Below are positions 1 through 64,000 of a stretch of 64,000 bases of DNA, in pieces. Position 1 is the stretch's first letter. Every line of letters starts with the position of its first letter. The notes below the pieces were generated by a model. It was not told where the DNA came from. It did no database searches and worked only from the letters and a program-made list of their open reading frames with translations. This stretch comes from Lachnospiraceae bacterium (GTDB lineage: Bacteria > Bacillota > Clostridia > Lachnospirales > Lachnospiraceae): the NCBI GenBank assembly GCA_017618075.1, contig JAFZUY010000012.1, forward strand, positions 1 to 64,000, read 5' to 3'. Position numbers and translations under genes: made by a program.

Positions 1-3000
1 CAGAGGATGCAGAAGCAGACGATGTCGAAGCAGAAGATGCAGAGGATGCGGAAACTGAAGAAGTTGATGTTGTAGAAGAGACTGACGAAGTTGATGCAGA
101 AGATGCAGAGGATGCTGAAGCAGAAGAAGTTGAGGCTGAAGAAGTTGACGCAGAAGATGCAGAAGAAATTGATACTGAAGAAGAAGTATCAATAGCAAAT
201 GAACTTGCTACAGTTAAGAATGGCTGGGAAAAGCAAAGCGACGGAACCTATAAGTATTACGAGAATGGTACTGCAGTAACAAAGAAGGTTAAAAAAATTG
301 GAAATGATTATTTCGGATTTGATAGTAACGGAATAATGTATGACAATAAAGTATTTAGCCTGTCTGACGGTAACAACTCTGTTTATTATCGTGCAAAAGA
401 AGGTGGATACCTTTATGTTAATTCCTGGTATGAGAATGAATATGGAAGTAAGTATTATTACGGAGCAGGCGGACGTGCAAACGTAGGTACTGCAGTTTTA
501 ACAATAGACGGAGTTAAATATTTATTCTCTAACGGCGGACAACTTATTAAGAGCGGAAGAGGTGAAGTAAACGCTGTTATATATGTATCTGACAGAGATG
601 GTAAAGCATATGTAGCAAAAATGGGCGGTTGGACCCTGGCCGGAGTAGACTGGTATTATTTTGATGAAGATGGCAGTTGTCAGAATTATACTATCTTCCA
701 GGATGGTGGAAAGTATTATCTCTGGACGTATAACGGAAAGGTGCTGTGTGACGACTGGGATACTTGTGATGGTTATGCTTACCGTGCCAAGGCTGATTGT
801 TCCCTTTGTGTAAATGAATGGTACACCACCTATTCGGGAGATAAGTATTATTACGGAGCGGAAGGAAAGGCATCTACCAGTTCCTGCGTTCTGACAATTG
901 GCGGTAAACTTTATCTTTTCTATAGTTATGGCCGACTTAATGTTAATGGTTCGAGTACTATTGATGGAGTATATTATTTATCTGATGAAAATGGTGTTGC
1001 GACCAAAGCTCCGCAAAACGGCTGGTGTCAGGTCGGTAAAAATTGGTATTATTTTGAGAACGGATCAAAAATATACAATAAGGTTTTGAAAATAGGCGGT
1101 TTTTACTATGGCTTTAATAGCGATGGCCGTATGTATGTGAATACAACTTTCAGTAATAAGCGTCCTACCTCAAGTAGCTACGGATATTTTTATGCGGATG
1201 CGGAAGGACATCTTTATATCAACAAATGGAAACAGGATGGAGGCCAATGGTATTATCATGGCGCAGACGGGGCACGTGTTGATAGCTGGCAGACAATTGC
1301 CGGTACAAGGTATTTCTTTACCCCCGGTTATTACAATGGAAGCATGATGAGATCCTGTTATGTCCTGGATGGAGATGATATTTATCGCTTGGGTTCTGAC
1401 GGCGTTGCAAAAAAGATAACCAATCCGAACGGTCTGTTTTATGATGTATACGAAGATTTTGCCGTATATTATGAGAACGGAGAGCTTATAACGAACGAAT
1501 GGAAAGAAATAAATGGAAAGTGGTTCTATTTTGACGACTGGGGAAGTCCTTTACGTGGAACGACAAGATATATTAAGTATGCACGCTTTGCTTTTAATGC
1601 TGACGGAACCATGGCATCTAAAGGTTGGTTAAAAATAGATGATGAGACATACTATGTAAAAAATGATAAAGGCTATCTTGCTACGGGTGAACAGCAGATT
1701 GGTGATAAATATTATTACTTTGATTCTTACGGAGAAATGTATACAGGCCTAGTCAAATATAATGGCAAGCTTTACATCCTTAATCCCGACGGTTCCTGGG
1801 CAGCAACGGCAAAAGAAGGCTGGAACAGTGTTCAGGGAAGCTGGTATTATGTAAAGGATGGCAATTTTGTCTGCGGAAGAGCACTTGAATTAGCCGATGG
1901 AACATACTATTTTGATAACAACGGAGCAATGATAAAGAATCAAGTTAAATATCATAATTATTATGGTGCTGACGGCAAAAAGGTTACCAAGGACGGTTGG
2001 TATAAAGTGGATACGAAATGGATTTATATCCAGAACGGTTCGACGCTTTACAGCTGTGTTGAAACGATTAATGGTTCACAATATGCTTTTAATTCTTATG
2101 ACTATATGGTTTCTAACGGCTGGTACAATGGCACTTATTATAATGCCGACGGTATTGCTGTAAAAACAAGCGCAACTAATAACGGATGGGTGCTTTACGG
2201 CGGAAGATATTACTATTTTAAAAACGGTTCTTTAGTACGTAATGCATGGGTTGGCGATTATTATCTAGGTTCCGACGGATCTATGATGACGAATCAGAGA
2301 ACCAAGGATAACTACTTTGTCGGAAAAGACGGAAAGTATGTTAAAAATACCGTTATTTATGGTCTGGTTGTTAAGTCAAACGGAAAGATTGCATGCAATG
2401 AATTCGTGACCATTGGCGATAAGAAGTATTATGCGATGGAGAATGGTTATGCCTGCTCTTATGGTGCGTATGTAATCGGAAAGAATCTTTATCAGTTTAA
2501 TACTACTACTGTTAACGGATATCCGGTTGGAGTGTATGTAAAGACTATTGCAACCAACGTAAAGAACAATCAGTGGTATCAGTTTGGAAATAAGTGGGCA
2601 TATGTCAGAGACGGTCAGGTAATTTTAGACGGAATAGCTGAGATTGGCGGTGCGAATTACTATTTCAGTAATGGTGTGATGATGACCAATTATTTAACCG
2701 GTTCATCTGATGCTAATTATTATTATAGCTCTTACGCTAATGATATGAATAGAGCAATCTATTTCGGAAGTGACGGAAAAGAAGTAAAGAACCGTTCAGG
2801 ATGGGTAAACGGATATTACTACGGAGCTGATCATAGAACTTCTAATGGATGGGTTTCGGTAAACGGTAAACTTTATTATGGTTATTCTGATCCCGGAAGA
2901 AGCGAATATCAAGTTATTAACGGAAAGATTTATCAGTTTGATACCAAAACGGGTGCTTACAAAAAAGAAGCAACCCAATTTAACGGATGGTTCCAGGCCG

Positions 3001-3338
3001 GAAACGATTGGTACTATTTCGAGAATGGTATTGCTGCTCGAGGAATGAAGACAATTTCTAAGGCAATTTACGCTTTCGGTAATGACGGTCGTATGTTGAA
3101 GAATACTTTACTAATTTCTAATGATGATAGTTCTTGCTATTATGTAAATTCGAAAGGTATTATTGATACAACCCCCGGATTCAGAACTGTTGACGGTAAG
3201 CTTTATTACTTTGACAAGGATGGCAAGGCTCTTATGGGAATTCATGTAATTAACGGAAAGACGTATTATTTTGAACATCCCTTTAGTAGTGACTATTATT
3301 ACTACTACTATTACTACTATTATCCTTACTATTACTAA
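1..3338 (+). CDS. Giant cell-wall-binding repeat protein, copy 1 (5' end outside window)
   Basis: The frame is open from the first full codon at base 3, so the gene starts outside the window; the first ATG (336) is internal. The visible part begins in a Glu/Asp/Ala/Val-rich stretch (bases 3-190), then about 1000 residues of short repeats with a GW...WYYF...NG pattern, the form of choline-binding/cell-wall-binding repeats (PF01473-like). Such repeats form beta-hairpins that bind wall polymers or glycans. It ends with ten Tyr, one Pro and three Tyr. There is no catalytic domain and no LPXTG motif, so attachment is probably non-covalent. It is a close paralogue of the two genes downstream. A role as surface adhesin or wall protein is inferred; the ligand is unknown. 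Confidence 0.85.
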   Translation, partial: EDAEADDVEAEDAEDAETEEVDVVEETDEVDAEDAEDAEAEEVEAEEVDAEDAEEIDTEEEVSIANELATVKNGWEKQSDGTYKYYENGTAVTKKVKKIGNDYFGFDSNGIMYDNKVFSLSDGNNSVYYRAKEGGYLYVNSWYENEYGSKYYYGAGGRANVGTAVLTIDGVKYLFSNGGQLIKSGRGEVNAVIYVSDRDGKAYVAKMGGWTLAGVDWYYFDEDGSCQNYTIFQDGGKYYLWTYNGKVLCDDWDTCDGYAYRAKADCSLCVNEWYTTYSGDKYYYGAEGKASTSSCVLTIGGKLYLFYSYGRLNVNGSSTIDGVYYLSDENGVATKAPQNGWCQVGKNWYYFENGSKIYNKVLKIGGFYYGFNSDGRMYVNTTFSNKRPTSSSYGYFYADAEGHLYINKWKQDGGQWYYHGADGARVDSWQTIAGTRYFFTPGYYNGSMMRSCYVLDGDDIYRLGSDGVAKKITNPNGLFYDVYEDFAVYYENGELITNEWKEINGKWFYFDDWGSPLRGTTRYIKYARFAFNADGTMASKGWLKIDDETYYVKNDKGYLATGEQQIGDKYYYFDSYGEMYTGLVKYNGKLYILNPDGSWAATAKEGWNSVQGSWYYVKDGNFVCGRALELADGTYYFDNNGAMIKNQVKYHNYYGADGKKVTKDGWYKVDTKWIYIQNGSTLYSCVETINGSQYAFNSYDYMVSNGWYNGTYYNADGIAVKTSATNNGWVLYGGRYYYFKNGSLVRNAWVGDYYLGSDGSMMTNQRTKDNYFVGKDGKYVKNTVIYGLVVKSNGKIACNEFVTIGDKKYYAMENGYACSYGAYVIGKNLYQFNTTTVNGYPVGVYVKTIATNVKNNQWYQFGNKWAYVRDGQVILDGIAEIGGANYYFSNGVMMTNYLTGSSDANYYYSSYANDMNRAIYFGSDGKEVKNRSGWVNGYYYGADHRTSNGWVSVNGKLYYGYSDPGRSEYQVINGKIYQFDTKTGAYKKEATQFNGWFQAGNDWYYFENGIAARGMKTISKAIYAFGNDGRMLKNTLLISNDDSSCYYVNSKGIIDTTPGFRTVDGKLYYFDKDGKALMGIHVINGKTYYFEHPFSSDYYYYYYYYYYPYYY

Positions 3339-3362
3339 GTGATAACTGATAGTTAAAATTGA

Positions 3363-3395
3363 GAAGGATGGCGTGAAAATGCCATCCTTCTTTTT
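3363..3395 (+). terminator. Rho-independent terminator after repeat protein 1
   Basis: The arms GAAGGATGGC (3363-3372) and GCCATCCTTC (3381-3390) pair perfectly around an 8-nt loop, followed by five T. The same stem follows the other two paralogues. Confidence 0.93.
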
Positions 3396-3452
3396 AGATA
3401 TTTATTCACAAATACTAAGGGCTAAATTCGTCTATTTTTTTAAAATATTGAG

Positions 3453-3481
3453 TGCATTTTTTGTCATATACATGTTAAAAT
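3453..3481 (+). promoter_or_regulatory. Candidate promoter of repeat protein 2
   Basis: A weak -35 (TGCATT) lies 17 bp before the -10 TAAAAT. The block containing it, roughly 3447-3497, is almost identical to the block upstream of the next paralogue (7271-7320), including TTTTTTGTCATATACATG. The conservation supports a regulatory role; the exact -35 is uncertain. Confidence 0.5.
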
Positions 3482-3543
3482 TTAAGTAGTTGTTTTTTAA
3501 CGACATAAACAGCATTTATGTCAAAAGTGTAAAGGAGGAAATT

Positions 3544-6500
3544 ATGCGAAAAAGGAATTTGAAGAATGCAATGGTGAAAACAATAGCAGTTGTTTCGGCG
3601 ACTGCTATGCTTTCAACTTCATTCAGTACGATTTCGTTTGCGCAGGAAGTGCCGGAGGATGCTGAAATAGTTGACTCTGCTTATTCCGAAGTAGTGGAAT
3701 CGGATCTGACAGAAGATATTGCATTGGATGAAATTGAGGAAGTTGCAGCTGTTGAAGTTGAAGAAGCTGAAGCTACTGAAGTTGAAGCGGAAGATGCAGA
3801 AACTGAAGAGGTTGATGCAGAAGAAGCTGAAGCTGACGAAGCTGGAACTGAAGAAGTTGATGCTGTAGAAGTTGATGCTGTAGAAGCAGAAGAAGTTGAT
3901 TCAGAAGATGCAGAAGAAGTTGATTCGGTGGACGCTGATGCAGAAGAAGCTGACGTAGAAGTTTCAGAAACTGAAGAAGATGCATTAGATTCAGAAATTG
4001 ACGAAGTTGAAGCAGAAGAAATTGATACTGAAGAAGAAGTATCGATAGCAAATGAACTTGAGATTATTAAGAATGGCTGGGTAAAGCAAAGCGACGGATC
4101 CTATAAGTATTATGAGAACGGTGTTGCAGTAACACATCAGGTTAAAAAAATCGGAAATGATTATTTCGGATTTGATTATGACGGAATAATGTATGACGAT
4201 ACATCTTTTAGTATATGGGAGGAAGATGTTGACAACTGGGTAAACTATTGTGCAAAAAAAGGCGGATACCTTTATGTCAATTCCTGGTATGAAGACGAAT
4301 GGGGAAACTTGCTTTATTTCGGAGCAGGCGGACGTGCAAACGTAGGAGATGCTGTTTTAACAATAGACGGAGTTAAATATTTATTCATTAACGGTGGATG
4401 GCTTTATACCTGTGGAAGAACCGAAGTAAACGGTGTTATATATATGTCTGACGGTGATGGCAAAGCATATGCGCTGAAAAAAGGCGGTTGGACCAAGTTC
4501 GGAGAAGACTGGTATTATTTAAAGGCAGATGGCAGTTATGAGGTATATAAGGTCTTTACGGAAGGTGGAAAGTATTATCTCTGGACGTATGACGGAATGG
4601 TGCTGTGTGACGACTGTGATTCTTATGATGGTTATGCTTACCGTGCCAAGGCAGACTGTTCTCTTTATGTAAATGAATGGTACTCCGATCCATGGGGTGA
4701 TAAATATTACTATGGCGCAGAAGGAAAGGCGTCTCGCAATTATAGTGTTCTGACGATTGGCGGAAAACAGTATCTTTTCGAAGATTGGGGTAGACTATAT
4801 GCTGATGGCTCGGCTACTGTTGATGGAGTAAATTATATTTCGGATGAAAACGGTATTGCGACTAAGACTCCACAAAAAGGATGGTTTCAGTACGGAAAGA
4901 ATTGGTACTATTTAGAGAATGGTAAACCGATTACCTATCAGATTAGGAAAATAGGCGGTTTTTACTATGCCTTTGATTACAGCGGTCAAATGTATGTAAA
5001 TGAAACTTTCGGTTTTTCATTTTATGATGAATACGGTGATTATCAGGGATATTATTATTACTATGCCGACGCAGATGGACATCTTTATGTAAACAAATGG
5101 AGACTGGATGAGGGCGAATGGTATTACTATGGCGCTGATGGAGCGAAAGTTAAGGGCTGGAAGACAATTGCCGGTACAAAGTATTTCTTTAGCGAGAACA
5201 GTTCTTATTATTACGATTCCGGAAGAATGATGAGATCCTGCTATGTCCTGGATGGAAATGATATTTATCGCTTAGGTTCTGACGGCGTTGCAAAGAAGAT
5301 AAGTAATCCGAACAATCTGTTTTATGATGTATACGAGAATTTCGCCGTATATTATGAGAACGGAACGCTTGTAAAGAATGCATGGAGAACCATAAACGGC
5401 AAGTATTTCTATTTTGATTCCGAGGGAAGTGCTGTTCGTGGAAAGGTCAGAAAGATTGCGAATGCATATTATGCTTTTAATGCTGACGGAACTATGGCAA
5501 CAAAAGGCTGGGTAAAATTAGACAATAATACATACTATGTAGAAAATAATGATGGAAATCTTGCTAAAGGCGAAAAGAACATTGGTGGTAAATATTATTA
5601 TTTTACTGATGATGGTCAAATGAGGACAGGAATCATCAACTATAATAACAAGACTTATTTCCTCAATCCCGACGGTTCATGGGCGGCAACAGCAAAAGAA
5701 GGCTGGAACAGTGTTCAGGGAACTTGGTATTATATGAAGGATGGAAATCTTCTTCGCGGACAAGAACTTGAATTAGCCGATGGAAGATACTATTTTGATT
5801 CTAACGGAGCAATGGTAAAGAATGTTGTTAGAGGTCTTTGTTATTACGGTGCTGACGGCAGACAGGTTACCAAGACCGGTTGGTATAAGGTAGATACGAA
5901 ATGGATTTATATCCAGAACGGTTCATTGTGTTGTGGAGATACTTACGAGATTAACAAGACCGTATATGCTTTTGATTTTCAAGGATTTCTGATTACCAAC
6001 GGCTGGTATGATGGAGTTTATTATAATGCAGACGGTATTGCTGTAAAGAAGAGCACAATAAAAGACGGATGGCAGCTTTACGGCGGAAGATACTACTATT
6101 ATAAAAACGGTTCTTTAGTACGTAATGCATGGGTTGGGGATTATTATATCGGTTCCGGCGGATTTATGCTGACTGAACGCTCAACTCCAGATAACTATTA
6201 TGTCGGAAAAGACGGAAAGTATGTTAAAAATACCATTATTGAAGGTTATGTTATTAAGTCTAACGGAAAGATTGCAAGTAATGAATTCGTAACTATTGGC
6301 AGTAAGAAGTATTATGCTATGGAAGATGGATATGCCTTTCCTTATGAAACATATGTAATCGGAAAGAATCTTTATCAGTTTAAGATTACGTATGTTGACG
6401 GATATTCAGTTGGAGAGTACGTAAAGACTATTGCAACCAACGTAGAGAACAATAAGTGGTATCAGTTTGGAAATAAGTGGACATATGTCAGAGACGGTCA

Positions 6501-7173
6501 GGTTATTTTAAACGGAATAGCTGAGATTGGTGGAGTAAATTACAATTTCGTTGATGGCGTGATGGAGCCTTATAGCATGACGGATTATACTGTTTCCGGC
6601 GAATACAATGGTTACCCTGACACCAGAAGAGTGACTAATTTCGGAAGCGATGGAAAAGAAGTAAAGAACCTTTCAGGATGGGTTAATGGATACTACTACG
6701 GAGCCGATCATAAGACAGCTTATGGATGGGTTCAGGTAAACGGTAAACTTTATTATGGTTATTCTGATCCCGGAAGAAATGAATATGAAGTATTAAACGG
6801 AAGGATTTATCAGTTTGATACCAAAACGGGCGCTTTCAAAAATGAAGTATACAAATATAACGGATGGCTTCAGGCCGGAAGCGACTGGTTCTATTTCGAG
6901 AATGGTTATGCTGTTACCGGTGCAAAAACAATCGGAAAAGCTACTTATGCATTCGATTATTATGGTCGTATGTTGACAAATTGCATAGCAGAGTTTGATG
7001 GTGAACTCTATTATGTAAATTCGGAAGGTATTATTGATACAACGCCCGGATTCAGAACTGTTAACGGTAAGCAATATTACGTTGATAAGGATGGCAAGGT
7101 TCTTTCGGGAATTCGTGTTATTAACGGAAAGACATATTATTTAGGCAGTTCCTATTATGATTATTACTACTAA
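3544..7173 (+). CDS. Giant cell-wall-binding repeat protein, copy 2
   Basis: The start at 3544 follows AAAGGAGG at good spacing and gives a clean signal peptide (MRKRNLKN, then a hydrophobic core, with cleavage likely after SFA at residue 33); an upstream in-frame ATG at 3490 lacks this. The product is 1209 residues. Residues about 38-170 are an acidic low-complexity stretch of E, D, A and V. The rest is a tandem array of Trp/Tyr/Gly cell-wall-binding-type repeats, often YYGADG or GWxxxxxxWYYFxNG. The C-terminus is YYDYYY. There is no enzymatic domain or sortase motif. It is a paralogue of both neighbours, with the same leader, terminator and domain order. The acidic part may act as an extended, charged spacer; that is inference. 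Confidence 0.9.
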   Translation: MRKRNLKNAMVKTIAVVSATAMLSTSFSTISFAQEVPEDAEIVDSAYSEVVESDLTEDIALDEIEEVAAVEVEEAEATEVEAEDAETEEVDAEEAEADEAGTEEVDAVEVDAVEAEEVDSEDAEEVDSVDADAEEADVEVSETEEDALDSEIDEVEAEEIDTEEEVSIANELEIIKNGWVKQSDGSYKYYENGVAVTHQVKKIGNDYFGFDYDGIMYDDTSFSIWEEDVDNWVNYCAKKGGYLYVNSWYEDEWGNLLYFGAGGRANVGDAVLTIDGVKYLFINGGWLYTCGRTEVNGVIYMSDGDGKAYALKKGGWTKFGEDWYYLKADGSYEVYKVFTEGGKYYLWTYDGMVLCDDCDSYDGYAYRAKADCSLYVNEWYSDPWGDKYYYGAEGKASRNYSVLTIGGKQYLFEDWGRLYADGSATVDGVNYISDENGIATKTPQKGWFQYGKNWYYLENGKPITYQIRKIGGFYYAFDYSGQMYVNETFGFSFYDEYGDYQGYYYYYADADGHLYVNKWRLDEGEWYYYGADGAKVKGWKTIAGTKYFFSENSSYYYDSGRMMRSCYVLDGNDIYRLGSDGVAKKISNPNNLFYDVYENFAVYYENGTLVKNAWRTINGKYFYFDSEGSAVRGKVRKIANAYYAFNADGTMATKGWVKLDNNTYYVENNDGNLAKGEKNIGGKYYYFTDDGQMRTGIINYNNKTYFLNPDGSWAATAKEGWNSVQGTWYYMKDGNLLRGQELELADGRYYFDSNGAMVKNVVRGLCYYGADGRQVTKTGWYKVDTKWIYIQNGSLCCGDTYEINKTVYAFDFQGFLITNGWYDGVYYNADGIAVKKSTIKDGWQLYGGRYYYYKNGSLVRNAWVGDYYIGSGGFMLTERSTPDNYYVGKDGKYVKNTIIEGYVIKSNGKIASNEFVTIGSKKYYAMEDGYAFPYETYVIGKNLYQFKITYVDGYSVGEYVKTIATNVENNKWYQFGNKWTYVRDGQVILNGIAEIGGVNYNFVDGVMEPYSMTDYTVSGEYNGYPDTRRVTNFGSDGKEVKNLSGWVNGYYYGADHKTAYGWVQVNGKLYYGYSDPGRNEYEVLNGRIYQFDTKTGAFKNEVYKYNGWLQAGSDWFYFENGYAVTGAKTIGKATYAFDYYGRMLTNCIAEFDGELYYVNSEGIIDTTPGFRTVNGKQYYVDKDGKVLSGIRVINGKTYYLGSSYYDYYY

Positions 7174-7197
7174 GCAATAGCTGATAGTAAAACCAGA

Positions 7198-7230
7198 GAA
7201 GGATGGCAAGAAAGTGCCATCCTTCTTTTT
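7198..7230 (+). terminator. Rho-independent terminator after repeat protein 2
   Basis: The stem GAAGGATGGCA (7198-7208) pairs with TGCCATCCTTC (7215-7225) around a 6-nt loop, then TTTTT. Confidence 0.93.
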
Positions 7231-7276
7231 AGATTTTTTTCATGATTATATTGTCCTGTTTTTTTGAAATAATTAG

Positions 7277-7305
7277 TACATTTTTTGTCATATACATGGT
7301 AAAAT
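7277..7305 (+). promoter_or_regulatory. Candidate promoter of repeat protein 3
   Basis: TACATT and TAAAAT are spaced 17 bp apart, inside a block nearly identical to the one upstream of copy 2. A second shared motif, GCAT followed by ATG(A/T)CA-like bases, lies closer to the ribosome-binding site in both leaders. Confidence 0.5.
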
Positions 7306-7375
7306 TTATGTAGTTGTTTAAAATTTTTATTATCAAAGAAAAAAGCATAAATGACAATGTATAAAGGAGGAAATT

Positions 7376-10300
7376 ATGCGAAAAAGTAATGTAAAGAATG
7401 CAATAGTGAGAACAATAGCATTCGTTTCGGCGACTGCTATGCTTTCAACTTCATTCAGTACGATTTCGTTTGCGAAGGAAGTGCCGGAGGATACTGATAC
7501 AGTTGACTCTGCTTATTCCAAAGTGGTGGAATCGGATCTGACGGAAGATATTGCATTGGATGAAGTTGAGGAAGTTGCAGCTGCTGAAGCTGATGATGCA
7601 GAAGTTGTGTCATTAGAAGAGGCTGATTCAGAAACTGCTGAAACAGAAGATGTTAATGCAGATGAGGTTGATGCTGATGATGCTGAAATTGATGAAGTTG
7701 AAGCAGAAGATGTTGACGCAGAGGCAGTAGAAGCAGACGAAGTTGAAGCAGAAGATGTTGTATTAGAAGAAGTTGCAGCAGAAGATGCAGAAACTGAAGT
7801 GATTGACGCAGAGGCTGCAGAGAATACAGAATCCGACGAAGTTGTTGTAGAAGAAGCAGACGAAGTTGAAGTAGAAGATGCTGATGCAGAGGCAGTAGAA
7901 GCTGACGAAGCTGAAGAAATTGATACTGAAGAAGAAGTATCGATTGCAAATGAACTTGGTAGTGTTACCAATGGCTGGGAAAAGCAGAGTGACGGAACCT
8001 ATAAGTATTACGAGAATGGTATTATGGTACGTAATACCATTAAAAAAATCGGAAATGATTATTTCGGATTTGATATATACGGAACAATGTATGACAATAA
8101 AAAATTTCAATTATATGGGAACTACGATGCATGGTATCTAGCAAAAAAGGGCGGATATCTTTATGTTAATTCCTGGTATGAGGACGATTGGGGAGACAAG
8201 TATTATTACGGAGCAGGCGGACGTGCAAACGCAGGTAATGCGGTTTTAACTATAGACGGAGTTAAATATTTATTTGGTGACGGCGGAGAACTTTGTATTA
8301 ATAGAAAGGTCGAAATAGACGGCGTTTTATATGCATCTGATGAGAATGGCAAAGCATATACACTGAAAAAAGGTGGCTGGACCCAGGTCGGAGAAGGCTG
8401 GTATTATTTAGAGGCGGATGGTTCTTATAAAGAAAACACCTTATTCAAAAAAGGCGGAAAGTATTATTTCTGGACATGGTATGGAAGAGTGCTTTGTAAC
8501 AATACTACTTCTTCAAATGGTTACGGTTATCGTGCAAAGGGTGACTGTTCCCTTTTTGTAAATGAATGGTACATCAATGAGTACGGAGATAAGTATTATT
8601 ATGGAGCGGAAGGAAAGACACCTACCAGTCCTTGTGTTCAGACGATTGACGGAAAATTGTATCTTTTCGATGGTGTTGGCCGACTTCGTGTTAATGGTAA
8701 AAGAACCATCGATGGAATAATTTATATTTCTGATGAAAACGGTATTGCAACCAAAGTTATAAAAGACGGATGGGTTCAATCCGGTAAAAATTGGTATTAT
8801 TTTGAGAACGGAACAGAAATTACCAGTCAGATTAGGAAAATAGGAAGTTTTTACTTTGGATTTGATTATAGCGGCCATATGTATGTGAATACAACTTTCA
8901 GCATGAGCCAATATGATGAAAGTGGCAGTTACATAGGCCACGGATATTATTATGCAGATTCAGAAGGACATCTTTATATAAACAAATGGCGACAGTATTA
9001 TGGTGAATGGTTTTACTATGGTGCGGATGGAACACGTGTTTCGGGTTGGCAGACAATTGCAGGTACAAGGTATTTCTTTAACCCCGGTTACGATGGAAAC
9101 ATGCTGAGATCCTGCTATGTCATGGATGGAAATGATATTTATCGTTTGGGTTCTGATGGCGCAGCGAAGAAGGTAACCAATCCCAATAATTTATTCTATG
9201 ATGTATACGAGAGATTTGCTGTATATTATGACAACGGAACGCGTGTAAGGAATACATGGAAAGAAATAAATAAAAAGTGGTTCTATTTTGACTCCAGCGG
9301 AAGTCCTATTCATGGAGATGTTAGAAATATTAAGAATATATACTATGCTTTTAATGCTGACGGAACCATGGCAACTACAGGCTGGGTAAAACTAAACGGT
9401 TATACATACTATGTAAGAAATGATAAAGGCTATCTTGCTACAGGTGAACAGCAGATTGGTGATAAATATTATTATTTTGAGAAAAATGGCCGAATGATGA
9501 CCGGAATCATCAATTATAATAATAAAATTTATTTCCTTAATCCCGACGGTTCATGGGCAGCAACGGCAAAAGAAGGCTGGAACAGTGTTCAGGGAACCTG
9601 GTATTATGTGAAGGATGGCGAACTTGTTTGCGGACAAGAACTTGAATTAGCCGACGGAACATACTATTTTAATTACTACGGAGCAATGGTAAAGAACGAA
9701 GTAGTAAATCAAAAGTATTATGGTGCTGACGGTAAACAGGTTACCAAGACCGGTTGGTATAAGGTAGATACGAAATGGATTTATATCCAGAACGGTTCAT
9801 TGCTTTACGATGGTGTTAAAACGATTAATAAGACTGAATATGCCTTTACTTATGAAGGTTATCTGATTACCAACGGCTGGTTTGAAGGCGTCTATTATAA
9901 TGCAGACGGTATTGCTGTTAAGAAGAATATTAAAGACGGATGGCAGCTTTACGGCGGAAGATATTACTATTATAAAAACGGCTCTTTGGTATTCAATACA
10001 TGGGTTGGCGATTATTATATCGGTTCCCAAGGATATATGCTCAGAAATCAGGAAACTCCGGATAACTACTACGTAGGAAATGACGGAAAGTATGTTAAAA
10101 ATACCATTATTAACGGAAGAGTTGTTAAGTCAAACGGAAAGATTGCATATAATGAATTTGTGACCATTGGCAGCAAGAAGTATTATGCAGGGGAGTATGG
10201 CTCTACATGCACTAGTGAAGCATATGTAATCGGAAAGAATCTTTATCAGTTTAAGCTTACTAATGTTAACGGAGTACAGGTTGGAGAATATGTAAAAACC

Positions 10301-11047
10301 ATTGCAACCAACGTAGAGAACAATAAGTGGTATCAGTTAGGAAATAAGTGGGCATATGTCAGAGACGGTCAGGTAATTACAAACGGAATAGCTGAGATTG
10401 GTGGTGTAAATTACTATTTCAGTAATGGTGTGATGATGACTGATTGCCTGACAAATAGTACCGTTTCAGACTATTACTATTATGGCTACTATGAGGATGC
10501 CAGAAGAGTTACTTATTTCGGAAGCGACGGAAAAGAGGTAAAGAACCGTTCAGGATGGGTAAACGGATATTATTACGGAGCAGACCACAGGACAACTTAT
10601 GGATGGGTTCAGGTAAACGGTAAACTTTACTATGGATATTCGAACTCCGGAAGAAGTGAATACGAAGTGATAGATGGGAATATTTATCAGTTTGATACCA
10701 AAACAGGTGCTTTAAAAAATGAAGCAACCAAATATAACGGATGGCTTCAGGCCGGAAGCGACTGGTACTATTTCGAGAATGGTATTGCTGTTGAGGGAAT
10801 GAAGACAATTTCAAAGGCTACGTACGCTTTCGATTACGATGGTCGTTTGATGAAGAATAGTATATTATATAATAATGGTGAACTCTATTATGTAAATTCA
10901 GAAGGCATTATTGATACAACGCCCGGATTCAGAACTGTTAACGGTAAGCAATATTACATTGATAAGGATGGCAAGGTTGCTACCGGAATTAAGGTAATTA
11001 ACGGAAAGACATATTATTTTGAGGGTTATGAGTATAGTTATTACTAA
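7376..11047 (+). CDS. Giant cell-wall-binding repeat protein, copy 3
   Basis: The product is 1223 residues; the start follows AAAGGAGG. The signal peptide (MRKSNVKN, cleavage likely after SFA at residue 33) is nearly the same as in copy 2. The acidic E/D/A/V stretch is the longest of the three, running to about residue 190. It is followed by the same order of Trp/Tyr/Gly repeats and a short Tyr-rich end (GYEYSYY). Segments such as AAT(A)AKEGWNSVQG are shared by all three copies, while other repeat units differ, which suggests duplication followed by divergence or recombination. No catalytic domain is seen. Surface or cell-wall location is likely; the ligand is unknown. Confidence 0.9.
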   Translation: MRKSNVKNAIVRTIAFVSATAMLSTSFSTISFAKEVPEDTDTVDSAYSKVVESDLTEDIALDEVEEVAAAEADDAEVVSLEEADSETAETEDVNADEVDADDAEIDEVEAEDVDAEAVEADEVEAEDVVLEEVAAEDAETEVIDAEAAENTESDEVVVEEADEVEVEDADAEAVEADEAEEIDTEEEVSIANELGSVTNGWEKQSDGTYKYYENGIMVRNTIKKIGNDYFGFDIYGTMYDNKKFQLYGNYDAWYLAKKGGYLYVNSWYEDDWGDKYYYGAGGRANAGNAVLTIDGVKYLFGDGGELCINRKVEIDGVLYASDENGKAYTLKKGGWTQVGEGWYYLEADGSYKENTLFKKGGKYYFWTWYGRVLCNNTTSSNGYGYRAKGDCSLFVNEWYINEYGDKYYYGAEGKTPTSPCVQTIDGKLYLFDGVGRLRVNGKRTIDGIIYISDENGIATKVIKDGWVQSGKNWYYFENGTEITSQIRKIGSFYFGFDYSGHMYVNTTFSMSQYDESGSYIGHGYYYADSEGHLYINKWRQYYGEWFYYGADGTRVSGWQTIAGTRYFFNPGYDGNMLRSCYVMDGNDIYRLGSDGAAKKVTNPNNLFYDVYERFAVYYDNGTRVRNTWKEINKKWFYFDSSGSPIHGDVRNIKNIYYAFNADGTMATTGWVKLNGYTYYVRNDKGYLATGEQQIGDKYYYFEKNGRMMTGIINYNNKIYFLNPDGSWAATAKEGWNSVQGTWYYVKDGELVCGQELELADGTYYFNYYGAMVKNEVVNQKYYGADGKQVTKTGWYKVDTKWIYIQNGSLLYDGVKTINKTEYAFTYEGYLITNGWFEGVYYNADGIAVKKNIKDGWQLYGGRYYYYKNGSLVFNTWVGDYYIGSQGYMLRNQETPDNYYVGNDGKYVKNTIINGRVVKSNGKIAYNEFVTIGSKKYYAGEYGSTCTSEAYVIGKNLYQFKLTNVNGVQVGEYVKTIATNVENNKWYQLGNKWAYVRDGQVITNGIAEIGGVNYYFSNGVMMTDCLTNSTVSDYYYYGYYEDARRVTYFGSDGKEVKNRSGWVNGYYYGADHRTTYGWVQVNGKLYYGYSNSGRSEYEVIDGNIYQFDTKTGALKNEATKYNGWLQAGSDWYYFENGIAVEGMKTISKATYAFDYDGRLMKNSILYNNGELYYVNSEGIIDTTPGFRTVNGKQYYIDKDGKVATGIKVINGKTYYFEGYEYSYY

Positions 11048-11070
11048 GCAATAACTGAGAACTCAAAGAA

Positions 11071-11101
11071 AGAAGGATGGCATTTTGCCATCCTTCTTTT
11101 T
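11071..11101 (+). terminator. Rho-independent terminator after repeat protein 3
   Basis: AGAAGGATGGCA (11071-11082) and TGCCATCCTTCT (11086-11097) form a perfect stem with a 3-nt loop and a T-run. It may also serve the convergent minus-strand gene. Confidence 0.92.
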
Positions 11102-11150
11102 GAAAGGGGAACGATAGTCGTTCATATATAATCACAGTCGAAGCAGGAGA

Positions 11151-12866
11151 TTAAAGGTTTACTTTGTCGACGAGAGTGGCGAATTCTCGACGATATTCGT
11201 CTTTCAGGGGAATTGTGTTAAGTTCTTCGACTATGTGATTTAAACTGCCGTCAGCGACATATTCGCTGTTTCTTAATACCATTGCAAATTCTGCAACTGC
11301 TGCGGAGAAGATGAAATCTTCCGAAGGCTTGTCTGTGTAGTAGTTTGAACCGATTTCGTATTCAAGGAGCTTGGATTCGTCTTCGTCGGGCTCTTTGTAG
11401 CGAACGGAGAGTGTAAGCCAGTCGTTGGATTTTAATGCTTCGTCGGTAAGGTTGCTGGTCTGGTATTTAAGTTCTTTGCCGTTATCTGCGTTTTCTTCTG
11501 TTGTGGGAACGATTTCGTAAAGGACTGTTACGGAATGTCCTGCACCGATTTCGCCCGCATCCTTTGTATCATCGTCAAAATCCTCGTTGTTAAGAGCACG
11601 GTTTTCATATCCGATAAGTCTGTATTCGGAAACGTACTTGGGGTTGAATTCAACCTGGAGCTTAACGTCTTTAGCTACTGTGAGCATGTTTGCACCGAGT
11701 TCTTCCACGAGGACTTTCTTTGCTTCGTGTAATGTATCGATATATGCGTAATTTCCGTTGCCGTCATCTGCAAGAGTTTCCATTCTTGTATCTGAATAGT
11801 TGTACATTCCGTATCCTAAAACTGAAAGGAAGATGCCTTTTTTAGCCTTTTCCTGAATCTGCTTTGAAAGGTCGCTTGCAGAAGATTTTCCTACGTTGAA
11901 ATCACCGTCTGATGCGATGATGACTCTGTTGTTTCCGCCTTTTATGAAGTTAGCTTCGGCAACTCTGTAGGCTTCGTCGATACCGCCGGTACCGTTTGTG
12001 GAACCGCCTGCTCTTAATGATTCGAGAGCATCTATAATCTTATCTTTTTTGTCGCCGCTTACGCCTTCGAGTACTACATTAACGCCGCTTGCGTAAGTTA
12101 CGATTGAAACTGTGTCTTTTTCGGATAAGCTGTCAACTAAGAGCGAGAATGATTCTTTTACGAGGGGAAGCTTGTTCTCGTCACTCATTGATCCGGAAAC
12201 ATCTACAAGGAGTACGATATTTGAATCGGGAGTATCGGAAAAATCTATTGCTTCGGTCTGAAGTCCTAAGTGTAAAAGCTTATGTTCGCTGTTCCAGGGA
12301 CAGGTAGAAATTTCTGCGTTTACTCCGAAAGGATCGTTTCCTTCGGGACCGTCGTAATTATATGTAAAATAGTTAATCATTTCTTCGGCTCTTACAGCAC
12401 CTTCGGGGATTTCCGAAAGAGTATATCCGCTGTTTATAAGTCTTCTTAAATTCGAATATGAAGCCGAGTCGACATCTGCGCTAAAAGTAGATAAAGGAGA
12501 AGTTGAAACATCCTTAAAAACATTTTCTCTTATGTTGTCATATTCCTCTGTATTCCAGTTGATTCCGTCTTCGGGCACGCCCCATAAAGCACCATCGAAT
12601 CCAAGAGAGTTTTCCGATTCTGCCAATGCGTAGAATGCATCTCCGGTCTTCATGCTGTTATCATAAAAGACAGGGTACTCAGCGGGTTCGGCATCGACAC
12701 AGTTAACGTCGCGTTCTGGAGCTGCAGCGGTAACTGCGGTTGTTGCCGGTTCTGATGCTGCTGCTGTGGTGGTAGTAGGCGCTGTGAGATTAGCCTGACC
12801 GCAGGCTGTGAGAGATAAGAGAGTTGCTGAAGCTATAATACTTCTTAAAACAGTTTTTCTTTTCAT
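11151..12866 (-). CDS. von Willebrand factor type A domain lipoprotein (YfbK-like)
   Basis: Reads leftwards. The start chosen is 12866, seven bases after GGAGG; the ATG at 12872 is too close to it. The product is about 571 residues. The N-terminus is a lipoprotein signal with lipobox LTAC. A Thr/Ala-rich linker follows, then a domain of the type found before vWA in YfbK-like proteins (SPLSTFSADVDSASYSN), then a vWA domain with intact MIDAS motifs (DVSGSMS, a Thr in GGSTNGTGG, and SDGDFN), and a C-terminal part resembling DUF3520. MIDAS vWA domains bind a divalent metal and protein partners. It is expected on the outer face of the membrane. The partner is unknown. It is convergent with the repeat proteins and divergent from the small Cys-rich gene. 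Confidence 0.9.
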   Translation of the reverse strand: MKRKTVLRSIIASATLLSLTACGQANLTAPTTTTAAASEPATTAVTAAAPERDVNCVDAEPAEYPVFYDNSMKTGDAFYALAESENSLGFDGALWGVPEDGINWNTEEYDNIRENVFKDVSTSPLSTFSADVDSASYSNLRRLINSGYTLSEIPEGAVRAEEMINYFTYNYDGPEGNDPFGVNAEISTCPWNSEHKLLHLGLQTEAIDFSDTPDSNIVLLVDVSGSMSDENKLPLVKESFSLLVDSLSEKDTVSIVTYASGVNVVLEGVSGDKKDKIIDALESLRAGGSTNGTGGIDEAYRVAEANFIKGGNNRVIIASDGDFNVGKSSASDLSKQIQEKAKKGIFLSVLGYGMYNYSDTRMETLADDGNGNYAYIDTLHEAKKVLVEELGANMLTVAKDVKLQVEFNPKYVSEYRLIGYENRALNNEDFDDDTKDAGEIGAGHSVTVLYEIVPTTEENADNGKELKYQTSNLTDEALKSNDWLTLSVRYKEPDEDESKLLEYEIGSNYYTDKPSEDFIFSAAVAEFAMVLRNSEYVADGSLNHIVEELNTIPLKDEYRREFATLVDKVNL

Positions 12867-12999
12867 AATCATTCCTCCGTTTTTTGCTGTACTTATTAGT
12901 TTCTATTTGTTTGTCACAGTTTTTTCATTGCTTACATCTCATATACGGATTCAGTGGAAAGGATTTATGGGGAAATTTTAAAAAAATTTTTTAAGAGTA

Positions 13000-13028
13000 T
13001 TGAGATTATGTGTTTTTTGGCTGATAAT
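13000..13028 (+). promoter_or_regulatory. Candidate promoter of the Cys-rich protein gene
   Basis: TTGAGA and GATAAT are separated by 17 bp, ending 36 bp before the start at 13065. This lies in the 198-bp region between divergent genes. Confidence 0.5.
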
Positions 13029-13064
13029 TAGGGAAGATAAAGAAAAATAATCAGGTGAAAATAT

Positions 13065-13304
13065 ATGGAAAACTCATATAAATTTTTTAAGAATACATCC
13101 TGCGAATATTATCCCTGCCATAAGGGAATCGATGAAATAAACTGTCTTTTCTGCTATTGCCCGTTATACAGGCTAAAAGACTGTCCCGGGAACCCCGAAT
13201 TTAAGCAAAAAGGGGATAAAACCATCAAGGTCTGCACGAACTGCACATTTCCCCACCAAGCCGAGAATTACTCGAAAATTCAGGATATTTTAAAGAATAT
13301 GTAA
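13065..13304 (+). CDS. Small cysteine-rich protein (PF04071-type)
   Basis: The product is 79 residues with Cys in a fixed pattern: SCEYYPCHKG, NCLFCYCPLY, DCPGN and VCTNCTFPH. This matches what I know as the cysteine-rich small domain (PF04071), probably a zinc- or iron-binding protein of unknown function that occurs alone or fused to cobalamin-biosynthesis proteins. The length equals the isolated domain. The ribosome-binding site is GGTG, nine bases before the start. No cobalamin genes are visible nearby, so the context gives no function. Confidence 0.8.
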   Translation: MENSYKFFKNTSCEYYPCHKGIDEINCLFCYCPLYRLKDCPGNPEFKQKGDKTIKVCTNCTFPHQAENYSKIQDILKNM

Positions 13305-13330
13305 GAGGGTCTAAAATAGCCCCCTTTATC

Positions 13331-13359
13331 TTGTGCCTTTGCCCCTAAAATGATATAAT
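13331..13359 (+). promoter_or_regulatory. Candidate promoter of the paired lipoprotein genes
   Basis: TTGTGC (13331-13336) is 17 bp from a perfect TATAAT (13354-13359), about 100 bp before the lipoprotein start at 13458. Confidence 0.6.
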
Positions 13360-13386
13360 TTATGGGTTAAGGGCATTTTTATTTTT
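13340..13386 (+). terminator. Possible terminator overlapping the promoter
   Basis: TGCCCCTAA (13340-13348) can pair with TTAAGGGCA (13367-13375) with one mismatch, followed by TTTTTATTTTT. It could end the Cys-rich gene transcript, or act on the early lipoprotein transcript. The loop is long (18 nt) and contains the -10, so this is tentative. Confidence 0.35.
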
Positions 13387-13457
13387 CTCATAAAATAAGC
13401 CATATTGCGAAGATAAATTTTTTGCATACAAATCATGTGCAAGAGGGAGAATTCGTT

Positions 13458-14651
13458 ATGATTTTAGGATACTCTAAAAAGGGAATTAAAGGTTTTACGC
13501 TCAAAGGCCTTGCAGCCTTGTCGGCCTCTGCGCTTTTGCTTGCTACAGGATGTTCTTTAACCGGTTCGGACTTTGCCGTAGTCGATAAAGACATCAAAAC
13601 CGATTATCATGCACGTATAGTTTATTCTGAAATTAATGAAAACGGAAATGCAACGGATCCTTTAAACAATACCGATGACGGTACGCTGACATCCAATACG
13701 GGTAACGGAACAGGTAATACTGATAACGGAACGACAACTGTGGATAACGGCAATGGTGATAACGAAGAAAAGGCAATTATCCCGGGTGGTTTTTTATATG
13801 TTGACAGCTGCGGATTTGAAGTAAATAATGCTAACTCTTTTGCAAACCGTGCGCAGGGTCTTTATAAAATAGTTTCAGACGACAGCACGGAAGAATATAT
13901 AGAGTTTTACAATGTAAACGACAATCTGTATGCTTTTTATTCGGGCAAAGGATACGGAGCAATGGAACTCTTTGCAGATGATACTGACGGATTTGCTTCC
14001 ACCACCGCCAACAGTATGAGCGTGGAGATTCTTTCTTTTACGTCATTAAAAAATGACGGATGTTATATTTCAAACGGCAATCCTGCTAAGCTGGATATGA
14101 CATTTACGGAAGAAGGTATAGAGTTTACTAATTATGATACCTCGTCGGGTGATTTGTTATTTGCACCCGAAGAAGTAAAACTTGAAAAAGTTAAAGGCGA
14201 TATGGGCTATATTGACGGATTTGCATATATGGATGACGAATATTCAGCCGAGCTTTTATGCGAAGATCTTGATATCGAAACAAAGGCTATTCCGGCAGAG
14301 ATAATCGGAAGCTGGATTCTTTTAGGAGATGTTGAGAGCGGAATAGTTTTTGAATTTACAGAAGACGGATATGTTCAGGCATATCTTAAAAACTATCAGA
14401 CGGAAGTAACTTTTTTAAGAGGTACATATACTGTCGGCAAAGAAAAGGTAAACGGTGGAACGCATATCTATATGAATATCGTTTATATCGGTATGGGACA
14501 GGGATATCCTTTTAACCTTTGCTATAAGATTGACGGAGACAGTCTTGAACTTGTAGCCGGCAATGCCGATTACGGCACAGATGTTGCATGGGAAGGTGCA
14601 ATGTTTATACCTTACGAAATGAGCAATATTCCAAGACAATATTTGAACTGA
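13458..14651 (+). CDS. Lipoprotein of unknown function, paralogue A
   Basis: The start at 13458 (MILGYSKK) is preceded by GAGGGAG at 8 bp, which is better than the upstream ATG at 13422. The product is 397 residues. The signal sequence ends in lipobox LATGC, followed by a Gly/Asn/Thr/Asp-rich linker (about residues 60-105) and then a globular region. That region holds two similar blocks, FANRAQGLYK...EFYNVNDNLYAFYSGK and EIIGSWILLGD...EFTEDGYVQAYLKN, reminiscent of beta-rich lipocalin/META-like folds, though I do not recognise the family. It is a close paralogue of the next gene and lies 63 bp upstream of it, probably co-transcribed. Expected on the outer membrane face. Confidence 0.8.
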   Translation: MILGYSKKGIKGFTLKGLAALSASALLLATGCSLTGSDFAVVDKDIKTDYHARIVYSEINENGNATDPLNNTDDGTLTSNTGNGTGNTDNGTTTVDNGNGDNEEKAIIPGGFLYVDSCGFEVNNANSFANRAQGLYKIVSDDSTEEYIEFYNVNDNLYAFYSGKGYGAMELFADDTDGFASTTANSMSVEILSFTSLKNDGCYISNGNPAKLDMTFTEEGIEFTNYDTSSGDLLFAPEEVKLEKVKGDMGYIDGFAYMDDEYSAELLCEDLDIETKAIPAEIIGSWILLGDVESGIVFEFTEDGYVQAYLKNYQTEVTFLRGTYTVGKEKVNGGTHIYMNIVYIGMGQGYPFNLCYKIDGDSLELVAGNADYGTDVAWEGAMFIPYEMSNIPRQYLN

Positions 14652-14714
14652 GCTTCTCGAACCAAAGAGGAGTATTATTTTAAAGTTAATTTACTATGTG
14701 AAGGGGGATGAAAA

Positions 14715-16112
14715 ATGAATCTGAAAAACTCGAAAAACAATTTACCGGAAAACACAAGAAAAGCTTTAGCATTTGCTTTAGCGGTTTTCATTCTTTTTGC
14801 AAACGGATGTACGTTTGCAGTTCCTTCGGGAAACGAATATTCAAAAGATGAAATATCTAATTCTCATGCAGTAATAGTTGAGGATAATGGTAATTCCAAT
14901 AATGAAAATGCCGATATTACCAAACCGGAAGTCACAGGAGAAAGCGGTAATGAAAATGATTCGGCTCAAAAAATAAAAATAGAAAATGATTTAGGGGGCT
15001 TTATAATTCCTACTCCCGGCTCTTTTGCAGACAGGGCTCAGGGATTGTATAAAGTTGAGGGTGAAAAAGATACCTATGTTGAATTTTATGATATAGGCGA
15101 TAACATATACGGATATTATTCCGGAAAGCAACACGGATGCATCGAACTTTTCGCACTTGATGAAGAAGGTTTTGTATCAAAGACCTCCGATTCCATAGAA
15201 GTTCAGATGGTGACCTTCACAATGGAAAACAATCATTCATATCTTTCGGATGGAATTCCCGCAATTGTCGAAATGACTATAAAGGACGACGGTATTGAAT
15301 TCTCAAATTACGATACGGAATCCGGAGAGATGCTTTTTAAGGACAACACAAAGCTTACGAAGATTGAGGGCGAACTCGGACATCTCGATGGTTTTTCGTA
15401 TGCGGATAAAGATGAAAGTGCAGAAACCATTTGTAATGCATATCATATTAATTTGACCCAAAATCCCGAAGAAATCGTCGGAAGCTGGATACTGCTCGGT
15501 GATATCGTTGGAGCTATGATGATTGAATTTACCGAAGAAGGTTATGCTCAGGTTTATTTGAAAAACACCAACAGACCTGTTTTCCTGATGAGAGGCACTT
15601 ATGCTACCGGAAAAGATAAAGTCAACGGCGGTACAAATATATATTTAAGTCTTCACTATACAGCCGATGATTCGTATATGCAAAATAATTTCTGCTATGT
15701 TCCGAAAGACGATTCGCTCAGCATGTGTGTCGGAAATATTGATTACGGAATGGATTTTTCCTGGGAAGATGCATTGTTCATTCCTTACGATATGAGCAGT
15801 ATGCCAAGACAGGAGCACACAAAAACTTCTACCGAAAAACCTTATGCGGATTTAAAAGGTCTTTATATTTCCGAAGACAATTATATGGTTCTTCTTTCGG
15901 GAGACGGATTCTACAGGGTATACGATTCGATAGATCTTGAGAATGCAACGTTATTGTCCGAAGGATCTTTTGAATCAGACCCCGGCGGTTACATCCTTTA
16001 TGGTGAGGATGACACAGAGTATGGTTTTATAGCATTTATACAACAGGACATTTTTGATTTAACATTTTATGATACTAACGAAACAAAAGAATTTTTCTTG
16101 TTAATTAATTAG
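14715..16112 (+). CDS. Lipoprotein of unknown function, paralogue B
   Basis: The product is 465 residues with lipobox FANGC near residue 32. The body aligns with paralogue A (FADRAQGLYK...VEFYDIGDNIYGYYSGK and EIVGSWILLGD). It has an extra C-terminal block of about 85 residues that begins YADLKGLYISEDNY and repeats the GLY-type strand pattern, ending in FFLLIN. The ribosome-binding site is GGGGG, 7 bp before the start. The stop is 8 bp before alr, so it may be in one transcript with the following genes. Function unknown; a surface-exposed beta-rich lipoprotein is the most that can be said. Confidence 0.8.
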   Translation: MNLKNSKNNLPENTRKALAFALAVFILFANGCTFAVPSGNEYSKDEISNSHAVIVEDNGNSNNENADITKPEVTGESGNENDSAQKIKIENDLGGFIIPTPGSFADRAQGLYKVEGEKDTYVEFYDIGDNIYGYYSGKQHGCIELFALDEEGFVSKTSDSIEVQMVTFTMENNHSYLSDGIPAIVEMTIKDDGIEFSNYDTESGEMLFKDNTKLTKIEGELGHLDGFSYADKDESAETICNAYHINLTQNPEEIVGSWILLGDIVGAMMIEFTEEGYAQVYLKNTNRPVFLMRGTYATGKDKVNGGTNIYLSLHYTADDSYMQNNFCYVPKDDSLSMCVGNIDYGMDFSWEDALFIPYDMSSMPRQEHTKTSTEKPYADLKGLYISEDNYMVLLSGDGFYRVYDSIDLENATLLSEGSFESDPGGYILYGEDDTEYGFIAFIQQDIFDLTFYDTNETKEFFLLIN

Positions 16113-16120
16113 GTGATTTC

Positions 16121-17290
16121 ATGGAATCAACATTAAGAAGAACGTGGTCTGAGATTAATCTTGACTCGTTAAAATTCAACTACAACATTATACGTAAAAA
16201 AATCGGTGAAAACGTAAAATTCCTTGGCGTCGTAAAGGCTGATGCCTACGGACACGGCAGCATTAATGTGGCCAAAACGCTCGAAGAAATCGGCGCAGAT
16301 TATCTGGCTGTCAGCAGTATTGATGAGGCTATGGAGCTAAGAGTAAACGGTATCAAAATGCCGATTCTTATCTTAGGTCATACGCCGAGAGAACAGGTCG
16401 ACAGACTGATTGACCTGGATATTACACAGGCGGTAACCTGCAGGGCGAAAGCCGTTGAATATTCCGAAGAAGCGGTTAAACTTGGCAAGACCTTAAAGAT
16501 TCATATTAAAGTCGATACAGGAATGTCGAGGCTCGGATATCTTTGCGAAGGCAATTACTTCGAAAACGGCATAAAAGGAATCTGCGAAGCTTTAAACATG
16601 CAGGGACTCTATGCCGAAGGAATCTTCACACATTTTGCTGTATCCGATGAGCCCGGAGAAGAAGCATATGAATATACCATGCATCAGTTTAAGCTTTTCA
16701 CTGATGTATGCTCGGAAGTCGAAAGAAGAGCGGGCAGACGTTTCGAGATTAAGCACTGCGCCAATACAGGCGCCGTTGCAAGATACCCCGAGACATATCT
16801 TGATATGGTTCGCCCCGGACTTCTTTTATACGGTTATGGTGAATTTGCAAAAGAAATGGGTCTTAAGCCGGTGATGACTTTAAAGACCACGGTTTCCACA
16901 ATCAAGATTTATCCCGAAGGAACGAAGATCAGTTACGGCGGTATTTTCACAACTGACAAAACCACCCGAATCGGAGTTCTTCCCTACGGATATGCGGACG
17001 GCTTCTTCAGATGTCTTTCGAATAAGTGCAAGCTCTACACCGTGGACGGACCTGCGTGCGTCAGAGGAAAAATATGCATGGATATGTGTATGCTTGATAT
17101 CACGGATATGATGAATGTTGAGGTCGGAAGCGAAGTTGAAATTTTTGGCGAGAAAAATCCGATTGAGGATCTCTGCGAAATCGCAAACACAATTCCTTAC
17201 GAACTGACCTGTGCTGTAAGTAAGAGAGTTCCGAGAAAATATATCAAGGACGGCGAAGTCTTTGAGCAGGAACTGATGCTCAGAATATAG
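16121..17290 (+). CDS. alr: Alanine racemase
   Basis: PLP-dependent interconversion of L- and D-alanine for peptidoglycan synthesis. The product is 389 residues, the usual length. The PLP lysine is K39 in VVKADAYGHG, and the catalytic tyrosine of the C-terminal domain is Y272 in ISYGGIF, followed by LPYGYADG. The phosphate-binding region and the MCMLDIT block are present. It starts after AGGTG. It lies between a lipoprotein gene and a DUF1858 gene with short gaps. Confidence 0.97.
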   Translation: MESTLRRTWSEINLDSLKFNYNIIRKKIGENVKFLGVVKADAYGHGSINVAKTLEEIGADYLAVSSIDEAMELRVNGIKMPILILGHTPREQVDRLIDLDITQAVTCRAKAVEYSEEAVKLGKTLKIHIKVDTGMSRLGYLCEGNYFENGIKGICEALNMQGLYAEGIFTHFAVSDEPGEEAYEYTMHQFKLFTDVCSEVERRAGRRFEIKHCANTGAVARYPETYLDMVRPGLLLYGYGEFAKEMGLKPVMTLKTTVSTIKIYPEGTKISYGGIFTTDKTTRIGVLPYGYADGFFRCLSNKCKLYTVDGPACVRGKICMDMCMLDITDMMNVEVGSEVEIFGEKNPIEDLCEIANTIPYELTCAVSKRVPRKYIKDGEVFEQELMLRI

Positions 17291-17318
17291 ATTTTTCTCA
17301 TAAAAGAAAGGAACTAAA

Positions 17319-17522
17319 ATGTTTAGAATAAACGAAAACACCAGAATAGGCGAACTTCTTCGTGCGTGTCCCGAGGCAGCAGGAATCTTACAGGAGATGG
17401 GTATGCATTGCCCCGGCTGTCCTTCGGCACAAAATGAGACTTTAGAAGAAGCATGCATGGTTCACGATATGGATGTGGACAGTCTCATAGAAGATCTTAA
17501 GGGATTTTTGGAAAACATGTAA
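17319..17522 (+). CDS. DUF1858 domain protein
   Basis: The product is 67 residues. The pattern IGELLRACPEAAGILQEMGMHCPGCPSAQNETLEEAC is typical of DUF1858, known as a hybrid-cluster-protein-associated redox disulfide domain. The Cys pair is in HCPGC. It is a small cytoplasmic protein thought to have a redox or Fe-S-related role in anaerobes; no biochemical function can be assigned here. The ribosome-binding site AAAGGA is well placed. It is 28 bp after alr and 38 bp before adenine deaminase. Confidence 0.88.
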   Translation: MFRINENTRIGELLRACPEAAGILQEMGMHCPGCPSAQNETLEEACMVHDMDVDSLIEDLKGFLENM

Positions 17523-17560
17523 TTACAAATCTTTATTTGCAGATTTGATGAGGGCGGGTT

Positions 17561-19255
17561 ATGAAAACATTATTAAAGAATGCAAAAGTCGTAAATGTAT
17601 TTACCGAGAAAATCGATTTTACAAATGTTTTAATCGAAGACGACAGAATCACAGGTATCGGCAATTACTACAAGGATGAAGAAGCGGATGTAGTTGAAGA
17701 CCTTGAAGGCAGATTCCTCTGCCCCGGATTTATTGACGGACATATTCATATCGAAAGTACGATGATGGTTCCTCCGTCACTTGCCCAGGCGGTTCTTCCG
17801 CATGGTACAACTGCGGTTGTGACTGACCCTCACGAAATTGCAAATGTATGCGGTGTCGACGGCATCAAATACATGCTTGAAATGAGCGAGAATATTCCTC
17901 TTCATGTATTCGTAATGATTCCTTCATGCGTGCCTGCAACATGCTTTGATGAAGCAGGAGCCATTCTAAATGCAGAGGATATCGAAGATTTATACAAAGA
18001 AGAGAGAATCCTCGGTCTGGCTGAAATGATGAATTATCCCGGAGTTATTTTTAACGATGCTCCGACCATGGATAAAATAAATGCCTGCGTGGAAAAAGGC
18101 AAACCTGTGGACGGACATGCACCTCTTTTATCAGGAAAAGATCTTGATAAATATATCTCTGCGGGAATTAATTCGGACCATGAATGTTCTGATGCGACAG
18201 AAGCCATGGAAAAGCTTTCAAAAGGCCAGTGGATAATGATTCGTGAAGGCTCTGCAGCCAAGAATCTTGAGAAGCTCCTTCCTTTGTTTGAAAGCCCTTA
18301 CTATCAGAGATGTATTCTTGCAACGGACGACAGAAATCCTGCGGACATCATAGCAGAAGGTCATATAGACAATATCGTAAGACTGGCAATTAAGGCAGGA
18401 AAAGATCCCATACGCGCCATTAAGATGGCTACGCTTAATCCCACACTCTGCTTCGGTATTAAAAGAATGGGTGCGATAGCATGCGGCTACAAGGCAAATC
18501 TGCTGGTTCTTGACAATCTTGAAAACATTGATATCAAGGATGTTTATTCAAACGGCGTAAAGGTCGTAAAAGACAAAGAAATCTCGGGCTTTTCGATTCC
18601 AAAAGCCGAGGATATCATTACAGGCAGCGTGCTTAATTCGTTCCATATGCCCGATCTTAAAAACGATGATTTTTATATTGAGCCCAAGGGTACAAAGTGC
18701 AGGGTAATCGAAGTGATTCCAGGCGAAATACTTACGAACGAATGTATACTTGATATCGATTTTTCAAAGAATAACGGAATCGATATTGAAAAAGATATTT
18801 TGAAACTTGCCGTAATAGAGCGACACAAAAACACAGGGCATAAAGGTGTCGGTTTTATTAAGGGCATAGGCATTAAAAACGGTGCTTTGGCAGGAAGCGT
18901 TTCACACGATTCTCATAACTTAATCGTTATCGGAAGCAGTGAGGAAGATATGGTTATCGCGGCCAATCATATCAAGAAAATCGGCGGCGGACTCTGCGTT
19001 GTAAGCGAGGGTAAGGTTTTATCCGAACTTCGTCTTCCCGTAGCAGGTCTTATGAGTACAAACTCTGCGGCTGAGATTGCCAAAGCGAATGTTGAATTAA
19101 GAGAGAGTGCCGAGAAGATTGGAATAAACGAAGGCATTGAACCTTTTATGAACATGGCTTTCGTATCTCTTCCCGTCATTCCGGTATTAAAGATGACTAC
19201 ACAGGGGCTTGTAAACGTCAACGATTTCAAACGTGTTGATTTATTCGTCGAATAA
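17561..19255 (+). CDS. ade: Adenine deaminase
   Basis: Converts adenine to hypoxanthine and ammonia in purine salvage. The product is 564 residues, as expected for the Ade/AdeC family of amidohydrolases. Metal-binding motifs are GFIDGHIHIESTM near residue 60 and TDPHEIANVCG near residue 90, with further family motifs GHAPLLSG, ATDDRNP and the C-terminal ATxNPTLCFG block. The ribosome-binding site is GAGGGCGGG. It sits in a run of salvage and hydrolase genes. Confidence 0.96.
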   Translation: MKTLLKNAKVVNVFTEKIDFTNVLIEDDRITGIGNYYKDEEADVVEDLEGRFLCPGFIDGHIHIESTMMVPPSLAQAVLPHGTTAVVTDPHEIANVCGVDGIKYMLEMSENIPLHVFVMIPSCVPATCFDEAGAILNAEDIEDLYKEERILGLAEMMNYPGVIFNDAPTMDKINACVEKGKPVDGHAPLLSGKDLDKYISAGINSDHECSDATEAMEKLSKGQWIMIREGSAAKNLEKLLPLFESPYYQRCILATDDRNPADIIAEGHIDNIVRLAIKAGKDPIRAIKMATLNPTLCFGIKRMGAIACGYKANLLVLDNLENIDIKDVYSNGVKVVKDKEISGFSIPKAEDIITGSVLNSFHMPDLKNDDFYIEPKGTKCRVIEVIPGEILTNECILDIDFSKNNGIDIEKDILKLAVIERHKNTGHKGVGFIKGIGIKNGALAGSVSHDSHNLIVIGSSEEDMVIAANHIKKIGGGLCVVSEGKVLSELRLPVAGLMSTNSAAEIAKANVELRESAEKIGINEGIEPFMNMAFVSLPVIPVLKMTTQGLVNVNDFKRVDLFVE

Positions 19256-19273
19256 GCCTGACAGGAGAATTAA

Positions 19274-20632
19274 ATGATTTACAGATCGCTTGCACTTGTA
19301 AGCATGGCGACATTCTATATTATTTATTTTGCAAAACTTTTCCTTCAGAAAAAACGAGGGATAAAGGTATATAAACTCGCGCAAAACGAGAAAAACAAAA
19401 AGAATATTACAGAGATACTTTTAAAAATCGTATCGTTTACGCTTCCGGTGCTTGAACTGGTAAGTATCATAATCGGAAGGTCTTTCTTGCCTATTATGGG
19501 CAAGGTAATCGGAGTTTATTTTGCATTCTTTGCAGACTTCCTTTTCCTTAATGCCATTATATCCATGAAAGATTCATGGCGCGTCGGAGTCGCAGAGGAC
19601 GAAAAAGACAGGAAACTTATTACCGGCGGAATATATAAGTTTTCAAGAAATCCCGCATTTCTTGCATTTGACTTACTCTATATCGGTATAGTGCTGATGT
19701 ATTGCAATATTCCTTTAATTGTATGCACGGTTGCTGCGATAGTTGTATTCCATCTTCAGATTTTAAGCGAAGAAAAGTTTTTGGAAGAGACCCTAAAAGA
19801 AGAATACGCCGAATACAAAAAGAGGGTCGGAAGGTATCTCGGATACGGAAAGTTTTCATTCCTTTCCGTCAGAATGTACGCTTATTTTATACTGTTTATC
19901 TGGTGCATATTTTATATTATTACGCTTCTTTTATACGCGGGACCTTTGCTTTCGTGGATATGGATCTGGATTATAATCGGAGCCTTTGCATTCTTAAGAT
20001 TTATGATGCTTAAGTTTGCGATAGACAAAGACAAGAGACTAAAGATTCCCAAGGCGATAAAAATAATTTATTATGTTTTATTTGCCTTTGGACTGACTGT
20101 ATTTTGCGTTGTTGAGTTCAATGTATTCAGGGCAATGAATGCTGAACCCGAGAGAAATCTTGACTATGTAATTGTGCTTGGTGCGGGCGTAAACGGTACC
20201 ACACCTTCAAAGCCGCTTGCTAAGAGAATAGAAGAAGCATACTACTATATGTCCGATAATCCGGACACACTGCTTATAGCTTCGGGCGGTAAAGGACCTT
20301 ACGAAAGTATCAGCGAAGCCGAATGCATTAAGAACGAGCTTGTAAAACTCGGTGTCGACGAATCAAGAATAATTCTTGAAGATAAGTCTACAAGCACGAT
20401 AGAGAATTTAAGATTTTCCAAGGAAATAATAAACGACGACAGTAAACATGTCGGCATTATAACGAACAGTTTTCACGAATACCGTGCGGGACTTATAGCA
20501 AAGGAAGCAGGTTATGACAAGGTTTATTCTGTTCCTGCGGTTACGCTGTTTCCTGTGGGAATTCATTACATGTTAAGAGAATTTTTCGGAGTTGTGAGAC
20601 TCTGGATGGAATACGGAAGGGTTATTTTATGA
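19274..20632 (+). CDS. Membrane protein: ICMT/PEMT-like methyltransferase domain fused to DUF218 (YdcF/SanA-like)
   Basis: The product is 452 residues with several membrane segments. Residues about 75-195 resemble isoprenylcysteine carboxyl methyltransferase/PEMT-like integral membrane enzymes: LITGGIYKFSRNPAFLAFD, then EEKFLEETLKEEYAEYKKRVGRYL. After further TM segments (about 200-280), residues about 290-452 form a DUF218 domain: YVIVLGAGVNG, ASGGKGPYESISEAE, and DKSTSTIENLRFSKEII. DUF218 proteins (YdcF, SanA, ElyC) are linked to envelope maintenance. The fusion suggests a membrane-lipid or envelope role. Its TGA overlaps the next start by 4 nt, so translation is coupled. Confidence 0.85.
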   Translation: MIYRSLALVSMATFYIIYFAKLFLQKKRGIKVYKLAQNEKNKKNITEILLKIVSFTLPVLELVSIIIGRSFLPIMGKVIGVYFAFFADFLFLNAIISMKDSWRVGVAEDEKDRKLITGGIYKFSRNPAFLAFDLLYIGIVLMYCNIPLIVCTVAAIVVFHLQILSEEKFLEETLKEEYAEYKKRVGRYLGYGKFSFLSVRMYAYFILFIWCIFYIITLLLYAGPLLSWIWIWIIIGAFAFLRFMMLKFAIDKDKRLKIPKAIKIIYYVLFAFGLTVFCVVEFNVFRAMNAEPERNLDYVIVLGAGVNGTTPSKPLAKRIEEAYYYMSDNPDTLLIASGGKGPYESISEAECIKNELVKLGVDESRIILEDKSTSTIENLRFSKEIINDDSKHVGIITNSFHEYRAGLIAKEAGYDKVYSVPAVTLFPVGIHYMLREFFGVVRLWMEYGRVIL

Positions 20633-22062
20633 GCCAAATAAAAAAAATACTTCTCGGAAAAGCTGAATGTGCCATTGATTTGGGCGACGGAAGCGAGAGA
20701 GGCGAATACGTCAGTCAGGATTATATTTTAAATGTTTTAGGACGTCCGATGAGAGCGATATCCCTAATGACTGCATATTATCCTTTGGATGAGACTTTCC
20801 CCACACGTGCACATGATGCGTTTGCAGACAAGGACATAACTTTTCAGTGGGACTATCCTTACGATGATTATGAAACATATAAGGGCGGTCTTGTCGGACA
20901 GCTTGATAAAGAGCCTTTCAACTGGATGAGAGACGTTCGTAAGCATGGTCAGGATGTATGCCTTACCGTTACGATGGATACCAATGTATCGGACGATCAT
21001 ATAAAGGCGATGGCCAAGGACCTTTCCACATTCGGAAGAGTAATGCTTCGTGTGAATCATGAAGCAGGCGGGGACTGGTTTTCTTTTACGAAGAGAGCGT
21101 CCTATGAAGACATTGCGTTATTCTTCGCACATGTCTGCGATATCTTCCATGAGGAAGCAAAGAACGTAAAGCTTATTCTCTGTTTAAACGGACTCGATCC
21201 CGACGGTGTCAGAATCGAAAAGGAAGAAGAATTCACACCTGCGATTAAAGCGACCGATATCTTCTCAATGGACCGCTACATGTCACTTCACTGGGGCTGG
21301 CCTTATGATATTGCGAAAAAGGATACGAAGAATTATTACAGGGAAACCGTTGCAAACATATATGATATGGGCAAGCGCACGGCTAAAAGATTCGAACTTG
21401 TTGCAGGCGAGAAAAGACCGATGGTACTTTCGGAGATGAACGCCGACGGCGATGTAACCGGACCTTACGAACAGTGCGATATGCTAAAAGAATTCTGCGA
21501 CAGATTAAAGGCTGATCCCGAAAAATGGCTTGAGGGCTTTACCTTTTATCAATTCAGAGACAGAGGACGTTTAGGCCTTGAGTGGGAAGATCCCAACAAT
21601 TCCGAAGTCGGTATAAAACTTCCTTTAATGGATACCTTTAAGGAAATCATTAACGACGAATTTTTCATGCCGAAGATTGAGGAAAAAGAAGAAATAAGCC
21701 TTCCCGTAACGTTAAGATGGGGAAGCGCTGAAGACAGCGAAGGTGTAGCAATTCCCTTGTCGTTTGAAAATGAACCGGTTTTCTGCGAAGGCTATTTTGA
21801 AGACGAGCTTAAAGATGCCAATCTTATGATGGAATTAAACGGAAGATGGTTTTATAAAGCACCGGGCGTTTCATTCATTGATTTTATGCCGGCATTTTTC
21901 GAAGGAAAGAAAGTGATGGGAAAGGATTTAACACTTAAGATATTCGCTCCTCCCGCAACAGGCGAAAACGACAGCTCGCAGGGAGATGACTGGAATATAA
22001 ACTGGTACTATGAACTTAAGAAACTGCCGGAGATTAGGATAGAATATACTGCGGTTATATAA
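20629..22062 (+). CDS. Glycoside hydrolase-like protein (clan GH-A type, possibly GH26-related), cytoplasmic
   Basis: The product is 477 residues with no signal peptide. The N-terminal 330 residues look like a TIM-barrel hydrolase: E145 in LRVNHEAGGDWFSF resembles the acid/base strand of mannanase-type GH26 enzymes, and E269 in MVLSEMNADG is a candidate nucleophile. YMSLHWGWPYD and FTFYQFRDRGRLGLEW fit substrate-binding loops. The C-terminal 140 residues form a beta-rich domain. It starts in an ATGA overlap with the preceding gene. Substrate unknown; intracellular processing of plant oligosaccharides is plausible because a cytoplasmic GH10 lies 6 kb downstream. Confidence 0.65.
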   Translation: MSQIKKILLGKAECAIDLGDGSERGEYVSQDYILNVLGRPMRAISLMTAYYPLDETFPTRAHDAFADKDITFQWDYPYDDYETYKGGLVGQLDKEPFNWMRDVRKHGQDVCLTVTMDTNVSDDHIKAMAKDLSTFGRVMLRVNHEAGGDWFSFTKRASYEDIALFFAHVCDIFHEEAKNVKLILCLNGLDPDGVRIEKEEEFTPAIKATDIFSMDRYMSLHWGWPYDIAKKDTKNYYRETVANIYDMGKRTAKRFELVAGEKRPMVLSEMNADGDVTGPYEQCDMLKEFCDRLKADPEKWLEGFTFYQFRDRGRLGLEWEDPNNSEVGIKLPLMDTFKEIINDEFFMPKIEEKEEISLPVTLRWGSAEDSEGVAIPLSFENEPVFCEGYFEDELKDANLMMELNGRWFYKAPGVSFIDFMPAFFEGKKVMGKDLTLKIFAPPATGENDSSQGDDWNINWYYELKKLPEIRIEYTAVI

Positions 22063-22069
22063 GAATACA

Positions 22070-22102
22070 CGGTACCTGACTCCCGTAGGGTGTCCGGCTC
22101 CG
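22070..22102 (+). repeat. 33-nt hairpin element, copy 1
   Basis: This can fold as a hairpin with a GTA loop in which three-base-pair blocks are separated by single mismatches at every fourth position (arms begin CGG, end CCG). It matches the element at 23608-23640 at most positions, and the loop-proximal pairs differ in a compensated way (CCC/GGG here, CAC/GTG there). It lies between the glycoside hydrolase-like gene and pncB. Confidence 0.75.
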
Positions 22103-22121
22103 CCAAAAAGAGAGGTATGAA

Positions 22122-23336
22122 ATGGAAAGAATTATCACAAGTTTGCTTGAAACAGATGCTTACAAGTTTTCGATGGGACAGGCTATTTATCACCAGTTCT
22201 CGGACTACAAGACCACATGGGATTTTAAATGTCGTAATACCGACGTTAAATTCACTCCCGAAATGGTTGAAGAGATTAAGAATCAGATCAGACTTTATTG
22301 TGATTTAAGATTCAAGGAAGACGAGCTTGAATATCTTCACAATATCAAATGGATTAAAGGTTCTTATGTAGATTTCTTGAGACTCTGGAAGCCAAGATAT
22401 GAGGATTTCGAAATTACCACAGATGCAGAGTGCGGACTTGCAATCGAGACAAAGGGAACATGGCTTAATACATCCATGTACGAAATTCCGACACTTGCCA
22501 TTGTAAACGAAGTTTATTTCAGAATGGCTTATGATTATGACGATTTATTCGAGAGCTTCAAGGAAAGACTTGCAGACAAACTTGCAAAGCTTGAAAGCGG
22601 CGTATACGAAATCAGTTCTTTCTCGGAATTTGGTATGAGAAGAAGATTATCGGCAGAGGCACAGGAGCTTGCGATTAAGACTCTTCATGAAGGCAAACTT
22701 AAAAATTCTACATTTGTCGGAACATCGAATGTATATCTTGCAAAGAAATACAATATCACTCCTGTCGGAACCATGGCTCATGAGTGGATTATGTGCGTAG
22801 GTCAGGGTAACCACAAACACAATCCCGCATATTCAAACTGGTATGCGCTTGATGCATGGGTAAAAGAGTACGGCGTGTTAAACGGAACAGCACTTACGGA
22901 TGCAATTACAACCAAGTGCTTCTTAAAGGATTTCCAGTTAACCTATTCCACACTTTTCTCAGGATGCCGTCACGACTCGGGAGATCCTTATATCTGGGGT
23001 GATATGATGATAGACCATTACAAGAGCCTCGGAATCGACCCCAAAACCAAGATGCTTCTTTTCTCCGACAGTCTTGATTTTGACAGGGCTACGTCTATAA
23101 ATAAGTACTTTAAAGACCGTGTAAAAGTTGCATTCGGTATCGGTACATATATTGCAAACGACACCAAGGTTCCTGCGCTTAATATCATTATGAAGACCAC
23201 GGCCTGCAACGGAATGGATGTTGCCAAGATATCCGATGTGGAAGGCAAGGGCATGTGCAAGAGTCCCGAATACATTCATTACCTTAAAAGATGCATAGAG
23301 TGGAGATTAACTCATCCCGATGATTTGTTAAGATAA
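22122..23336 (+). CDS. pncB: Nicotinate phosphoribosyltransferase
   Basis: Makes nicotinate mononucleotide from nicotinate and PRPP in NAD salvage. The product is 404 residues, normal for the PncB type. It opens with LLETDAYKFSMGQAIYHQF, and carries FSEFGMRRRLSAEAQE, GTSNVYLAKKYNITPVGTMAHEW with the phosphorylated-His region, and SGCRHDSGDP. The start at 22122 follows AGAGG by 6 bp. It is separated from the previous gene by the hairpin element and followed closely by a TSCPD gene. Confidence 0.95.
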   Translation: MERIITSLLETDAYKFSMGQAIYHQFSDYKTTWDFKCRNTDVKFTPEMVEEIKNQIRLYCDLRFKEDELEYLHNIKWIKGSYVDFLRLWKPRYEDFEITTDAECGLAIETKGTWLNTSMYEIPTLAIVNEVYFRMAYDYDDLFESFKERLADKLAKLESGVYEISSFSEFGMRRRLSAEAQELAIKTLHEGKLKNSTFVGTSNVYLAKKYNITPVGTMAHEWIMCVGQGNHKHNPAYSNWYALDAWVKEYGVLNGTALTDAITTKCFLKDFQLTYSTLFSGCRHDSGDPYIWGDMMIDHYKSLGIDPKTKMLLFSDSLDFDRATSINKYFKDRVKVAFGIGTYIANDTKVPALNIIMKTTACNGMDVAKISDVEGKGMCKSPEYIHYLKRCIEWRLTHPDDLLR

Positions 23337-23345
23337 GGAGATATT

Positions 23346-23603
23346 ATGAGATACAATTACAGAACACAGAATGTCTGCGCCGTTCAGATAAGCTTTGACC
23401 TTGAAGGGGATAAGGTTTCAAACATTCAGTTTCTGGGCGGATGCAACGGCAATTTAAAAGCAATTTCAAAACTTGTGGACGGTATGAGCGTGGATTATAT
23501 CGAAAGCAAACTTAAAGGCAATACCTGCGGCATGAAAAGCACGTCATGTGCGGATCAGCTTGCCATAGCCGTAAGACAGGCTTACGAGGAAAGTAAGAAG
23601 TAA
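23346..23603 (+). CDS. TSCPD domain protein
   Basis: The product is 85 residues. It resembles the small TSCPD-type proteins (a domain also found at the end of some ribonucleotide reductases): CAVQISFDLEGDKVSNIQFLGGCNGNLKAISKLVDG and TCGMKSTSCADQLA. Four Cys (near residues 11, 33, 61 and 68) could bind a metal. Function unknown. It starts 9 bp after pncB with AGGAG. Confidence 0.88.
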   Translation: MRYNYRTQNVCAVQISFDLEGDKVSNIQFLGGCNGNLKAISKLVDGMSVDYIESKLKGNTCGMKSTSCADQLAIAVRQAYEESKK

Positions 23604-23607
23604 TCTT

Positions 23608-23640
23608 CGGTGCCTGACTCACGTAGTGTGTCTGGCTCCG
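23608..23640 (+). repeat. 33-nt hairpin element, copy 2
   Basis: Here the pattern is regular: CGG, GCC, GAC and CAC on the left arm pair with GTG, GTC, GGC and CCG on the right, each block separated by a T-T mismatch, with a GTA loop. It starts 4 bp after the TSCPD stop. See copy 1 at 22070-22102. Confidence 0.78.
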
Positions 23641-23660
23641 AATTAATGAAAGAGGGGTAA

Positions 23661-24506
23661 ATGAGCGGATATTTTTACGGATGGTATATGAAATGCCAGT
23701 CGAAGGATTCGACGGTGGCATTTATATCGGCAAGACATAAAAACGGAACGAGCGAAACAAGTTCCCTGCAGGTTATTACCGAAGACGGCGCATGGAATAT
23801 TGATATGCCGGGCGCTGCTTTTAAGAAGGACTGTACAAACATTTTCCTTGGCAAAAACAGATTCGGTAAAAATGGTATCAGAGTAAATATCGACAGTCCC
23901 GATGTAAGGATTAAAGGCAAGCTTGATTTTGGTCAGATTACACCGATTAAATACGACATCATGGGACCGTTTGCTTTAATACCTTTTATGGAATGCAGAC
24001 ATTATGTTTTTTCCATGCGCCATTCCGTTAATGGTAAGGTCGTAATAAACGGAAAGAACTACGTATTTGAAAATGCCGTAGGATACTGGGAAGGCGATTC
24101 CGGAAGATCTTTTCCGAAGGATTATCTTTGGACGCAGACCTGTTTTAGCGGCGGCTCCTTAATGCTTTCCGTAGCGGACATTCCTTTCGGACCGCTGCAT
24201 TTTACAGGCATTATCGGAGTAATTTATTACAACAAAAAAGAATACAGATTTGCCACATATCTCGGAGCGCACATTCAGGAGCTTCGTGACGGGAAGGTAC
24301 GTATCAAGCAGGGCAATATGGTATTTGAGGCGCACTTACTTGAATCATCGGGCAGGGCATTAAATGCACCCGTCGGCGGTTCAATGATCAGAACGATTCA
24401 CGAATCCGCATCCTGCAAGGCAAGTTACAAATTGCGTATTAAAGGAAAGACTGTATTTTCTTTTAAGACAAACAAAGCATCGTTTGAATACGAATATCCC
24501 TCATAA
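23661..24506 (+). CDS. Tocopherol-cyclase-like domain protein
   Basis: The product is 281 residues with no signal peptide. YFYGWYMKCQS at the start and YWEGDSGRSFPKDYLWTQTCF in the middle match the tocopherol-cyclase-like family (PF14249), in which plant VTE1 is the characterised member. The bacterial anaerobe homologues have no known substrate and do not make tocopherol, so the enzyme activity should not be assumed. The ribosome-binding site is AGAGGGG. It follows the second hairpin element. Confidence 0.8.
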   Translation: MSGYFYGWYMKCQSKDSTVAFISARHKNGTSETSSLQVITEDGAWNIDMPGAAFKKDCTNIFLGKNRFGKNGIRVNIDSPDVRIKGKLDFGQITPIKYDIMGPFALIPFMECRHYVFSMRHSVNGKVVINGKNYVFENAVGYWEGDSGRSFPKDYLWTQTCFSGGSLMLSVADIPFGPLHFTGIIGVIYYNKKEYRFATYLGAHIQELRDGKVRIKQGNMVFEAHLLESSGRALNAPVGGSMIRTIHESASCKASYKLRIKGKTVFSFKTNKASFEYEYPS

Positions 24507-24540
24507 AAGAAAAAATACTACAAGAGAGAGACAAGAATAA

Positions 24541-25395
24541 ATGGGCGTTATGATTGTTGCCGATTCGGCAAGCGAAGTATCGCAGGAGACTGCAAAGGAG
24601 TGGGGAATAAAAATTCTTCCGTTAAAGATTAGATTCGGTGAAGAAGAATTTCTTGACGGAGTAACACTTTCAAACAGAACATTTTATGAGAAATTAATCG
24701 AATCCGATGAACTACCCAAAACCAGCCAGATATCTCCGGCAGATTACGAAGAATGTTTTCAGTCTGCTTTGGATGCGGGCGATGAAGTGGTATGCCTTAC
24801 AATTTCCTCGGGAGTTTCGGGTTGCGTACAAAGTGCAAATATAGCCGCAGCAGAGTTTGAAGGAAAAGTAAATGTCGTTGATACAATGCAGTTTTGCATT
24901 TCATACTATGTACTGGTTGAATATGCTGTAAGACTTCGCGATGCAGGAAAGAGTGCCAAAGAAATTGCGGACGAAATCACCAGAGTTCGCGAAAAAGCAA
25001 TTGTGCTTGCAGTATTTGATACGCTTGAATATTTAAAAGCAGGCGGAAGACTTTCATCAACCGCTGCATTTGTGGGAGAGATTCTCTCCATCAAACCGGT
25101 CATCACGATTACAAACGGAATCGTGGATGTTATCGGCAAAGCAAGAGGTTCCAAAAAAGGAAACAATATGCTTATTTCAAAGGTAAAGGAAATAGGTGGT
25201 ATAGATTTTACGATGCCTGTTGTGACAGGATACACGGGTCTTTCTGATGACTTGTTACAGAAATACCTCGAGGACAGCAGGGACTTGTATGACGGTGAAA
25301 TTAAAGACATCAGAAAAGTCAGCGTAGGTGCCACAGTCGGAACATACGCAGGGCCCGGCGCCATAGCCGTAGCATTTTATCCCAAAGGAATTTAA
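24541..25395 (+). CDS. DegV family fatty-acid-binding protein
   Basis: The product is 284 residues. VADSASEV near the start, PLKIRFGEEEFLDG, PKTSQISPADYEECF, TISSGVSGCVQSA and the C-terminal GPGAIAVAFYPKG are DegV family motifs. Family members (FakB) bind fatty acids and present them to the fatty acid kinase FakA. No fakA is visible here, so this copy probably works with a kinase encoded elsewhere. The ribosome-binding site is weak, and a second ATG lies at residue 4. Confidence 0.93.
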   Translation: MGVMIVADSASEVSQETAKEWGIKILPLKIRFGEEEFLDGVTLSNRTFYEKLIESDELPKTSQISPADYEECFQSALDAGDEVVCLTISSGVSGCVQSANIAAAEFEGKVNVVDTMQFCISYYVLVEYAVRLRDAGKSAKEIADEITRVREKAIVLAVFDTLEYLKAGGRLSSTAAFVGEILSIKPVITITNGIVDVIGKARGSKKGNNMLISKVKEIGGIDFTMPVVTGYTGLSDDLLQKYLEDSRDLYDGEIKDIRKVSVGATVGTYAGPGAIAVAFYPKGI

Positions 25396-25405
25396 GGACA
25401 AAGAA

Positions 25406-26542
25406 ATGGATTTTGACAAATTAACTTATTATCTTGATTCGCTTGTAATTAAAGATGATTTTCCGTCAGTTGACTGTATCATTTACAAGGACCACGAAAT
25501 GATTTACAGACATATGTACGGAACCTGCGACAAGGCAAAAAGCATTCCCGTCAGAGAGAACCAGCAGTATCTGATGTTCTCAATGACAAAGGTTCAGACA
25601 ATGGTTGCGCTGATGCAGTTAGTCGAGCAGGGAAAAGTGTCGCTTGATGATGATGTCGCAAAATATCTTCCGGCGTACGAAAATCTTTTATACGAAAAAA
25701 GAGAAGGCAATAAAATCGATATCGTAAAATGCGACAAGCCTTTAAAGATAAAACATTTAGTTTCCATGCAGTCGGGACTTGATTACGATCTTGAACGTGC
25801 GGGTATTTTAAGAGTTTTAAACGAAAAGGGAATGAATGCCACGACGAGAGAACTGGTTGATTCCTTTGTTGAAACGCCTCTTAAATTCAAACCCGGCACC
25901 AGATTTTTATACAGCCTAAGCCATGACGTTGTTGCTGCGATAATCGAAGTTGTATCGGGAAAATCCTTTGGCGAGTACCTAAAAGAAAATATCTGGGACC
26001 GCCTCGGCATGAAGGATACGATGTTTGCAAAGCCCGAGAATTATTTAAACAATCTGGCAGTACAGTTTATATGCGACGAGAAAGGAAACATCAATCCGAT
26101 GGAGCCTTTATGTCAGTACCAGCTTTCGGAAAAGTATGAAAGCGGCGGTGCGGGACTTATATCTACCACAGAAGATTATGCCAAATTTGCAGATACAATT
26201 GCTTGCGGCGGTGTCAGCAAAGAGGGTAAAAGAATTATAAAAGCAAAAACAATAGATATCATCAAAACCAATCTTTTATGCCCGCAGGGATTAAAAGATA
26301 TCGAAGAAACCATGGGCAGAAAGGGTTACGGCTACGGTGTCGGAATGCAGATACTTATGAAACCGAGAAGCGCCAAGGCCAAAGCACCCAAGGGAGTGTT
26401 CGGATGGGACGGCGCTGCGGGAAGTTTAATCATAATGGATACGGAGAATAAGCTCTCGCTCGTCTACACCATGCATGTAAGAAACTGCGGTATGGCATAC
26501 GGTGAGGTACATCCGAGGTTAAGAGATTTTCTGTATGAATAG
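25406..26542 (+). CDS. Serine hydrolase (class C beta-lactamase/esterase family)
   Basis: The product is 378 residues with no signal peptide, so cytoplasmic. The SxxK motif is S59-M-T-K62, the YxN-type motif appears as YSLSHD near residue 170, and GWDGAAGS near residue 334 replaces the KTG/HxG motif. This pattern is that of EstB-like esterases and D-aminopeptidases. An acyl-ester substrate such as acetylated or feruloylated sugars would fit the neighbouring hydrolases, but this is inference. It is 10 bp after degV. Confidence 0.85.
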   Translation: MDFDKLTYYLDSLVIKDDFPSVDCIIYKDHEMIYRHMYGTCDKAKSIPVRENQQYLMFSMTKVQTMVALMQLVEQGKVSLDDDVAKYLPAYENLLYEKREGNKIDIVKCDKPLKIKHLVSMQSGLDYDLERAGILRVLNEKGMNATTRELVDSFVETPLKFKPGTRFLYSLSHDVVAAIIEVVSGKSFGEYLKENIWDRLGMKDTMFAKPENYLNNLAVQFICDEKGNINPMEPLCQYQLSEKYESGGAGLISTTEDYAKFADTIACGGVSKEGKRIIKAKTIDIIKTNLLCPQGLKDIEETMGRKGYGYGVGMQILMKPRSAKAKAPKGVFGWDGAAGSLIIMDTENKLSLVYTMHVRNCGMAYGEVHPRLRDFLYE

Positions 26543-26569
26543 CAAGCTTGCTTGTATGAAAGGAACAAT

Positions 26570-27433
26570 ATGAAAGATTTTTTAAGGGAAATGAAAAGCT
26601 ATCCGGGAATCGGAGCCAAACTTTTAACTTATAAAAGAGAGATAAAACCCACCAAGGTTAGTCTCCAGGACAGTAAGGAAGTGTATTTTCTTCATTTTGC
26701 TCCGCCCGTAAAAAAGCATTCCGAGATAGTAATTTATATCCACGGAGGCGGATGGAACAGCAAGTCTCCCAGAGACTTTGAATTCATCGGTCAGAGAATA
26801 GCCAAGGAAGGCTACGAATGTGTTCTCATGGGCTACAGAAAGGTTCCGGGAGCTCATTACAACCAGATAATCGATGATGTATGCATCGAATACAAGGCTG
26901 TTTTAAAATATCTTAAGGGCAAGGAAATCGAAGCCAACCGCGTAATCATCATGGGCTCATCCGCAGGCGCACATTTGGGTTCGCTTCTTGTGTACGATAA
27001 GAGCCTTCATGCAAAATACAGAATCGGTGCCAGGAGATTCGTGGGCTTTATCGGACTTGCAGGCCCCTATTGCTTTGAAGGAAAACTTCCATGGGCACTT
27101 AATCAGCTTGTAAGCGATTTGTTTGAAAAGGATCAGGACTGGAAGGAAGGCGAGCCTTATTCAAAGCTTGATCTGCTTACACCCGGCGATATAGAAACAA
27201 CCATTCCGATGTATCTTATTCAAAGCGATCATGACGGCGTGCTTGATATGAAGCATACGCTTGTATTTGCCAGAAAGGCCATGGAAATGAATATGCCTGT
27301 GACATTTTACAAGGTTCTTGATTCAAAGAATACACATTCATATTACTCGACGGCTGTTTTCTTTGACGATTTAACCAAGAGCAGAACGCTTCAGACGATA
27401 TTTAATTACCTCGGTCAGCTGACAGAGGATTGA
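26570..27433 (+). CDS. Alpha/beta hydrolase (HSL/esterase-lipase type)
   Basis: The product is 287 residues when started at 26570, which follows AAAGGA at 5 bp; the ATG at 26552 has no such site. HGGGW gives the oxyanion hole, GSSAG the nucleophile serine, and the Asp and His are probably in QSDHDG and KNTHSYY. This fits the hormone-sensitive-lipase-like carboxylesterase group and could be an intracellular acetyl-xylan-oligomer esterase next to the GH10 gene. Substrate not determined. Confidence 0.85.
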   Translation: MKDFLREMKSYPGIGAKLLTYKREIKPTKVSLQDSKEVYFLHFAPPVKKHSEIVIYIHGGGWNSKSPRDFEFIGQRIAKEGYECVLMGYRKVPGAHYNQIIDDVCIEYKAVLKYLKGKEIEANRVIIMGSSAGAHLGSLLVYDKSLHAKYRIGARRFVGFIGLAGPYCFEGKLPWALNQLVSDLFEKDQDWKEGEPYSKLDLLTPGDIETTIPMYLIQSDHDGVLDMKHTLVFARKAMEMNMPVTFYKVLDSKNTHSYYSTAVFFDDLTKSRTLQTIFNYLGQLTED

Positions 27434-27481
27434 TTCTTTTAGGATGATGAATAAATGAAAAATTATAATTGAGGAGGGCGT

Positions 27482-28735
27482 ATGGATTTTTCACACAGAA
27501 AGGTAAGCAAAGTCATTAAACTGACAAACGAAAACAACGAGCCTCTTAAAAACGAAAAGGTTCGTATCGCGCTAAAGAAGCATGAGTTTCTTTTCGGCTG
27601 CGGTGCTTTTGATACAATGCCTTATATGATGGCAAAAGATCCCGCACTTGCAGGCAGACTGCCTTCGGGTATTTTTGAAAATAAAGATTTAATCGAAAAA
27701 GCCGAAGACGGAATGAAAAAGTGGCTTGATCTTTTCAACTACGGAACACTTCCTTTTTACTGGGGAAATTATGAAAGGGAAGAAGGCAAAACCGACGAAG
27801 AGCTTCTTTTAAGCGCAGCCAAGTTTTTACAGAGCAAGGGCGTAACGGTCAAAGGCCATCCTTTATGCTGGCACACGGTATGCGCACCATGGCTTATGGA
27901 TTACGACAATTCCACAATCATGAAAAAGCAGCTTGACCGTATTGAGAGAGAAATCAATGCTTTCAAGGGCGTCATCGATATGTGGGACGTAATAAACGAA
28001 GTGGTTATCATGCCCATCTTCGACAAATATGACAATGCGATTACCCGTATCTGCAAGGAAAAGGGCAGAGTCGGCCTCATAAAAGAAGTATTCGACAAAG
28101 CATATTCCTGCAATCCGAACGCAACATTCCTTATAAACGATTTCAACACATCGATTTCCTATGAAATCCTTATCGACGGATGTTTATCCGCAGGCGTGCC
28201 CATTTCGGCCATCGGTATTCAGTCCCATCAGCATCAGGGCTACTGGGGCAGAGAAAAAGTTGAGGAAGTGCTTGAGAGATTTTCACATTTCGGACTGCCT
28301 ATTCATTTTACGGAGAATACTTTTGTTTCGGGCGACCTAATCCCTGAGTACATCGAGGATTTAAACGACTGGCAGGTGCCTGAATGGCCTTCAACTCCCG
28401 AGGGAGAGGAAAGACAGGCAGATAACCTAAAAGAAATGTACAGCCTTCTTTTTGCACATCCTCAGGTTAAGGCAATTACCACCTGGGACTTTAAAGACGG
28501 TGCATGGCTTGGTGCACCGAGCGGTTTCTTAAGAAAGGACGGCTCCTTAAAACCCGCATACGAGACTCTTTACAACCTGGTTAAAAAAGAGTGGAGTACC
28601 GACGAAATCCTTACCACAGACGAAAACGGATTCGTTAAAATCGATGCTTTTAAGGGCGATTACATAATCGAGGCCGCAGGTAAGAGCATGACGGCCAAAT
28701 TCGCAGAAGACGGCGAAGAAAAAATCACTATTTAA
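27482..28735 (+). CDS. Cytoplasmic GH10 xylanase/xylosidase-like enzyme
   Basis: The product is 417 residues with no signal peptide. GH10 hallmarks: GHPLCWHT (subsite -1 region), DVINEV with acid/base E173, QSHQHQGYWG, and E278 in HFTENTF at the nucleophile position. The nucleophile strand is FTEN rather than the usual TELD, so specificity may differ. About 45 N-terminal and 60 C-terminal residues look beta-rich. Its likely role is cleaving imported xylo-oligosaccharides. GAGGAGG precedes the start. Confidence 0.88.
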   Translation: MDFSHRKVSKVIKLTNENNEPLKNEKVRIALKKHEFLFGCGAFDTMPYMMAKDPALAGRLPSGIFENKDLIEKAEDGMKKWLDLFNYGTLPFYWGNYEREEGKTDEELLLSAAKFLQSKGVTVKGHPLCWHTVCAPWLMDYDNSTIMKKQLDRIEREINAFKGVIDMWDVINEVVIMPIFDKYDNAITRICKEKGRVGLIKEVFDKAYSCNPNATFLINDFNTSISYEILIDGCLSAGVPISAIGIQSHQHQGYWGREKVEEVLERFSHFGLPIHFTENTFVSGDLIPEYIEDLNDWQVPEWPSTPEGEERQADNLKEMYSLLFAHPQVKAITTWDFKDGAWLGAPSGFLRKDGSLKPAYETLYNLVKKEWSTDEILTTDENGFVKIDAFKGDYIIEAAGKSMTAKFAEDGEEKITI

Positions 28736-28806
28736 ACTGCCCATTTTTATATGGCGAAAAATTATAGAAAAAACAGGGATAAAAACTTGTTTTTTCTTTT
28801 TTTGCG

Positions 28807-28836
28807 TTGAAGATTAATGGACAAATTTGATATAAT
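28807..28836 (+). promoter_or_regulatory. Promoter of the secreted xylanase gene
   Basis: TTGAAG and a perfect TATAAT are spaced 18 bp apart, 50 bp before the start at 28886. Confidence 0.75.
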
Positions 28837-28885
28837 TCTGCTATATGTGAAAATTTGATTTCACTAGGGAGCAAGGAGGAAAAAA

Positions 28886-31800
28886 ATGAGCAGAAAAATC
28901 ATGGCTTTTGTGATGGCTGCACTTCTGTTTGTCGGTTCATTTGCCTTATTTTTACCGATTACAGCTAAGGCTGCACCTTCAGAAAAGACTTACACTTTCT
29001 CAGATCTGAAATCCACTATGGAGTACGGATTGACATCAAGTGTAAACGGAGACGGTGAACTGGAGATTTCTTTCCAGGATCAGTACAAGTCTCAGTTTTA
29101 CGCAATCCCTTCGGATATCGACCCCGATACAATCACCAAGGTTGTATTTGATGTAACAAGCGGTAATGCGGGAGACCTTGCATTCAAACTTCATACACAG
29201 GCCGACTATGATTCCGACAACAAGGGAGGCACCCCTGTATCTTACGGTAGTCCTACGATTATCCCCGATACAAAAGGATGCAAATATTTTTCAATTATGT
29301 CTATGAATACGGGTACAACCAAAGCTACCGTAGCTTCGGTTACATTTACCGTATCCGGTGAAGGCAACCCTCCCGGGGACGAAGCAGACGCACTTGAAGC
29401 ACCCTCTGTAGAAGGTGAGAACCTTTTAAAGAACGGTAACTTCGAAGATGCTGACGTTTCCATGTGGGGAGCTGAAATAGAAAACGCAAAGATTACTACA
29501 GCAGTCAGTGATACACCTATCGTAGGCGATATTACAACTTACGGTGTAATCGACGGCAGAACCAGACCTTATGACTGTTTCGGTTACGATGTAACGGATA
29601 TCGTTGAAAACGGTGCAACATATGCATACTGCTTCTATGTAATGCTTACAGATGATTACAACGGAGCACCCGCTACACAGCGTCAGGTTGATTTTGCTCC
29701 TTATATTACATCAGGCGGAAGCACCAATTATCTCGGTTCTTACTCACCTGAAATCTCAGGTTCTTCAAGCCAGCAGCTTGAGCCCAACGTTTGGACCAAA
29801 TTCGAAGGTACTTTCAAAGTATCTGCTGCAGGCGATATTGAAAAAGTTGTTTTAAGATTCCTTGAGCAGGGCGAAAACTATGGTGAGGGCGACTGCGTTA
29901 AAGGTAAGTATTATCTTACAGGCGCTTCCTTCATTAACTTAAATCTCGGTTCCAAGACAATCGAATCAAGCATTCCCAACCTTAAGGATGCTCTTACAAA
30001 AGATTTCGGCGATGACATGATCTGCGGTACATCCCTTTCAGGTTCCGAAATCAACGATAAAGTTCTTATGCAGTTGGTTGAAAAGCATTTCAACGCTGTT
30101 ACACTCGGCAACGAATTAAAGCCCGATTCACATATCGGTTATTCAATCAGAGGAACAGAGGAAGCTACAATCGATGGTCAGACAATCACTGTTCCCGTAC
30201 TTGATTACTCAAATGCAGAGAGATACCTTGATTATTTCCTTGCATGGAACGAAGAACATCCCGACCAGAAAATCAGAATCAGAGGTCACGTTCTCGTATG
30301 GCATTCACAGACACCCGAATGGTTCTTCCATGAGGATTATGATGCAAACAAGCCTTACGTATCTCCCGAAGTTATGACACTTCGTCAGGAATGGTATATT
30401 AAGTCCGTTCTTGAGCATTACGTAGGTGCAGACAGCAAGTACAAAGATCTCTTCTACGGATGGGATGTTGTAAACGAAGCAGTCAGCGACGGAACAGGAA
30501 CATACAGAAATGATTCCGAAGGTTCAAGCTGGTGGGCAGTTTACAAGAGTAACGAATTCATTATCAATGCATTTAAGTTTGCCAACAAATATGCTCCCGC
30601 AGATGTAGAGCTTTACTACAATGATTACAATGACTGTACACCCGGTAAGGTTGAAGGTATCGTAAAACTCCTTGAAGATGTTAAGGCGGCAGAAGGTACA
30701 AGAATCGACGGTATGGGTATGCAGGGCCACTACGATAACGAATATCCTACAACCGATCAGTTCGTATCTGCAGCTTCCAAGTACGGCGCAGTAGTAGGCA
30801 AGATTATGCTTACAGAAGTTGACTTTAAGTCTTCAAGCGCTTATGACGGAACAGCAGCTACACTTCAGGGCGAATATACAAGACAGGCTTACAGATATAA
30901 AGCTCTTTACGATGCAATGAAGTATGTTGATTCCAACACTCTTGCAGACGTTACAGGCTTTACTGTATGGGGCGTTATCGACGGTAACTCATGGCTTCAG
31001 GCTTACACAGGCGTAGGCGGCGGCGTAACAGACGGCAGCCCTCAGTGTCCTCTTCTTTTCGATGATGACTTAAAGGCTAAACCCGCATTCTGGGCACTTG
31101 CAGATCCTTCAAAGCTTGAGCCCGAAACAAAGGCTATTTCAATTAGTCAGGCATTAGTTGATGATTTCTCACAGGCTCAGGAATACAAATTCTCAGGCGC
31201 TAATGCAAACATTCAGTTTAAGGCTATTTGGAATGAAGGCCAGGTTCAGTTCTTGGTAACAGTATGGGATACTGCTCAGAATGAAACCGACGGCGTAAAG
31301 GTTTATGTAGATAAATACAATTCAAAATCCAAAGGAATCAAGACCAAGATGGTTGAGGCTTTAAGAAAAGATGTACCTTCAACCGATGACGGTAAGTATG
31401 GTGTTATCATCAACGTTCCCGTAGATACAGCAGAAGCAAATGCAGTAATAGGATTTGATATTGTAGTTACAAACGATACAGAAACAGTTGCATTTAATGA
31501 TGCTACAATGACGCAGGATACATCCTCCAAGTTCTATGCAGAAGGTATGCTTAAGCCCTTCATGTTTATTCCTAAGGGAACAGCTACTATCGACGGTGAG
31601 ATGGAAGATGCATGGAACGGCGCTGTAGAAGTTAAGCTTGGCAACAAGACTGATAACCCTAACGCTACAGCAGTTGTTAAACTTCTCTGGGATGAAGAAT
31701 ACTTATATGCTTATGCAACAGTAACAGATTCAGATCTTAACAAGGATTCGGAACAGGTTCATGAGCAGGATTCATTCGAAATCTTTATCGATGAAATCAA

Positions 31801-32503
31801 CTCCAAGGCAGCAGAGTATAATGATGCCACAAAGCAGTACAGAATTAACTATGCTAACGATCATTCATTCAACGGTGATAAGTGTACCGAAGAAAATGAA
31901 ACAACATTTGCTAAGACAACAGATACAGGTTACATCGTGGAAGGTGCGTTCAAGTGGACCGAAGTTACACCCAAGGCAGGCGACTACATCGGTATCGAAC
32001 TTCAGATTAACGATGCTGATTCAAACGCAGTAAGAATCGGTACGGTTACATGGAACGACATCACAAACCAGTGCTGGTCATCTCCTGCATGCTACGGAAC
32101 AGGTATGCTCGTAGATTCACTCGGTTCGGCTCAGACAATCGGAGCAGGCACAGGTGAAGGAAATGATACAGACGAAGGTAACGGCAATTCGAAGAGCAAA
32201 GTAGGTCTCTTCGCAGGAATCGCTGCAGCAGCAGTTCTTGCAGGCGCAGCAGCATTCATTTCACTTAAGAAGCAGCCCGAAGATGAAGAATCTTCAAGTG
32301 AAGAAGAAGCTCCCGGCGAAAACTTCGACGAAGGCGAAATAAAGAGTGAAGAAGCTCCCGCTGAAGAAGAGGCTGCAGAAGCTGAGGCTCCCACAGAGGA
32401 AGCAGAAGCAGAGGAAGCTCCTGCAGAAGAAGAGGCAGCTGAAGAGGCAGCTGAAGAAGCTCTTGCTGAAGAAGAAGCCGAAGAAGAAAAGCCCGAAGAA
32501 TAA
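28886..32503 (+). CDS. Secreted multidomain GH10 endo-xylanase with CBM modules and membrane anchor
   Basis: The product is 1205 residues and probably hydrolyses beta-1,4-xylan outside the cell. The order is: signal peptide (to about residue 30), a beta-rich module (about 31-155), a CBM4/CBM22-like carbohydrate-binding module (ENLLKNGNFED, about 170-350), a GH10 catalytic domain (about 360-760) with HVLVWHSQTPEWF, acid/base E531 in DVVNEAV and nucleophile E644 in MLTEVDF, then a beta-rich domain and a CBM9-like module (GTATIDGEMEDAWNGA, about 900-1080). A TM helix at about 1106-1127 is followed by KK and a 76-residue Glu/Ala-rich tail. GGAGG precedes the start. Confidence 0.93.
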   Translation: MSRKIMAFVMAALLFVGSFALFLPITAKAAPSEKTYTFSDLKSTMEYGLTSSVNGDGELEISFQDQYKSQFYAIPSDIDPDTITKVVFDVTSGNAGDLAFKLHTQADYDSDNKGGTPVSYGSPTIIPDTKGCKYFSIMSMNTGTTKATVASVTFTVSGEGNPPGDEADALEAPSVEGENLLKNGNFEDADVSMWGAEIENAKITTAVSDTPIVGDITTYGVIDGRTRPYDCFGYDVTDIVENGATYAYCFYVMLTDDYNGAPATQRQVDFAPYITSGGSTNYLGSYSPEISGSSSQQLEPNVWTKFEGTFKVSAAGDIEKVVLRFLEQGENYGEGDCVKGKYYLTGASFINLNLGSKTIESSIPNLKDALTKDFGDDMICGTSLSGSEINDKVLMQLVEKHFNAVTLGNELKPDSHIGYSIRGTEEATIDGQTITVPVLDYSNAERYLDYFLAWNEEHPDQKIRIRGHVLVWHSQTPEWFFHEDYDANKPYVSPEVMTLRQEWYIKSVLEHYVGADSKYKDLFYGWDVVNEAVSDGTGTYRNDSEGSSWWAVYKSNEFIINAFKFANKYAPADVELYYNDYNDCTPGKVEGIVKLLEDVKAAEGTRIDGMGMQGHYDNEYPTTDQFVSAASKYGAVVGKIMLTEVDFKSSSAYDGTAATLQGEYTRQAYRYKALYDAMKYVDSNTLADVTGFTVWGVIDGNSWLQAYTGVGGGVTDGSPQCPLLFDDDLKAKPAFWALADPSKLEPETKAISISQALVDDFSQAQEYKFSGANANIQFKAIWNEGQVQFLVTVWDTAQNETDGVKVYVDKYNSKSKGIKTKMVEALRKDVPSTDDGKYGVIINVPVDTAEANAVIGFDIVVTNDTETVAFNDATMTQDTSSKFYAEGMLKPFMFIPKGTATIDGEMEDAWNGAVEVKLGNKTDNPNATAVVKLLWDEEYLYAYATVTDSDLNKDSEQVHEQDSFEIFIDEINSKAAEYNDATKQYRINYANDHSFNGDKCTEENETTFAKTTDTGYIVEGAFKWTEVTPKAGDYIGIELQINDADSNAVRIGTVTWNDITNQCWSSPACYGTGMLVDSLGSAQTIGAGTGEGNDTDEGNGNSKSKVGLFAGIAAAAVLAGAAAFISLKKQPEDEESSSEEEAPGENFDEGEIKSEEAPAEEEAAEAEAPTEEAEAEEAPAEEEAAEEAAEEALAEEEAEEEKPEE

Positions 32504-32544
32504 TCATTTAGAAACTATTTGATATTTCGATAAAGGTGATTGAA

Positions 32545-32590
32545 AGACCACGCAGAATATGTAACAATGTTTTGCGTGGTCTAATTATTT
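32545..32590 (+). terminator. Rho-independent terminator after the xylanase gene
   Basis: AGACCACGCA (32545-32554) pairs with TGCGTGGTCT (32573-32582) across an 18-nt loop, followed by AATTATTTT. It separates the xylanase from the ABC exporter. Confidence 0.78.
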
Positions 32591-32608
32591 TACGTAAAAA
32601 GGTGCGAC

Positions 32609-34426
32609 ATGAAAAAAGAAAAAAATCACGTTATCAAAAATAATTTATATGCCGTGAAAATGCTTTCGAAAATCTGCCCGGCTCTTGTTATAAACAAGGG
32701 CTTTGTAAAAATGGCGGATTATGTTGAATGGCTCTTTTACAGCGGCTTTTACATGAGATTTATTGTATACGGTTTGGAGAACGGTAAATCCTATAATTTC
32801 TTCCTTATTTACCTTGGTGTTTGCGCTTTGGTTTACATGACTATCGAACTTTATTTCTTAATCAACCAGGGTTATGTAGATCCCGTATTTATCAATAAGG
32901 TAAACAATTCGCTCGGAAAACTTTTATTTAATAAGGCTCAGAATGTCGAATTAAGATGTTTTGAGGATACCGAATTTTATAACAAATACACGCTTGCGAT
33001 GGATAAAGCCGATTCGAGGTTAATCGAAACGGTTGATACATTCTGGGGTGTGATTTTCGGTTTCATTGCGGCAATAGTATCATTCGTATTTTTATTCCAG
33101 ATTGATAAATTTGCGGTTCTTTTTGTAATATTCCCGATTATCGGAAACTTTGTTTTCAACAGAAAACTCGGTGTGATTGATTATGAAAGAAACAAGGAAA
33201 TGGCTCTTCATAACCGTAAAAACGCTTACGTAAACAGAGTCATGTATATGCCGGAATACTCAAAGGAAATGAGACTTACCAATGTATTTAACCTCATGAA
33301 GAAAAGATTCAATGAATCCATGGAGGGAATAAGCAAGGTAGCTGAAAAGTATAAGGGCAGAGGTGCAATCAATCATATTTTACGATGCAGCTTTACATTC
33401 AGTTTTATCTTTGAAGGCATGCTTATTTACGGTTCGTACAGAACACTGGTAAGCAAAACCATGATTGCCTCGGAACTTGCGGTTATCACAAGCATGATGG
33501 TTGCATCCACATGGATTTTAATTGAATTTACGGATTCCTGCATGAAGTCCTATCAAAACGGACTCTACATGGATAATTTAAGAAACTTCCTTGAATACGA
33601 AGAAGTAATTCCCGAAGATTATGCAGGCGACAAACCTGCGGAAGAAATCGAATCCATCGAATTTAGAAACGTATGCTTCTCCTATGACGGAAAAGAAAAT
33701 ATCATCGAGAATTTATCGCTTAAGATGGAAGGCAGCAAAACCTACGCACTCGTGGGTTACAACGGTGCAGGCAAATCAACGCTCATAAAACTTCTTTTAC
33801 GATTTTATGATCCTACGAGCGGCGAAATTCTTTTAAACGGAAGAAACATAAAAGAATACGAATTAAAAGAATACAGAAAGCTCTTTGCATGTGCATTTCA
33901 GGATCACATGCTCTTTTCCGCGTCCATAAAAGAAAACGTCCTTATGAGAGAGTGCACTAAAGACGATGACGAAAAGGTTATTAAGGCCTTAAAGAATGCG
34001 GGCGTATACGATAAAGTATCGGAACTTCCCGAAGGCATTGAGACTATAATGACCAAGGAATTCGACGAAAACGGAGCAGTACTTTCGGGTGGCGAATCAC
34101 AGAAGATTGTTGTGGCAAGAGCATTTGCTTCAGACGCATCAGTGAATGTTTTCGACGAGCCTTCAAGTGCGCTGGATCCTATCGCGGAATACGAGCTTTT
34201 CGACAACATCATAAGAAACAAAGAAAAGAAAACAATGCTTTTCATTTCTCACAGATTATCATCAGTTAAAGACGCAGACAGAGTATTTCTTTTATCGGAT
34301 AAAAACATACTTGAAGCCGGCACTCATGAAGAACTCATGAAATTAAACGGCAAATATGCGAATATGTACAGAAAACAGGCTGAGAACTACTTGGCAATAA
34401 ACATCGGAGAGGAGGAAGCGGTATGA
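32609..34426 (+). CDS. ABC exporter half-transporter, subunit 1
   Basis: The product is 605 residues: an N-terminal region with about six membrane helices and a C-terminal ATPase. Walker A is GYNGAGKST (383-391), the signature is LSGGESQK, Walker B is NVFDEPSSALDP, and the H-loop is FISHRLSS. With the next gene it forms a heterodimeric exporter, inferred from their 4-nt overlap and equal size. Both ATPase sites look intact. Substrate (lipid, peptide or drug) unknown. It starts after AAAAGGTG and follows a terminator, so a promoter should lie in the short gap, but I see no clear one. Confidence 0.92.
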   Translation: MKKEKNHVIKNNLYAVKMLSKICPALVINKGFVKMADYVEWLFYSGFYMRFIVYGLENGKSYNFFLIYLGVCALVYMTIELYFLINQGYVDPVFINKVNNSLGKLLFNKAQNVELRCFEDTEFYNKYTLAMDKADSRLIETVDTFWGVIFGFIAAIVSFVFLFQIDKFAVLFVIFPIIGNFVFNRKLGVIDYERNKEMALHNRKNAYVNRVMYMPEYSKEMRLTNVFNLMKKRFNESMEGISKVAEKYKGRGAINHILRCSFTFSFIFEGMLIYGSYRTLVSKTMIASELAVITSMMVASTWILIEFTDSCMKSYQNGLYMDNLRNFLEYEEVIPEDYAGDKPAEEIESIEFRNVCFSYDGKENIIENLSLKMEGSKTYALVGYNGAGKSTLIKLLLRFYDPTSGEILLNGRNIKEYELKEYRKLFACAFQDHMLFSASIKENVLMRECTKDDDEKVIKALKNAGVYDKVSELPEGIETIMTKEFDENGAVLSGGESQKIVVARAFASDASVNVFDEPSSALDPIAEYELFDNIIRNKEKKTMLFISHRLSSVKDADRVFLLSDKNILEAGTHEELMKLNGKYANMYRKQAENYLAINIGEEEAV

Positions 34427-36228
34427 AAAGAACCATAGCTAACCACATCTTCCTCTGGAAAGTCCTTTTTAAGGAAGCTCCCGTTTATATGATTTACGTG
34501 CTCTACAATGCGTTCAGATATCAGTTTATGATCTTCATAGAGCACACACTCGGCATCAGATATGTTTTGCGCTGTGCGGAGTATAATGAGCCGTTTATCA
34601 AGGCGTTTATCGTGGTAGTAATCATTCTTATACTGACCATCATTACATTTACGCCCGACGGATTTTACCAGCAGTGCTGGATTCAGAAGTTCAAGCCGAG
34701 GTTATACAAGGCTTTAAAAGACAAAATGTACGCCAAGGCCGCAGAGCTTGATTTATCCTGCTACGACAATCCCGAATATTACAACGAATTCGTTTTGTCG
34801 GTGGCAGAGTGCGAGAGCACCGTTGACAGATTCCTTGAACTTTTGGATTTCAGCGTTCAGGGCCTCACGATTTTAATATCGAGCGGTATCTTTTATCTGC
34901 TTACGGACTGGACCGGAATCGTGTTTGTTGCGGTATCGTTCTTTATTTCGCTGATATTCAACAAACTGCTTAATAAACTTAATTTCAACTTAAGACTCAA
35001 GGTCAATCCGCTTGAGAGAAAGAGAAACTACGTTGCGAGAGTAATGTATTTAAGGGACTTTGCCAAGGAATTAAGGCTTCATCCCGACATGAAGGATAAG
35101 CTCCTAAAAGAATTCTGTGAGGCAAACGATGTCATCATAAAAGACCAGAAAAAGGTATCTTTTGCGAGAGTTCTTTTGCTGTTTATTTTACGATTTGTTT
35201 TAAACACACTTATTACGGATACGATTTACATGGCGTTCCTCCTTTACAAGGTTGCCATCCTTCATAAGCTCGGCTACTCCGACGCAATCGTTCTCGCAGG
35301 CAGAACCGGAGACTTAAGAAGAAGTATGAGATACATCTCCGATATTCCGGCGAAGGCAAAAGAAAACAGCATGTATATCGACAAAATACGTTCGTTCCTT
35401 GCATATGAACCCGTCATCGTAAAAGACAAAGGTGAAGACGTTGAAAAAGGCTGCAAGAGCTTCGAGCTTCAGAATGTATCCTTCAGATATACACCCGAAT
35501 CAGAAGAAATACTTCACAATATTTCGCTTAAGGTTAACCCCGGCGAAAAGATAGCGATTGTAGGATACAACGGTTCGGGAAAGACCACGCTCATAAAACT
35601 GTTAATGAGACTCTACGATCCGAGCGAGGGTACCATTCTTTACGACGGAAAAGACATAAAAGATTACAACTTAAACAAGTATCACGACAGAATGGGCGTT
35701 GTATTCCAGGATTTCAATATGTACGGCGCATCACTTGCAGAGAACGTTTGTCTTGACGATATCGAGATAAAAGACAATGAAGAACTGAAAGAGAATATAA
35801 AGAAGGCGCTTAAGCGAAGCGGTTTCTCGGAGAGGTTAAATGCTCTTGAAAACGGACTTGAAACAAGTGTTACAACAGAGTTCGACGAAGCAGGCGTGGA
35901 TTTCTCCGGCGGTGAAAGTCAGAAGGTTGCAATTGCGAGAGCATTCTTTAAGGATGCGGACATTCTTATTATGGACGAACCTTCGAGTGCGCTCGATCCG
36001 ATTGCCGAGTACAATTTAAACAAGGCAATGCATGAAGCAGCGGGAGACAAGACCGTATTTTACATATCACACCGTCTTTCAACCACAAGGGATGCGGACC
36101 GAATTATCATGCTTGAAAAGGGCAGAATAATAGAGGAAGGTTCCCACGACGAGCTCTTGAAGAAGAACGGAAAATACGCCGAAATGTGGCGTGTTCAGGC
36201 ATCAAGATACGAGGCTGAAGCCGTATAA
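34423..36228 (+). CDS. ABC exporter half-transporter, subunit 2
   Basis: The product is 601 residues. The N-terminal membrane domain is followed by an ATPase with Walker A GYNGSGKTT (from residue 381), signature FSGGESQK, Walker B ILIMDEPSSALDP and H-loop YISHRLSTT. The ATGA overlap with subunit 1 points to coupled translation and a fixed 1:1 complex. It resembles the previous subunit in organisation but has diverged clearly in the membrane domain. Confidence 0.92.
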   Translation: MKRTIANHIFLWKVLFKEAPVYMIYVLYNAFRYQFMIFIEHTLGIRYVLRCAEYNEPFIKAFIVVVIILILTIITFTPDGFYQQCWIQKFKPRLYKALKDKMYAKAAELDLSCYDNPEYYNEFVLSVAECESTVDRFLELLDFSVQGLTILISSGIFYLLTDWTGIVFVAVSFFISLIFNKLLNKLNFNLRLKVNPLERKRNYVARVMYLRDFAKELRLHPDMKDKLLKEFCEANDVIIKDQKKVSFARVLLLFILRFVLNTLITDTIYMAFLLYKVAILHKLGYSDAIVLAGRTGDLRRSMRYISDIPAKAKENSMYIDKIRSFLAYEPVIVKDKGEDVEKGCKSFELQNVSFRYTPESEEILHNISLKVNPGEKIAIVGYNGSGKTTLIKLLMRLYDPSEGTILYDGKDIKDYNLNKYHDRMGVVFQDFNMYGASLAENVCLDDIEIKDNEELKENIKKALKRSGFSERLNALENGLETSVTTEFDEAGVDFSGGESQKVAIARAFFKDADILIMDEPSSALDPIAEYNLNKAMHEAAGDKTVFYISHRLSTTRDADRIIMLEKGRIIEEGSHDELLKKNGKYAEMWRVQASRYEAEAV

Positions 36229-36240
36229 AAGCCCTAAAAT

Positions 36241-36270
36241 TTGACATCAGTTAACATAATGTGATAAAAT
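36241..36270 (+). promoter_or_regulatory. Promoter of the TM-anchored unknown protein
   Basis: A consensus TTGACA is 18 bp upstream of TAAAAT, ending 68 bp before the start at 36339. Confidence 0.7.
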
Positions 36271-36338
36271 AACATTTACCCGTCGAAATGGCGGGTGTGT
36301 TAAGTATAATCATTTTAGGGATTTTAAAGGAAAATTTT

Positions 36339-37004
36339 ATGTTCAAGAAGACCATGAAGTTCGTGGCGGCCACTGCGATTCTTGGTATATGTGTATTTAC
36401 TCTTTCCTACATCTACGTCCTTCGTACTACGATCAATACACTTGAGACGGACGCAAGTATGGAAAAGATGCGCTCAAGAAAATACACGGATATCATAGTC
36501 GGCGGCAGCGATAACAGAGTGGAATCCGATGTCCTTACAAAGAACACGCTTTACAATGTAAACTATACTGTTTACGATATGCCGAAGTATGATCTTTATT
36601 ACGGGCAAAAGGCTTACGAGAACTATTCAGCCATTACCTCTCGTCCGAGCAGACAGTATAAGCTTCAGGAAGTAGCTTACACGGACGAATACGGATTCAG
36701 AATTTATGAAGACAGATACCTAATTGCGGTAGGCACTTATTTTAATGCGCCGGTAGGTACTTATATTGATGTTGAGCTTGCAAACGGAGTTATTATTCCG
36801 TGCATCGTAGGCGATATTAAATCCGACAGAGACACAGAAGAAAACAATGTTTACAGTTTAACCTGTGCGTGCGCGACGGAGTTTATCGTTGACGGCAGAA
36901 TCATCGATCCGTATACAAGAGGCGATGTATCCTACATCATAGAAGGCTGGGACAGTGAAGTAGTCCATATCATCGTTTATGAACATAATTATTTTGATAC
37001 TTGA
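36339..37004 (+). CDS. Membrane-anchored extracellular protein of unknown function
   Basis: The start at 36339 (MFKKTMKF) follows AAAGGA by 7 bp; the ATG at 36288 has no ribosome-binding site. The product is 221 residues: one N-terminal TM segment (about 6-28), then a soluble region probably outside the cell. The block YLIAVGTYFNAPVGTYIDVELANGV, then IPCIVGDIKSD and TEFIVD, is beta-rich and vaguely like 3D/double-psi-barrel wall hydrolase domains, but I cannot assign it. It is monocistronic: own promoter and own terminator. Confidence 0.75.
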   Translation: MFKKTMKFVAATAILGICVFTLSYIYVLRTTINTLETDASMEKMRSRKYTDIIVGGSDNRVESDVLTKNTLYNVNYTVYDMPKYDLYYGQKAYENYSAITSRPSRQYKLQEVAYTDEYGFRIYEDRYLIAVGTYFNAPVGTYIDVELANGVIIPCIVGDIKSDRDTEENNVYSLTCACATEFIVDGRIIDPYTRGDVSYIIEGWDSEVVHIIVYEHNYFDT

Positions 37005-37040
37005 TTTTTAGGGCAATTTGAAGTAGACTAAAACAAGTCA

Positions 37041-37068
37041 GGGGCGGTTTTTTAACTGCCCCTTTTTT
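37041..37068 (+). terminator. Rho-independent terminator
   Basis: GGGGCGGTT (37041-37049) pairs with AACTGCCCC (37054-37062), with one G-U pair, then TTTTTT. Confidence 0.9.
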
Positions 37069-37160
37069 ATGCAAAATTATCGTGAATTTTTTTAAATATA
37101 TAGTGCTAAATAAGTCAAAAAATAGTACAATAATAAGCGACTGATAAAAGGAGAACGGAT

Positions 37161-37826
37161 ATGAAAAACTGTTTGGCCAAAACGGTGCTTGTGGCCCTTG
37201 CAATTTCGGTTTTGTCGCTCTTTGGATGCAAAACGATAGTTACCGATGTTAACGCCGAAATGGAAGCCATTTATCCCGATGCAGATTTGGGAATACCCGT
37301 AAATTATAACGAAAACTACATAGAAGTTGCATATAATCCTTCAGCCGCACCTTCTGAAGATACGGAAGATCAGGTTAAGGAAGACGATAAAAGTGTTGAA
37401 AATACCGAAACTGTTTCCGAAATCATAAAAGATGAGGAAGAAGATGTTTTAACAACATCTGAAGACGAAACTGATTCGGAAGATGAAGAATATATTGCCG
37501 AAGAAGACGGTGAAGATGCCGACAATGAAGAGACCGACGGTGAAGATGCCGACAACGAAGAGACCGACGGTGAAGATGCCGACAGTGAGGACGGCAATGA
37601 TTCCGATACCGAAGACAATGAAGAAAACGGCGAATCGGATTTGAATGCTTCAATGGCAGAAGACAATTTTGACGCAGAATTTTATGCGCGCACTTATCCT
37701 GACGTAGTAGCTGTATTCGGTGATTCAGCCGAAGCGCTTTACAAGCATTATCAGGATTACGGCAAAGCGGAGGGCAGAAGCTGCAACGAAGAAGAGTTTG
37801 CACTTTTGAACGAAGCTATCAATTAG
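37161..37826 (+). CDS. Acidic repeat lipoprotein
   Basis: The product is 221 residues. Lipobox LFGC near residue 23 marks a lipoprotein. Residues about 60-165 are extremely acidic and include the repeat GEDADNEETD. The C-terminal part, FDAEFYARTYPDVVAVFGD...LYKHYQDYGKAEGRS, matches a short motif (Y-PDV...HY..YG..EGR) that I know from surface proteins of related Clostridia; its function is unknown. The composition resembles the acidic stretch of the giant repeat proteins. The ribosome-binding site is GGAGA. It lies 14 bp before the permease genes, so it may be co-transcribed with them. Confidence 0.8.
   Translation: MKNCLAKTVLVALAISVLSLFGCKTIVTDVNAEMEAIYPDADLGIPVNYNENYIEVAYNPSAAPSEDTEDQVKEDDKSVENTETVSEIIKDEEEDVLTTSEDETDSEDEEYIAEEDGEDADNEETDGEDADNEETDGEDADSEDGNDSDTEDNEENGESDLNASMAEDNFDAEFYARTYPDVVAVFGDSAEALYKHYQDYGKAEGRSCNEEEFALLNEAIN
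37509..37590 (+). repeat. 30-bp tandem repeat encoding acidic decapeptides
   Basis: Two full copies (37509-37538 and 37539-37568) and one partial copy differ by single bases. Each encodes GEDADNEETD or a variant. Copy number could change by slippage without a frameshift, because the unit is a multiple of three. Confidence 0.9.
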
Positions 37827-37840
37827 AGAAAATATCAGGC

Positions 37841-38770
37841 ATGAAGAATAAAGATAGAGAAGAAAAAAAGAAAGTTAAGAAAGTTAAACTTTCGGCTTAC
37901 GGACGAAAGATGGCAAGAAAGGAGAGAAGAAAAGATTCGCTCTTTTTAATGCCCTCTTTTTTAGGTGTTTCCGTCTTTTATCTTGTGCCTTTTTTAGTTG
38001 TTTTGTTTTATTCCATAGTGGATAATCCCGTTACCAAAAATTATGTAGGCATACAAAACTATGTCAGAATTCTCGGAAACGAAGCTTTTAAAACCGCAGC
38101 TGCGAATACATTTAAGTTTTCTTTAATGGCGGTTCCTCTTGCAGTGGTTATTTCTCTTCTTATGGCTGTTTTGCTCGATCAGAGCATTCCTTTAGCATCA
38201 CAGTTTCGTACTATTTTTCTTTCGCCCATGATGGTTCCCGTTGCGTCGGTCATTCTGGTTTTCAGAGTGCTGTTTGATTACAACGGTGCAATAAACGAAA
38301 TTGTCAAGTTTTTCGGCGGCAGCAATATAGACTGGATTAAAAGTGTATATGCTCCCTTCGTTATACTTGCGCTTTTCCTTTGGAAAAATTTAGGCTACAA
38401 CATGATTCTTTTTTTGGCGGCACTCGGTACGATTCCCAGAGAAATGATGGAAGTTGCATACCTTGATTCTTCCAATTCGTTAAAACTCTTTTTTATCGTA
38501 AAAATAAGATACTTATCCCCGACGATTCTTTTTGTGACGATTATGTCGCTTATCAATTCTTTTAAGATATTCAGGGAAGTATATCTTTTATCAGGCAATT
38601 ACCCTACGGATTCTGTATATACGCTCCAGCATTTTATGAACAATATGTTTAATTCGCTGGACTATCAGAAACTTTCGTCCGGAGCCATCATTATGTGCTT
38701 CGTGATGGTTATTATTATCGGAATCCTTTATATTCTGGAAAGCCGTTTCGGAAAGGATATGGAGGATTAA
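37841..38770 (+). CDS. ABC transporter permease, sugar-importer MalF type
   Basis: The product is 309 residues with six predicted membrane helices and a basic N-terminus. The EAA-type loop, PREMMEVAYLDSSNSLKLFFIVKIRYLSP, would contact a MalK-type ATPase. It belongs to the binding-protein-dependent sugar permease family. The partner permease follows at 1 bp. No solute-binding protein or ATPase gene is nearby; the ATPase could be a shared MsmK-like protein encoded elsewhere. The ribosome-binding site is weak. Confidence 0.88.
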   Translation: MKNKDREEKKKVKKVKLSAYGRKMARKERRKDSLFLMPSFLGVSVFYLVPFLVVLFYSIVDNPVTKNYVGIQNYVRILGNEAFKTAAANTFKFSLMAVPLAVVISLLMAVLLDQSIPLASQFRTIFLSPMMVPVASVILVFRVLFDYNGAINEIVKFFGGSNIDWIKSVYAPFVILALFLWKNLGYNMILFLAALGTIPREMMEVAYLDSSNSLKLFFIVKIRYLSPTILFVTIMSLINSFKIFREVYLLSGNYPTDSVYTLQHFMNNMFNSLDYQKLSSGAIIMCFVMVIIIGILYILESRFGKDMED

Positions 38771-38771
38771 T

Positions 38772-39695
38772 ATGGATCAGAATAAGAAAGATAAAAGACT
38801 TCGAATAAAAAAACGTCTTAAAAGAATTACAAGGACTCTGATTCTTTTTATGATAGCCCTTGCTTTTGCGGTTGTATTCCTTTTACCGACGGTTTTGACC
38901 ATTACCAATTCTTTTATGAACGAAACGGAAATAAACGCGAACTACGGCAAGATTTTTGCGACGACGGAAAACGGCGGAAAAGTTTTTGTAAGCGATACGG
39001 TTTATATAAAATTTATTCCGAACAAGGTCAGTTTTGAACAGTACTCATCGGTACTTTTCAAAAGCCCCGATTACCTGTACAAATTCTGGAACTCGGTTAT
39101 ATACACGGTTCCGATTATGATATTCCAGCTAATCATAGCGCTGTTGGCGTCGTATGGTTTTATGAGATTAAAAGGGCGATTAAAAGAATTACTGTTCTTT
39201 GTTTACATCATTATCTGCCTCATGCCTTATCAGGTAACGCTGGTGCCGAACTTCTTGGTTTCTAAATGGCTCAACATTATTGATACGAGATGGGCGATAT
39301 GGCTTCCCGGAATGTTTTCACCGTTTGCGGTATATCTTCTTACCAAATACATGAAGAGAATTCCGACTTCGATTATTGAAGCCGCCAAGGTGGACGGCGC
39401 GGGAGAGTTGAAGATATTCCTTAAAATATGTCTTCCTCTTTGTAAGGGCGCGATTTATTCGGTAGCGATACTGATATTTATAGATTTCTGGAACATGGTT
39501 GAACAGCCGTTAATCCTGTTGGCAGACGAGTATCTGCACCCGTTAAGTATTTTCTTAAGCAAGATTAACTCGGGTGAAATAGGACTGGCATTTGCGGTTG
39601 CGTGCGTATATATGGTACCAAGCCTTTTGATTTTCTTATACGGCGAGGATTATCTCGTAGAAGGAATTTCGTATCAGGGCGGAGTCAAAGGGTAG
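38772..39695 (+). CDS. ABC transporter permease, sugar-importer MalG type
   Basis: The product is 307 residues with six predicted TM helices. A typical EAA motif is present: IIEAAKVDGAGELKIFLKICLPL. A larger than usual extracytoplasmic loop (about residues 45-85, with TTENGGKVFVSDTVYIKF) follows the first helix. Its GGAGG site overlaps the end of the preceding permease gene. It forms the heterodimer partner of that permease and is followed at 15 bp by an HlyD-type adaptor. Confidence 0.88.
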   Translation: MDQNKKDKRLRIKKRLKRITRTLILFMIALAFAVVFLLPTVLTITNSFMNETEINANYGKIFATTENGGKVFVSDTVYIKFIPNKVSFEQYSSVLFKSPDYLYKFWNSVIYTVPIMIFQLIIALLASYGFMRLKGRLKELLFFVYIIICLMPYQVTLVPNFLVSKWLNIIDTRWAIWLPGMFSPFAVYLLTKYMKRIPTSIIEAAKVDGAGELKIFLKICLPLCKGAIYSVAILIFIDFWNMVEQPLILLADEYLHPLSIFLSKINSGEIGLAFAVACVYMVPSLLIFLYGEDYLVEGISYQGGVKG

Positions 39696-39710
39696 GCTAA
39701 GGAGGATTTT

Positions 39711-41750
39711 ATGAAAAATTTGAAAAAGAGAGAACTCATTAAAAATATAGCAATTGTTTTTCTTGTGATAATGTTAATTCTCACGTTTTTTTCCAATACG
39801 ATTATGAACAGAACTCTTCCCGAAGTCAGTACCCAGTCTGTATCAAGCGGTCCTGTAACCACGCAGGTCAGAGGAGAGGGCGTCGTTGAAGCGGAAGACC
39901 CTTATAATCTCGTGGTAGATGAAACGAGAAAAGTTAAAAGCGTTCCCGTCCGTGTGGGGGATCATGTCAACGAAGGAGATATTATTTATTATCTTGCGGG
40001 CGAGACCAGTGAAGAACTTACAACGGCTAAAAACGAACTTGAAAATTTAAAGGGTGAGTATGAATTAACTATCCTTGAGAGCGGTCTTACACAGGCAGAG
40101 GTTGCAAGTGTTGAAGCAGGTGTAAGGAATAACACGGGAACTATTTTAAGTACACTGGAAGCAAAGGATAATGAAATCAATTCTTTAAAAACTCAGCAAG
40201 AGGAAAAAGAAAAGAAGCTGGCCGAAATCGAGCATCAGCTTTCTCTTATTGATTCTTCAGGCTCAACATCCGTTGATTGTTCCGCAGAGGAAAAGGCTGT
40301 GGAGAATGCACAGACCGCACTTGACAGCGCAAAGAGCATTTTAGACAGCTTAAACGAAGCAAAAGCCCAGGCGGTACAGATTGCGCAGGCAAAAAGCGAG
40401 GCGGTTAACAATTATAATACCGCAAAAGATAATTTCTACGGAACCGACAGCAAAAAGGGTGCAAAAACTCTTTGTGACGAAGCTGAGGTCGATTATGAAA
40501 CAAAGAAGGCTGATTATGCCAATAAATATAATGACTATCAGAGTAAGGTGGCGGATTATAACGATAAAAAGGCTGCATTCCAGACTGCTGAAAGTGAATA
40601 TTTAGCAGATAAAACAAATAACGACAAAGAGGATGCTTATTATGCTGCCCAAAAAGTAATGAAAGATGCCGAGAACGCAATGAACGCAGCCAAAGATGCT
40701 ATGGACAAAGCACTTGCTGCAAAAGATGATTCAGAGAAAAATTACAATACAGCCAAGAAGAATAAGGATGATGCGGAAACTGCTTTAAATACCGCCAAGA
40801 CTGCAATGGATGAAGCTAATGCACTTTCTGCAACTGCGCCTACCGATGAGCAGATTGCAAATGCACAGGCGGATGTAAATGCAAAGCAGACTGCACTTAA
40901 TCAGGCCAATACAAATCTTACAAATAAAAAGAATTCTGCTTCTTCCAATCAGAGCAAGAACAATCAGAATTATACAAACCTTAAAAATCAGGAATACGAT
41001 ATGACTGTGGCTATCAATGACCTTAAGTCTAAAATAGAAAAACTTGAAACAGCCAGAGCAGACTATCTTTCCACAGAGAAGACAAAGATGAGTCTTGAAT
41101 CAAAATATCAGGACATTCTTAAGAAAGAAAAGGATATCAAGGATCTCGAAGCCAAGGCACTCGGCGGAGAAATTAAGAGCCCTGTTGCAGGCGAAATCAC
41201 ATCCCTTGCATATGCTGGTGGAGAAAAGATTGAAGCAGGCAGTACAGCTGCAGTAATTCAGATAGACGGTAAGGGTTATAAGCTTACATTCCCTGTATCC
41301 GCTAAACAGGCCAAGGCTGTTAAGGTTGGAGATCCCGTATCGGTTGAAAACTCCTGGTACTATGGAGACTTAAATGCCAACCTTGTGGCAATTCAGCCCG
41401 ACAAAACCAATTCAAGAGACGGCAAAGTCCTAGTATTCTCACTTTCGGGTGAATCCGTAACCGCAGGACAAAACTTAACACTTTCAGTCGGAGAGAAGAG
41501 CTCCAATTACGATCTTATTGTGCCTAATGCCGCTCTTCACGAAGACAACAACGGACATTTCGTATTAATTGTAGATACCAAGAGCACACCTTTCGGCTCC
41601 AGATACATTGCCAAGAGAGTGGATGTAACCGTACTCGCACAGGACGACAAGGTTGCGGCTATTGACGCAGAACTTTTCGGTTACGAATACGTTATTACAA
41701 ATTCTTCAAAATATATCGAAAACAAGGATCAGGTTAAACTTGCTGATTAA
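39711..41750 (+). CDS. HlyD/membrane-fusion-type adaptor with long coiled coil
   Basis: The product is 679 residues. One N-terminal TM helix (about 12-30) is followed by a split lipoyl/beta-barrel arrangement: VKSVPVRVGDHVNEGDIIYYLA near residues 66-90 and IKSPVAGEITSLAYAGGEKIEAG from about 487. Between them lie some 380 residues of heptad-rich, Ala/Lys/Asp/Glu-rich sequence, a very long coiled-coil hairpin. A beta-barrel domain ends the protein. In Gram-positives such adaptors work with ABC exporters. Here it follows importer-type permeases and precedes a MacB-core-like protein, an odd context. Confidence 0.88.
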   Translation: MKNLKKRELIKNIAIVFLVIMLILTFFSNTIMNRTLPEVSTQSVSSGPVTTQVRGEGVVEAEDPYNLVVDETRKVKSVPVRVGDHVNEGDIIYYLAGETSEELTTAKNELENLKGEYELTILESGLTQAEVASVEAGVRNNTGTILSTLEAKDNEINSLKTQQEEKEKKLAEIEHQLSLIDSSGSTSVDCSAEEKAVENAQTALDSAKSILDSLNEAKAQAVQIAQAKSEAVNNYNTAKDNFYGTDSKKGAKTLCDEAEVDYETKKADYANKYNDYQSKVADYNDKKAAFQTAESEYLADKTNNDKEDAYYAAQKVMKDAENAMNAAKDAMDKALAAKDDSEKNYNTAKKNKDDAETALNTAKTAMDEANALSATAPTDEQIANAQADVNAKQTALNQANTNLTNKKNSASSNQSKNNQNYTNLKNQEYDMTVAINDLKSKIEKLETARADYLSTEKTKMSLESKYQDILKKEKDIKDLEAKALGGEIKSPVAGEITSLAYAGGEKIEAGSTAAVIQIDGKGYKLTFPVSAKQAKAVKVGDPVSVENSWYYGDLNANLVAIQPDKTNSRDGKVLVFSLSGESVTAGQNLTLSVGEKSSNYDLIVPNAALHEDNNGHFVLIVDTKSTPFGSRYIAKRVDVTVLAQDDKVAAIDAELFGYEYVITNSSKYIENKDQVKLAD

Positions 41751-41753
41751 ACT

Positions 41754-42779
41754 ATGGAAAAAATAAAAAGATTTCTTTCCAAAATAAAATATTACAGAGC
41801 AATCTGCCTGACTGTTTCGTTTGTTACCCTGATAATCGGTATCGTTATGAGCATCATAATTAATGCAGGTGCCAACAAGTATCAGGACCAGACGGTTGCG
41901 AAGAGATGGGATAAATCCGGTAATTGTTCTCATATTTCTGTTTTTATAAAGGATACGGCGTATTTTAACAAAACAAATATCGACGGATTCGAATATGAGT
42001 TAAACGATAAACTGGATTTTAATTCCGTTTCGGCCGAAAGCGAAGAAGCAAGAAGATTCATAGACTGCTATGTTGCCAAAACGAGCATTTATCTCGAAGG
42101 CCCGAGCAGATCCATGAATGTAAACTGCATGGCTGTAGGCGGAGATTTCTTCAAATTCCACCCTGTAAAACTTTTATCCGGCACATACTTTTCCGGAAAC
42201 GATCTGATGCAGGACGGCGTAATACTTGATGAAGAAACCGCATGGCAGTTATTCGGTTCAAGCGACGTTGACGGTCAGAAAATCCTCTACGGCGACAGAG
42301 TTTTGTTCGTAAAAGGCGTATACAAGAAAAACGAAGGCAAGATATACAATTATGCTATGGGTGACAAGCCCGAGATTTTTGTGCCTTTCGATCTGCTTGA
42401 TAATCAGGATATTCCTTTAAACATCACATGTCTTGAAGTCTGTATGCCAAATCCGATTGAAAACTTCGCAGCCAACATTATGACGGAGCTTATTACCCTA
42501 GACGGTTCGGACTTTGAAATAGTGAACAATTCAGCACGTTACAGCGTCGAAAATCTCTGGTTGGTATATAAGAACAAAAAGTACCGTTCCATGCAAAATC
42601 ACGACATCATCTATCCCTACTGGGAGAAGATTGCCAGATATGAGGAAGACCTCCTTGCGCCCAAGGCAGTGGTAATGGTGGTTTCGTATGTGATTTCGGG
42701 AACTGTTTTTATAGGTCTTTTGTTATATGAAATTTCCAAACTGACAAAGCTTAAGAAAAGAAACGACGATTATACTTGA
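41754..42779 (+). CDS. MacB-core-like membrane protein (ABC permease-related, short form)
   Basis: The product is 341 residues with TM segments near residues 18-38 and 305-328 and a large extracellular domain between them. The domain has features of the MacB periplasmic core (VGGDFFKFHPVKLLSGTYF, DGVILDEETAWQLFGSSDVDGQKI, VKGVYK). Full MacB/FtsX permeases have four TM helices; only two are seen here, so it may be a permease-derived accessory protein. It starts 3 bp after the adaptor stop with no good ribosome-binding site, so translational coupling is likely. Confidence 0.78.
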   Translation: MEKIKRFLSKIKYYRAICLTVSFVTLIIGIVMSIIINAGANKYQDQTVAKRWDKSGNCSHISVFIKDTAYFNKTNIDGFEYELNDKLDFNSVSAESEEARRFIDCYVAKTSIYLEGPSRSMNVNCMAVGGDFFKFHPVKLLSGTYFSGNDLMQDGVILDEETAWQLFGSSDVDGQKILYGDRVLFVKGVYKKNEGKIYNYAMGDKPEIFVPFDLLDNQDIPLNITCLEVCMPNPIENFAANIMTELITLDGSDFEIVNNSARYSVENLWLVYKNKKYRSMQNHDIIYPYWEKIARYEEDLLAPKAVVMVVSYVISGTVFIGLLLYEISKLTKLKKRNDDYT

Positions 42780-42796
42780 TTTTGTATACATTTTAC

Positions 42797-42825
42797 TTGA
42801 ATCAAACATTAAAATGGAATATGAT
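42797..42825 (+). promoter_or_regulatory. Promoter upstream of purC
   Basis: TTGAAT and TATGAT are spaced 17 bp apart, about 35 bp before the purC start. As no terminator follows purC, it may also serve the ATP synthase genes. Confidence 0.6.
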
Positions 42826-42860
42826 GTAATCTGTAAAAAAATTGTCCTAAGGAGGATGAA

Positions 42861-43727
42861 ATGAAGCCCATAAAAGAAGGAAAAGTTAGAGAGATTTATG
42901 ACAACGGCGATACGTTAATCATGGTAGCAACTGACAGAATCAGTTGCTTTGACGTGATTTTAAACAATATTGTCACAAAGAAAGGAACCGTACTTACCCA
43001 GATGAGCAAGTTCTGGTTTGATATGACAAAGGACATTGTTCCCAATCACATGATTTCCGTAGACGTAAACGATATGCCGGAATACTTCAGACAGGAAAAG
43101 TTTGACGGCAACAGCATGCTTTGCAAGAAGCTCACAATGCTTCCCGTAGAGTGTATCGTTAGAGGATACATCACAGGCAGCGGATGGGCAAGTTACAAAA
43201 AGGACGGTACCGTTTGCGGTATCAAGCTTCCCGAAGGATTAAAAGAATCAGACAAACTCCCTGAACCTATTTACACACCTTCCACAAAGGCTGAAATAGG
43301 CGACCATGATGAGAACATAAGCTTTGAGCAGAGCGTTGATTATCTTGAAAAGCGCTTCCCCGGCAAAGGAGAAGAGTATGCTTCCAAGCTTCGCGACCTC
43401 ACAATAGCTTTATATAAGAAATGTGCTGACTATGCACTTACAAAGGGTATCATTATCGCTGATACCAAATTTGAGTTCGGTCTCGACGAAAACGGCGAGA
43501 TAGTTATAGGCGATGAAATGTTAACACCCGATTCATCCAGATTCTGGCCCCTCGAGGGATATGAACCCGGTCATTCACAGCCTTCTTACGACAAGCAGTT
43601 TGCAAGAGACTGGTTAAAGAACCCCGAGAACGAGGGTCACAACTGGACACTGCCTCAGGAAGTGGTAGACAAGACCATCGCTATTTATCTTGAAGGATAC
43701 GAAAAATTAACAGGTAAGAAATTATAA
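42861..43727 (+). CDS. purC: Phosphoribosylaminoimidazole-succinocarboxamide synthase
   Basis: Joins aspartate to CAIR using ATP (SAICAR synthesis) in de novo purine synthesis. The product is 288 residues, the longer form of the family. Motifs: [11 protein letters not shown] at the start, [35 protein letters not shown], and [20 protein letters not shown] precedes the start. It lies 27 bp before atpB and 81 bp after the MacB-like gene. Confidence 0.96.
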
Positions 43728-43754
43728 GTTTTCATACAGAAAGAAGGATACTTC

Positions 43755-44639
43755 ATGAGTAAGAAAAGGATAGTAATCTCCGCTGCAATATTTGTAGTGC
43801 TGATTGCCTGCCTGATTGCAGGAATAATCCTGACGAACGATCCGAACAGGGTACAGGAAGAAACCATCAAGGAAGTAATGAAGGACGCAGTTCTTCACGA
43901 AAACGTCAAGGTTTCGTTATTCGGACTAAAAGATGTAAATCCCGGACTTATAGCCGCATTCTGGACTACCGGAATTGTACTCTTTGTTTCTTTAATAATC
44001 CGAATCTTTGCAGTACCCAAATTTAAGCTTATCCCCGGCAAGTTCCAGATAGCCGTGGAAAGTGTAGTCGGAATATTCGACGGTACGGCGAGAAGCAACA
44101 GCCCTCATAAATACAGGCTCCTGCAATATTACATGTTTGCCGCGGGTACTTACATATTTACGGGAACCATGTTTGAACTCATTGGTGTGCAGGCAATATC
44201 CACTCACGGAACGCCGATAACCCTTGGTGCTCCGCTCTCGGATATAAATGGTGCCATAATGATGGGCTGTACGACATATTTGTTCATACTGGTTAACGGC
44301 TTTATTACAAACGGACCTATGGGAGCGCTTAAAACCCTAAAAGATTTCTCGCTTCCCATCTCGATGAGTTTCCGTTTGTTCGGTGCTCTTATATCAGGTG
44401 CGCTTGTTACCGAACTCGTATATTACTACATGGCTACGAGTTTTATTATCCCCGTATTTGTCGGTGTACTCTTTACCGCACTGCATGCACTGATTCAGGC
44501 ATACGTCCTTACAATGCTTGCAAGTATATTCTACGGTGAAGTAACCGAGAAACCTGAAAAGAAAGAAAAAGAGAAAAAAAAAAAGTTAAAAAACAGAAAA
44601 CAGTTAGTTCGGAGGTTTAACAATGAAAAATTCCATTAA
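43755..44639 (+). CDS. atpB: ATP synthase subunit a (Fo)
   Basis: Subunit a of the F1Fo ATP synthase forms the ion half-channels against the c-ring. The product is 294 residues. The essential arginine lies in LPISMSFRLFGALISG, and the last-helix motif is QAYVLTMLASIFYGE. There is an N-terminal helix and an extracellular segment before the core. The C-terminus is an unusual Lys/Glu-rich tail (about residues 264-294) that runs 17 nt into atpE. The ribosome-binding site is AAGGA. It is the first gene of the atpBEF-A-GDC set; no atpI is visible. Confidence 0.94.
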   Translation: MSKKRIVISAAIFVVLIACLIAGIILTNDPNRVQEETIKEVMKDAVLHENVKVSLFGLKDVNPGLIAAFWTTGIVLFVSLIIRIFAVPKFKLIPGKFQIAVESVVGIFDGTARSNSPHKYRLLQYYMFAAGTYIFTGTMFELIGVQAISTHGTPITLGAPLSDINGAIMMGCTTYLFILVNGFITNGPMGALKTLKDFSLPISMSFRLFGALISGALVTELVYYYMATSFIIPVFVGVLFTALHALIQAYVLTMLASIFYGEVTEKPEKKEKEKKKKLKNRKQLVRRFNNEKFH

Positions 44640-44985
44640 GGCTCTTATCTTGACATTATTCCTTGCATTATCTTTAGGAATCGCATTTGCACCCGTAAAG
44701 GTATATGCGGCAGGAAGCGATGATGCAGCTATCGTAAAGGCAGAAACAAACGATAACGACGTTGTAGTTGCAAAGGCTGTTACAGCTGCAGTTGTTGTAT
44801 CTGTAGTAGCAGGTTTGGGTGCCGTATCAATGTGTCTTGCAATTATGAAGGTTGCAGATTCAACAGCACGTCAGCCCGAAGTAGCAGGCAGACTTTTCAC
44901 AATGATGATGCTTGGTTTGGTATTCATAGAGACCGCTATTATTTATGGTTTGATTGTTGCAATTTTCATCGTATTCATTTTGTAA
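44623..44985 (+). CDS. atpE: ATP synthase subunit c with N-terminal leader
   Basis: The rotor-ring subunit. At 120 residues it is longer than the usual 70-90, because a signal-peptide-like leader (about 1-29, ending VYA) and an acidic linker (about 30-47) precede the hairpin. The loop ARQPE is conserved, and the ion-binding glutamate is in FIETAIIYGL. The first-helix GxGxGxGxG motif is degenerate (AGLGAVSMCLAIM), and Met aligns where Na+-type rings have Gln, so a proton ring is more likely. CGGAGG precedes the start. It overlaps atpB by 17 nt. Confidence 0.92.
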   Translation: MKNSIKALILTLFLALSLGIAFAPVKVYAAGSDDAAIVKAETNDNDVVVAKAVTAAVVVSVVAGLGAVSMCLAIMKVADSTARQPEVAGRLFTMMMLGLVFIETAIIYGLIVAIFIVFIL

Positions 44986-45006
44986 ATTTAAGAAGAGGCA
45001 GGAATT

Positions 45007-45498
45007 ATGAAATTACCGCTTAACATAGATGTTCAGCAGATTCTTTTGCATCTTTTGAATTTCACGATTCTTTTCGGCGGATTGTATTTTATCCTTTACA
45101 AGCCCGTCAGAAAGATCATGGACGAGAGAGAAGAACATTTTAAGAAACTCGAAGAAGAGGCTAACGGCAAAATCGAAGAGAGTGAAAAGAACAGAGTTGA
45201 GTATGAAAACAAGTTAAAGAATGCCGACTCCGAGATTAACGCTCAGAAAGAAGCAGCCGGAAAAGAAACCTTTGCCGACAGGGAAAGGATTATTACCGCT
45301 GCCAATGATGAAGCTGCGAAGATTCTTAAAAAAGCAAGAGAAAAAGCCAACGCAGAACATGACAGAATTATAAGTGAAGCTCAGAAAGAAATCGCTGAGA
45401 TAGTAAATGAGGCTACCGAAAAAATCGTACTGGATTCAAATCTGGATACTTACGATGAGTTTTTAAATGCCGCAAATAAGGACGAAAGCAATGTATAA
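45007..45498 (+). CDS. atpF: ATP synthase subunit b
   Basis: The peripheral stalk subunit: one N-terminal TM helix (about 10-30, LLHLLNFTILFGGLYFILYKP) and a long charged coiled coil to residue 163. The length is usual. It should bind the delta function at its C-terminus. There is no atpH gene after it: its stop (45496-45498) overlaps the start of the alpha gene, which carries a delta-like N-terminal domain. Confidence 0.94.
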   Translation: MKLPLNIDVQQILLHLLNFTILFGGLYFILYKPVRKIMDEREEHFKKLEEEANGKIEESEKNRVEYENKLKNADSEINAQKEAAGKETFADRERIITAANDEAAKILKKAREKANAEHDRIISEAQKEIAEIVNEATEKIVLDSNLDTYDEFLNAANKDESNV

Positions 45499-47233
45499 CG
45501 ATTCGGTTTTCAGTGTGCTTTATGCGGCAAAAGAGCCAACGGAAGCACAGTTAAACAAACTAAAGAGTTTCCTTGCCGGAAAATATGACAAAGAAGTTTT
45601 CATTGAATGGGTTGAGGACGAGAACGTAACAGACGGTTTCCGTCTCGAAGTCGGTACTGATGTATACGACTGGACCAATGCCGGAAGACTCGAACAGTTC
45701 AAGGAAATGATAAAGAATGTCGGCAAAAAGGCAAGTTCGGATTCGAATATCATTCCTCTAATCAAAGAGAACATAAAAGACTGGACACCGAGCGGTGCAC
45801 CCGTTGAATTCGGTGTAGTTACAAGTATCGGTGACGGTATTGCAACAGTTTCGGGACTTAAGACTGCAACCTACGGAGAGATTCTTTTATTCTCCGAGGG
45901 TATCAGAGGAATGGTTCTTGATTTAAGAGCCGACGAAATCGGTTGTATTCTTTTTGACGATACGGATTCCGTATGTGAGGGCAGCAGAGTTAAAAGAACA
46001 GGCAGAAGTGCCGGCGTTCCCGTAGGCAACAATTTCCTCGGAAGAGTTATTAACCCCTTGGGACTTCCTATCGACGGTCTCGGAGATATCGATGCGGACG
46101 ATTACAGAGCCATTGAATCACCCGCACCAGGAATCATTGAAAGACAACCTGTCGACAAACCCATGGAAACGGGTATCCTCTGTATCGACTCGATGTTCCC
46201 CATCGGACGCGGTCAGAGAGAGCTTATCATCGGCGACAGACAGACCGGTAAAACAGCTATTGCACTTGATACAATCGTAAACCAGAAGGGTAAGGATGTT
46301 ATCTGTATCTATGTATCCATAGGACAGAAAGCCAGCCTTATTTCACAGATGGTTACCAATCTTAAAAAACACGGAGCAATGGACTATACAATCATTGTTA
46401 ACGCCTCCGCATCCGATGCAGCTCCTTTCCAGTATATAGCACCTTATTCAGGCTGCTCGCTGGCAGAGTATTTCATGCATCAGGGTAAGGACGTACTTAT
46501 CGTATACGATGATTTGTCAAAGCATGCTATTGCATACAGATCACTTAGTCTTTTGCTTGACAGATCTCCCGGACGTGAGGCTTATCCCGGAGACGTATTT
46601 TATCTGCATTCAAGACTTCTTGAGAGAGCGGCACATTTAAGTGACGAACTCGGCGGAGGTTCTATTACCGCACTTCCCATCGTCGAAACACAGGCAGGCG
46701 ATGTTGCGGCATATATTCCGACTAACATTATTTCAATTACGGACGGACAGATTTTCCTTGAAAGCGAACTGTTCTTTGAAGGCCAGAGACCTGCGGTTAA
46801 TGTCGGTCTTTCGGTTTCGCGTGTCGGCGGCGACGCACAGACGAAGGCTATGAAAAAATCCAGCGGTTCATTAAGGCTTGATCTGGCACAGTACAGGGAA
46901 ATGGAAGTGTTCACACAGTTCTCGTCCGATCTTGACGAAGCAACGCAGAAACAGCTTACCTACGGCCACGGACTTATGTATCTTTTAAGACAGCCGCAGT
47001 ACAAGCCTTATTCACAGCATCAACAGGTAATTCTTCTTACGGTTGCATTAAACAAGTATTTTATGGATGTCCCCGTAAAAGAAATACAGGATGAAATGGT
47101 TAAGCTTCTTGACTATTTCGAAATTTCACATCCCGATATCTGTTCGAGAATCGACTCGACCGGTCGTATCGAGGATGATGACAAACAGGCGATTCTTGAT
47201 TACGCCAGAGAGTTTAAGGAACAGGGCCGCGAA
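45491..47233 (+). CDS. atpA: ATP synthase subunit alpha with fused delta C-terminal-like domain
   Basis: The start at 45491 overlaps the atpF stop and follows AAGGA by 8 bp. The product is about 580 residues against some 500-515 normally. Residues about 6-77 look like the C-terminal domain of subunit delta (OSCP): AQLNKLKSFLAGKYDKEVF, then DGFRLEVGTDVYDW and AGRLEQFKEMI. A short Ser-rich linker follows, and alpha proper begins near residue 84 (SNIIPLIKENI). The nucleotide site GDRQTGKT is at 248-255, and the DELGGGSITALPIVETQ and VGLSVSRVGG motifs are intact. The delta N-terminal helical domain is not found anywhere in the operon. Confidence 0.95.
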
Positions 47234-47249
47234 TAAGAGGTATTAATAT

Positions 47250-48191
47250 ATGTCGAATATGAAGGAGATAAAAGGTCATATTCAGAGCGTTAGGGATACT
47301 CAGAAAATCACCAACGCCATGTACCTTATATCCTCCAACAAAATGAGAAAGATAAAAAAAGAACTCGACAAGACCAAACCGTACTTTGAAGAAGTGGCCT
47401 TAAGCATCAGACGAATCTTCAAGACGGTTAAAAACGTTCAGAGTGATTATTTTTATCCTGCCGGCAATACGTACGAAATAGAGGGTACGTATGCATATCT
47501 TGTTATTACGGCGGATAAAGGTCTTGCGGGTGCTTATAACCAGAATGTCATTAAGGAAGCAAGCAAGCTGATGACTAAAAAGCATGACAAGCTTCTTTTT
47601 GTTGTGGGTGAATACGGAAGAAGATATTTTACTTCAAAAAACATCCCCATAGAAAAGACATTTCTTTACACGGCTCAGAATCCCACACTTGCGAGAGCAA
47701 GAGAGATATCGGACCTTCTGCTTGATTTGTACGACAATAAAAAGATTGCGAAGATTTATATAATCTTTACCGATTACGAAAGCGGTATGGAAGCAAAGGT
47801 TAAAGTAATGAGACTGCTTCCTTTTAACAGATCCGATTTCAAGTTAAGCAAAAAAGAACTTGAAGAAGAGCAGAAATCAACCAGAGGTTTTGTATGGCCT
47901 CAGGGCGATATAGAGTTTTATCCCAATGCGAGAGAAGCGCTTGACAATATGATTTCAAGCTACGTAACGGGAATTATTTACGGTGCACTCGTAGACAGCT
48001 TCTGTTCCGAACAGAGTGCGCGTATGAATGCGATGGAATCCGCCAACAGAAATGCGGAAGAACTCATCGAAAAACTTACAGTTCAGTACAATCACACCAG
48101 ACAGGCGGCAATCACTCAGGAGATAACCGAGGTTTCCGCAGGTGCACGTGCAAAGAAGAAAAAGAAAGAAAAAGCACTGGCAAGACAATAG
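47250..48191 (+). CDS. atpG: ATP synthase subunit gamma
   Basis: The central rotor shaft. The product is 313 residues, slightly long. The N-terminal coiled-coil helix (MKEIKGHIQSVRDTQKITNAMYLISSNKM) and the C-terminal helix (ARMNAMESANRNAEELIEKLTVQYNHTRQAAITQEITEV) are typical. A Lys-rich tail (AKKKKKEKALARQ) extends the end. The ribosome-binding site is GAGG; a second possible start is three codons later. It lies 14 bp after alpha. Confidence 0.95.
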   Translation: MSNMKEIKGHIQSVRDTQKITNAMYLISSNKMRKIKKELDKTKPYFEEVALSIRRIFKTVKNVQSDYFYPAGNTYEIEGTYAYLVITADKGLAGAYNQNVIKEASKLMTKKHDKLLFVVGEYGRRYFTSKNIPIEKTFLYTAQNPTLARAREISDLLLDLYDNKKIAKIYIIFTDYESGMEAKVKVMRLLPFNRSDFKLSKKELEEEQKSTRGFVWPQGDIEFYPNAREALDNMISSYVTGIIYGALVDSFCSEQSARMNAMESANRNAEELIEKLTVQYNHTRQAAITQEITEVSAGARAKKKKKEKALARQ

Positions 48192-48202
48192 TGTTTTTAT
48201 AA

Positions 48203-49612
<1,410 letters not shown>

Positions 49613-49615
49613 AGT

Positions 49616-50026
49616 ATGAACAGTTTTTCGCTTCATATTCTTGCCGCCGAGAGAAACTTTTACGAGGGTGAATGTTTAAGTCTCGTGGTTCCGATTACGG
49701 ACGGCTCATACGGCATTATGGCTCATCATAAAAACATGGTGGCCGCCATAGTTCCCGGCATAATGGAATATTCGCTTCCCGAAGGTGAGAGAGTGGTTGT
49801 CTGTGTATCACAGGGAATACTTGTTGTGGCCGACAATGACGTAAAGGTTTTGGTGGATACGGTCGAGACTCAGGAAGAAATAGATGAGAACAGGGCCAAG
49901 GCTGCCGCTGAACAGGCCAAGGAGGCCATGCTTCAGAAGAAGAGCATTCAGGAATACAAATCGGCACAGATGCGAATTGCCAGAGAGATGAACAGACTGA
50001 AACTTAAAAACAGAAACAGAACATAA
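49616..50026 (+). CDS. atpC: ATP synthase subunit epsilon
   Basis: The product is 136 residues: an N-terminal beta-sandwich (FSLHILAAERNFYEGECLSLVVPITDGSYGIMAHHKNMVAAI) and a C-terminal helical hairpin rich in Glu, Ala and Lys that may inhibit ATP hydrolysis. It is the last gene of the operon and is followed by a strong terminator 4 bp after the stop. Confidence 0.95.
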   Translation: MNSFSLHILAAERNFYEGECLSLVVPITDGSYGIMAHHKNMVAAIVPGIMEYSLPEGERVVVCVSQGILVVADNDVKVLVDTVETQEEIDENRAKAAAEQAKEAMLQKKSIQEYKSAQMRIAREMNRLKLKNRNRT

Positions 50027-50030
50027 AAAA

Positions 50031-50057
50031 AGAGACATCATTACGATGTCTCTTTTT
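50031..50057. terminator. Bidirectional terminator between atpC and the minus-strand gene
   Basis: AGAGACATC (50031-50039) pairs with GATGTCTCT (50045-50053), flanked by A-runs on the left and T-runs on the right. It therefore ends the ATP synthase operon and also the convergent gene. Confidence 0.92.
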
Positions 50058-50077
50058 ACATATGAACTTAAAGGTTA

Positions 50078-50446
50078 TTAATCTTCTTTAACTTCTTCAA
50101 CGATATCTTCAACTGCATCTTCTACAGTTTCCTTGATATCTTCTGCGGCATCAGCAACTTCTTCTGCTATATCATCGCCCTTTTTCTTCTTTAAACCGTC
50201 AATCTTATCCTGTGCTTTTTTCCAGGTATTCTGAGCTGTCTCTTTTGTCTTTGTTACAGCTTCGCTGGTTTTTTCCTTGATGTTGTCAAGATCTACATAA
50301 GAACGTTTTTTGGTTACCGTTCCGTCTTCATTTATTATTTCTTCGGTTTTAAAAATCTTATCTCTGTTCTGATAAACATAATATGCGCCCACACATGCTG
50401 CTGCGGCTGTTAACCCTAAAAGAAATCCTTTCGTAGTTTTCTTCAT
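50078..50446 (-). CDS. Small membrane-anchored, helical protein of unknown function
   Basis: Reads leftwards. The start at 50446 (MKKTTKGFLLG) follows AAAGGAGG by 9 bp; the frame extends to 50515 but without a ribosome-binding site. The product is 122 residues: one N-terminal hydrophobic segment (about 8-24), then charged helical sequence with YtxH-like or stress-protein character (EKTSEAVTKTKETAQNTWKKAQDKIDGLKKKKG), ending in a highly acidic Glu/Asp/Val/Ala tail. It is probably anchored in the membrane. Function unknown. Confidence 0.8.
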   Translation of the reverse strand: MKKTTKGFLLGLTAAAACVGAYYVYQNRDKIFKTEEIINEDGTVTKKRSYVDLDNIKEKTSEAVTKTKETAQNTWKKAQDKIDGLKKKKGDDIAEEVADAAEDIKETVEDAVEDIVEEVKED

Positions 50447-50543
50447 TTTGAATAACCTCCTTTGTGTTACATATACGGATATTTTACTCTCAAAATCCAT
50501 AAAAGTAAATAGCAAAGAAAGACCAAAAGTAAATAGAAAAGCA

Positions 50544-50572
50544 TTGAAGAAAGGCAGTGATTATGATAAGAT
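50544..50572 (+). promoter_or_regulatory. Candidate promoter of the TetR-led gene run
   Basis: TTGAAG and TAAGAT are separated by 17 bp, about 45 bp before the regulator start. Confidence 0.55.
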
Positions 50573-50578
50573 ATTTTC

Positions 50579-50591
50579 GACTGATTTAGTC
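50579..50591 (+). promoter_or_regulatory. Possible operator for the TetR-type regulator
   Basis: The inverted repeat GACT-5 nt-AGTC lies 6 bp after the -10, around the expected transcription start, where a TetR repressor would act. The arms are short, so this is tentative. Confidence 0.3.
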
Positions 50592-50617
50592 AATTATTTG
50601 CGGGAGAAATCTACGGC

Positions 50618-51229
50618 ATGAATGATAAATTTTTCGATCTTAAAAAAGAAAAACAGGATAAAATGATAAATGGTGCAATGCAGGTTTTTGCTTTGAAAGG
50701 TTACAAGCTCGCAAGCACCGACGATATGGTTAAGGTCGCAGGAGTATCAAAAGGTCTTTGGTTTCACTATTTTGTAAACAAGGCCGGATTATACACTTTT
50801 GTGGCCGATTATTGTGTTAAGTATCTTAATATGGAGCTGGCAGTCAATCTTAATTCGACAAAGACTGACTATTTTGACATTCTTTATACGATTGAAGAGA
50901 CCAAGGCAGGAATATCCAAGATCTATCCTTATGCGCCTTTGATGATTCAGGCAATGGAAGATGAGAACGATGAGGAAATCGCAGATGTTACACGTTCCAA
51001 AATCGAACCTTATCTTGAAAAGGTAAATGAGGCACTCTCTGCTTTCGATGAAGGAAAGCTTTCAAAGCATGTCAAAAGAAGCATGCTTGACATGACTGTC
51101 GGATATACCATTAAGGGAATCAGAGAGAAAGCATACTCAAAGGGAGAATTTGATGCCGAAAAATATTTGTCGGAATTAAAAGAATACTTTGAGATGATGA
51201 AAAATACTGTTTATGTGGATGGGGAATAA
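50618..51229 (+). CDS. TetR/AcrR family transcriptional regulator
   Basis: The product is 203 residues. The N-terminal helix-turn-helix is recognisable: MINGAMQVFALKGYKLASTDDMVKVAGVSKGLWFHYFVNKAGLYTFV. The C-terminal ligand domain is variable, and the ligand cannot be predicted. It probably regulates itself and the membrane gene that follows at 5 bp. Confidence 0.9.
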   Translation: MNDKFFDLKKEKQDKMINGAMQVFALKGYKLASTDDMVKVAGVSKGLWFHYFVNKAGLYTFVADYCVKYLNMELAVNLNSTKTDYFDILYTIEETKAGISKIYPYAPLMIQAMEDENDEEIADVTRSKIEPYLEKVNEALSAFDEGKLSKHVKRSMLDMTVGYTIKGIREKAYSKGEFDAEKYLSELKEYFEMMKNTVYVDGE

Positions 51230-51234
51230 AATTT

Positions 51235-52074
51235 ATGGGAAGCAGGCTTAACAATAAAAACGTCGGAATGGGCTGCACTATACTTGGCGGACTTTTTTTA
51301 CTCGGCGGAATAATTCTTTTTATACTTTACAATTCGGTCAACTTATATGCACAGAAAGCCGATGCAACCATCGTTTCAAAATATATTGTTGAGTCCGAAG
51401 AGGATCCGCATACGGTCCTTGAACTTGCCTACAGAGTCGGCGACGATATGGTATATGTGACTGATTCATATTACGGCGAGATAGATGAGGATACAGTTAA
51501 TCTTGAGATTTATTATAACGTCAAGAATCCCAAGCAGATTCTTGAGGCAGGCTGGCATTTTGAGCCTATTCTGCCCGCAGCATTCGGCGTAGTCATTCTT
51601 TTAACGGGTCTTTATTACATGGGACTTATTTCCTTTGGATTTGAGCCCGCGAAGAAGCCCGGCGAGAAGTCATCCGACTGGGATAAAAAATATTATGAAG
51701 CCAGGGAAAAAGCCGAGAACGCACTTATACCTCTTTTAGGAGTTCTCAGTTTCATCATCTTTGGCGTATTTTTGGTAATCAAAAAGAGTGGCTGGTGGGC
51801 ATGGATTTTTATTGCTGTAGGAACAATCGGAGCCGTATATCTTTTAACCGATCTTATTCCCGCGGCCATCGAATTAAATGCACTTCGAAGACTTAAAAAG
51901 ATTAACAGTAAAACCATTTCCGTGGACGATGATTTCGAAAAATTCGAAAAGGCTCAGAAAGAAAAATCTAAAAAAGAAGAGACTGTCGAAATTCCCAAGG
52001 AATATGAAGTGGAAGACACTTATGAAATAAAATCTTTGGATAAAAAGAAAAATAAAAAGAAGAAACAGGTGTAA
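51235..52074 (+). CDS. DUF3592-like membrane protein
   Basis: The product is 279 residues. TM segments lie near residues 11-33, 105-130, 165-182 and 186-210. Between the first two is an extracellular beta-rich segment (ADATIVSKYIVESEEDPHTVLELAYRVGDD...YGEIDEDTVNLEIYYNVKNPKQ), the pattern of DUF3592-type proteins. The C-terminus is a long charged cytoplasmic tail rich in Lys and Glu. Function unknown. It follows the TetR gene by 5 bp and precedes the peptidase gene by 2 bp. Confidence 0.7.
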   Translation: MGSRLNNKNVGMGCTILGGLFLLGGIILFILYNSVNLYAQKADATIVSKYIVESEEDPHTVLELAYRVGDDMVYVTDSYYGEIDEDTVNLEIYYNVKNPKQILEAGWHFEPILPAAFGVVILLTGLYYMGLISFGFEPAKKPGEKSSDWDKKYYEAREKAENALIPLLGVLSFIIFGVFLVIKKSGWWAWIFIAVGTIGAVYLLTDLIPAAIELNALRRLKKINSKTISVDDDFEKFEKAQKEKSKKEETVEIPKEYEVEDTYEIKSLDKKKNKKKKQV

Positions 52075-52076
52075 AT

Positions 52077-53858
52077 ATGTATTGTGTCAGATGTGGCGAT
52101 ATCATAGATAAAAACGAGCTTGTCTGCGACAAATGCGGACTTCGTTTTACGGTTGTAAGAGCGGACGGAACCACCGTCTATATCAATCAGTCCCCGACAC
52201 CCGTTAAGGGGGCAAAGAAAAAGAAATTCCGATTCGGGTGGCTTATCGCACTCGTGTCGGTAATATCTGTAGTAGGGGCATTATTATTCGGAGGCATTCT
52301 TTTAACCTCCGGTATTTTAATGGGTATTGTGATTTTTTCAAAAGACCCGGCATCAAGTCAGGTGGTTGTAAACAATCCCGTTAATAATCCCGATCCTGTC
52401 ATTTCGACTCCCACTGTAACATATCAGAATACTGATACCGAAGAGCAGAACGAGTATTTTTCGAATGCAATCAGAGACCAGTTTGTAACCTTAAAGGGTG
52501 ACGGAACGGATACCGTTACGGTAATGGTCTATATGAACGGTTCGGACCTTGAGAGTGAATACGGATACGCTACCGAAGATTTAAGAGAGATGTTAAATGC
52601 CACACTTTCCGATAACGTCAATGTCGTAATTCAGACAGGCGGTACCAAAAAGTGGAAGACCGACGGCATTTCAAACAAGCATTCACAAAGATTCCTCGTA
52701 AAAGACAAGCACCTTGAGTTAATCGATGATTCTTTGGGACAGCTTGATATTACGGACGAATATACATTAAGAGATTTTATAATTTATGCCAATGCAAATT
52801 ATCCCGCAGACAGAAATATACTTATTTTCTGGGACCACGGCGGAGGAGTTGTATACGGCTACGGAGTTGACGAAAACTTAAACGATCCATACGCAGCGCT
52901 CACAATTGATGAAATTCAAAGAGCCGTTAGGGATTCGGGCGTTAAATTTGAAATGATCGGTTTTGACTCCTGCCTTATGGGCGGACTTGAAACCGCATGT
53001 GCACTCTGTGATTATTCGGATTATCTTATCGTATCCGAAGATTTCGAATCGGGCAGCGGATGGGAATATCAGAACTGGCTTAGCCTTCTTGGATATAATT
53101 CATCCACACCCATGACGGATGTTGCAAAAGTTATCGTAAATGATTTTATACAGGAGAGTTTATTCGCAGAATCGGAAGGTGTTCTTGCATTAATCGATTT
53201 AAGATATACAAGACTTCTTTATTCCGCATGGACCGACTTTGCGTATGCAAACGAGGACGAACTTCTTTCATACGACTATACAATGAGTATGCAAAGATCC
53301 GAGCGAGCTCCCGATTCCATGTTTGAAAAGAACGGCAAAAAGGATATCTGGGACTGGCTTTACACAGATTCTTATACCATGGAAACATACTGCTATGCAG
53401 TAGATATCATGGCGCTTGCTTCCACGATGAATACCGACGAATCAAACGCACTTGCATCGGTAATGAAATCTGCGGTTCTTTATTGTTCATCCACAGCCGG
53501 CGATTCGTACATGACCGGACTTTCCGTAACTCTTCCTTACGGCGATAATGACTTTTATGATGAATTAAAAGACGTATTCACAAAATGCGGATTTGACAAT
53601 AAATACCTTACATTCCTTGCCAAGTTTGCCGATACCGATGATTCCATCACAAATTATGACTGGAGTTCGAGCGGATTCGAAGGCTGGGATACATATGATG
53701 ATTCATATTATGACTGGAACGATTATGACTGGAATGATTTTGACTGGGACAGTTACTTTGATTCATACTATGATTTTGATGATTCTTACTACAACAGTTA
53801 TGACTATAACAGTTACGACCGTGATTATGATTACTGGGACGAGGATTGGTTATACTAA
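52077..53858 (+). CDS. Zinc-ribbon, membrane-anchored C11 (clostripain-like) peptidase
   Basis: The product is 593 residues. A zinc ribbon (C3, C6, C17, C20) is followed by a TM helix (about 57-88), a linker, then a C11 cysteine peptidase domain from about residue 135. The catalytic dyad is H254 in FWDHGGG and C299 in GFDSCLMGG. The last 66 residues (528-593) are extraordinarily rich in Asp, Tyr and Trp. Topology puts the ribbon inside and the peptidase outside. Clostripain relatives cut after Arg/Lys and self-process. Substrate unknown. The next gene starts directly after its stop. Confidence 0.9.
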   Translation: MYCVRCGDIIDKNELVCDKCGLRFTVVRADGTTVYINQSPTPVKGAKKKKFRFGWLIALVSVISVVGALLFGGILLTSGILMGIVIFSKDPASSQVVVNNPVNNPDPVISTPTVTYQNTDTEEQNEYFSNAIRDQFVTLKGDGTDTVTVMVYMNGSDLESEYGYATEDLREMLNATLSDNVNVVIQTGGTKKWKTDGISNKHSQRFLVKDKHLELIDDSLGQLDITDEYTLRDFIIYANANYPADRNILIFWDHGGGVVYGYGVDENLNDPYAALTIDEIQRAVRDSGVKFEMIGFDSCLMGGLETACALCDYSDYLIVSEDFESGSGWEYQNWLSLLGYNSSTPMTDVAKVIVNDFIQESLFAESEGVLALIDLRYTRLLYSAWTDFAYANEDELLSYDYTMSMQRSERAPDSMFEKNGKKDIWDWLYTDSYTMETYCYAVDIMALASTMNTDESNALASVMKSAVLYCSSTAGDSYMTGLSVTLPYGDNDFYDELKDVFTKCGFDNKYLTFLAKFADTDDSITNYDWSSSGFEGWDTYDDSYYDWNDYDWNDFDWDSYFDSYYDFDDSYYNSYDYNSYDRDYDYWDEDWLY

Positions 53859-55007
53859 ATGAACAACAGCGAAATACATGAAATAAAAAAGAGACTGAAA
53901 TTTTGCGATGAAGCTTCTTTTAAGATCGAAACCTGTTATGTAATAGGTTCGGAGAAAAGAATCCGCAGCAAAATGAATTCATATCTTACGAATATAGACG
54001 ACAGCGAGAGACACAAGTATATCGAAATACTTAAAAAAGGTTTGTCGGGAGTATTAAACAGAAACCTTTTAAATCTGTCGTTTGAAAGAAGCATGGACGG
54101 AGAGGATGCGCAGAAATTCCTTCTTTCCTTAAGAGACAGCGAACTTAACGATTCCGCCGTAACGGATAAGTATTACGAGAAAATCATCAATGCTTATTCG
54201 ACTGTGGGCAATTATCTTATTATCACGATTTATGATGCTTACGATGTGCCTAGAGAAGGAACGGACGGCTTTTCACAGGGTGAGTCCGAGGAAGTGTTCA
54301 GATATATTTTCTCATGTATCTGTCCGGTCAATCTTGACAAGGGTGCATTATCCTATCGTGAGGAAGAGAATGACTTCGCAGCCAGAATTCGTGACTGGGT
54401 TGTGGAAATGCCCGATGTAGGTTTCTTATTCCCTGCATTTAACGACAGAAGCAGCGATGTAAACTCACTCCTTTATTACTGCAAGGATCCTCTTTTAATT
54501 CATCCCGAGATAATAAGCGACTGCCTCGGATGCGTGGAAGAAATGACCAGCGTGGTCGAGAACAGAATTTTTAAGAACGTAATCGAGGACGTTATAAACG
54601 AGGCTCCCGGATACGATACATTCGAGGTGGTAAGAAACGTTCAGGACAATATAAACGAAATGCTCGAAAATAAAGTCTTCTCAATGGAGCCTACGATTGA
54701 CAAAAAGGGCGTGACGAAGCTTTTAAGGGATTCGGGCATAAAAGAAGAACACCTTCCGATAGTGGAAAAGAAATTTGAAAAGGAACTCGGCGAAGACGGC
54801 GAGCTTCATATAGACAGGATAAAAGAAAAGGGCAGAATCGAAGTGAAGGGCGAAAACGTTAAAATATCCGTTAAACCCGAGGCTTCTTCCCTTGTGGAAA
54901 TTAGAATGATAGACGGCAGAAAATGCCTGGTTATTCCGATGGACTCCGATATGGAAGTAAACGGAATAATAAAGAAGATTACCGAGAAATTAAAGGAGGA
55001 AGAATAG
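53859..55007 (+). CDS. DUF4317 family protein
   Basis: The product is 382 residues, with no signal peptide or TM. The beginning (EIHEIKKRLKFCDEASFKIETCYVIGSEKRI) and the middle (FRYIFSCICPVNLDKGALSYREEENDF) match what I know of DUF4317, a family common in Lachnospiraceae and of unknown function. It starts on the base after the peptidase stop, so translation is probably coupled. It is followed by a 42-residue membrane peptide. Confidence 0.85.
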   Translation: MNNSEIHEIKKRLKFCDEASFKIETCYVIGSEKRIRSKMNSYLTNIDDSERHKYIEILKKGLSGVLNRNLLNLSFERSMDGEDAQKFLLSLRDSELNDSAVTDKYYEKIINAYSTVGNYLIITIYDAYDVPREGTDGFSQGESEEVFRYIFSCICPVNLDKGALSYREEENDFAARIRDWVVEMPDVGFLFPAFNDRSSDVNSLLYYCKDPLLIHPEIISDCLGCVEEMTSVVENRIFKNVIEDVINEAPGYDTFEVVRNVQDNINEMLENKVFSMEPTIDKKGVTKLLRDSGIKEEHLPIVEKKFEKELGEDGELHIDRIKEKGRIEVKGENVKISVKPEASSLVEIRMIDGRKCLVIPMDSDMEVNGIIKKITEKLKEEE

Positions 55008-55136
55008 ATGAGCGGCATGCTTATTATTTTATTCGGAATAATCGGAATACCCGTTATCGTTGCCATTGTTGCGGCAATTGCATCAGTTATATCCGCAGTG
55101 GCCTTTGTAGCCGGTGCAAGAGAGGACGAGGAATAA
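55008..55136 (+). CDS. 42-residue membrane peptide
   Basis: ATG at 55008 directly follows the DUF4317 stop, and its ribosome-binding site AAAGGAGG lies within that gene's end. The peptide is almost entirely one hydrophobic segment (LIILFGIIGIPVIVAIVAAI and onward) ending in AREDEE. The next gene begins on the base after its stop. The tight spacing and good ribosome-binding site argue that it is real. Function unknown. Confidence 0.75.
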   Translation: MSGMLIILFGIIGIPVIVAIVAAIASVISAVAFVAGAREDEE

Positions 55137-55928
55137 ATGTTGTCAAAAGAAGATTACGAAGAGCCGAGGTGCGTTCTTTGTATGAATCCCAAGAGCCGTA
55201 TACCCGTAGACAGGGTTTTGGCAAAATACGATTCGTATATTGAAGAAAAGGCGTATGACAGAGCCGAGAGCCATTTAAGATACTGGCTTGAAGAGGCGAA
55301 GGCCGGAAGCGATGAAGCCGGCGAACTTACAATGCTCGGGGAACTGATGGGGCATTTAAGGAAAAACGGCAAAATGGACGAAGCACTCTCAGTTGCGGCA
55401 TCAATCATCCCTAAGGTCGACAAGTACGGCTTTTCCAATACGATTACGGGTGCCACGGCCATTTTAAACGCAGGTACCGTATACAGAGCAGCAGGACAAA
55501 ACAAAGAGAGTGCGGAGTGCTACAGACTCGTTGAAAAGGTTTATGAGGCTGAGCTTCTTACAGGAGATGAAAGGCTCGGCGGCCTTTACAATAATTACGC
55601 ATCGGCTTTGACCGAGCTGGGCGAATTTGAGATGGCAGAGGAAAGATTCAAAAAAGCGCTTGTCTTAATGGAAGGTACAAAAAATGGAAAGCTTGAATGT
55701 GCGATTACGTATCTTAATCTGGCGGATCTTTACGAGAAAAGAGACGGCAGTGAAAGAGCGGAGAGTCTGACCGGTGAAATGCTTGATAAGGCATATAATC
55801 TTTTAACCGATGACTCGGTTGAAAAAAACGAATATTATGAATTTGTTCTTGATAAATGCATACCCGCATATGACCATTTTGGTCAATTCATAAGGGGAGC
55901 AGAGCTTAAATCAAGGATCGGAAAGTAA
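55137..55928 (+). CDS. Tetratricopeptide-repeat protein
   Basis: The product is 263 residues. A short N-terminal segment has a Cys pair (RCVLCMNP). Then come helical repeats of TPR type: YIEEKAYDRAESHLRYWLEEA, GTVYRAAGQNKESAECYRLVEKVYE, NNYASALTELGEFEMAEERFKKAL, and TYLNLADLYEKRDGSERAESL. TPRs bind proteins; the partner may be the adjacent DUF4037 protein. It starts immediately after the small membrane peptide and precedes the DUF4037 gene by 20 bp. Confidence 0.82.
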   Translation: MLSKEDYEEPRCVLCMNPKSRIPVDRVLAKYDSYIEEKAYDRAESHLRYWLEEAKAGSDEAGELTMLGELMGHLRKNGKMDEALSVAASIIPKVDKYGFSNTITGATAILNAGTVYRAAGQNKESAECYRLVEKVYEAELLTGDERLGGLYNNYASALTELGEFEMAEERFKKALVLMEGTKNGKLECAITYLNLADLYEKRDGSERAESLTGEMLDKAYNLLTDDSVEKNEYYEFVLDKCIPAYDHFGQFIRGAELKSRIGK

Positions 55929-55948
55929 GATTTAAAAGGGAATTAACC

Positions 55949-56890
55949 ATGAAAGGTTTGGAACTTTCAAGACAGTTTTATGAATCCTATGGAAAAGAAA
56001 TGCTGGAAGGTAGTTTTTCAGACTATCTTCCTTTTATTTCTGTCGGTCTCATCGGCGCAGGCTCGGAAGTTTTAGGCTTTGACGATGAGGTGAGCACGGA
56101 TCATGATTTTGAACCGGGCTTTTGCATATTCCTTCCAAATGAAGATGTGATAGACAGAAAGGCTGCCTTTCAGATGGAGAGAGCCTATGCAAAACTTCCG
56201 GACGAATTCAAGGGCTATACGCGCCAGAAACTTTCTCCCGTAGGAGGAGCAAGACACGGAGTGATGCGCCTCGAAGATTTCCTTATGCAAAAGACGGGAA
56301 AAAAGGACGGCAGTCTAAATACATACGAATGGCTTAAAATTCCCACACAGTATCTTTTGGAAGTTACCAGGGGTGAACTCTTTTATGACGGAAGCGGAGA
56401 GTTTACAAAGATAAGAGAAAGCCTTGCCGTAATGCCGAGGGATGTAAGACTTAAAAGACTGGCAGGGCACTTACTTCTTATGAGCCAGTCGGGCCAGTAC
56501 AATTTTATGAGGATGGTTAAAAGAAAGGATTATCCCGCAGCCGGAATGTGCGCATATGAATATGTGAAAAATGCAATCGCTGCAATTTATCTTATAAATA
56601 ACGAATATATGCCTTATTACAAATGGCAGTTCAGGGGTTTGAAGGAGCTTGACATTTTATCCCACCTGGCACTCCCTTTGGAATTTTTGGTGACGGCTCC
56701 GACGGATAATTCTTATGTAAACGAAAAATACGACAGAATTGAACTTATTGCCACAGAGTTAATCGGCGAATTGATAAGCCAGGGCATAACAAGTGCCGTT
56801 TGCGGGGATCTTGAAAAGCATGCTTACTCGGTAAACGATTATGTAAACGACGGTGATTTGCGTAACTTAAATATACTGTCAGGAACTTAA
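55949..56890 (+). CDS. DUF4037 (nucleotidyltransferase-like) protein
   Basis: The product is 313 residues. The block VGLIGAGSEVLGFDDEVSTDHDFEPGFCIF is the hallmark of DUF4037: a nucleotidyltransferase-fold domain in which the D-H-D acidic residues could bind metal. DUF4037 genes often sit next to TPR genes. Substrate and reaction are unknown. It is the last gene of the run; the next gene has its own promoter 18 bp after this stop. Confidence 0.88.
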   Translation: MKGLELSRQFYESYGKEMLEGSFSDYLPFISVGLIGAGSEVLGFDDEVSTDHDFEPGFCIFLPNEDVIDRKAAFQMERAYAKLPDEFKGYTRQKLSPVGGARHGVMRLEDFLMQKTGKKDGSLNTYEWLKIPTQYLLEVTRGELFYDGSGEFTKIRESLAVMPRDVRLKRLAGHLLLMSQSGQYNFMRMVKRKDYPAAGMCAYEYVKNAIAAIYLINNEYMPYYKWQFRGLKELDILSHLALPLEFLVTAPTDNSYVNEKYDRIELIATELIGELISQGITSAVCGDLEKHAYSVNDYVNDGDLRNLNILSGT

Positions 56891-56908
56891 TTTTTTGTCG
56901 AAAACCGA

Positions 56909-56938
56909 TTGACATTTATAAGAAAAAATAAGTATAAT
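56909..56938 (+). promoter_or_regulatory. Promoter of the PurF-like gene
   Basis: Consensus TTGACA and TATAAT are spaced 18 bp apart, ending 32 bp before the start at 56971. Confidence 0.85.
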
Positions 56939-56970
56939 CTTTCGGGATAAAACGATATAAGAGGTGAAAT

Positions 56971-58380
56971 ATGGGCGGATTTTTTGGCGTAACATCAAAA
57001 TCAAACTGTGTCTTCGATTTGTTTTTCGGTGTGGACTATCACTCACATTTGGGAACCAGACGCGGCGGCATGTGTTTATATTCTGAAAACAAAGGATTCG
57101 ACCGTGCAATACATAATATAGAAAACTCACCTTTCAGAACCAAGTTTGAACGTGATTTTGAAGAGATGGAGGGTACACTTGGCATCGGATGTATTTCCGA
57201 CAACGAACCCCAGCCTCTGATTGTTCGTTCTCATCTTGGTACTTTTTCTATTACGACAGTAGGAAAAGTAAACAATACGGATGAACTTGTATCTAAGCTC
57301 TTTCATGACGGAATGTCTCACTTTCTCGAGATGAGTGGCGGCAGTATCAACCAGACAGAGTTGGTAGCAGCCATTATCAATCAGAAAGATTCCATTGTGG
57401 AGGGCTTATCTTATGTCCAGGAGCTGGTTGACGGTTCCATGTCGGTTCTTTTAATGACTCAGGACGGAATATATGCATCGAGAGACAAATACGGCAGAAC
57501 ACCGATTCATATCGGAAGAAAAGCAGGCTCTCAGTGCGCATCTTTTGAAAATTTCGCATATCTTCATTTAGGATATAAGGACATAAAAGATTTAGGCCCC
57601 GGCGAAATCGTATACATCACTCCCGAAAAACTTGAAGTTAAAAAGGAAGCAGGCAAGGAAAGAAAAGTCTGCTCATTCCTCTGGGTATACTACGGATATC
57701 CTACTTCATGCTACGAAGGCATCAACGTAGAGGAGATGAGATACAGAAACGGTGCCAATATGGCCAAGAGAGACGATGCAAGTGTCGATCTTGTCGCAGG
57801 TGTTCCCGATTCAGGTACGGCGCATGCAATCGGATATGCAAACGAGTCAGGCTCACCTTTCTCAAGACCTTTCATCAAGTACACACCGACCTGGCCCAGA
57901 AGCTTTATGCCGGTTAAGCAGTCTCAGAGAAATCTGATTGCAAAGATGAAATTGATTCCGGTTGAACCCCTCATAAAAGACAAGTCAATGCTAATGATAG
58001 ATGACTCTATAGTAAGAGGAACACAGCTTCGTGAAACAACGGATTTCCTTTTCCAGGCAGGAGCAAAAGAGGTTCATGTTCGTCCCGCTTGTCCTCCGAT
58101 TATGTACGGCTGTAAATACCTTAACTTCTCAAGATCAAATTCCGATATGGACTTAATCGCAAGAAGAGTAATCTGGGAACTTGAGGACGGCAACGTAACA
58201 GAAGAGGTATTAAAGGAATATACCGATCCCGAGAGCGAGAAATATAAAAAGATGGAAGCAAAGATTTGTGAGATAATGCATTTCACATCTCTTAAGTTCA
58301 ACAGACTCGATGACATGATTGATGCAATCGGTCTGCCCAAGTGTGATGTTTGTACATACTGTTTCGACGGTGTGGAGTAA
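56971..58380 (+). CDS. PurF-like amidophosphoribosyltransferase homologue lacking the N-terminal Cys
   Basis: The product is 469 residues. It has the overall PurF plan: an Ntn-type glutaminase half (residues 1 to about 240) and a PRPP-using phosphoribosyltransferase half with MIDDSIVRG at about 342-350. It begins MGGFFGV where PurF has MCGI-G; the catalytic Cys is replaced by Gly. The start is firm, with AGAGGTG at 5 bp. The glutaminase is therefore probably inactive by the usual mechanism, and the protein may use ammonia or have another role. carB follows 21 bp later. I recall Cys-less homologues annotated as PurF in other gut anaerobes. Confidence 0.88.
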   Translation: MGGFFGVTSKSNCVFDLFFGVDYHSHLGTRRGGMCLYSENKGFDRAIHNIENSPFRTKFERDFEEMEGTLGIGCISDNEPQPLIVRSHLGTFSITTVGKVNNTDELVSKLFHDGMSHFLEMSGGSINQTELVAAIINQKDSIVEGLSYVQELVDGSMSVLLMTQDGIYASRDKYGRTPIHIGRKAGSQCASFENFAYLHLGYKDIKDLGPGEIVYITPEKLEVKKEAGKERKVCSFLWVYYGYPTSCYEGINVEEMRYRNGANMAKRDDASVDLVAGVPDSGTAHAIGYANESGSPFSRPFIKYTPTWPRSFMPVKQSQRNLIAKMKLIPVEPLIKDKSMLMIDDSIVRGTQLRETTDFLFQAGAKEVHVRPACPPIMYGCKYLNFSRSNSDMDLIARRVIWELEDGNVTEEVLKEYTDPESEKYKKMEAKICEIMHFTSLKFNRLDDMIDAIGLPKCDVCTYCFDGVE

Positions 58381-58401
58381 GATATATTTAGGAGGTCCTT
58401 T

Positions 58402-61400
58402 ATGGCAAAGAGAGAAGACATTCATAAAGTTCTGATTATCGGTTCCGGCCCGATTATTATCGGTCAGGCATGCGAATTTGACTATTCCGGAACCCAGGCG
58501 TGCAAGGCGCTCAAAAAACTCGGTTACGAAATCGTACTGGTTAACTCAAACCCCGCTACGATTATGACCGACCCTACAACGGCAGATGTTACATATATCG
58601 AGCCGCTTAATCTTGAAAGAGTTACACAGATAATCGAAAAGGAACGTCCCGATGCGTTACTTCCCAACCTCGGCGGTCAGTCAGGACTTAACCTTTGCTC
58701 CGAACTTTCAGAGGCAGGCGTACTTGATAAGTACAATGTAAAGGTTATCGGTGTTCAGGTAGACGCCATCGAAAAAGGTGAGGACCGTATCGAATTTAAG
58801 AACACAATGAATGCACTCGGAATAGAAATGGCCCGTTCACAGGTTGCATATTCCGTAGAAGAAGGACTTGAGATAGCAAAAGAAATCGGTTTCCCCGTAG
58901 TACTTCGTCCCGCATATACAATGGGCGGCGCAGGCGGCGGACTGGTTTATAACGTAGAAGAGTTTAAGACAGTAATGGCAAGAGGTCTTCAGGCTTCACT
59001 CGTAGGACAGGTTCTTGTAGAAGAATCAATCCTTGGCTGGGAAGAACTCGAGCTTGAAGTTGTAAGAGATGCAAAGGGTAACATGATTACCGTATGCTTC
59101 ATCGAAAACATTGACCCTGTCGGAGTTCATACAGGCGATTCATTCTGCTCGGCTCCCATGCTTACTATTTCCGAAGATTTACAGAAAGTACTTCAGGAAC
59201 AGGCATACAAGATTGTAGATTCAATCGAGGTTATCGGCGGATGTAACGTTCAGTTCGCTCATGACCCTGTAAGTGACCGTATCGTAGTTATAGAAATCAA
59301 CCCCAGAACATCACGTTCTTCGGCTCTTGCTTCAAAGGCAACAGGTTTCCCTATCGCACTTGTATCAGCAATGCTTGCATCAGGTCTTACACTTGATGAA
59401 ATCCCCTGCGGTAAGTACGGTACACTCGACAGATATTATCCCGACGGCGATTATGTAGTAATCAAATTTGCACGTTGGGCATTTGAGAAATTCAAAGGCG
59501 TAGAAGACAAGCTCGGTACTCAGATGAGAGCGGTAGGCGAAGTAATGAGTATCGGTAAGACATACAAGGAAGCTTTCCAGAAAGCTATCAGATCTCTTGA
59601 AACCGGACGTTACGGTCTCGGCTTTGCCAAGGATTTCAATGAGCTTACAAAGGGCGAACTTCTTGCAAGACTTGTTATTCCTACATCCGAGAGACAGTTC
59701 ATTATGTATGAGGCATTAAGAAAAGGTGCCACAGTTGATGAACTCTTCGAACTTACCAAGATTAAACGTTACTTCATCGAGCAGATGAAAGAACTCGTAG
59801 AGGAAGAGGAAGCCCTCCTTCGTATGAAGGGTTCCGTTCCCGATGAGAAGAGTTTAAGACAGGCTAAGAAAGACGGTTTCTCAGATAAGTACTTAAGCCA
59901 GATTTTAGGCGTTAAGGAAGACGATATCAGAAACGCAAGAAAGGCTATCGGCGTTACCGAAGCTTGGGAAGGCGTTCATGTATCAGGTACAGAGAACAGC
60001 GCTTATTACTACTCGACATACAATGCTCCCGACAAGAGCACTATCAATACAGACAAGCCCAAGGTAATGATTCTTGGCGGCGGTCCCAACAGAATCGGTC
60101 AGGGTATCGAATTCGACTACTGCTGCGTACATGCTGCATTTGCTCTTCGTGAGCTCGGATTTGAGACCATCATCGTTAACTGTAACCCCGAGACCGTATC
60201 AACAGACTACGATACATCGGACAAGCTCTACTTCGAGCCTCTTACACTGGAAGATGTATTAAGCATATATGAAAAAGAAAAGCCCGTAGGTGTTATCGCT
60301 CAGTTCGGCGGACAGACTCCTCTTAACCTCGCAGATTCACTTCAGGCTAACGGCGTAAAGATCTTAGGAACACCTCCCGAAGTAATCGATATGGCTGAAG
60401 ACAGAGATCTTTTCCGTGCAATGATGAAGAAACTTGAAATTCCCATGCCCGAAGCAGGAATGGCTGTTACGATTGACGATGCAATCGAAATCGCAGAGAA
60501 AATCGGTTATCCCGTAATGGTTCGTCCTTCCTTCGTACTCGGCGGCCGCGGAATGGAGGTCGTTCATGACAGAGAAAGCCTTAAAGATTATATGGCAGCA
60601 GCTGTAGGCGTTACACCTGACAGACCCATCCTTATCGACAGATTCTTAAAGAACGCTATGGAATGTGAAGCAGATGCCATTTCAGACGGCGAGCATGCAT
60701 TTGTTCCCGCTGTAATGGAGCATATCGAACTTGCAGGTATTCACTCGGGTGACTCCGCATGTATCCTTCCTTCCATGCATATCTCTCCCGAGAATCTTGC
60801 TACCATAAAAGAATACACAAAGAAGATTGCGGTTGAAATGAATGTACGCGGTCTTATGAATATGCAGTATGCTATCGAAGACGGAGTTGTATACGTAATC
60901 GAAGCTAACCCCAGAGCATCGAGAACCGTTCCCCTTGTATCCAAGGTTTGCGGTATCAACATGGTTAAGCTTGCTACACAAATCGTTACTTCCGAGATTA
61001 CAGGAAAGCCTTCACCCGTACCTGCACTTAAGGACTGCCACTACGATTATTACGGCGTAAAAGAAGCAGTATTCCCGTTCAATATGTTCCAGGAGGTTGA
61101 CCCTCTTTTAGGACCTGAAATGAGATCTACCGGTGAAGTTCTCGGTATCGCTCCCGATTTCGGTGAAGCATATTACAAGGCACAGGAAGCTACAAAGAAT
61201 CCTCTTCCTCTTGAAGGAACGGTTCTTATCTCCGTTAACAAGAACGACAAGAAGGAACTTCCCGAAGTTGCAAAGGCATTCCATGAAATCGGATTTAAGA
61301 TTCTTGCAACAGGAACCACATATGATTTAATCGTGTCTCTCGGAATTCCCGCAGAGAAGATTAAGAAGATGCAGGAAGGCAGACCCAATATTGTCGATGC

Positions 61401-61626
61401 AATAACAAACAAAGAAATCCAGCTTATTATCAATACACCTGCCGGCAAGGACAAGATTTTTGACGATTCTTACATCAGAAAGAACGCCATTAAGCACAGA
61501 GTTCCTTATATTACCACGATGGCAGCAGCCAAGGCAAGCGCAGCAGGAATTAAGGCCTTAAAAGAGCAGGGACAGATAGGTGTTAAGAGCCTTCAGGATA
61601 TTCATAAAGGCATCAGTTATAATTAG
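58402..61626 (+). CDS. carB: Carbamoyl-phosphate synthase large subunit
   Basis: Makes carbamoyl phosphate from bicarbonate, ammonia and two ATP for pyrimidine and arginine synthesis. The product is 1074 residues, normal length. It has two homologous ATP-grasp halves (GSGPIIIGQACEFDYSGTQA near the start, GGGPNRIGQGIEFDYCCVH near residue 555) and a C-terminal MGS-like allosteric domain (about 930-1074). The small subunit gene carA is not adjacent. TAGGAGG precedes the start. Confidence 0.97.
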   Translation: MAKREDIHKVLIIGSGPIIIGQACEFDYSGTQACKALKKLGYEIVLVNSNPATIMTDPTTADVTYIEPLNLERVTQIIEKERPDALLPNLGGQSGLNLCSELSEAGVLDKYNVKVIGVQVDAIEKGEDRIEFKNTMNALGIEMARSQVAYSVEEGLEIAKEIGFPVVLRPAYTMGGAGGGLVYNVEEFKTVMARGLQASLVGQVLVEESILGWEELELEVVRDAKGNMITVCFIENIDPVGVHTGDSFCSAPMLTISEDLQKVLQEQAYKIVDSIEVIGGCNVQFAHDPVSDRIVVIEINPRTSRSSALASKATGFPIALVSAMLASGLTLDEIPCGKYGTLDRYYPDGDYVVIKFARWAFEKFKGVEDKLGTQMRAVGEVMSIGKTYKEAFQKAIRSLETGRYGLGFAKDFNELTKGELLARLVIPTSERQFIMYEALRKGATVDELFELTKIKRYFIEQMKELVEEEEALLRMKGSVPDEKSLRQAKKDGFSDKYLSQILGVKEDDIRNARKAIGVTEAWEGVHVSGTENSAYYYSTYNAPDKSTINTDKPKVMILGGGPNRIGQGIEFDYCCVHAAFALRELGFETIIVNCNPETVSTDYDTSDKLYFEPLTLEDVLSIYEKEKPVGVIAQFGGQTPLNLADSLQANGVKILGTPPEVIDMAEDRDLFRAMMKKLEIPMPEAGMAVTIDDAIEIAEKIGYPVMVRPSFVLGGRGMEVVHDRESLKDYMAAAVGVTPDRPILIDRFLKNAMECEADAISDGEHAFVPAVMEHIELAGIHSGDSACILPSMHISPENLATIKEYTKKIAVEMNVRGLMNMQYAIEDGVVYVIEANPRASRTVPLVSKVCGINMVKLATQIVTSEITGKPSPVPALKDCHYDYYGVKEAVFPFNMFQEVDPLLGPEMRSTGEVLGIAPDFGEAYYKAQEATKNPLPLEGTVLISVNKNDKKELPEVAKAFHEIGFKILATGTTYDLIVSLGIPAEKIKKMQEGRPNIVDAITNKEIQLIINTPAGKDKIFDDSYIRKNAIKHRVPYITTMAAAKASAAGIKALKEQGQIGVKSLQDIHKGISYN

Positions 61627-61682
61627 TCATAACTCTTAACTCTTATTTCGTGCGAATATATTAGACTGCTTTAACGAAGGTA

Positions 61683-61711
61683 TTGCATTTTTTTCGGAAA
61701 TTTTTTAAAAT
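61683..61711 (+). promoter_or_regulatory. Candidate promoter of the sigma-like gene
   Basis: TTGCAT and TAAAAT are spaced 17 bp apart. A direct repeat TTCGGAA (61693-61699 and 61716-61722) flanks the -10 and could be a regulator site. Confidence 0.45.
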
Positions 61712-61750
61712 TATATTCGGAAGGTGCAATAAATTACTGGAGGAGTCGGT

Positions 61751-62440
61751 ATGATTTATACTTATGAATTATCCGTACAGGTTAAAAAGTTTTTAAAAGG
61801 CGAAGTAGAAGCTTTTGAGAAGATTTTTGTAATGACCGCTGATGATGTTTATTTCCATGTATCAATGGTTATAAGCGATCCCGAAGAAGCGGAGAGAATG
61901 GTCATTAAGATTTATAAAGACATGTATATGCAGTTCGGCAGACTCGATAAAGTCGAGAATGTAATCTCATGGTATAACGAGATTATCTATCATGAGCTTG
62001 ACAACTGGATTGGCAAGAATTATATGGAACTGCTTGTTACAGAGACAAAGGGTAAATTCGATCACCCTGTCATCAACAATGACGTTCTTTACGGTGAGAA
62101 GCTTTATAACGAATCGGAGACAGCTCTTATTGCAATAGATTATATTTATGAGCTTAATCCTATTCATCAGTTAACATCACTGGCATATTTCTTTGATAAA
62201 CTGGCTGTAAACGAGATAGCAAATCTGTTACAGGTGGATGATGACAGAATCAACAAGAGAGTTAAGTACATCACTCTTACGATTGAGGACTACTGCAAAC
62301 AGTATGCAAAGACCCATGAAGTAAGAATTGCGAATGTAGACGCTCACATGATTCTGCTCGCATATGTTCAGCTGTTCAAATCGGTTGAACTTCCCCATCC
62401 CAATAAAGTGTACAAGAAGATTATAGAGGCATTACAGTAA
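61751..62440 (+). CDS. Sigma-70-like (ECF-type) protein, diverged
   Basis: The product is 229 residues. The N-terminal half follows a sigma region 2 pattern (FLKGEVEAFEKIFVMTADDVYFHVSMVISDPEEAERMVIKIYKDMY...VENVISWYNEIIYHELDNWI). The middle has a region 4 pattern (NPIHQLTSLAYFFDKLAVNEIANLLQVDDDRINKRVKYITLTIEDY). DNA-contact residues are not well conserved, so it may be a sigma-like regulator rather than a working sigma factor. It has a 60-residue C-terminal extension. Its stop overlaps the next start (TAATG). Confidence 0.68.
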   Translation: MIYTYELSVQVKKFLKGEVEAFEKIFVMTADDVYFHVSMVISDPEEAERMVIKIYKDMYMQFGRLDKVENVISWYNEIIYHELDNWIGKNYMELLVTETKGKFDHPVINNDVLYGEKLYNESETALIAIDYIYELNPIHQLTSLAYFFDKLAVNEIANLLQVDDDRINKRVKYITLTIEDYCKQYAKTHEVRIANVDAHMILLAYVQLFKSVELPHPNKVYKKIIEALQ

Positions 62441-63093
62441 TGTACAAATACCTGTTATTTGATCTGGACGGTACTTTGACGGATTCTCAAGAAGGCATAA
62501 CTAAGTCAGTTAGTTATGCCTTAATTAATTTAGGCGTCAAAGACCTTCCTGATGATATAAAGTTACGTTTTATCGGACCGCCCCTAAAAGATTCATTTAA
62601 GGAATACTGCGGCTTCGATGAAGAAACAACCCAAAAAGCAATAGCGCTTTACCGCGAACGATATTCAAAGGTCGGCAAATTCGAAAATCGTCCTTATGAG
62701 GGAATCCCCGAACTTTTAAAAAAACTTAAGGATGATGACAGGGTGCTTGTAATCGCATCCAGCAAGCCGACCGGTTTTGTAGAGGATATCTTAAGCAAAT
62801 TTAAAATAAGAGAATACTTTGACGTAGTAAGCGGCGCCGATATGGTTGGTAAAAAATGCGAAAAAGAAGACGTCATAAAAGAAGCGCTCGATATATTAAA
62901 TTTGCAAAAAGGAAGCAAAGATGTTGTAATGATAGGCGACAGGAATTATGATATTTATGGTGCTAAGTATTTCGAACTGGATTCGATAGGCGTTAATTAC
63001 GGCTTTGCTTTTGATAAAAACGAGTTAAAGGATGCGGGCGCCACATATGTGGTTGATACCGTGGAAGAGCTCGACAAATTATTATTTTCATAA
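62440..63093 (+). CDS. HAD-family phosphatase (phosphoglycolate phosphatase-like)
   Basis: The product is 217 residues. HAD motif I is [10 protein letters not shown], motif II is in VIASSKP, and motif IV is GDRNYD. A helical cap (about 15-85) makes it a type I member of the Gph/PpaX-like group. The substrate is a small phosphate ester but cannot be specified. It starts in a 1-nt overlap with the sigma-like gene. Confidence 0.9.
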
Positions 63094-63115
63094 AAATTAT
63101 TTTAGGAGAAATACA

Positions 63116-64000
63116 ATGGGAATATTTGAAGAATTACAGGCAAGAGGACTTCTTGCACAGCTGACCGATGAAGATGAAATCAGAGAACTGGTAAATAACG
63201 GAAAAGCAGTTTTCTACATCGGTTTCGATCCTACCGCAGACAGTCTTCACGTAGGTCACTTTATGGCACTCTGCCTTATGAAGAGACTTCAGATGGCAGG
63301 GAATAAACCTATCGCACTTATCGGTGGCGGTACAGGCCATATCGGAGATCCTTCGGGCAAGTCTGATATGAGAAAGATGCTTACCAAGGAAGATATCGAT
63401 CACAACTGCGAATGCTTTAAAAAGCAGATGAGCAAGTTCATCGATTTTTCAGACGGCAAAGCTATGATGGTTAATAATGCCGACTGGCTTTTAAACCTTA
63501 ACTACATTGAACTTTTAAGAGAAGTAGGAGCTTGTTTCTCGGTTAACAACATGCTTCGTGCCGAGTGCTACAAGCAGAGAATGGAAAAAGGTCTTACTTT
63601 CCTTGAGTTTAACTACATGATTATGCAGAGCTATGATTTCTATATGCTCTTCCAGAAATACGGCTGCAACATGCAGTTCGGCGGTGACGACCAGTGGTCC
63701 AACATGCTTGGCGGTACAGAGCTTATCAGAAGAAAACTTGGCAAAGACGCATACGCAATGACTATCCAGTTGCTTCTTAATTCCGAAGGAAAGAAGATGG
63801 GTAAAACAGAAAAGGGTGCTGTATGGCTTGATCCCGAGAAGACATCACCTTACGAGTTCTACCAGTACTGGAGAAATGTTGCAGACTCAGATGTTCTTAA
63901 ATGCATCAGAATGCTCACATTCCTTCCTCTCGAAGAAATAGACAAGATGGACTCCTGGGAGGGTTCACAGCTTAACGAAGCAAAGGAAATCCTTGCATTT
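63116..64000 (+). CDS. tyrS: Tyrosyl-tRNA synthetase (3' end outside window)
   Basis: Charges tRNA-Tyr with tyrosine. The first 295 codons are visible; the frame is open to the window end. The ATP site is [14 protein letters not shown] (HIGH motif), with GGDDQWSN in the tyrosine pocket and [13 protein letters not shown] as the KMSKS loop in the form usual for bacterial TyrRS. The start follows TAGGAG. The missing part should include the C-terminal tRNA-binding domain. No T-box leader is present; the gene lies 22 bp after the HAD gene. Confidence 0.96.

What the first reader, a model, noticed from the sequence alone, without database searches (positions are those of the whole stretch)
45491..47233. 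ATP synthase delta C-terminal domain fused to alpha; no separate atpH
The alpha ORF starts in the atpF stop codon and carries about 75 extra N-terminal residues that read like the delta/OSCP C-terminal domain (residues 6-77, with DGFRLEVGTDVYDW and AGRLEQF). The delta N-terminal six-helix domain, which normally caps the alpha N-termini, is absent. With three alpha per enzyme, a covalent fusion would give three delta-like domains, against one delta normally, or proteolysis must occur. A b-delta fusion is known in mycobacteria; I do not know of a described delta-alpha fusion.
Basis: partly seen in the sequence, partly recalled or inferred. Interest (0 to 1): 0.85.

Follow-up and report, generated by a model that had tools for sequence, protein, structure and literature searches.

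The report
ATP synthase with built-in stalk sockets
In this rumen bacterium the piece of the ATP-making enzyme that normally holds its single outer stalk is fused onto a subunit present in three copies, so the enzyme might carry up to three stalks and work on a weaker proton gradient; related gut bacteria carry the same arrangement.

Summary
The 581-residue alpha ORF (45491-47236) begins with a delta/OSCP C-terminal domain (Pfam OSCP above cut-off at residues 9-72; hhalign probability 99.3). The delta N-terminal domain (NTD) is absent and the operon has no atpH. The start overlaps atpF and has a ribosome site; an internal alpha start is not supported.

The genome does hold another full atpH, in a second, canonical operon with a Na+-type c. 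And such a fusion is in print: Ueno et al. 2025 built it in Bacillus PS3, saw up to three stalks and a-subunits (H+/ATP 5.8), and noted it in Acidaminococcus fermentans.

New here: the 80 best-ranked named relatives (of 572) all share it, across several families; 13 of 18 such genomes searched, four isolates among them, have no separate delta match. A tree shows separate delta, full-length delta-alpha fusions, repeated NTD-less fusions, and one b-delta-alpha ORF; a single origin of all fusions is rejected (AU p 7.6e-6).

Most likely mechanism: three alpha-borne sockets, each able to hold a b2-a stalk, in a proton-type enzyme suited to low proton-motive force. The fusion is shown; the stalk number is inferred.

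The parts
43755..44639 (+). atpB, subunit a (294 aa); keeps the Arg of SFRLFG
   Evidence: Pfam ATP-synt_A E 1.7e-17; Arg motif
44623..44985 (+). atpE, subunit c (120 aa) with a signal-peptide-like N-terminal extension; H+-type (no Gln in TM1, E-T-A in TM2)
   Evidence: Pfam ATP-synt_C E 9.6e-9 at residues 55-116; alignment
45007..45498 (+). atpF, subunit b (163 aa)
   Evidence: Pfam ATP-synt_B E 4.4e-16
45478..45482 (+). ribosome-site-like AAGGA, 8 nt before the fused ORF's ATG
   Evidence: sequence; scan
45491..47236 (+). fused ORF, delta CTD-alpha (581 aa plus stop)
45515..45706 (+). delta/OSCP C-terminal domain within the fused ORF (residues 9-72)
   Evidence: Pfam OSCP; hhalign
45743..47221 (+). 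alpha proper within the fused ORF (residues 85-577)
   Evidence: NCBIfam TIGR00962, 731.7 bits against cut-off 484.45
47250..48191 (+). atpG, subunit gamma (313 aa)
   Evidence: Pfam ATP-synt E 9.5e-87
48215..49612 (+). atpD, subunit beta (465 aa)
   Evidence: NCBIfam TIGR01039, 786.2 bits against cut-off 462.85
49616..50026 (+). atpC, subunit epsilon (136 aa) with its C-terminal helical domain
   Evidence: Pfam ATP-synt_DE_N E 4.8e-20 and ATP-synt_DE E 6.6e-10

Best explanation
The operon makes a complete proton-type F1Fo ATP synthase/ATPase in which delta has been cut down to its C-terminal domain (the b2-binding half) and made the N-terminus of alpha. Each of the three alpha chains therefore carries its own stalk socket. 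The delta N-terminal domain, which sits on the symmetry axis and by Ueno et al. limits the enzyme to one stalk, is gone. The enzyme can thus hold more than one b2 stalk, each bringing an a-subunit; protons per turn become (number of c) x (number of a), so ATP can be made at low proton-motive force or, in reverse, more protons moved per ATP against a low back-pressure. SHOWN here from sequence: the fusion, loss of the NTD, conservation, a complete operon, fused-only genomes, more than one origin, H+-type c. SHOWN by others on an engineered Bacillus enzyme: multi-stalk assembly and a doubled H+/ATP ratio. INFERRED: that this natural enzyme has 2-3 stalks, and the direction in which it runs in the cell.
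For: Same architecture as the engineered chain 9jc1_I: the whole window protein aligns 8-560 to 6-559 (E 1.5e-180), and residues 1-106 align across the junction, 8-98 to 6-97 (E 4.8e-5). That construct gave up to three stalks with a-subunits and H+/ATP 5.8 against 3.0. In 80 of the 80 named loci kept (of 572 relatives) the alpha ORF carries the delta CTD and no separate delta ORF was found. Of 18 of their genomes searched for OSCP, 13 have no separate delta match, among them isolates NE2001, LC2019, Acutalibacter sp. 1XD8-36 and Anaeromassilibacillus senegalensis An867. Fused CTDs are at least as conserved as separate deltas in three of four bins of core divergence (identity 0.38 v 0.33, 0.40 v 0.37, 0.50 v 0.42). 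Full-length and NTD-less fusions interleave on the tree, at least 6 changes. Ion-path residues are kept: a-Arg pattern in 106 of 109 CTD-type operons with an a ORF (two of the three misses keep the Arg, the third is a broken ORF); c-Glu pattern in 109 of 111 (both misses keep a Glu).
Against: No structure or stoichiometry of a natural fused enzyme was found. In the engineered enzyme itself three-stalk particles were very rare by cryo-EM (ascribed by the authors to loss of stalks) and ATP-driven pumping was lower than wild type. Full-length delta-alpha fusions exist (17 in the tree) whose NTD shows no specific decay, so fusion alone does not prove a multi-stalk state. The b-delta-alpha ORF of L044 sets b:alpha at 1:1, which fits neither three b2 stalks nor a single b2 stalk cleanly. 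At core identity 0.60-0.65 the fused CTD is less conserved than separate deltas (0.32 v 0.37, the latter from 2 pairs), and its dN/dS in the genus, 0.26, exceeds that of the canonical delta CTD, 0.146. No proton pump to drive synthesis was identified: the Ech marker is absent from the window genome and from 27 of 28 fused genomes tested.
Confidence: 0.6

Rival explanations
1. Single-stalk enzyme: three delta CTDs are present but only one b2-a unit is assembled, because b and a are limiting or Fo has room for one; the other two CTDs stay empty, and the fusion merely guarantees delta supply.
For: All F-type enzymes examined so far have one a-subunit (Ueno et al.); engineered three-stalk particles were very rare by cryo-EM; full-length delta-alpha fusions keep an NTD, as if one stalk still sufficed there.
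Against: The NTD was lost repeatedly, which would remove the known cap of a single-stalk enzyme; the engineered NTD-less fusion averaged about two stalks by gel and doubled H+/ATP.
Confidence: 0.3
2. Processing or internal initiation releases ordinary alpha, with one delta CTD retained or set free, giving near-normal stoichiometry.
For: Gamma-beta fused ORFs in three relatives have internal beta start sites, so fused ORFs here can be split at translation.
Against: The same scan finds a site of 5 nt or more in the alpha junction zone in 7 of 129 fused ORFs, below the control zone (12 of 129), against 95 of 129 at the N-terminal start. The window has one in-frame ATG there, without a site. Proteolysis cannot be excluded from sequence.
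Confidence: 0.06
3. The canonical delta of the second operon caps the fused enzyme, giving a hybrid with one full delta.
For: 20 of 31 genus genomes hold both operons.
Against: 13 of 18 named fused genomes and 8 family genomes of 96-99% completeness have no separate delta match; each operon has its own set of genes.
Confidence: 0.03
4. Assembly or sequencing artefact, or a decaying pseudogene.
For: The window genome is an incomplete draft of 54 contigs.
Against: Same fusion in independent assemblies and isolates, open frames, dN/dS 0.26 over the domain.
Confidence: 0.01

Closest known systems
Engineered deltaDeltaN-alpha Bacillus PS3 FoF1 (PDB 9jc1) and the natural fusion noted in Acidaminococcus fermentans (Ueno et al. 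2025, PMC12229609)
   Same: Delta NTD missing, delta CTD fused to the N-terminus of alpha; the window protein aligns across the junction.
   Different: Rumen Lachnospiraceae with a second canonical operon; epsilon keeps its C-terminal domain (removed in the engineered enzyme); c has a long N-terminal extension. The Acidaminococcus sequence was not reached, so common descent is untested.
Mycobacterial b-delta fusion (PDB 7jg5 chain d)
   Same: A delta domain fused to another stator subunit; weak match of the window CTD to chain d (E 0.72).
   Different: Delta is joined to b, not alpha, and keeps an NTD (recalled).
N-type ATPases (alternate F1F0)
   Same: F-like second operons; their b model TIGR03321 matches the window CTD weakly (E 0.14).
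   Different: The window alpha and beta fall below the N-type cut-offs; an N-type-like operon among the fetched loci (L057) has another gene order.
Two-ion, two-ATP-synthase metabolism of Pseudobutyrivibrio ruminis (Schoelmerich et al. 2020, seen only through passages of PMC11187502)
   Same: Na+-type and H+-type F-ATPases in one cell.
   Different: The window genome lacks the Ech marker; whether the P. ruminis H+ enzyme is fused was not tested.

Membership tests
F-type (F1Fo) ATP synthase | a, b, c, alpha, beta, gamma, epsilon genes together in one operon | tested here: met
F-type (F1Fo) ATP synthase | alpha and beta over the equivalog cut-offs TIGR00962 and TIGR01039 | tested here: met
   731.7 against 484.45 bits; 786.2 against 462.85 bits
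F-type (F1Fo) ATP synthase | separate delta/OSCP subunit with NTD and CTD in the operon | tested here: not met
   only the CTD, fused to alpha; hence filed as the fused kind below
Natural deltaDeltaN-alpha fusion (kind noted by Ueno et al.) | delta CTD fused to the alpha N-terminus | tested here: met
Natural deltaDeltaN-alpha fusion (kind noted by Ueno et al.) | delta NTD absent | tested here: met
   OSCP match begins at profile position 106 of 172
Natural deltaDeltaN-alpha fusion (kind noted by Ueno et al.) | more than one peripheral stalk and a-subunit | not testable with these tools
   needs stoichiometry or cryo-EM; not shown for any natural member either
Natural deltaDeltaN-alpha fusion (kind noted by Ueno et al.) | common descent with the Acidaminococcus fusion | not tested
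   that sequence was not reached
N-type ATPase | cut-offs of TIGR03324 (alpha) and TIGR03305 (beta) | tested here: not met
   604.3 against 750.5 and 594.6 against 752 bits
Na+-coupled F-ATPase | c-subunit with Gln in TM1 and Glu-Ser/Thr-Thr in TM2 (motif recalled) | tested here: not met
   window c has no such Gln and reads E-T-A; the genome's canonical operon has the motif
delta/OSCP C-terminal fold | fold match of residues 1-80 to solved delta structures | tested here: inconclusive
   the whole-model second look is filled by alpha chains; the domain alone was not folded, queue full

The most novel reading that the evidence does not exclude
Native F-type ATP synthases with up to three stalks and three a-subunits are a standing design in gut and rumen Clostridia. 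They evolved more than once, mainly by one route (delta and alpha fuse, then the delta N-terminal domain is shed), giving an H+/ATP ratio up to the number of c-subunits: a low-gear proton enzyme, in the window's genus usually carried beside a single-stalk Na+-type enzyme in the same cell.
Probability: 0.42. Interest if true: 0.92.

Novelty: new member of a known kind. Interest (0 to 1): 0.7.

Why it matters
Ueno et al. write that all ATP synthases so far have one a-subunit; they engineered a multi-stalk enzyme and pointed to three natural candidates. The window gene leads to many more: the candidate architecture occurs in several families of gut and rumen Clostridia, in cultured isolates where it is the only delta-like gene found, and has more than one origin. 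That makes natural variation of the H+/ATP ratio through stalk number directly testable. The series (separate delta, full-length fusion, NTD-less fusion, b-delta-alpha ORF) offers natural constructs for asking what the delta N-terminal domain does.

Tried and rejected
Internal start for alpha: not supported (in each zone the best candidate start was scored). Contamination as the source of the second operon: unlikely, 20 of 31 genus genomes hold both. Proton circuit with Ech: the marker PF00346 is somewhat enriched with fusions among 119 family genomes (6 of 22 v 8 of 97, Fisher p 0.023; for all divergent operons 9 of 48 v 5 of 71, p 0.080), but it is absent from the window genome and from 27 of 28 fused genomes, so it is not used as explanation. 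Canonical delta with Rnf: no association (63 of 73 v 42 of 46, p 0.56). Decay of the NTD in full-length fusions: no specific signal. Phylum survey: the match list was cut before weak matches, so it could not count fusions; replaced by a class survey with a fused-domain profile. The order survey list was cut too and is not used for counts. Genus of the b-delta-alpha genome: one genome held, so that ORF rests on one assembly. Structure: the pdb_via second look on the full model showed 50 entries, matched mainly over the alpha part; 9jc1 was not among them, which is no evidence against the match. Foldseek 'pdb' got no slot. Literature: searches in the open-access library gave natural multi-stalk candidates only in Ueno et al.; its supplement was not read. 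A second one-clade test, without L040, L224 and L225, did not finish and was not repeated, so a single origin of the remaining fusions is not formally tested.

Full report
WHAT IS THERE. The window carries a complete ATP synthase operon, a-c-b-[delta CTD-alpha]-gamma-beta-epsilon (43755-50026, + strand). The alpha ORF, 45491-47236, encodes 581 residues and overlaps atpF by 8 nt; AAGGA lies 8 nt before its ATG. Residues 9-72 match the last part of Pfam OSCP (positions 106-170 of 172; E 8.8e-7 and 29.6 bits in the whole protein, E 4.7e-8 and 33.7 bits for residues 1-106; cut-off 22.3). NCBIfam atpA begins at residue 85. A profile of 26 fused N-termini against 12 separate deltas gives hhalign probability 99.3, E 1e-20. 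The AlphaFold2 model (48 rows, mean pLDDT 81.8, pTM 0.77) has strand 6-12, helix 18-32, strands 36-42, 51-54 and 57-60, helix 63-80, then helix 87-96 and the alpha barrel from 105. The structure comparison of the whole model was filled by alpha, so the fold of the small domain was not tested by itself.

THE OTHER ATPH. The window's genome (2.44 Mb, 54 contigs, 89% complete, 2.2% contamination) has two OSCP matches at E 10 or better: the fusion and a full delta, E 5.1e-45. The latter lies in a complete canonical operon, a266-c84-b173-delta181-alpha501-gamma290-beta463-epsilon135 (L058), whose c reads GIGPGVGQG and AETTGLYG, the Na+-type pattern (pattern recalled). In the genus 31 genomes were searched (own included): 24 have a fusion, 27 a separate delta, 20 both, 4 only the fusion, 7 only the separate delta. 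The second operon is therefore unlikely to be contamination.

SPREAD. In all 80 the alpha ORF carries the delta CTD and no separate delta ORF was found; where the contig reaches, the gene order is that of the window (some loci are cut by contig ends). The nearest is a yak-rumen Lachnospiraceae MAG, 100% over 250 residues. Record titles, many of them of MAGs, name Lachnospiraceae, Eubacterium, Anaerovoracaceae, Oscillospiraceae, Acutalibacteraceae and others; isolates are Eubacterium ruminantium FB3002, Lachnospiraceae NC2008, NE2001 and LC2019, Acutalibacter sp. 1XD8-36 and Anaeromassilibacillus senegalensis An867. Of 18 of the 80 genomes searched for OSCP, 5 also have a separate delta and 13 do not, among them NE2001, LC2019, 1XD8-36 and An867. 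In an even draw of 293 genomes of the class (own included, others at least 90% complete) a profile of the fused domain matched 41 at E 1e-6 or better: 18 in ORFs of CTD-fusion size (one of 509 aa not inspected), 8 in full-length-fusion ORFs of 671-691 aa, 15 in short separate ORFs; the 26 fusions fall in 12 families.

TRANSFORMATION SERIES. Among 119 family genomes (own left out), classed by hand from the table: 73 have a high-scoring separate delta, 26 a divergent separate delta, 9 a full-length delta-alpha fusion (669-679 aa), 12 a CTD-only fusion, 1 a b-delta-alpha ORF. Of the 22 fused genomes 13 also have the high-scoring delta and 9 do not; one of the 9 (G075) has delta pieces at contig ends, leaving 8 at 96-99% completeness. 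Cut or fragmentary cases (G089, G065, G110:C42, G005) were not counted as fusions. A tree of alpha core, beta and gamma from 105 operons (59 CTD, 28 separate, 17 full, 1 triple; 27 of the 80 named loci used; L042 and L057 left out by choice, L091 and L095 as incomplete) puts the window in a 45-row CTD-only clade with 100% SH-aLRT support. A 60-operon tree made before most of these loci were fetched gives the same interleaving. Full-length and CTD-only forms interleave (L033 with L050, 99%; L035 with L052, 100%), at least 6 changes; separate and fused need at least 5. Such counts cannot tell gain from loss; that the NTD was lost rather than regained in register is inference. Six full-length fusions of genus g366 (100%) sit beside a separate-delta operon of the same genus (L220, 99%), a clear independent fusion. 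Holding all fusions as one clade is rejected (AU p 7.6e-6, log-likelihood 576 lower; 69 rows, 42 fused and 27 separate, 36 of the 105 dropped for speed); distant rows such as L040 contribute to this, and the test without them did not finish. Trees are short searches with SH-aLRT support only, and L040 and L043 are long branches. In 13 of 27 separate-delta operons delta and alpha overlap by exactly 4 nt, a junction that one change of frame could fuse.

ONE POLYPEPTIDE? In 129 fused ORFs a ribosome-site match of 5 nt or more stands before the best N-terminal start in 95, in the 40-codon junction zone in 7, and in a control zone of the alpha core in 12. The same scan finds a site of 5-8 nt before beta in the three gamma-beta fused ORFs (L043, L226, L227), so it can detect internal starts. 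The window's junction zone has one in-frame ATG (residue 73), without a site; Met stands there in 11 of 48 relatives.

IS THE DOMAIN FUNCTIONAL? Median dN/dS in the genus (pairs with dS 0.1-1.2) is 0.26 over residues 8-76 (40 pairs), 0.065 over residues 171-580 (54 pairs) and 0.33 over 520-580 (15 pairs); for the genus's canonical delta it is 0.193 in the NTD (24 pairs) and 0.146 in the CTD (15 pairs). So the fused domain evolves faster than the canonical one but under constraint; dS near 1 makes these values rough. P16, G49, F50 and Q69 are invariant in 48 fusions, Y59, D60 and W61 nearly so. At equal core divergence the fused CTD is at least as conserved as separate deltas in three of four bins; in the fourth (0.32 v 0.37) the separate value rests on 2 pairs. 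The alpha N-terminal helix is kept (L90 in 48 of 48, W98 in 45 of 48) although its NTD partner is gone. Ueno et al. state that one of the three alpha N-termini touches the delta CTD, so each may now bind its own CTD: inference.

HOW IT MOST LIKELY WORKS. The engineered PS3 fusion with the same parts (PDB 9jc1; whole-chain alignment 8-560 to 6-559) gave up to three stalks each with an a-subunit, about two on average by gel, H+/ATP 5.8 against 3.0, and a halved equilibrium pmf (68 against 133 mV); three-stalk particles were very rare by cryo-EM and ATP-driven pumping was lower. The authors propose protons per turn = Nc x Na and name the natural A. fermentans fusion. By the same logic the window enzyme has three sockets and can hold more than one stalk. 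Of 111 CTD-type c ORFs, 110 lack the TM1 Gln (L040 is the exception) and all keep the TM2 Glu (109 by pattern, two by eye), so the ion is most likely H+. Whether the enzyme mainly makes ATP or pumps protons is open: the Ech marker is absent here and in 27 of 28 fused genomes, while an RnfC match is present. P. ruminis is reported to run Na+ and H+ ATP synthases side by side (passages of PMC11187502), the nearest physiological parallel. Against the multi-stalk reading stand the full-length fusions and the b-delta-alpha ORF of L044, whose 1:1 b:alpha ratio fits neither three b2 stalks nor one.

NOVELTY. The architecture has been in print, briefly, since 2025, so the window gene is a new member of a known and hardly explored kind. 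Its breadth, its repeated origin, the full-length fusions and the b-delta-alpha ORF did not turn up in the searches and 77 of an open-access library; the supplement of Ueno et al. was not read. What was seen of papers: PMC12229609 outline, abstract, passages and sections 6 and 13; PMC11187502 and PMC4478896 passages; PMC5376962 one passage; others search listing only.

Noticed in passing
L044:4156-6492: One 778-aa ORF joins b, the delta CTD and alpha, with no Met between the end of b and the delta CTD; no separate b was found in the operon. One genome only.
   Followed up: partly
L043:6217-8517, L226:6315-8699, L227:6297-8657: Gamma and beta lie in one ORF (766-794 aa) in three relatives; each has an internal ATG with a ribosome site at the beta start, so beta can be made alone.
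   Followed up: yes
L214-L219 and L220: Within genus g366 six genomes have a full-length delta-alpha fusion (679 aa) and one has separate genes.
   Followed up: yes
window 44623-44985; c ORFs of L093-L172: Subunit c carries an N-terminal, signal-peptide-like extension of roughly 45 residues, and long c ORFs (mostly 100-165 aa) go with the window clade. Role unknown.
   Followed up: partly
L040:4449-6194: A distant CTD-only fusion with two b-like ORFs upstream and a Gln in c TM1, probably a separate origin.
   Followed up: partly
L043:4005-4688: b fused to a delta CTD (227 aa) beside a separate alpha: another way of rehousing the delta CTD.
   Followed up: no
L061, L084, L085: Two tandem c genes with identical or nearly identical products in separate-delta operons.
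   Followed up: no
L057: An N-type-like operon (beta, epsilon, then a, c, b, alpha, gamma) in G110, which also has a divergent separate-delta F-type operon (L061).
   Followed up: no
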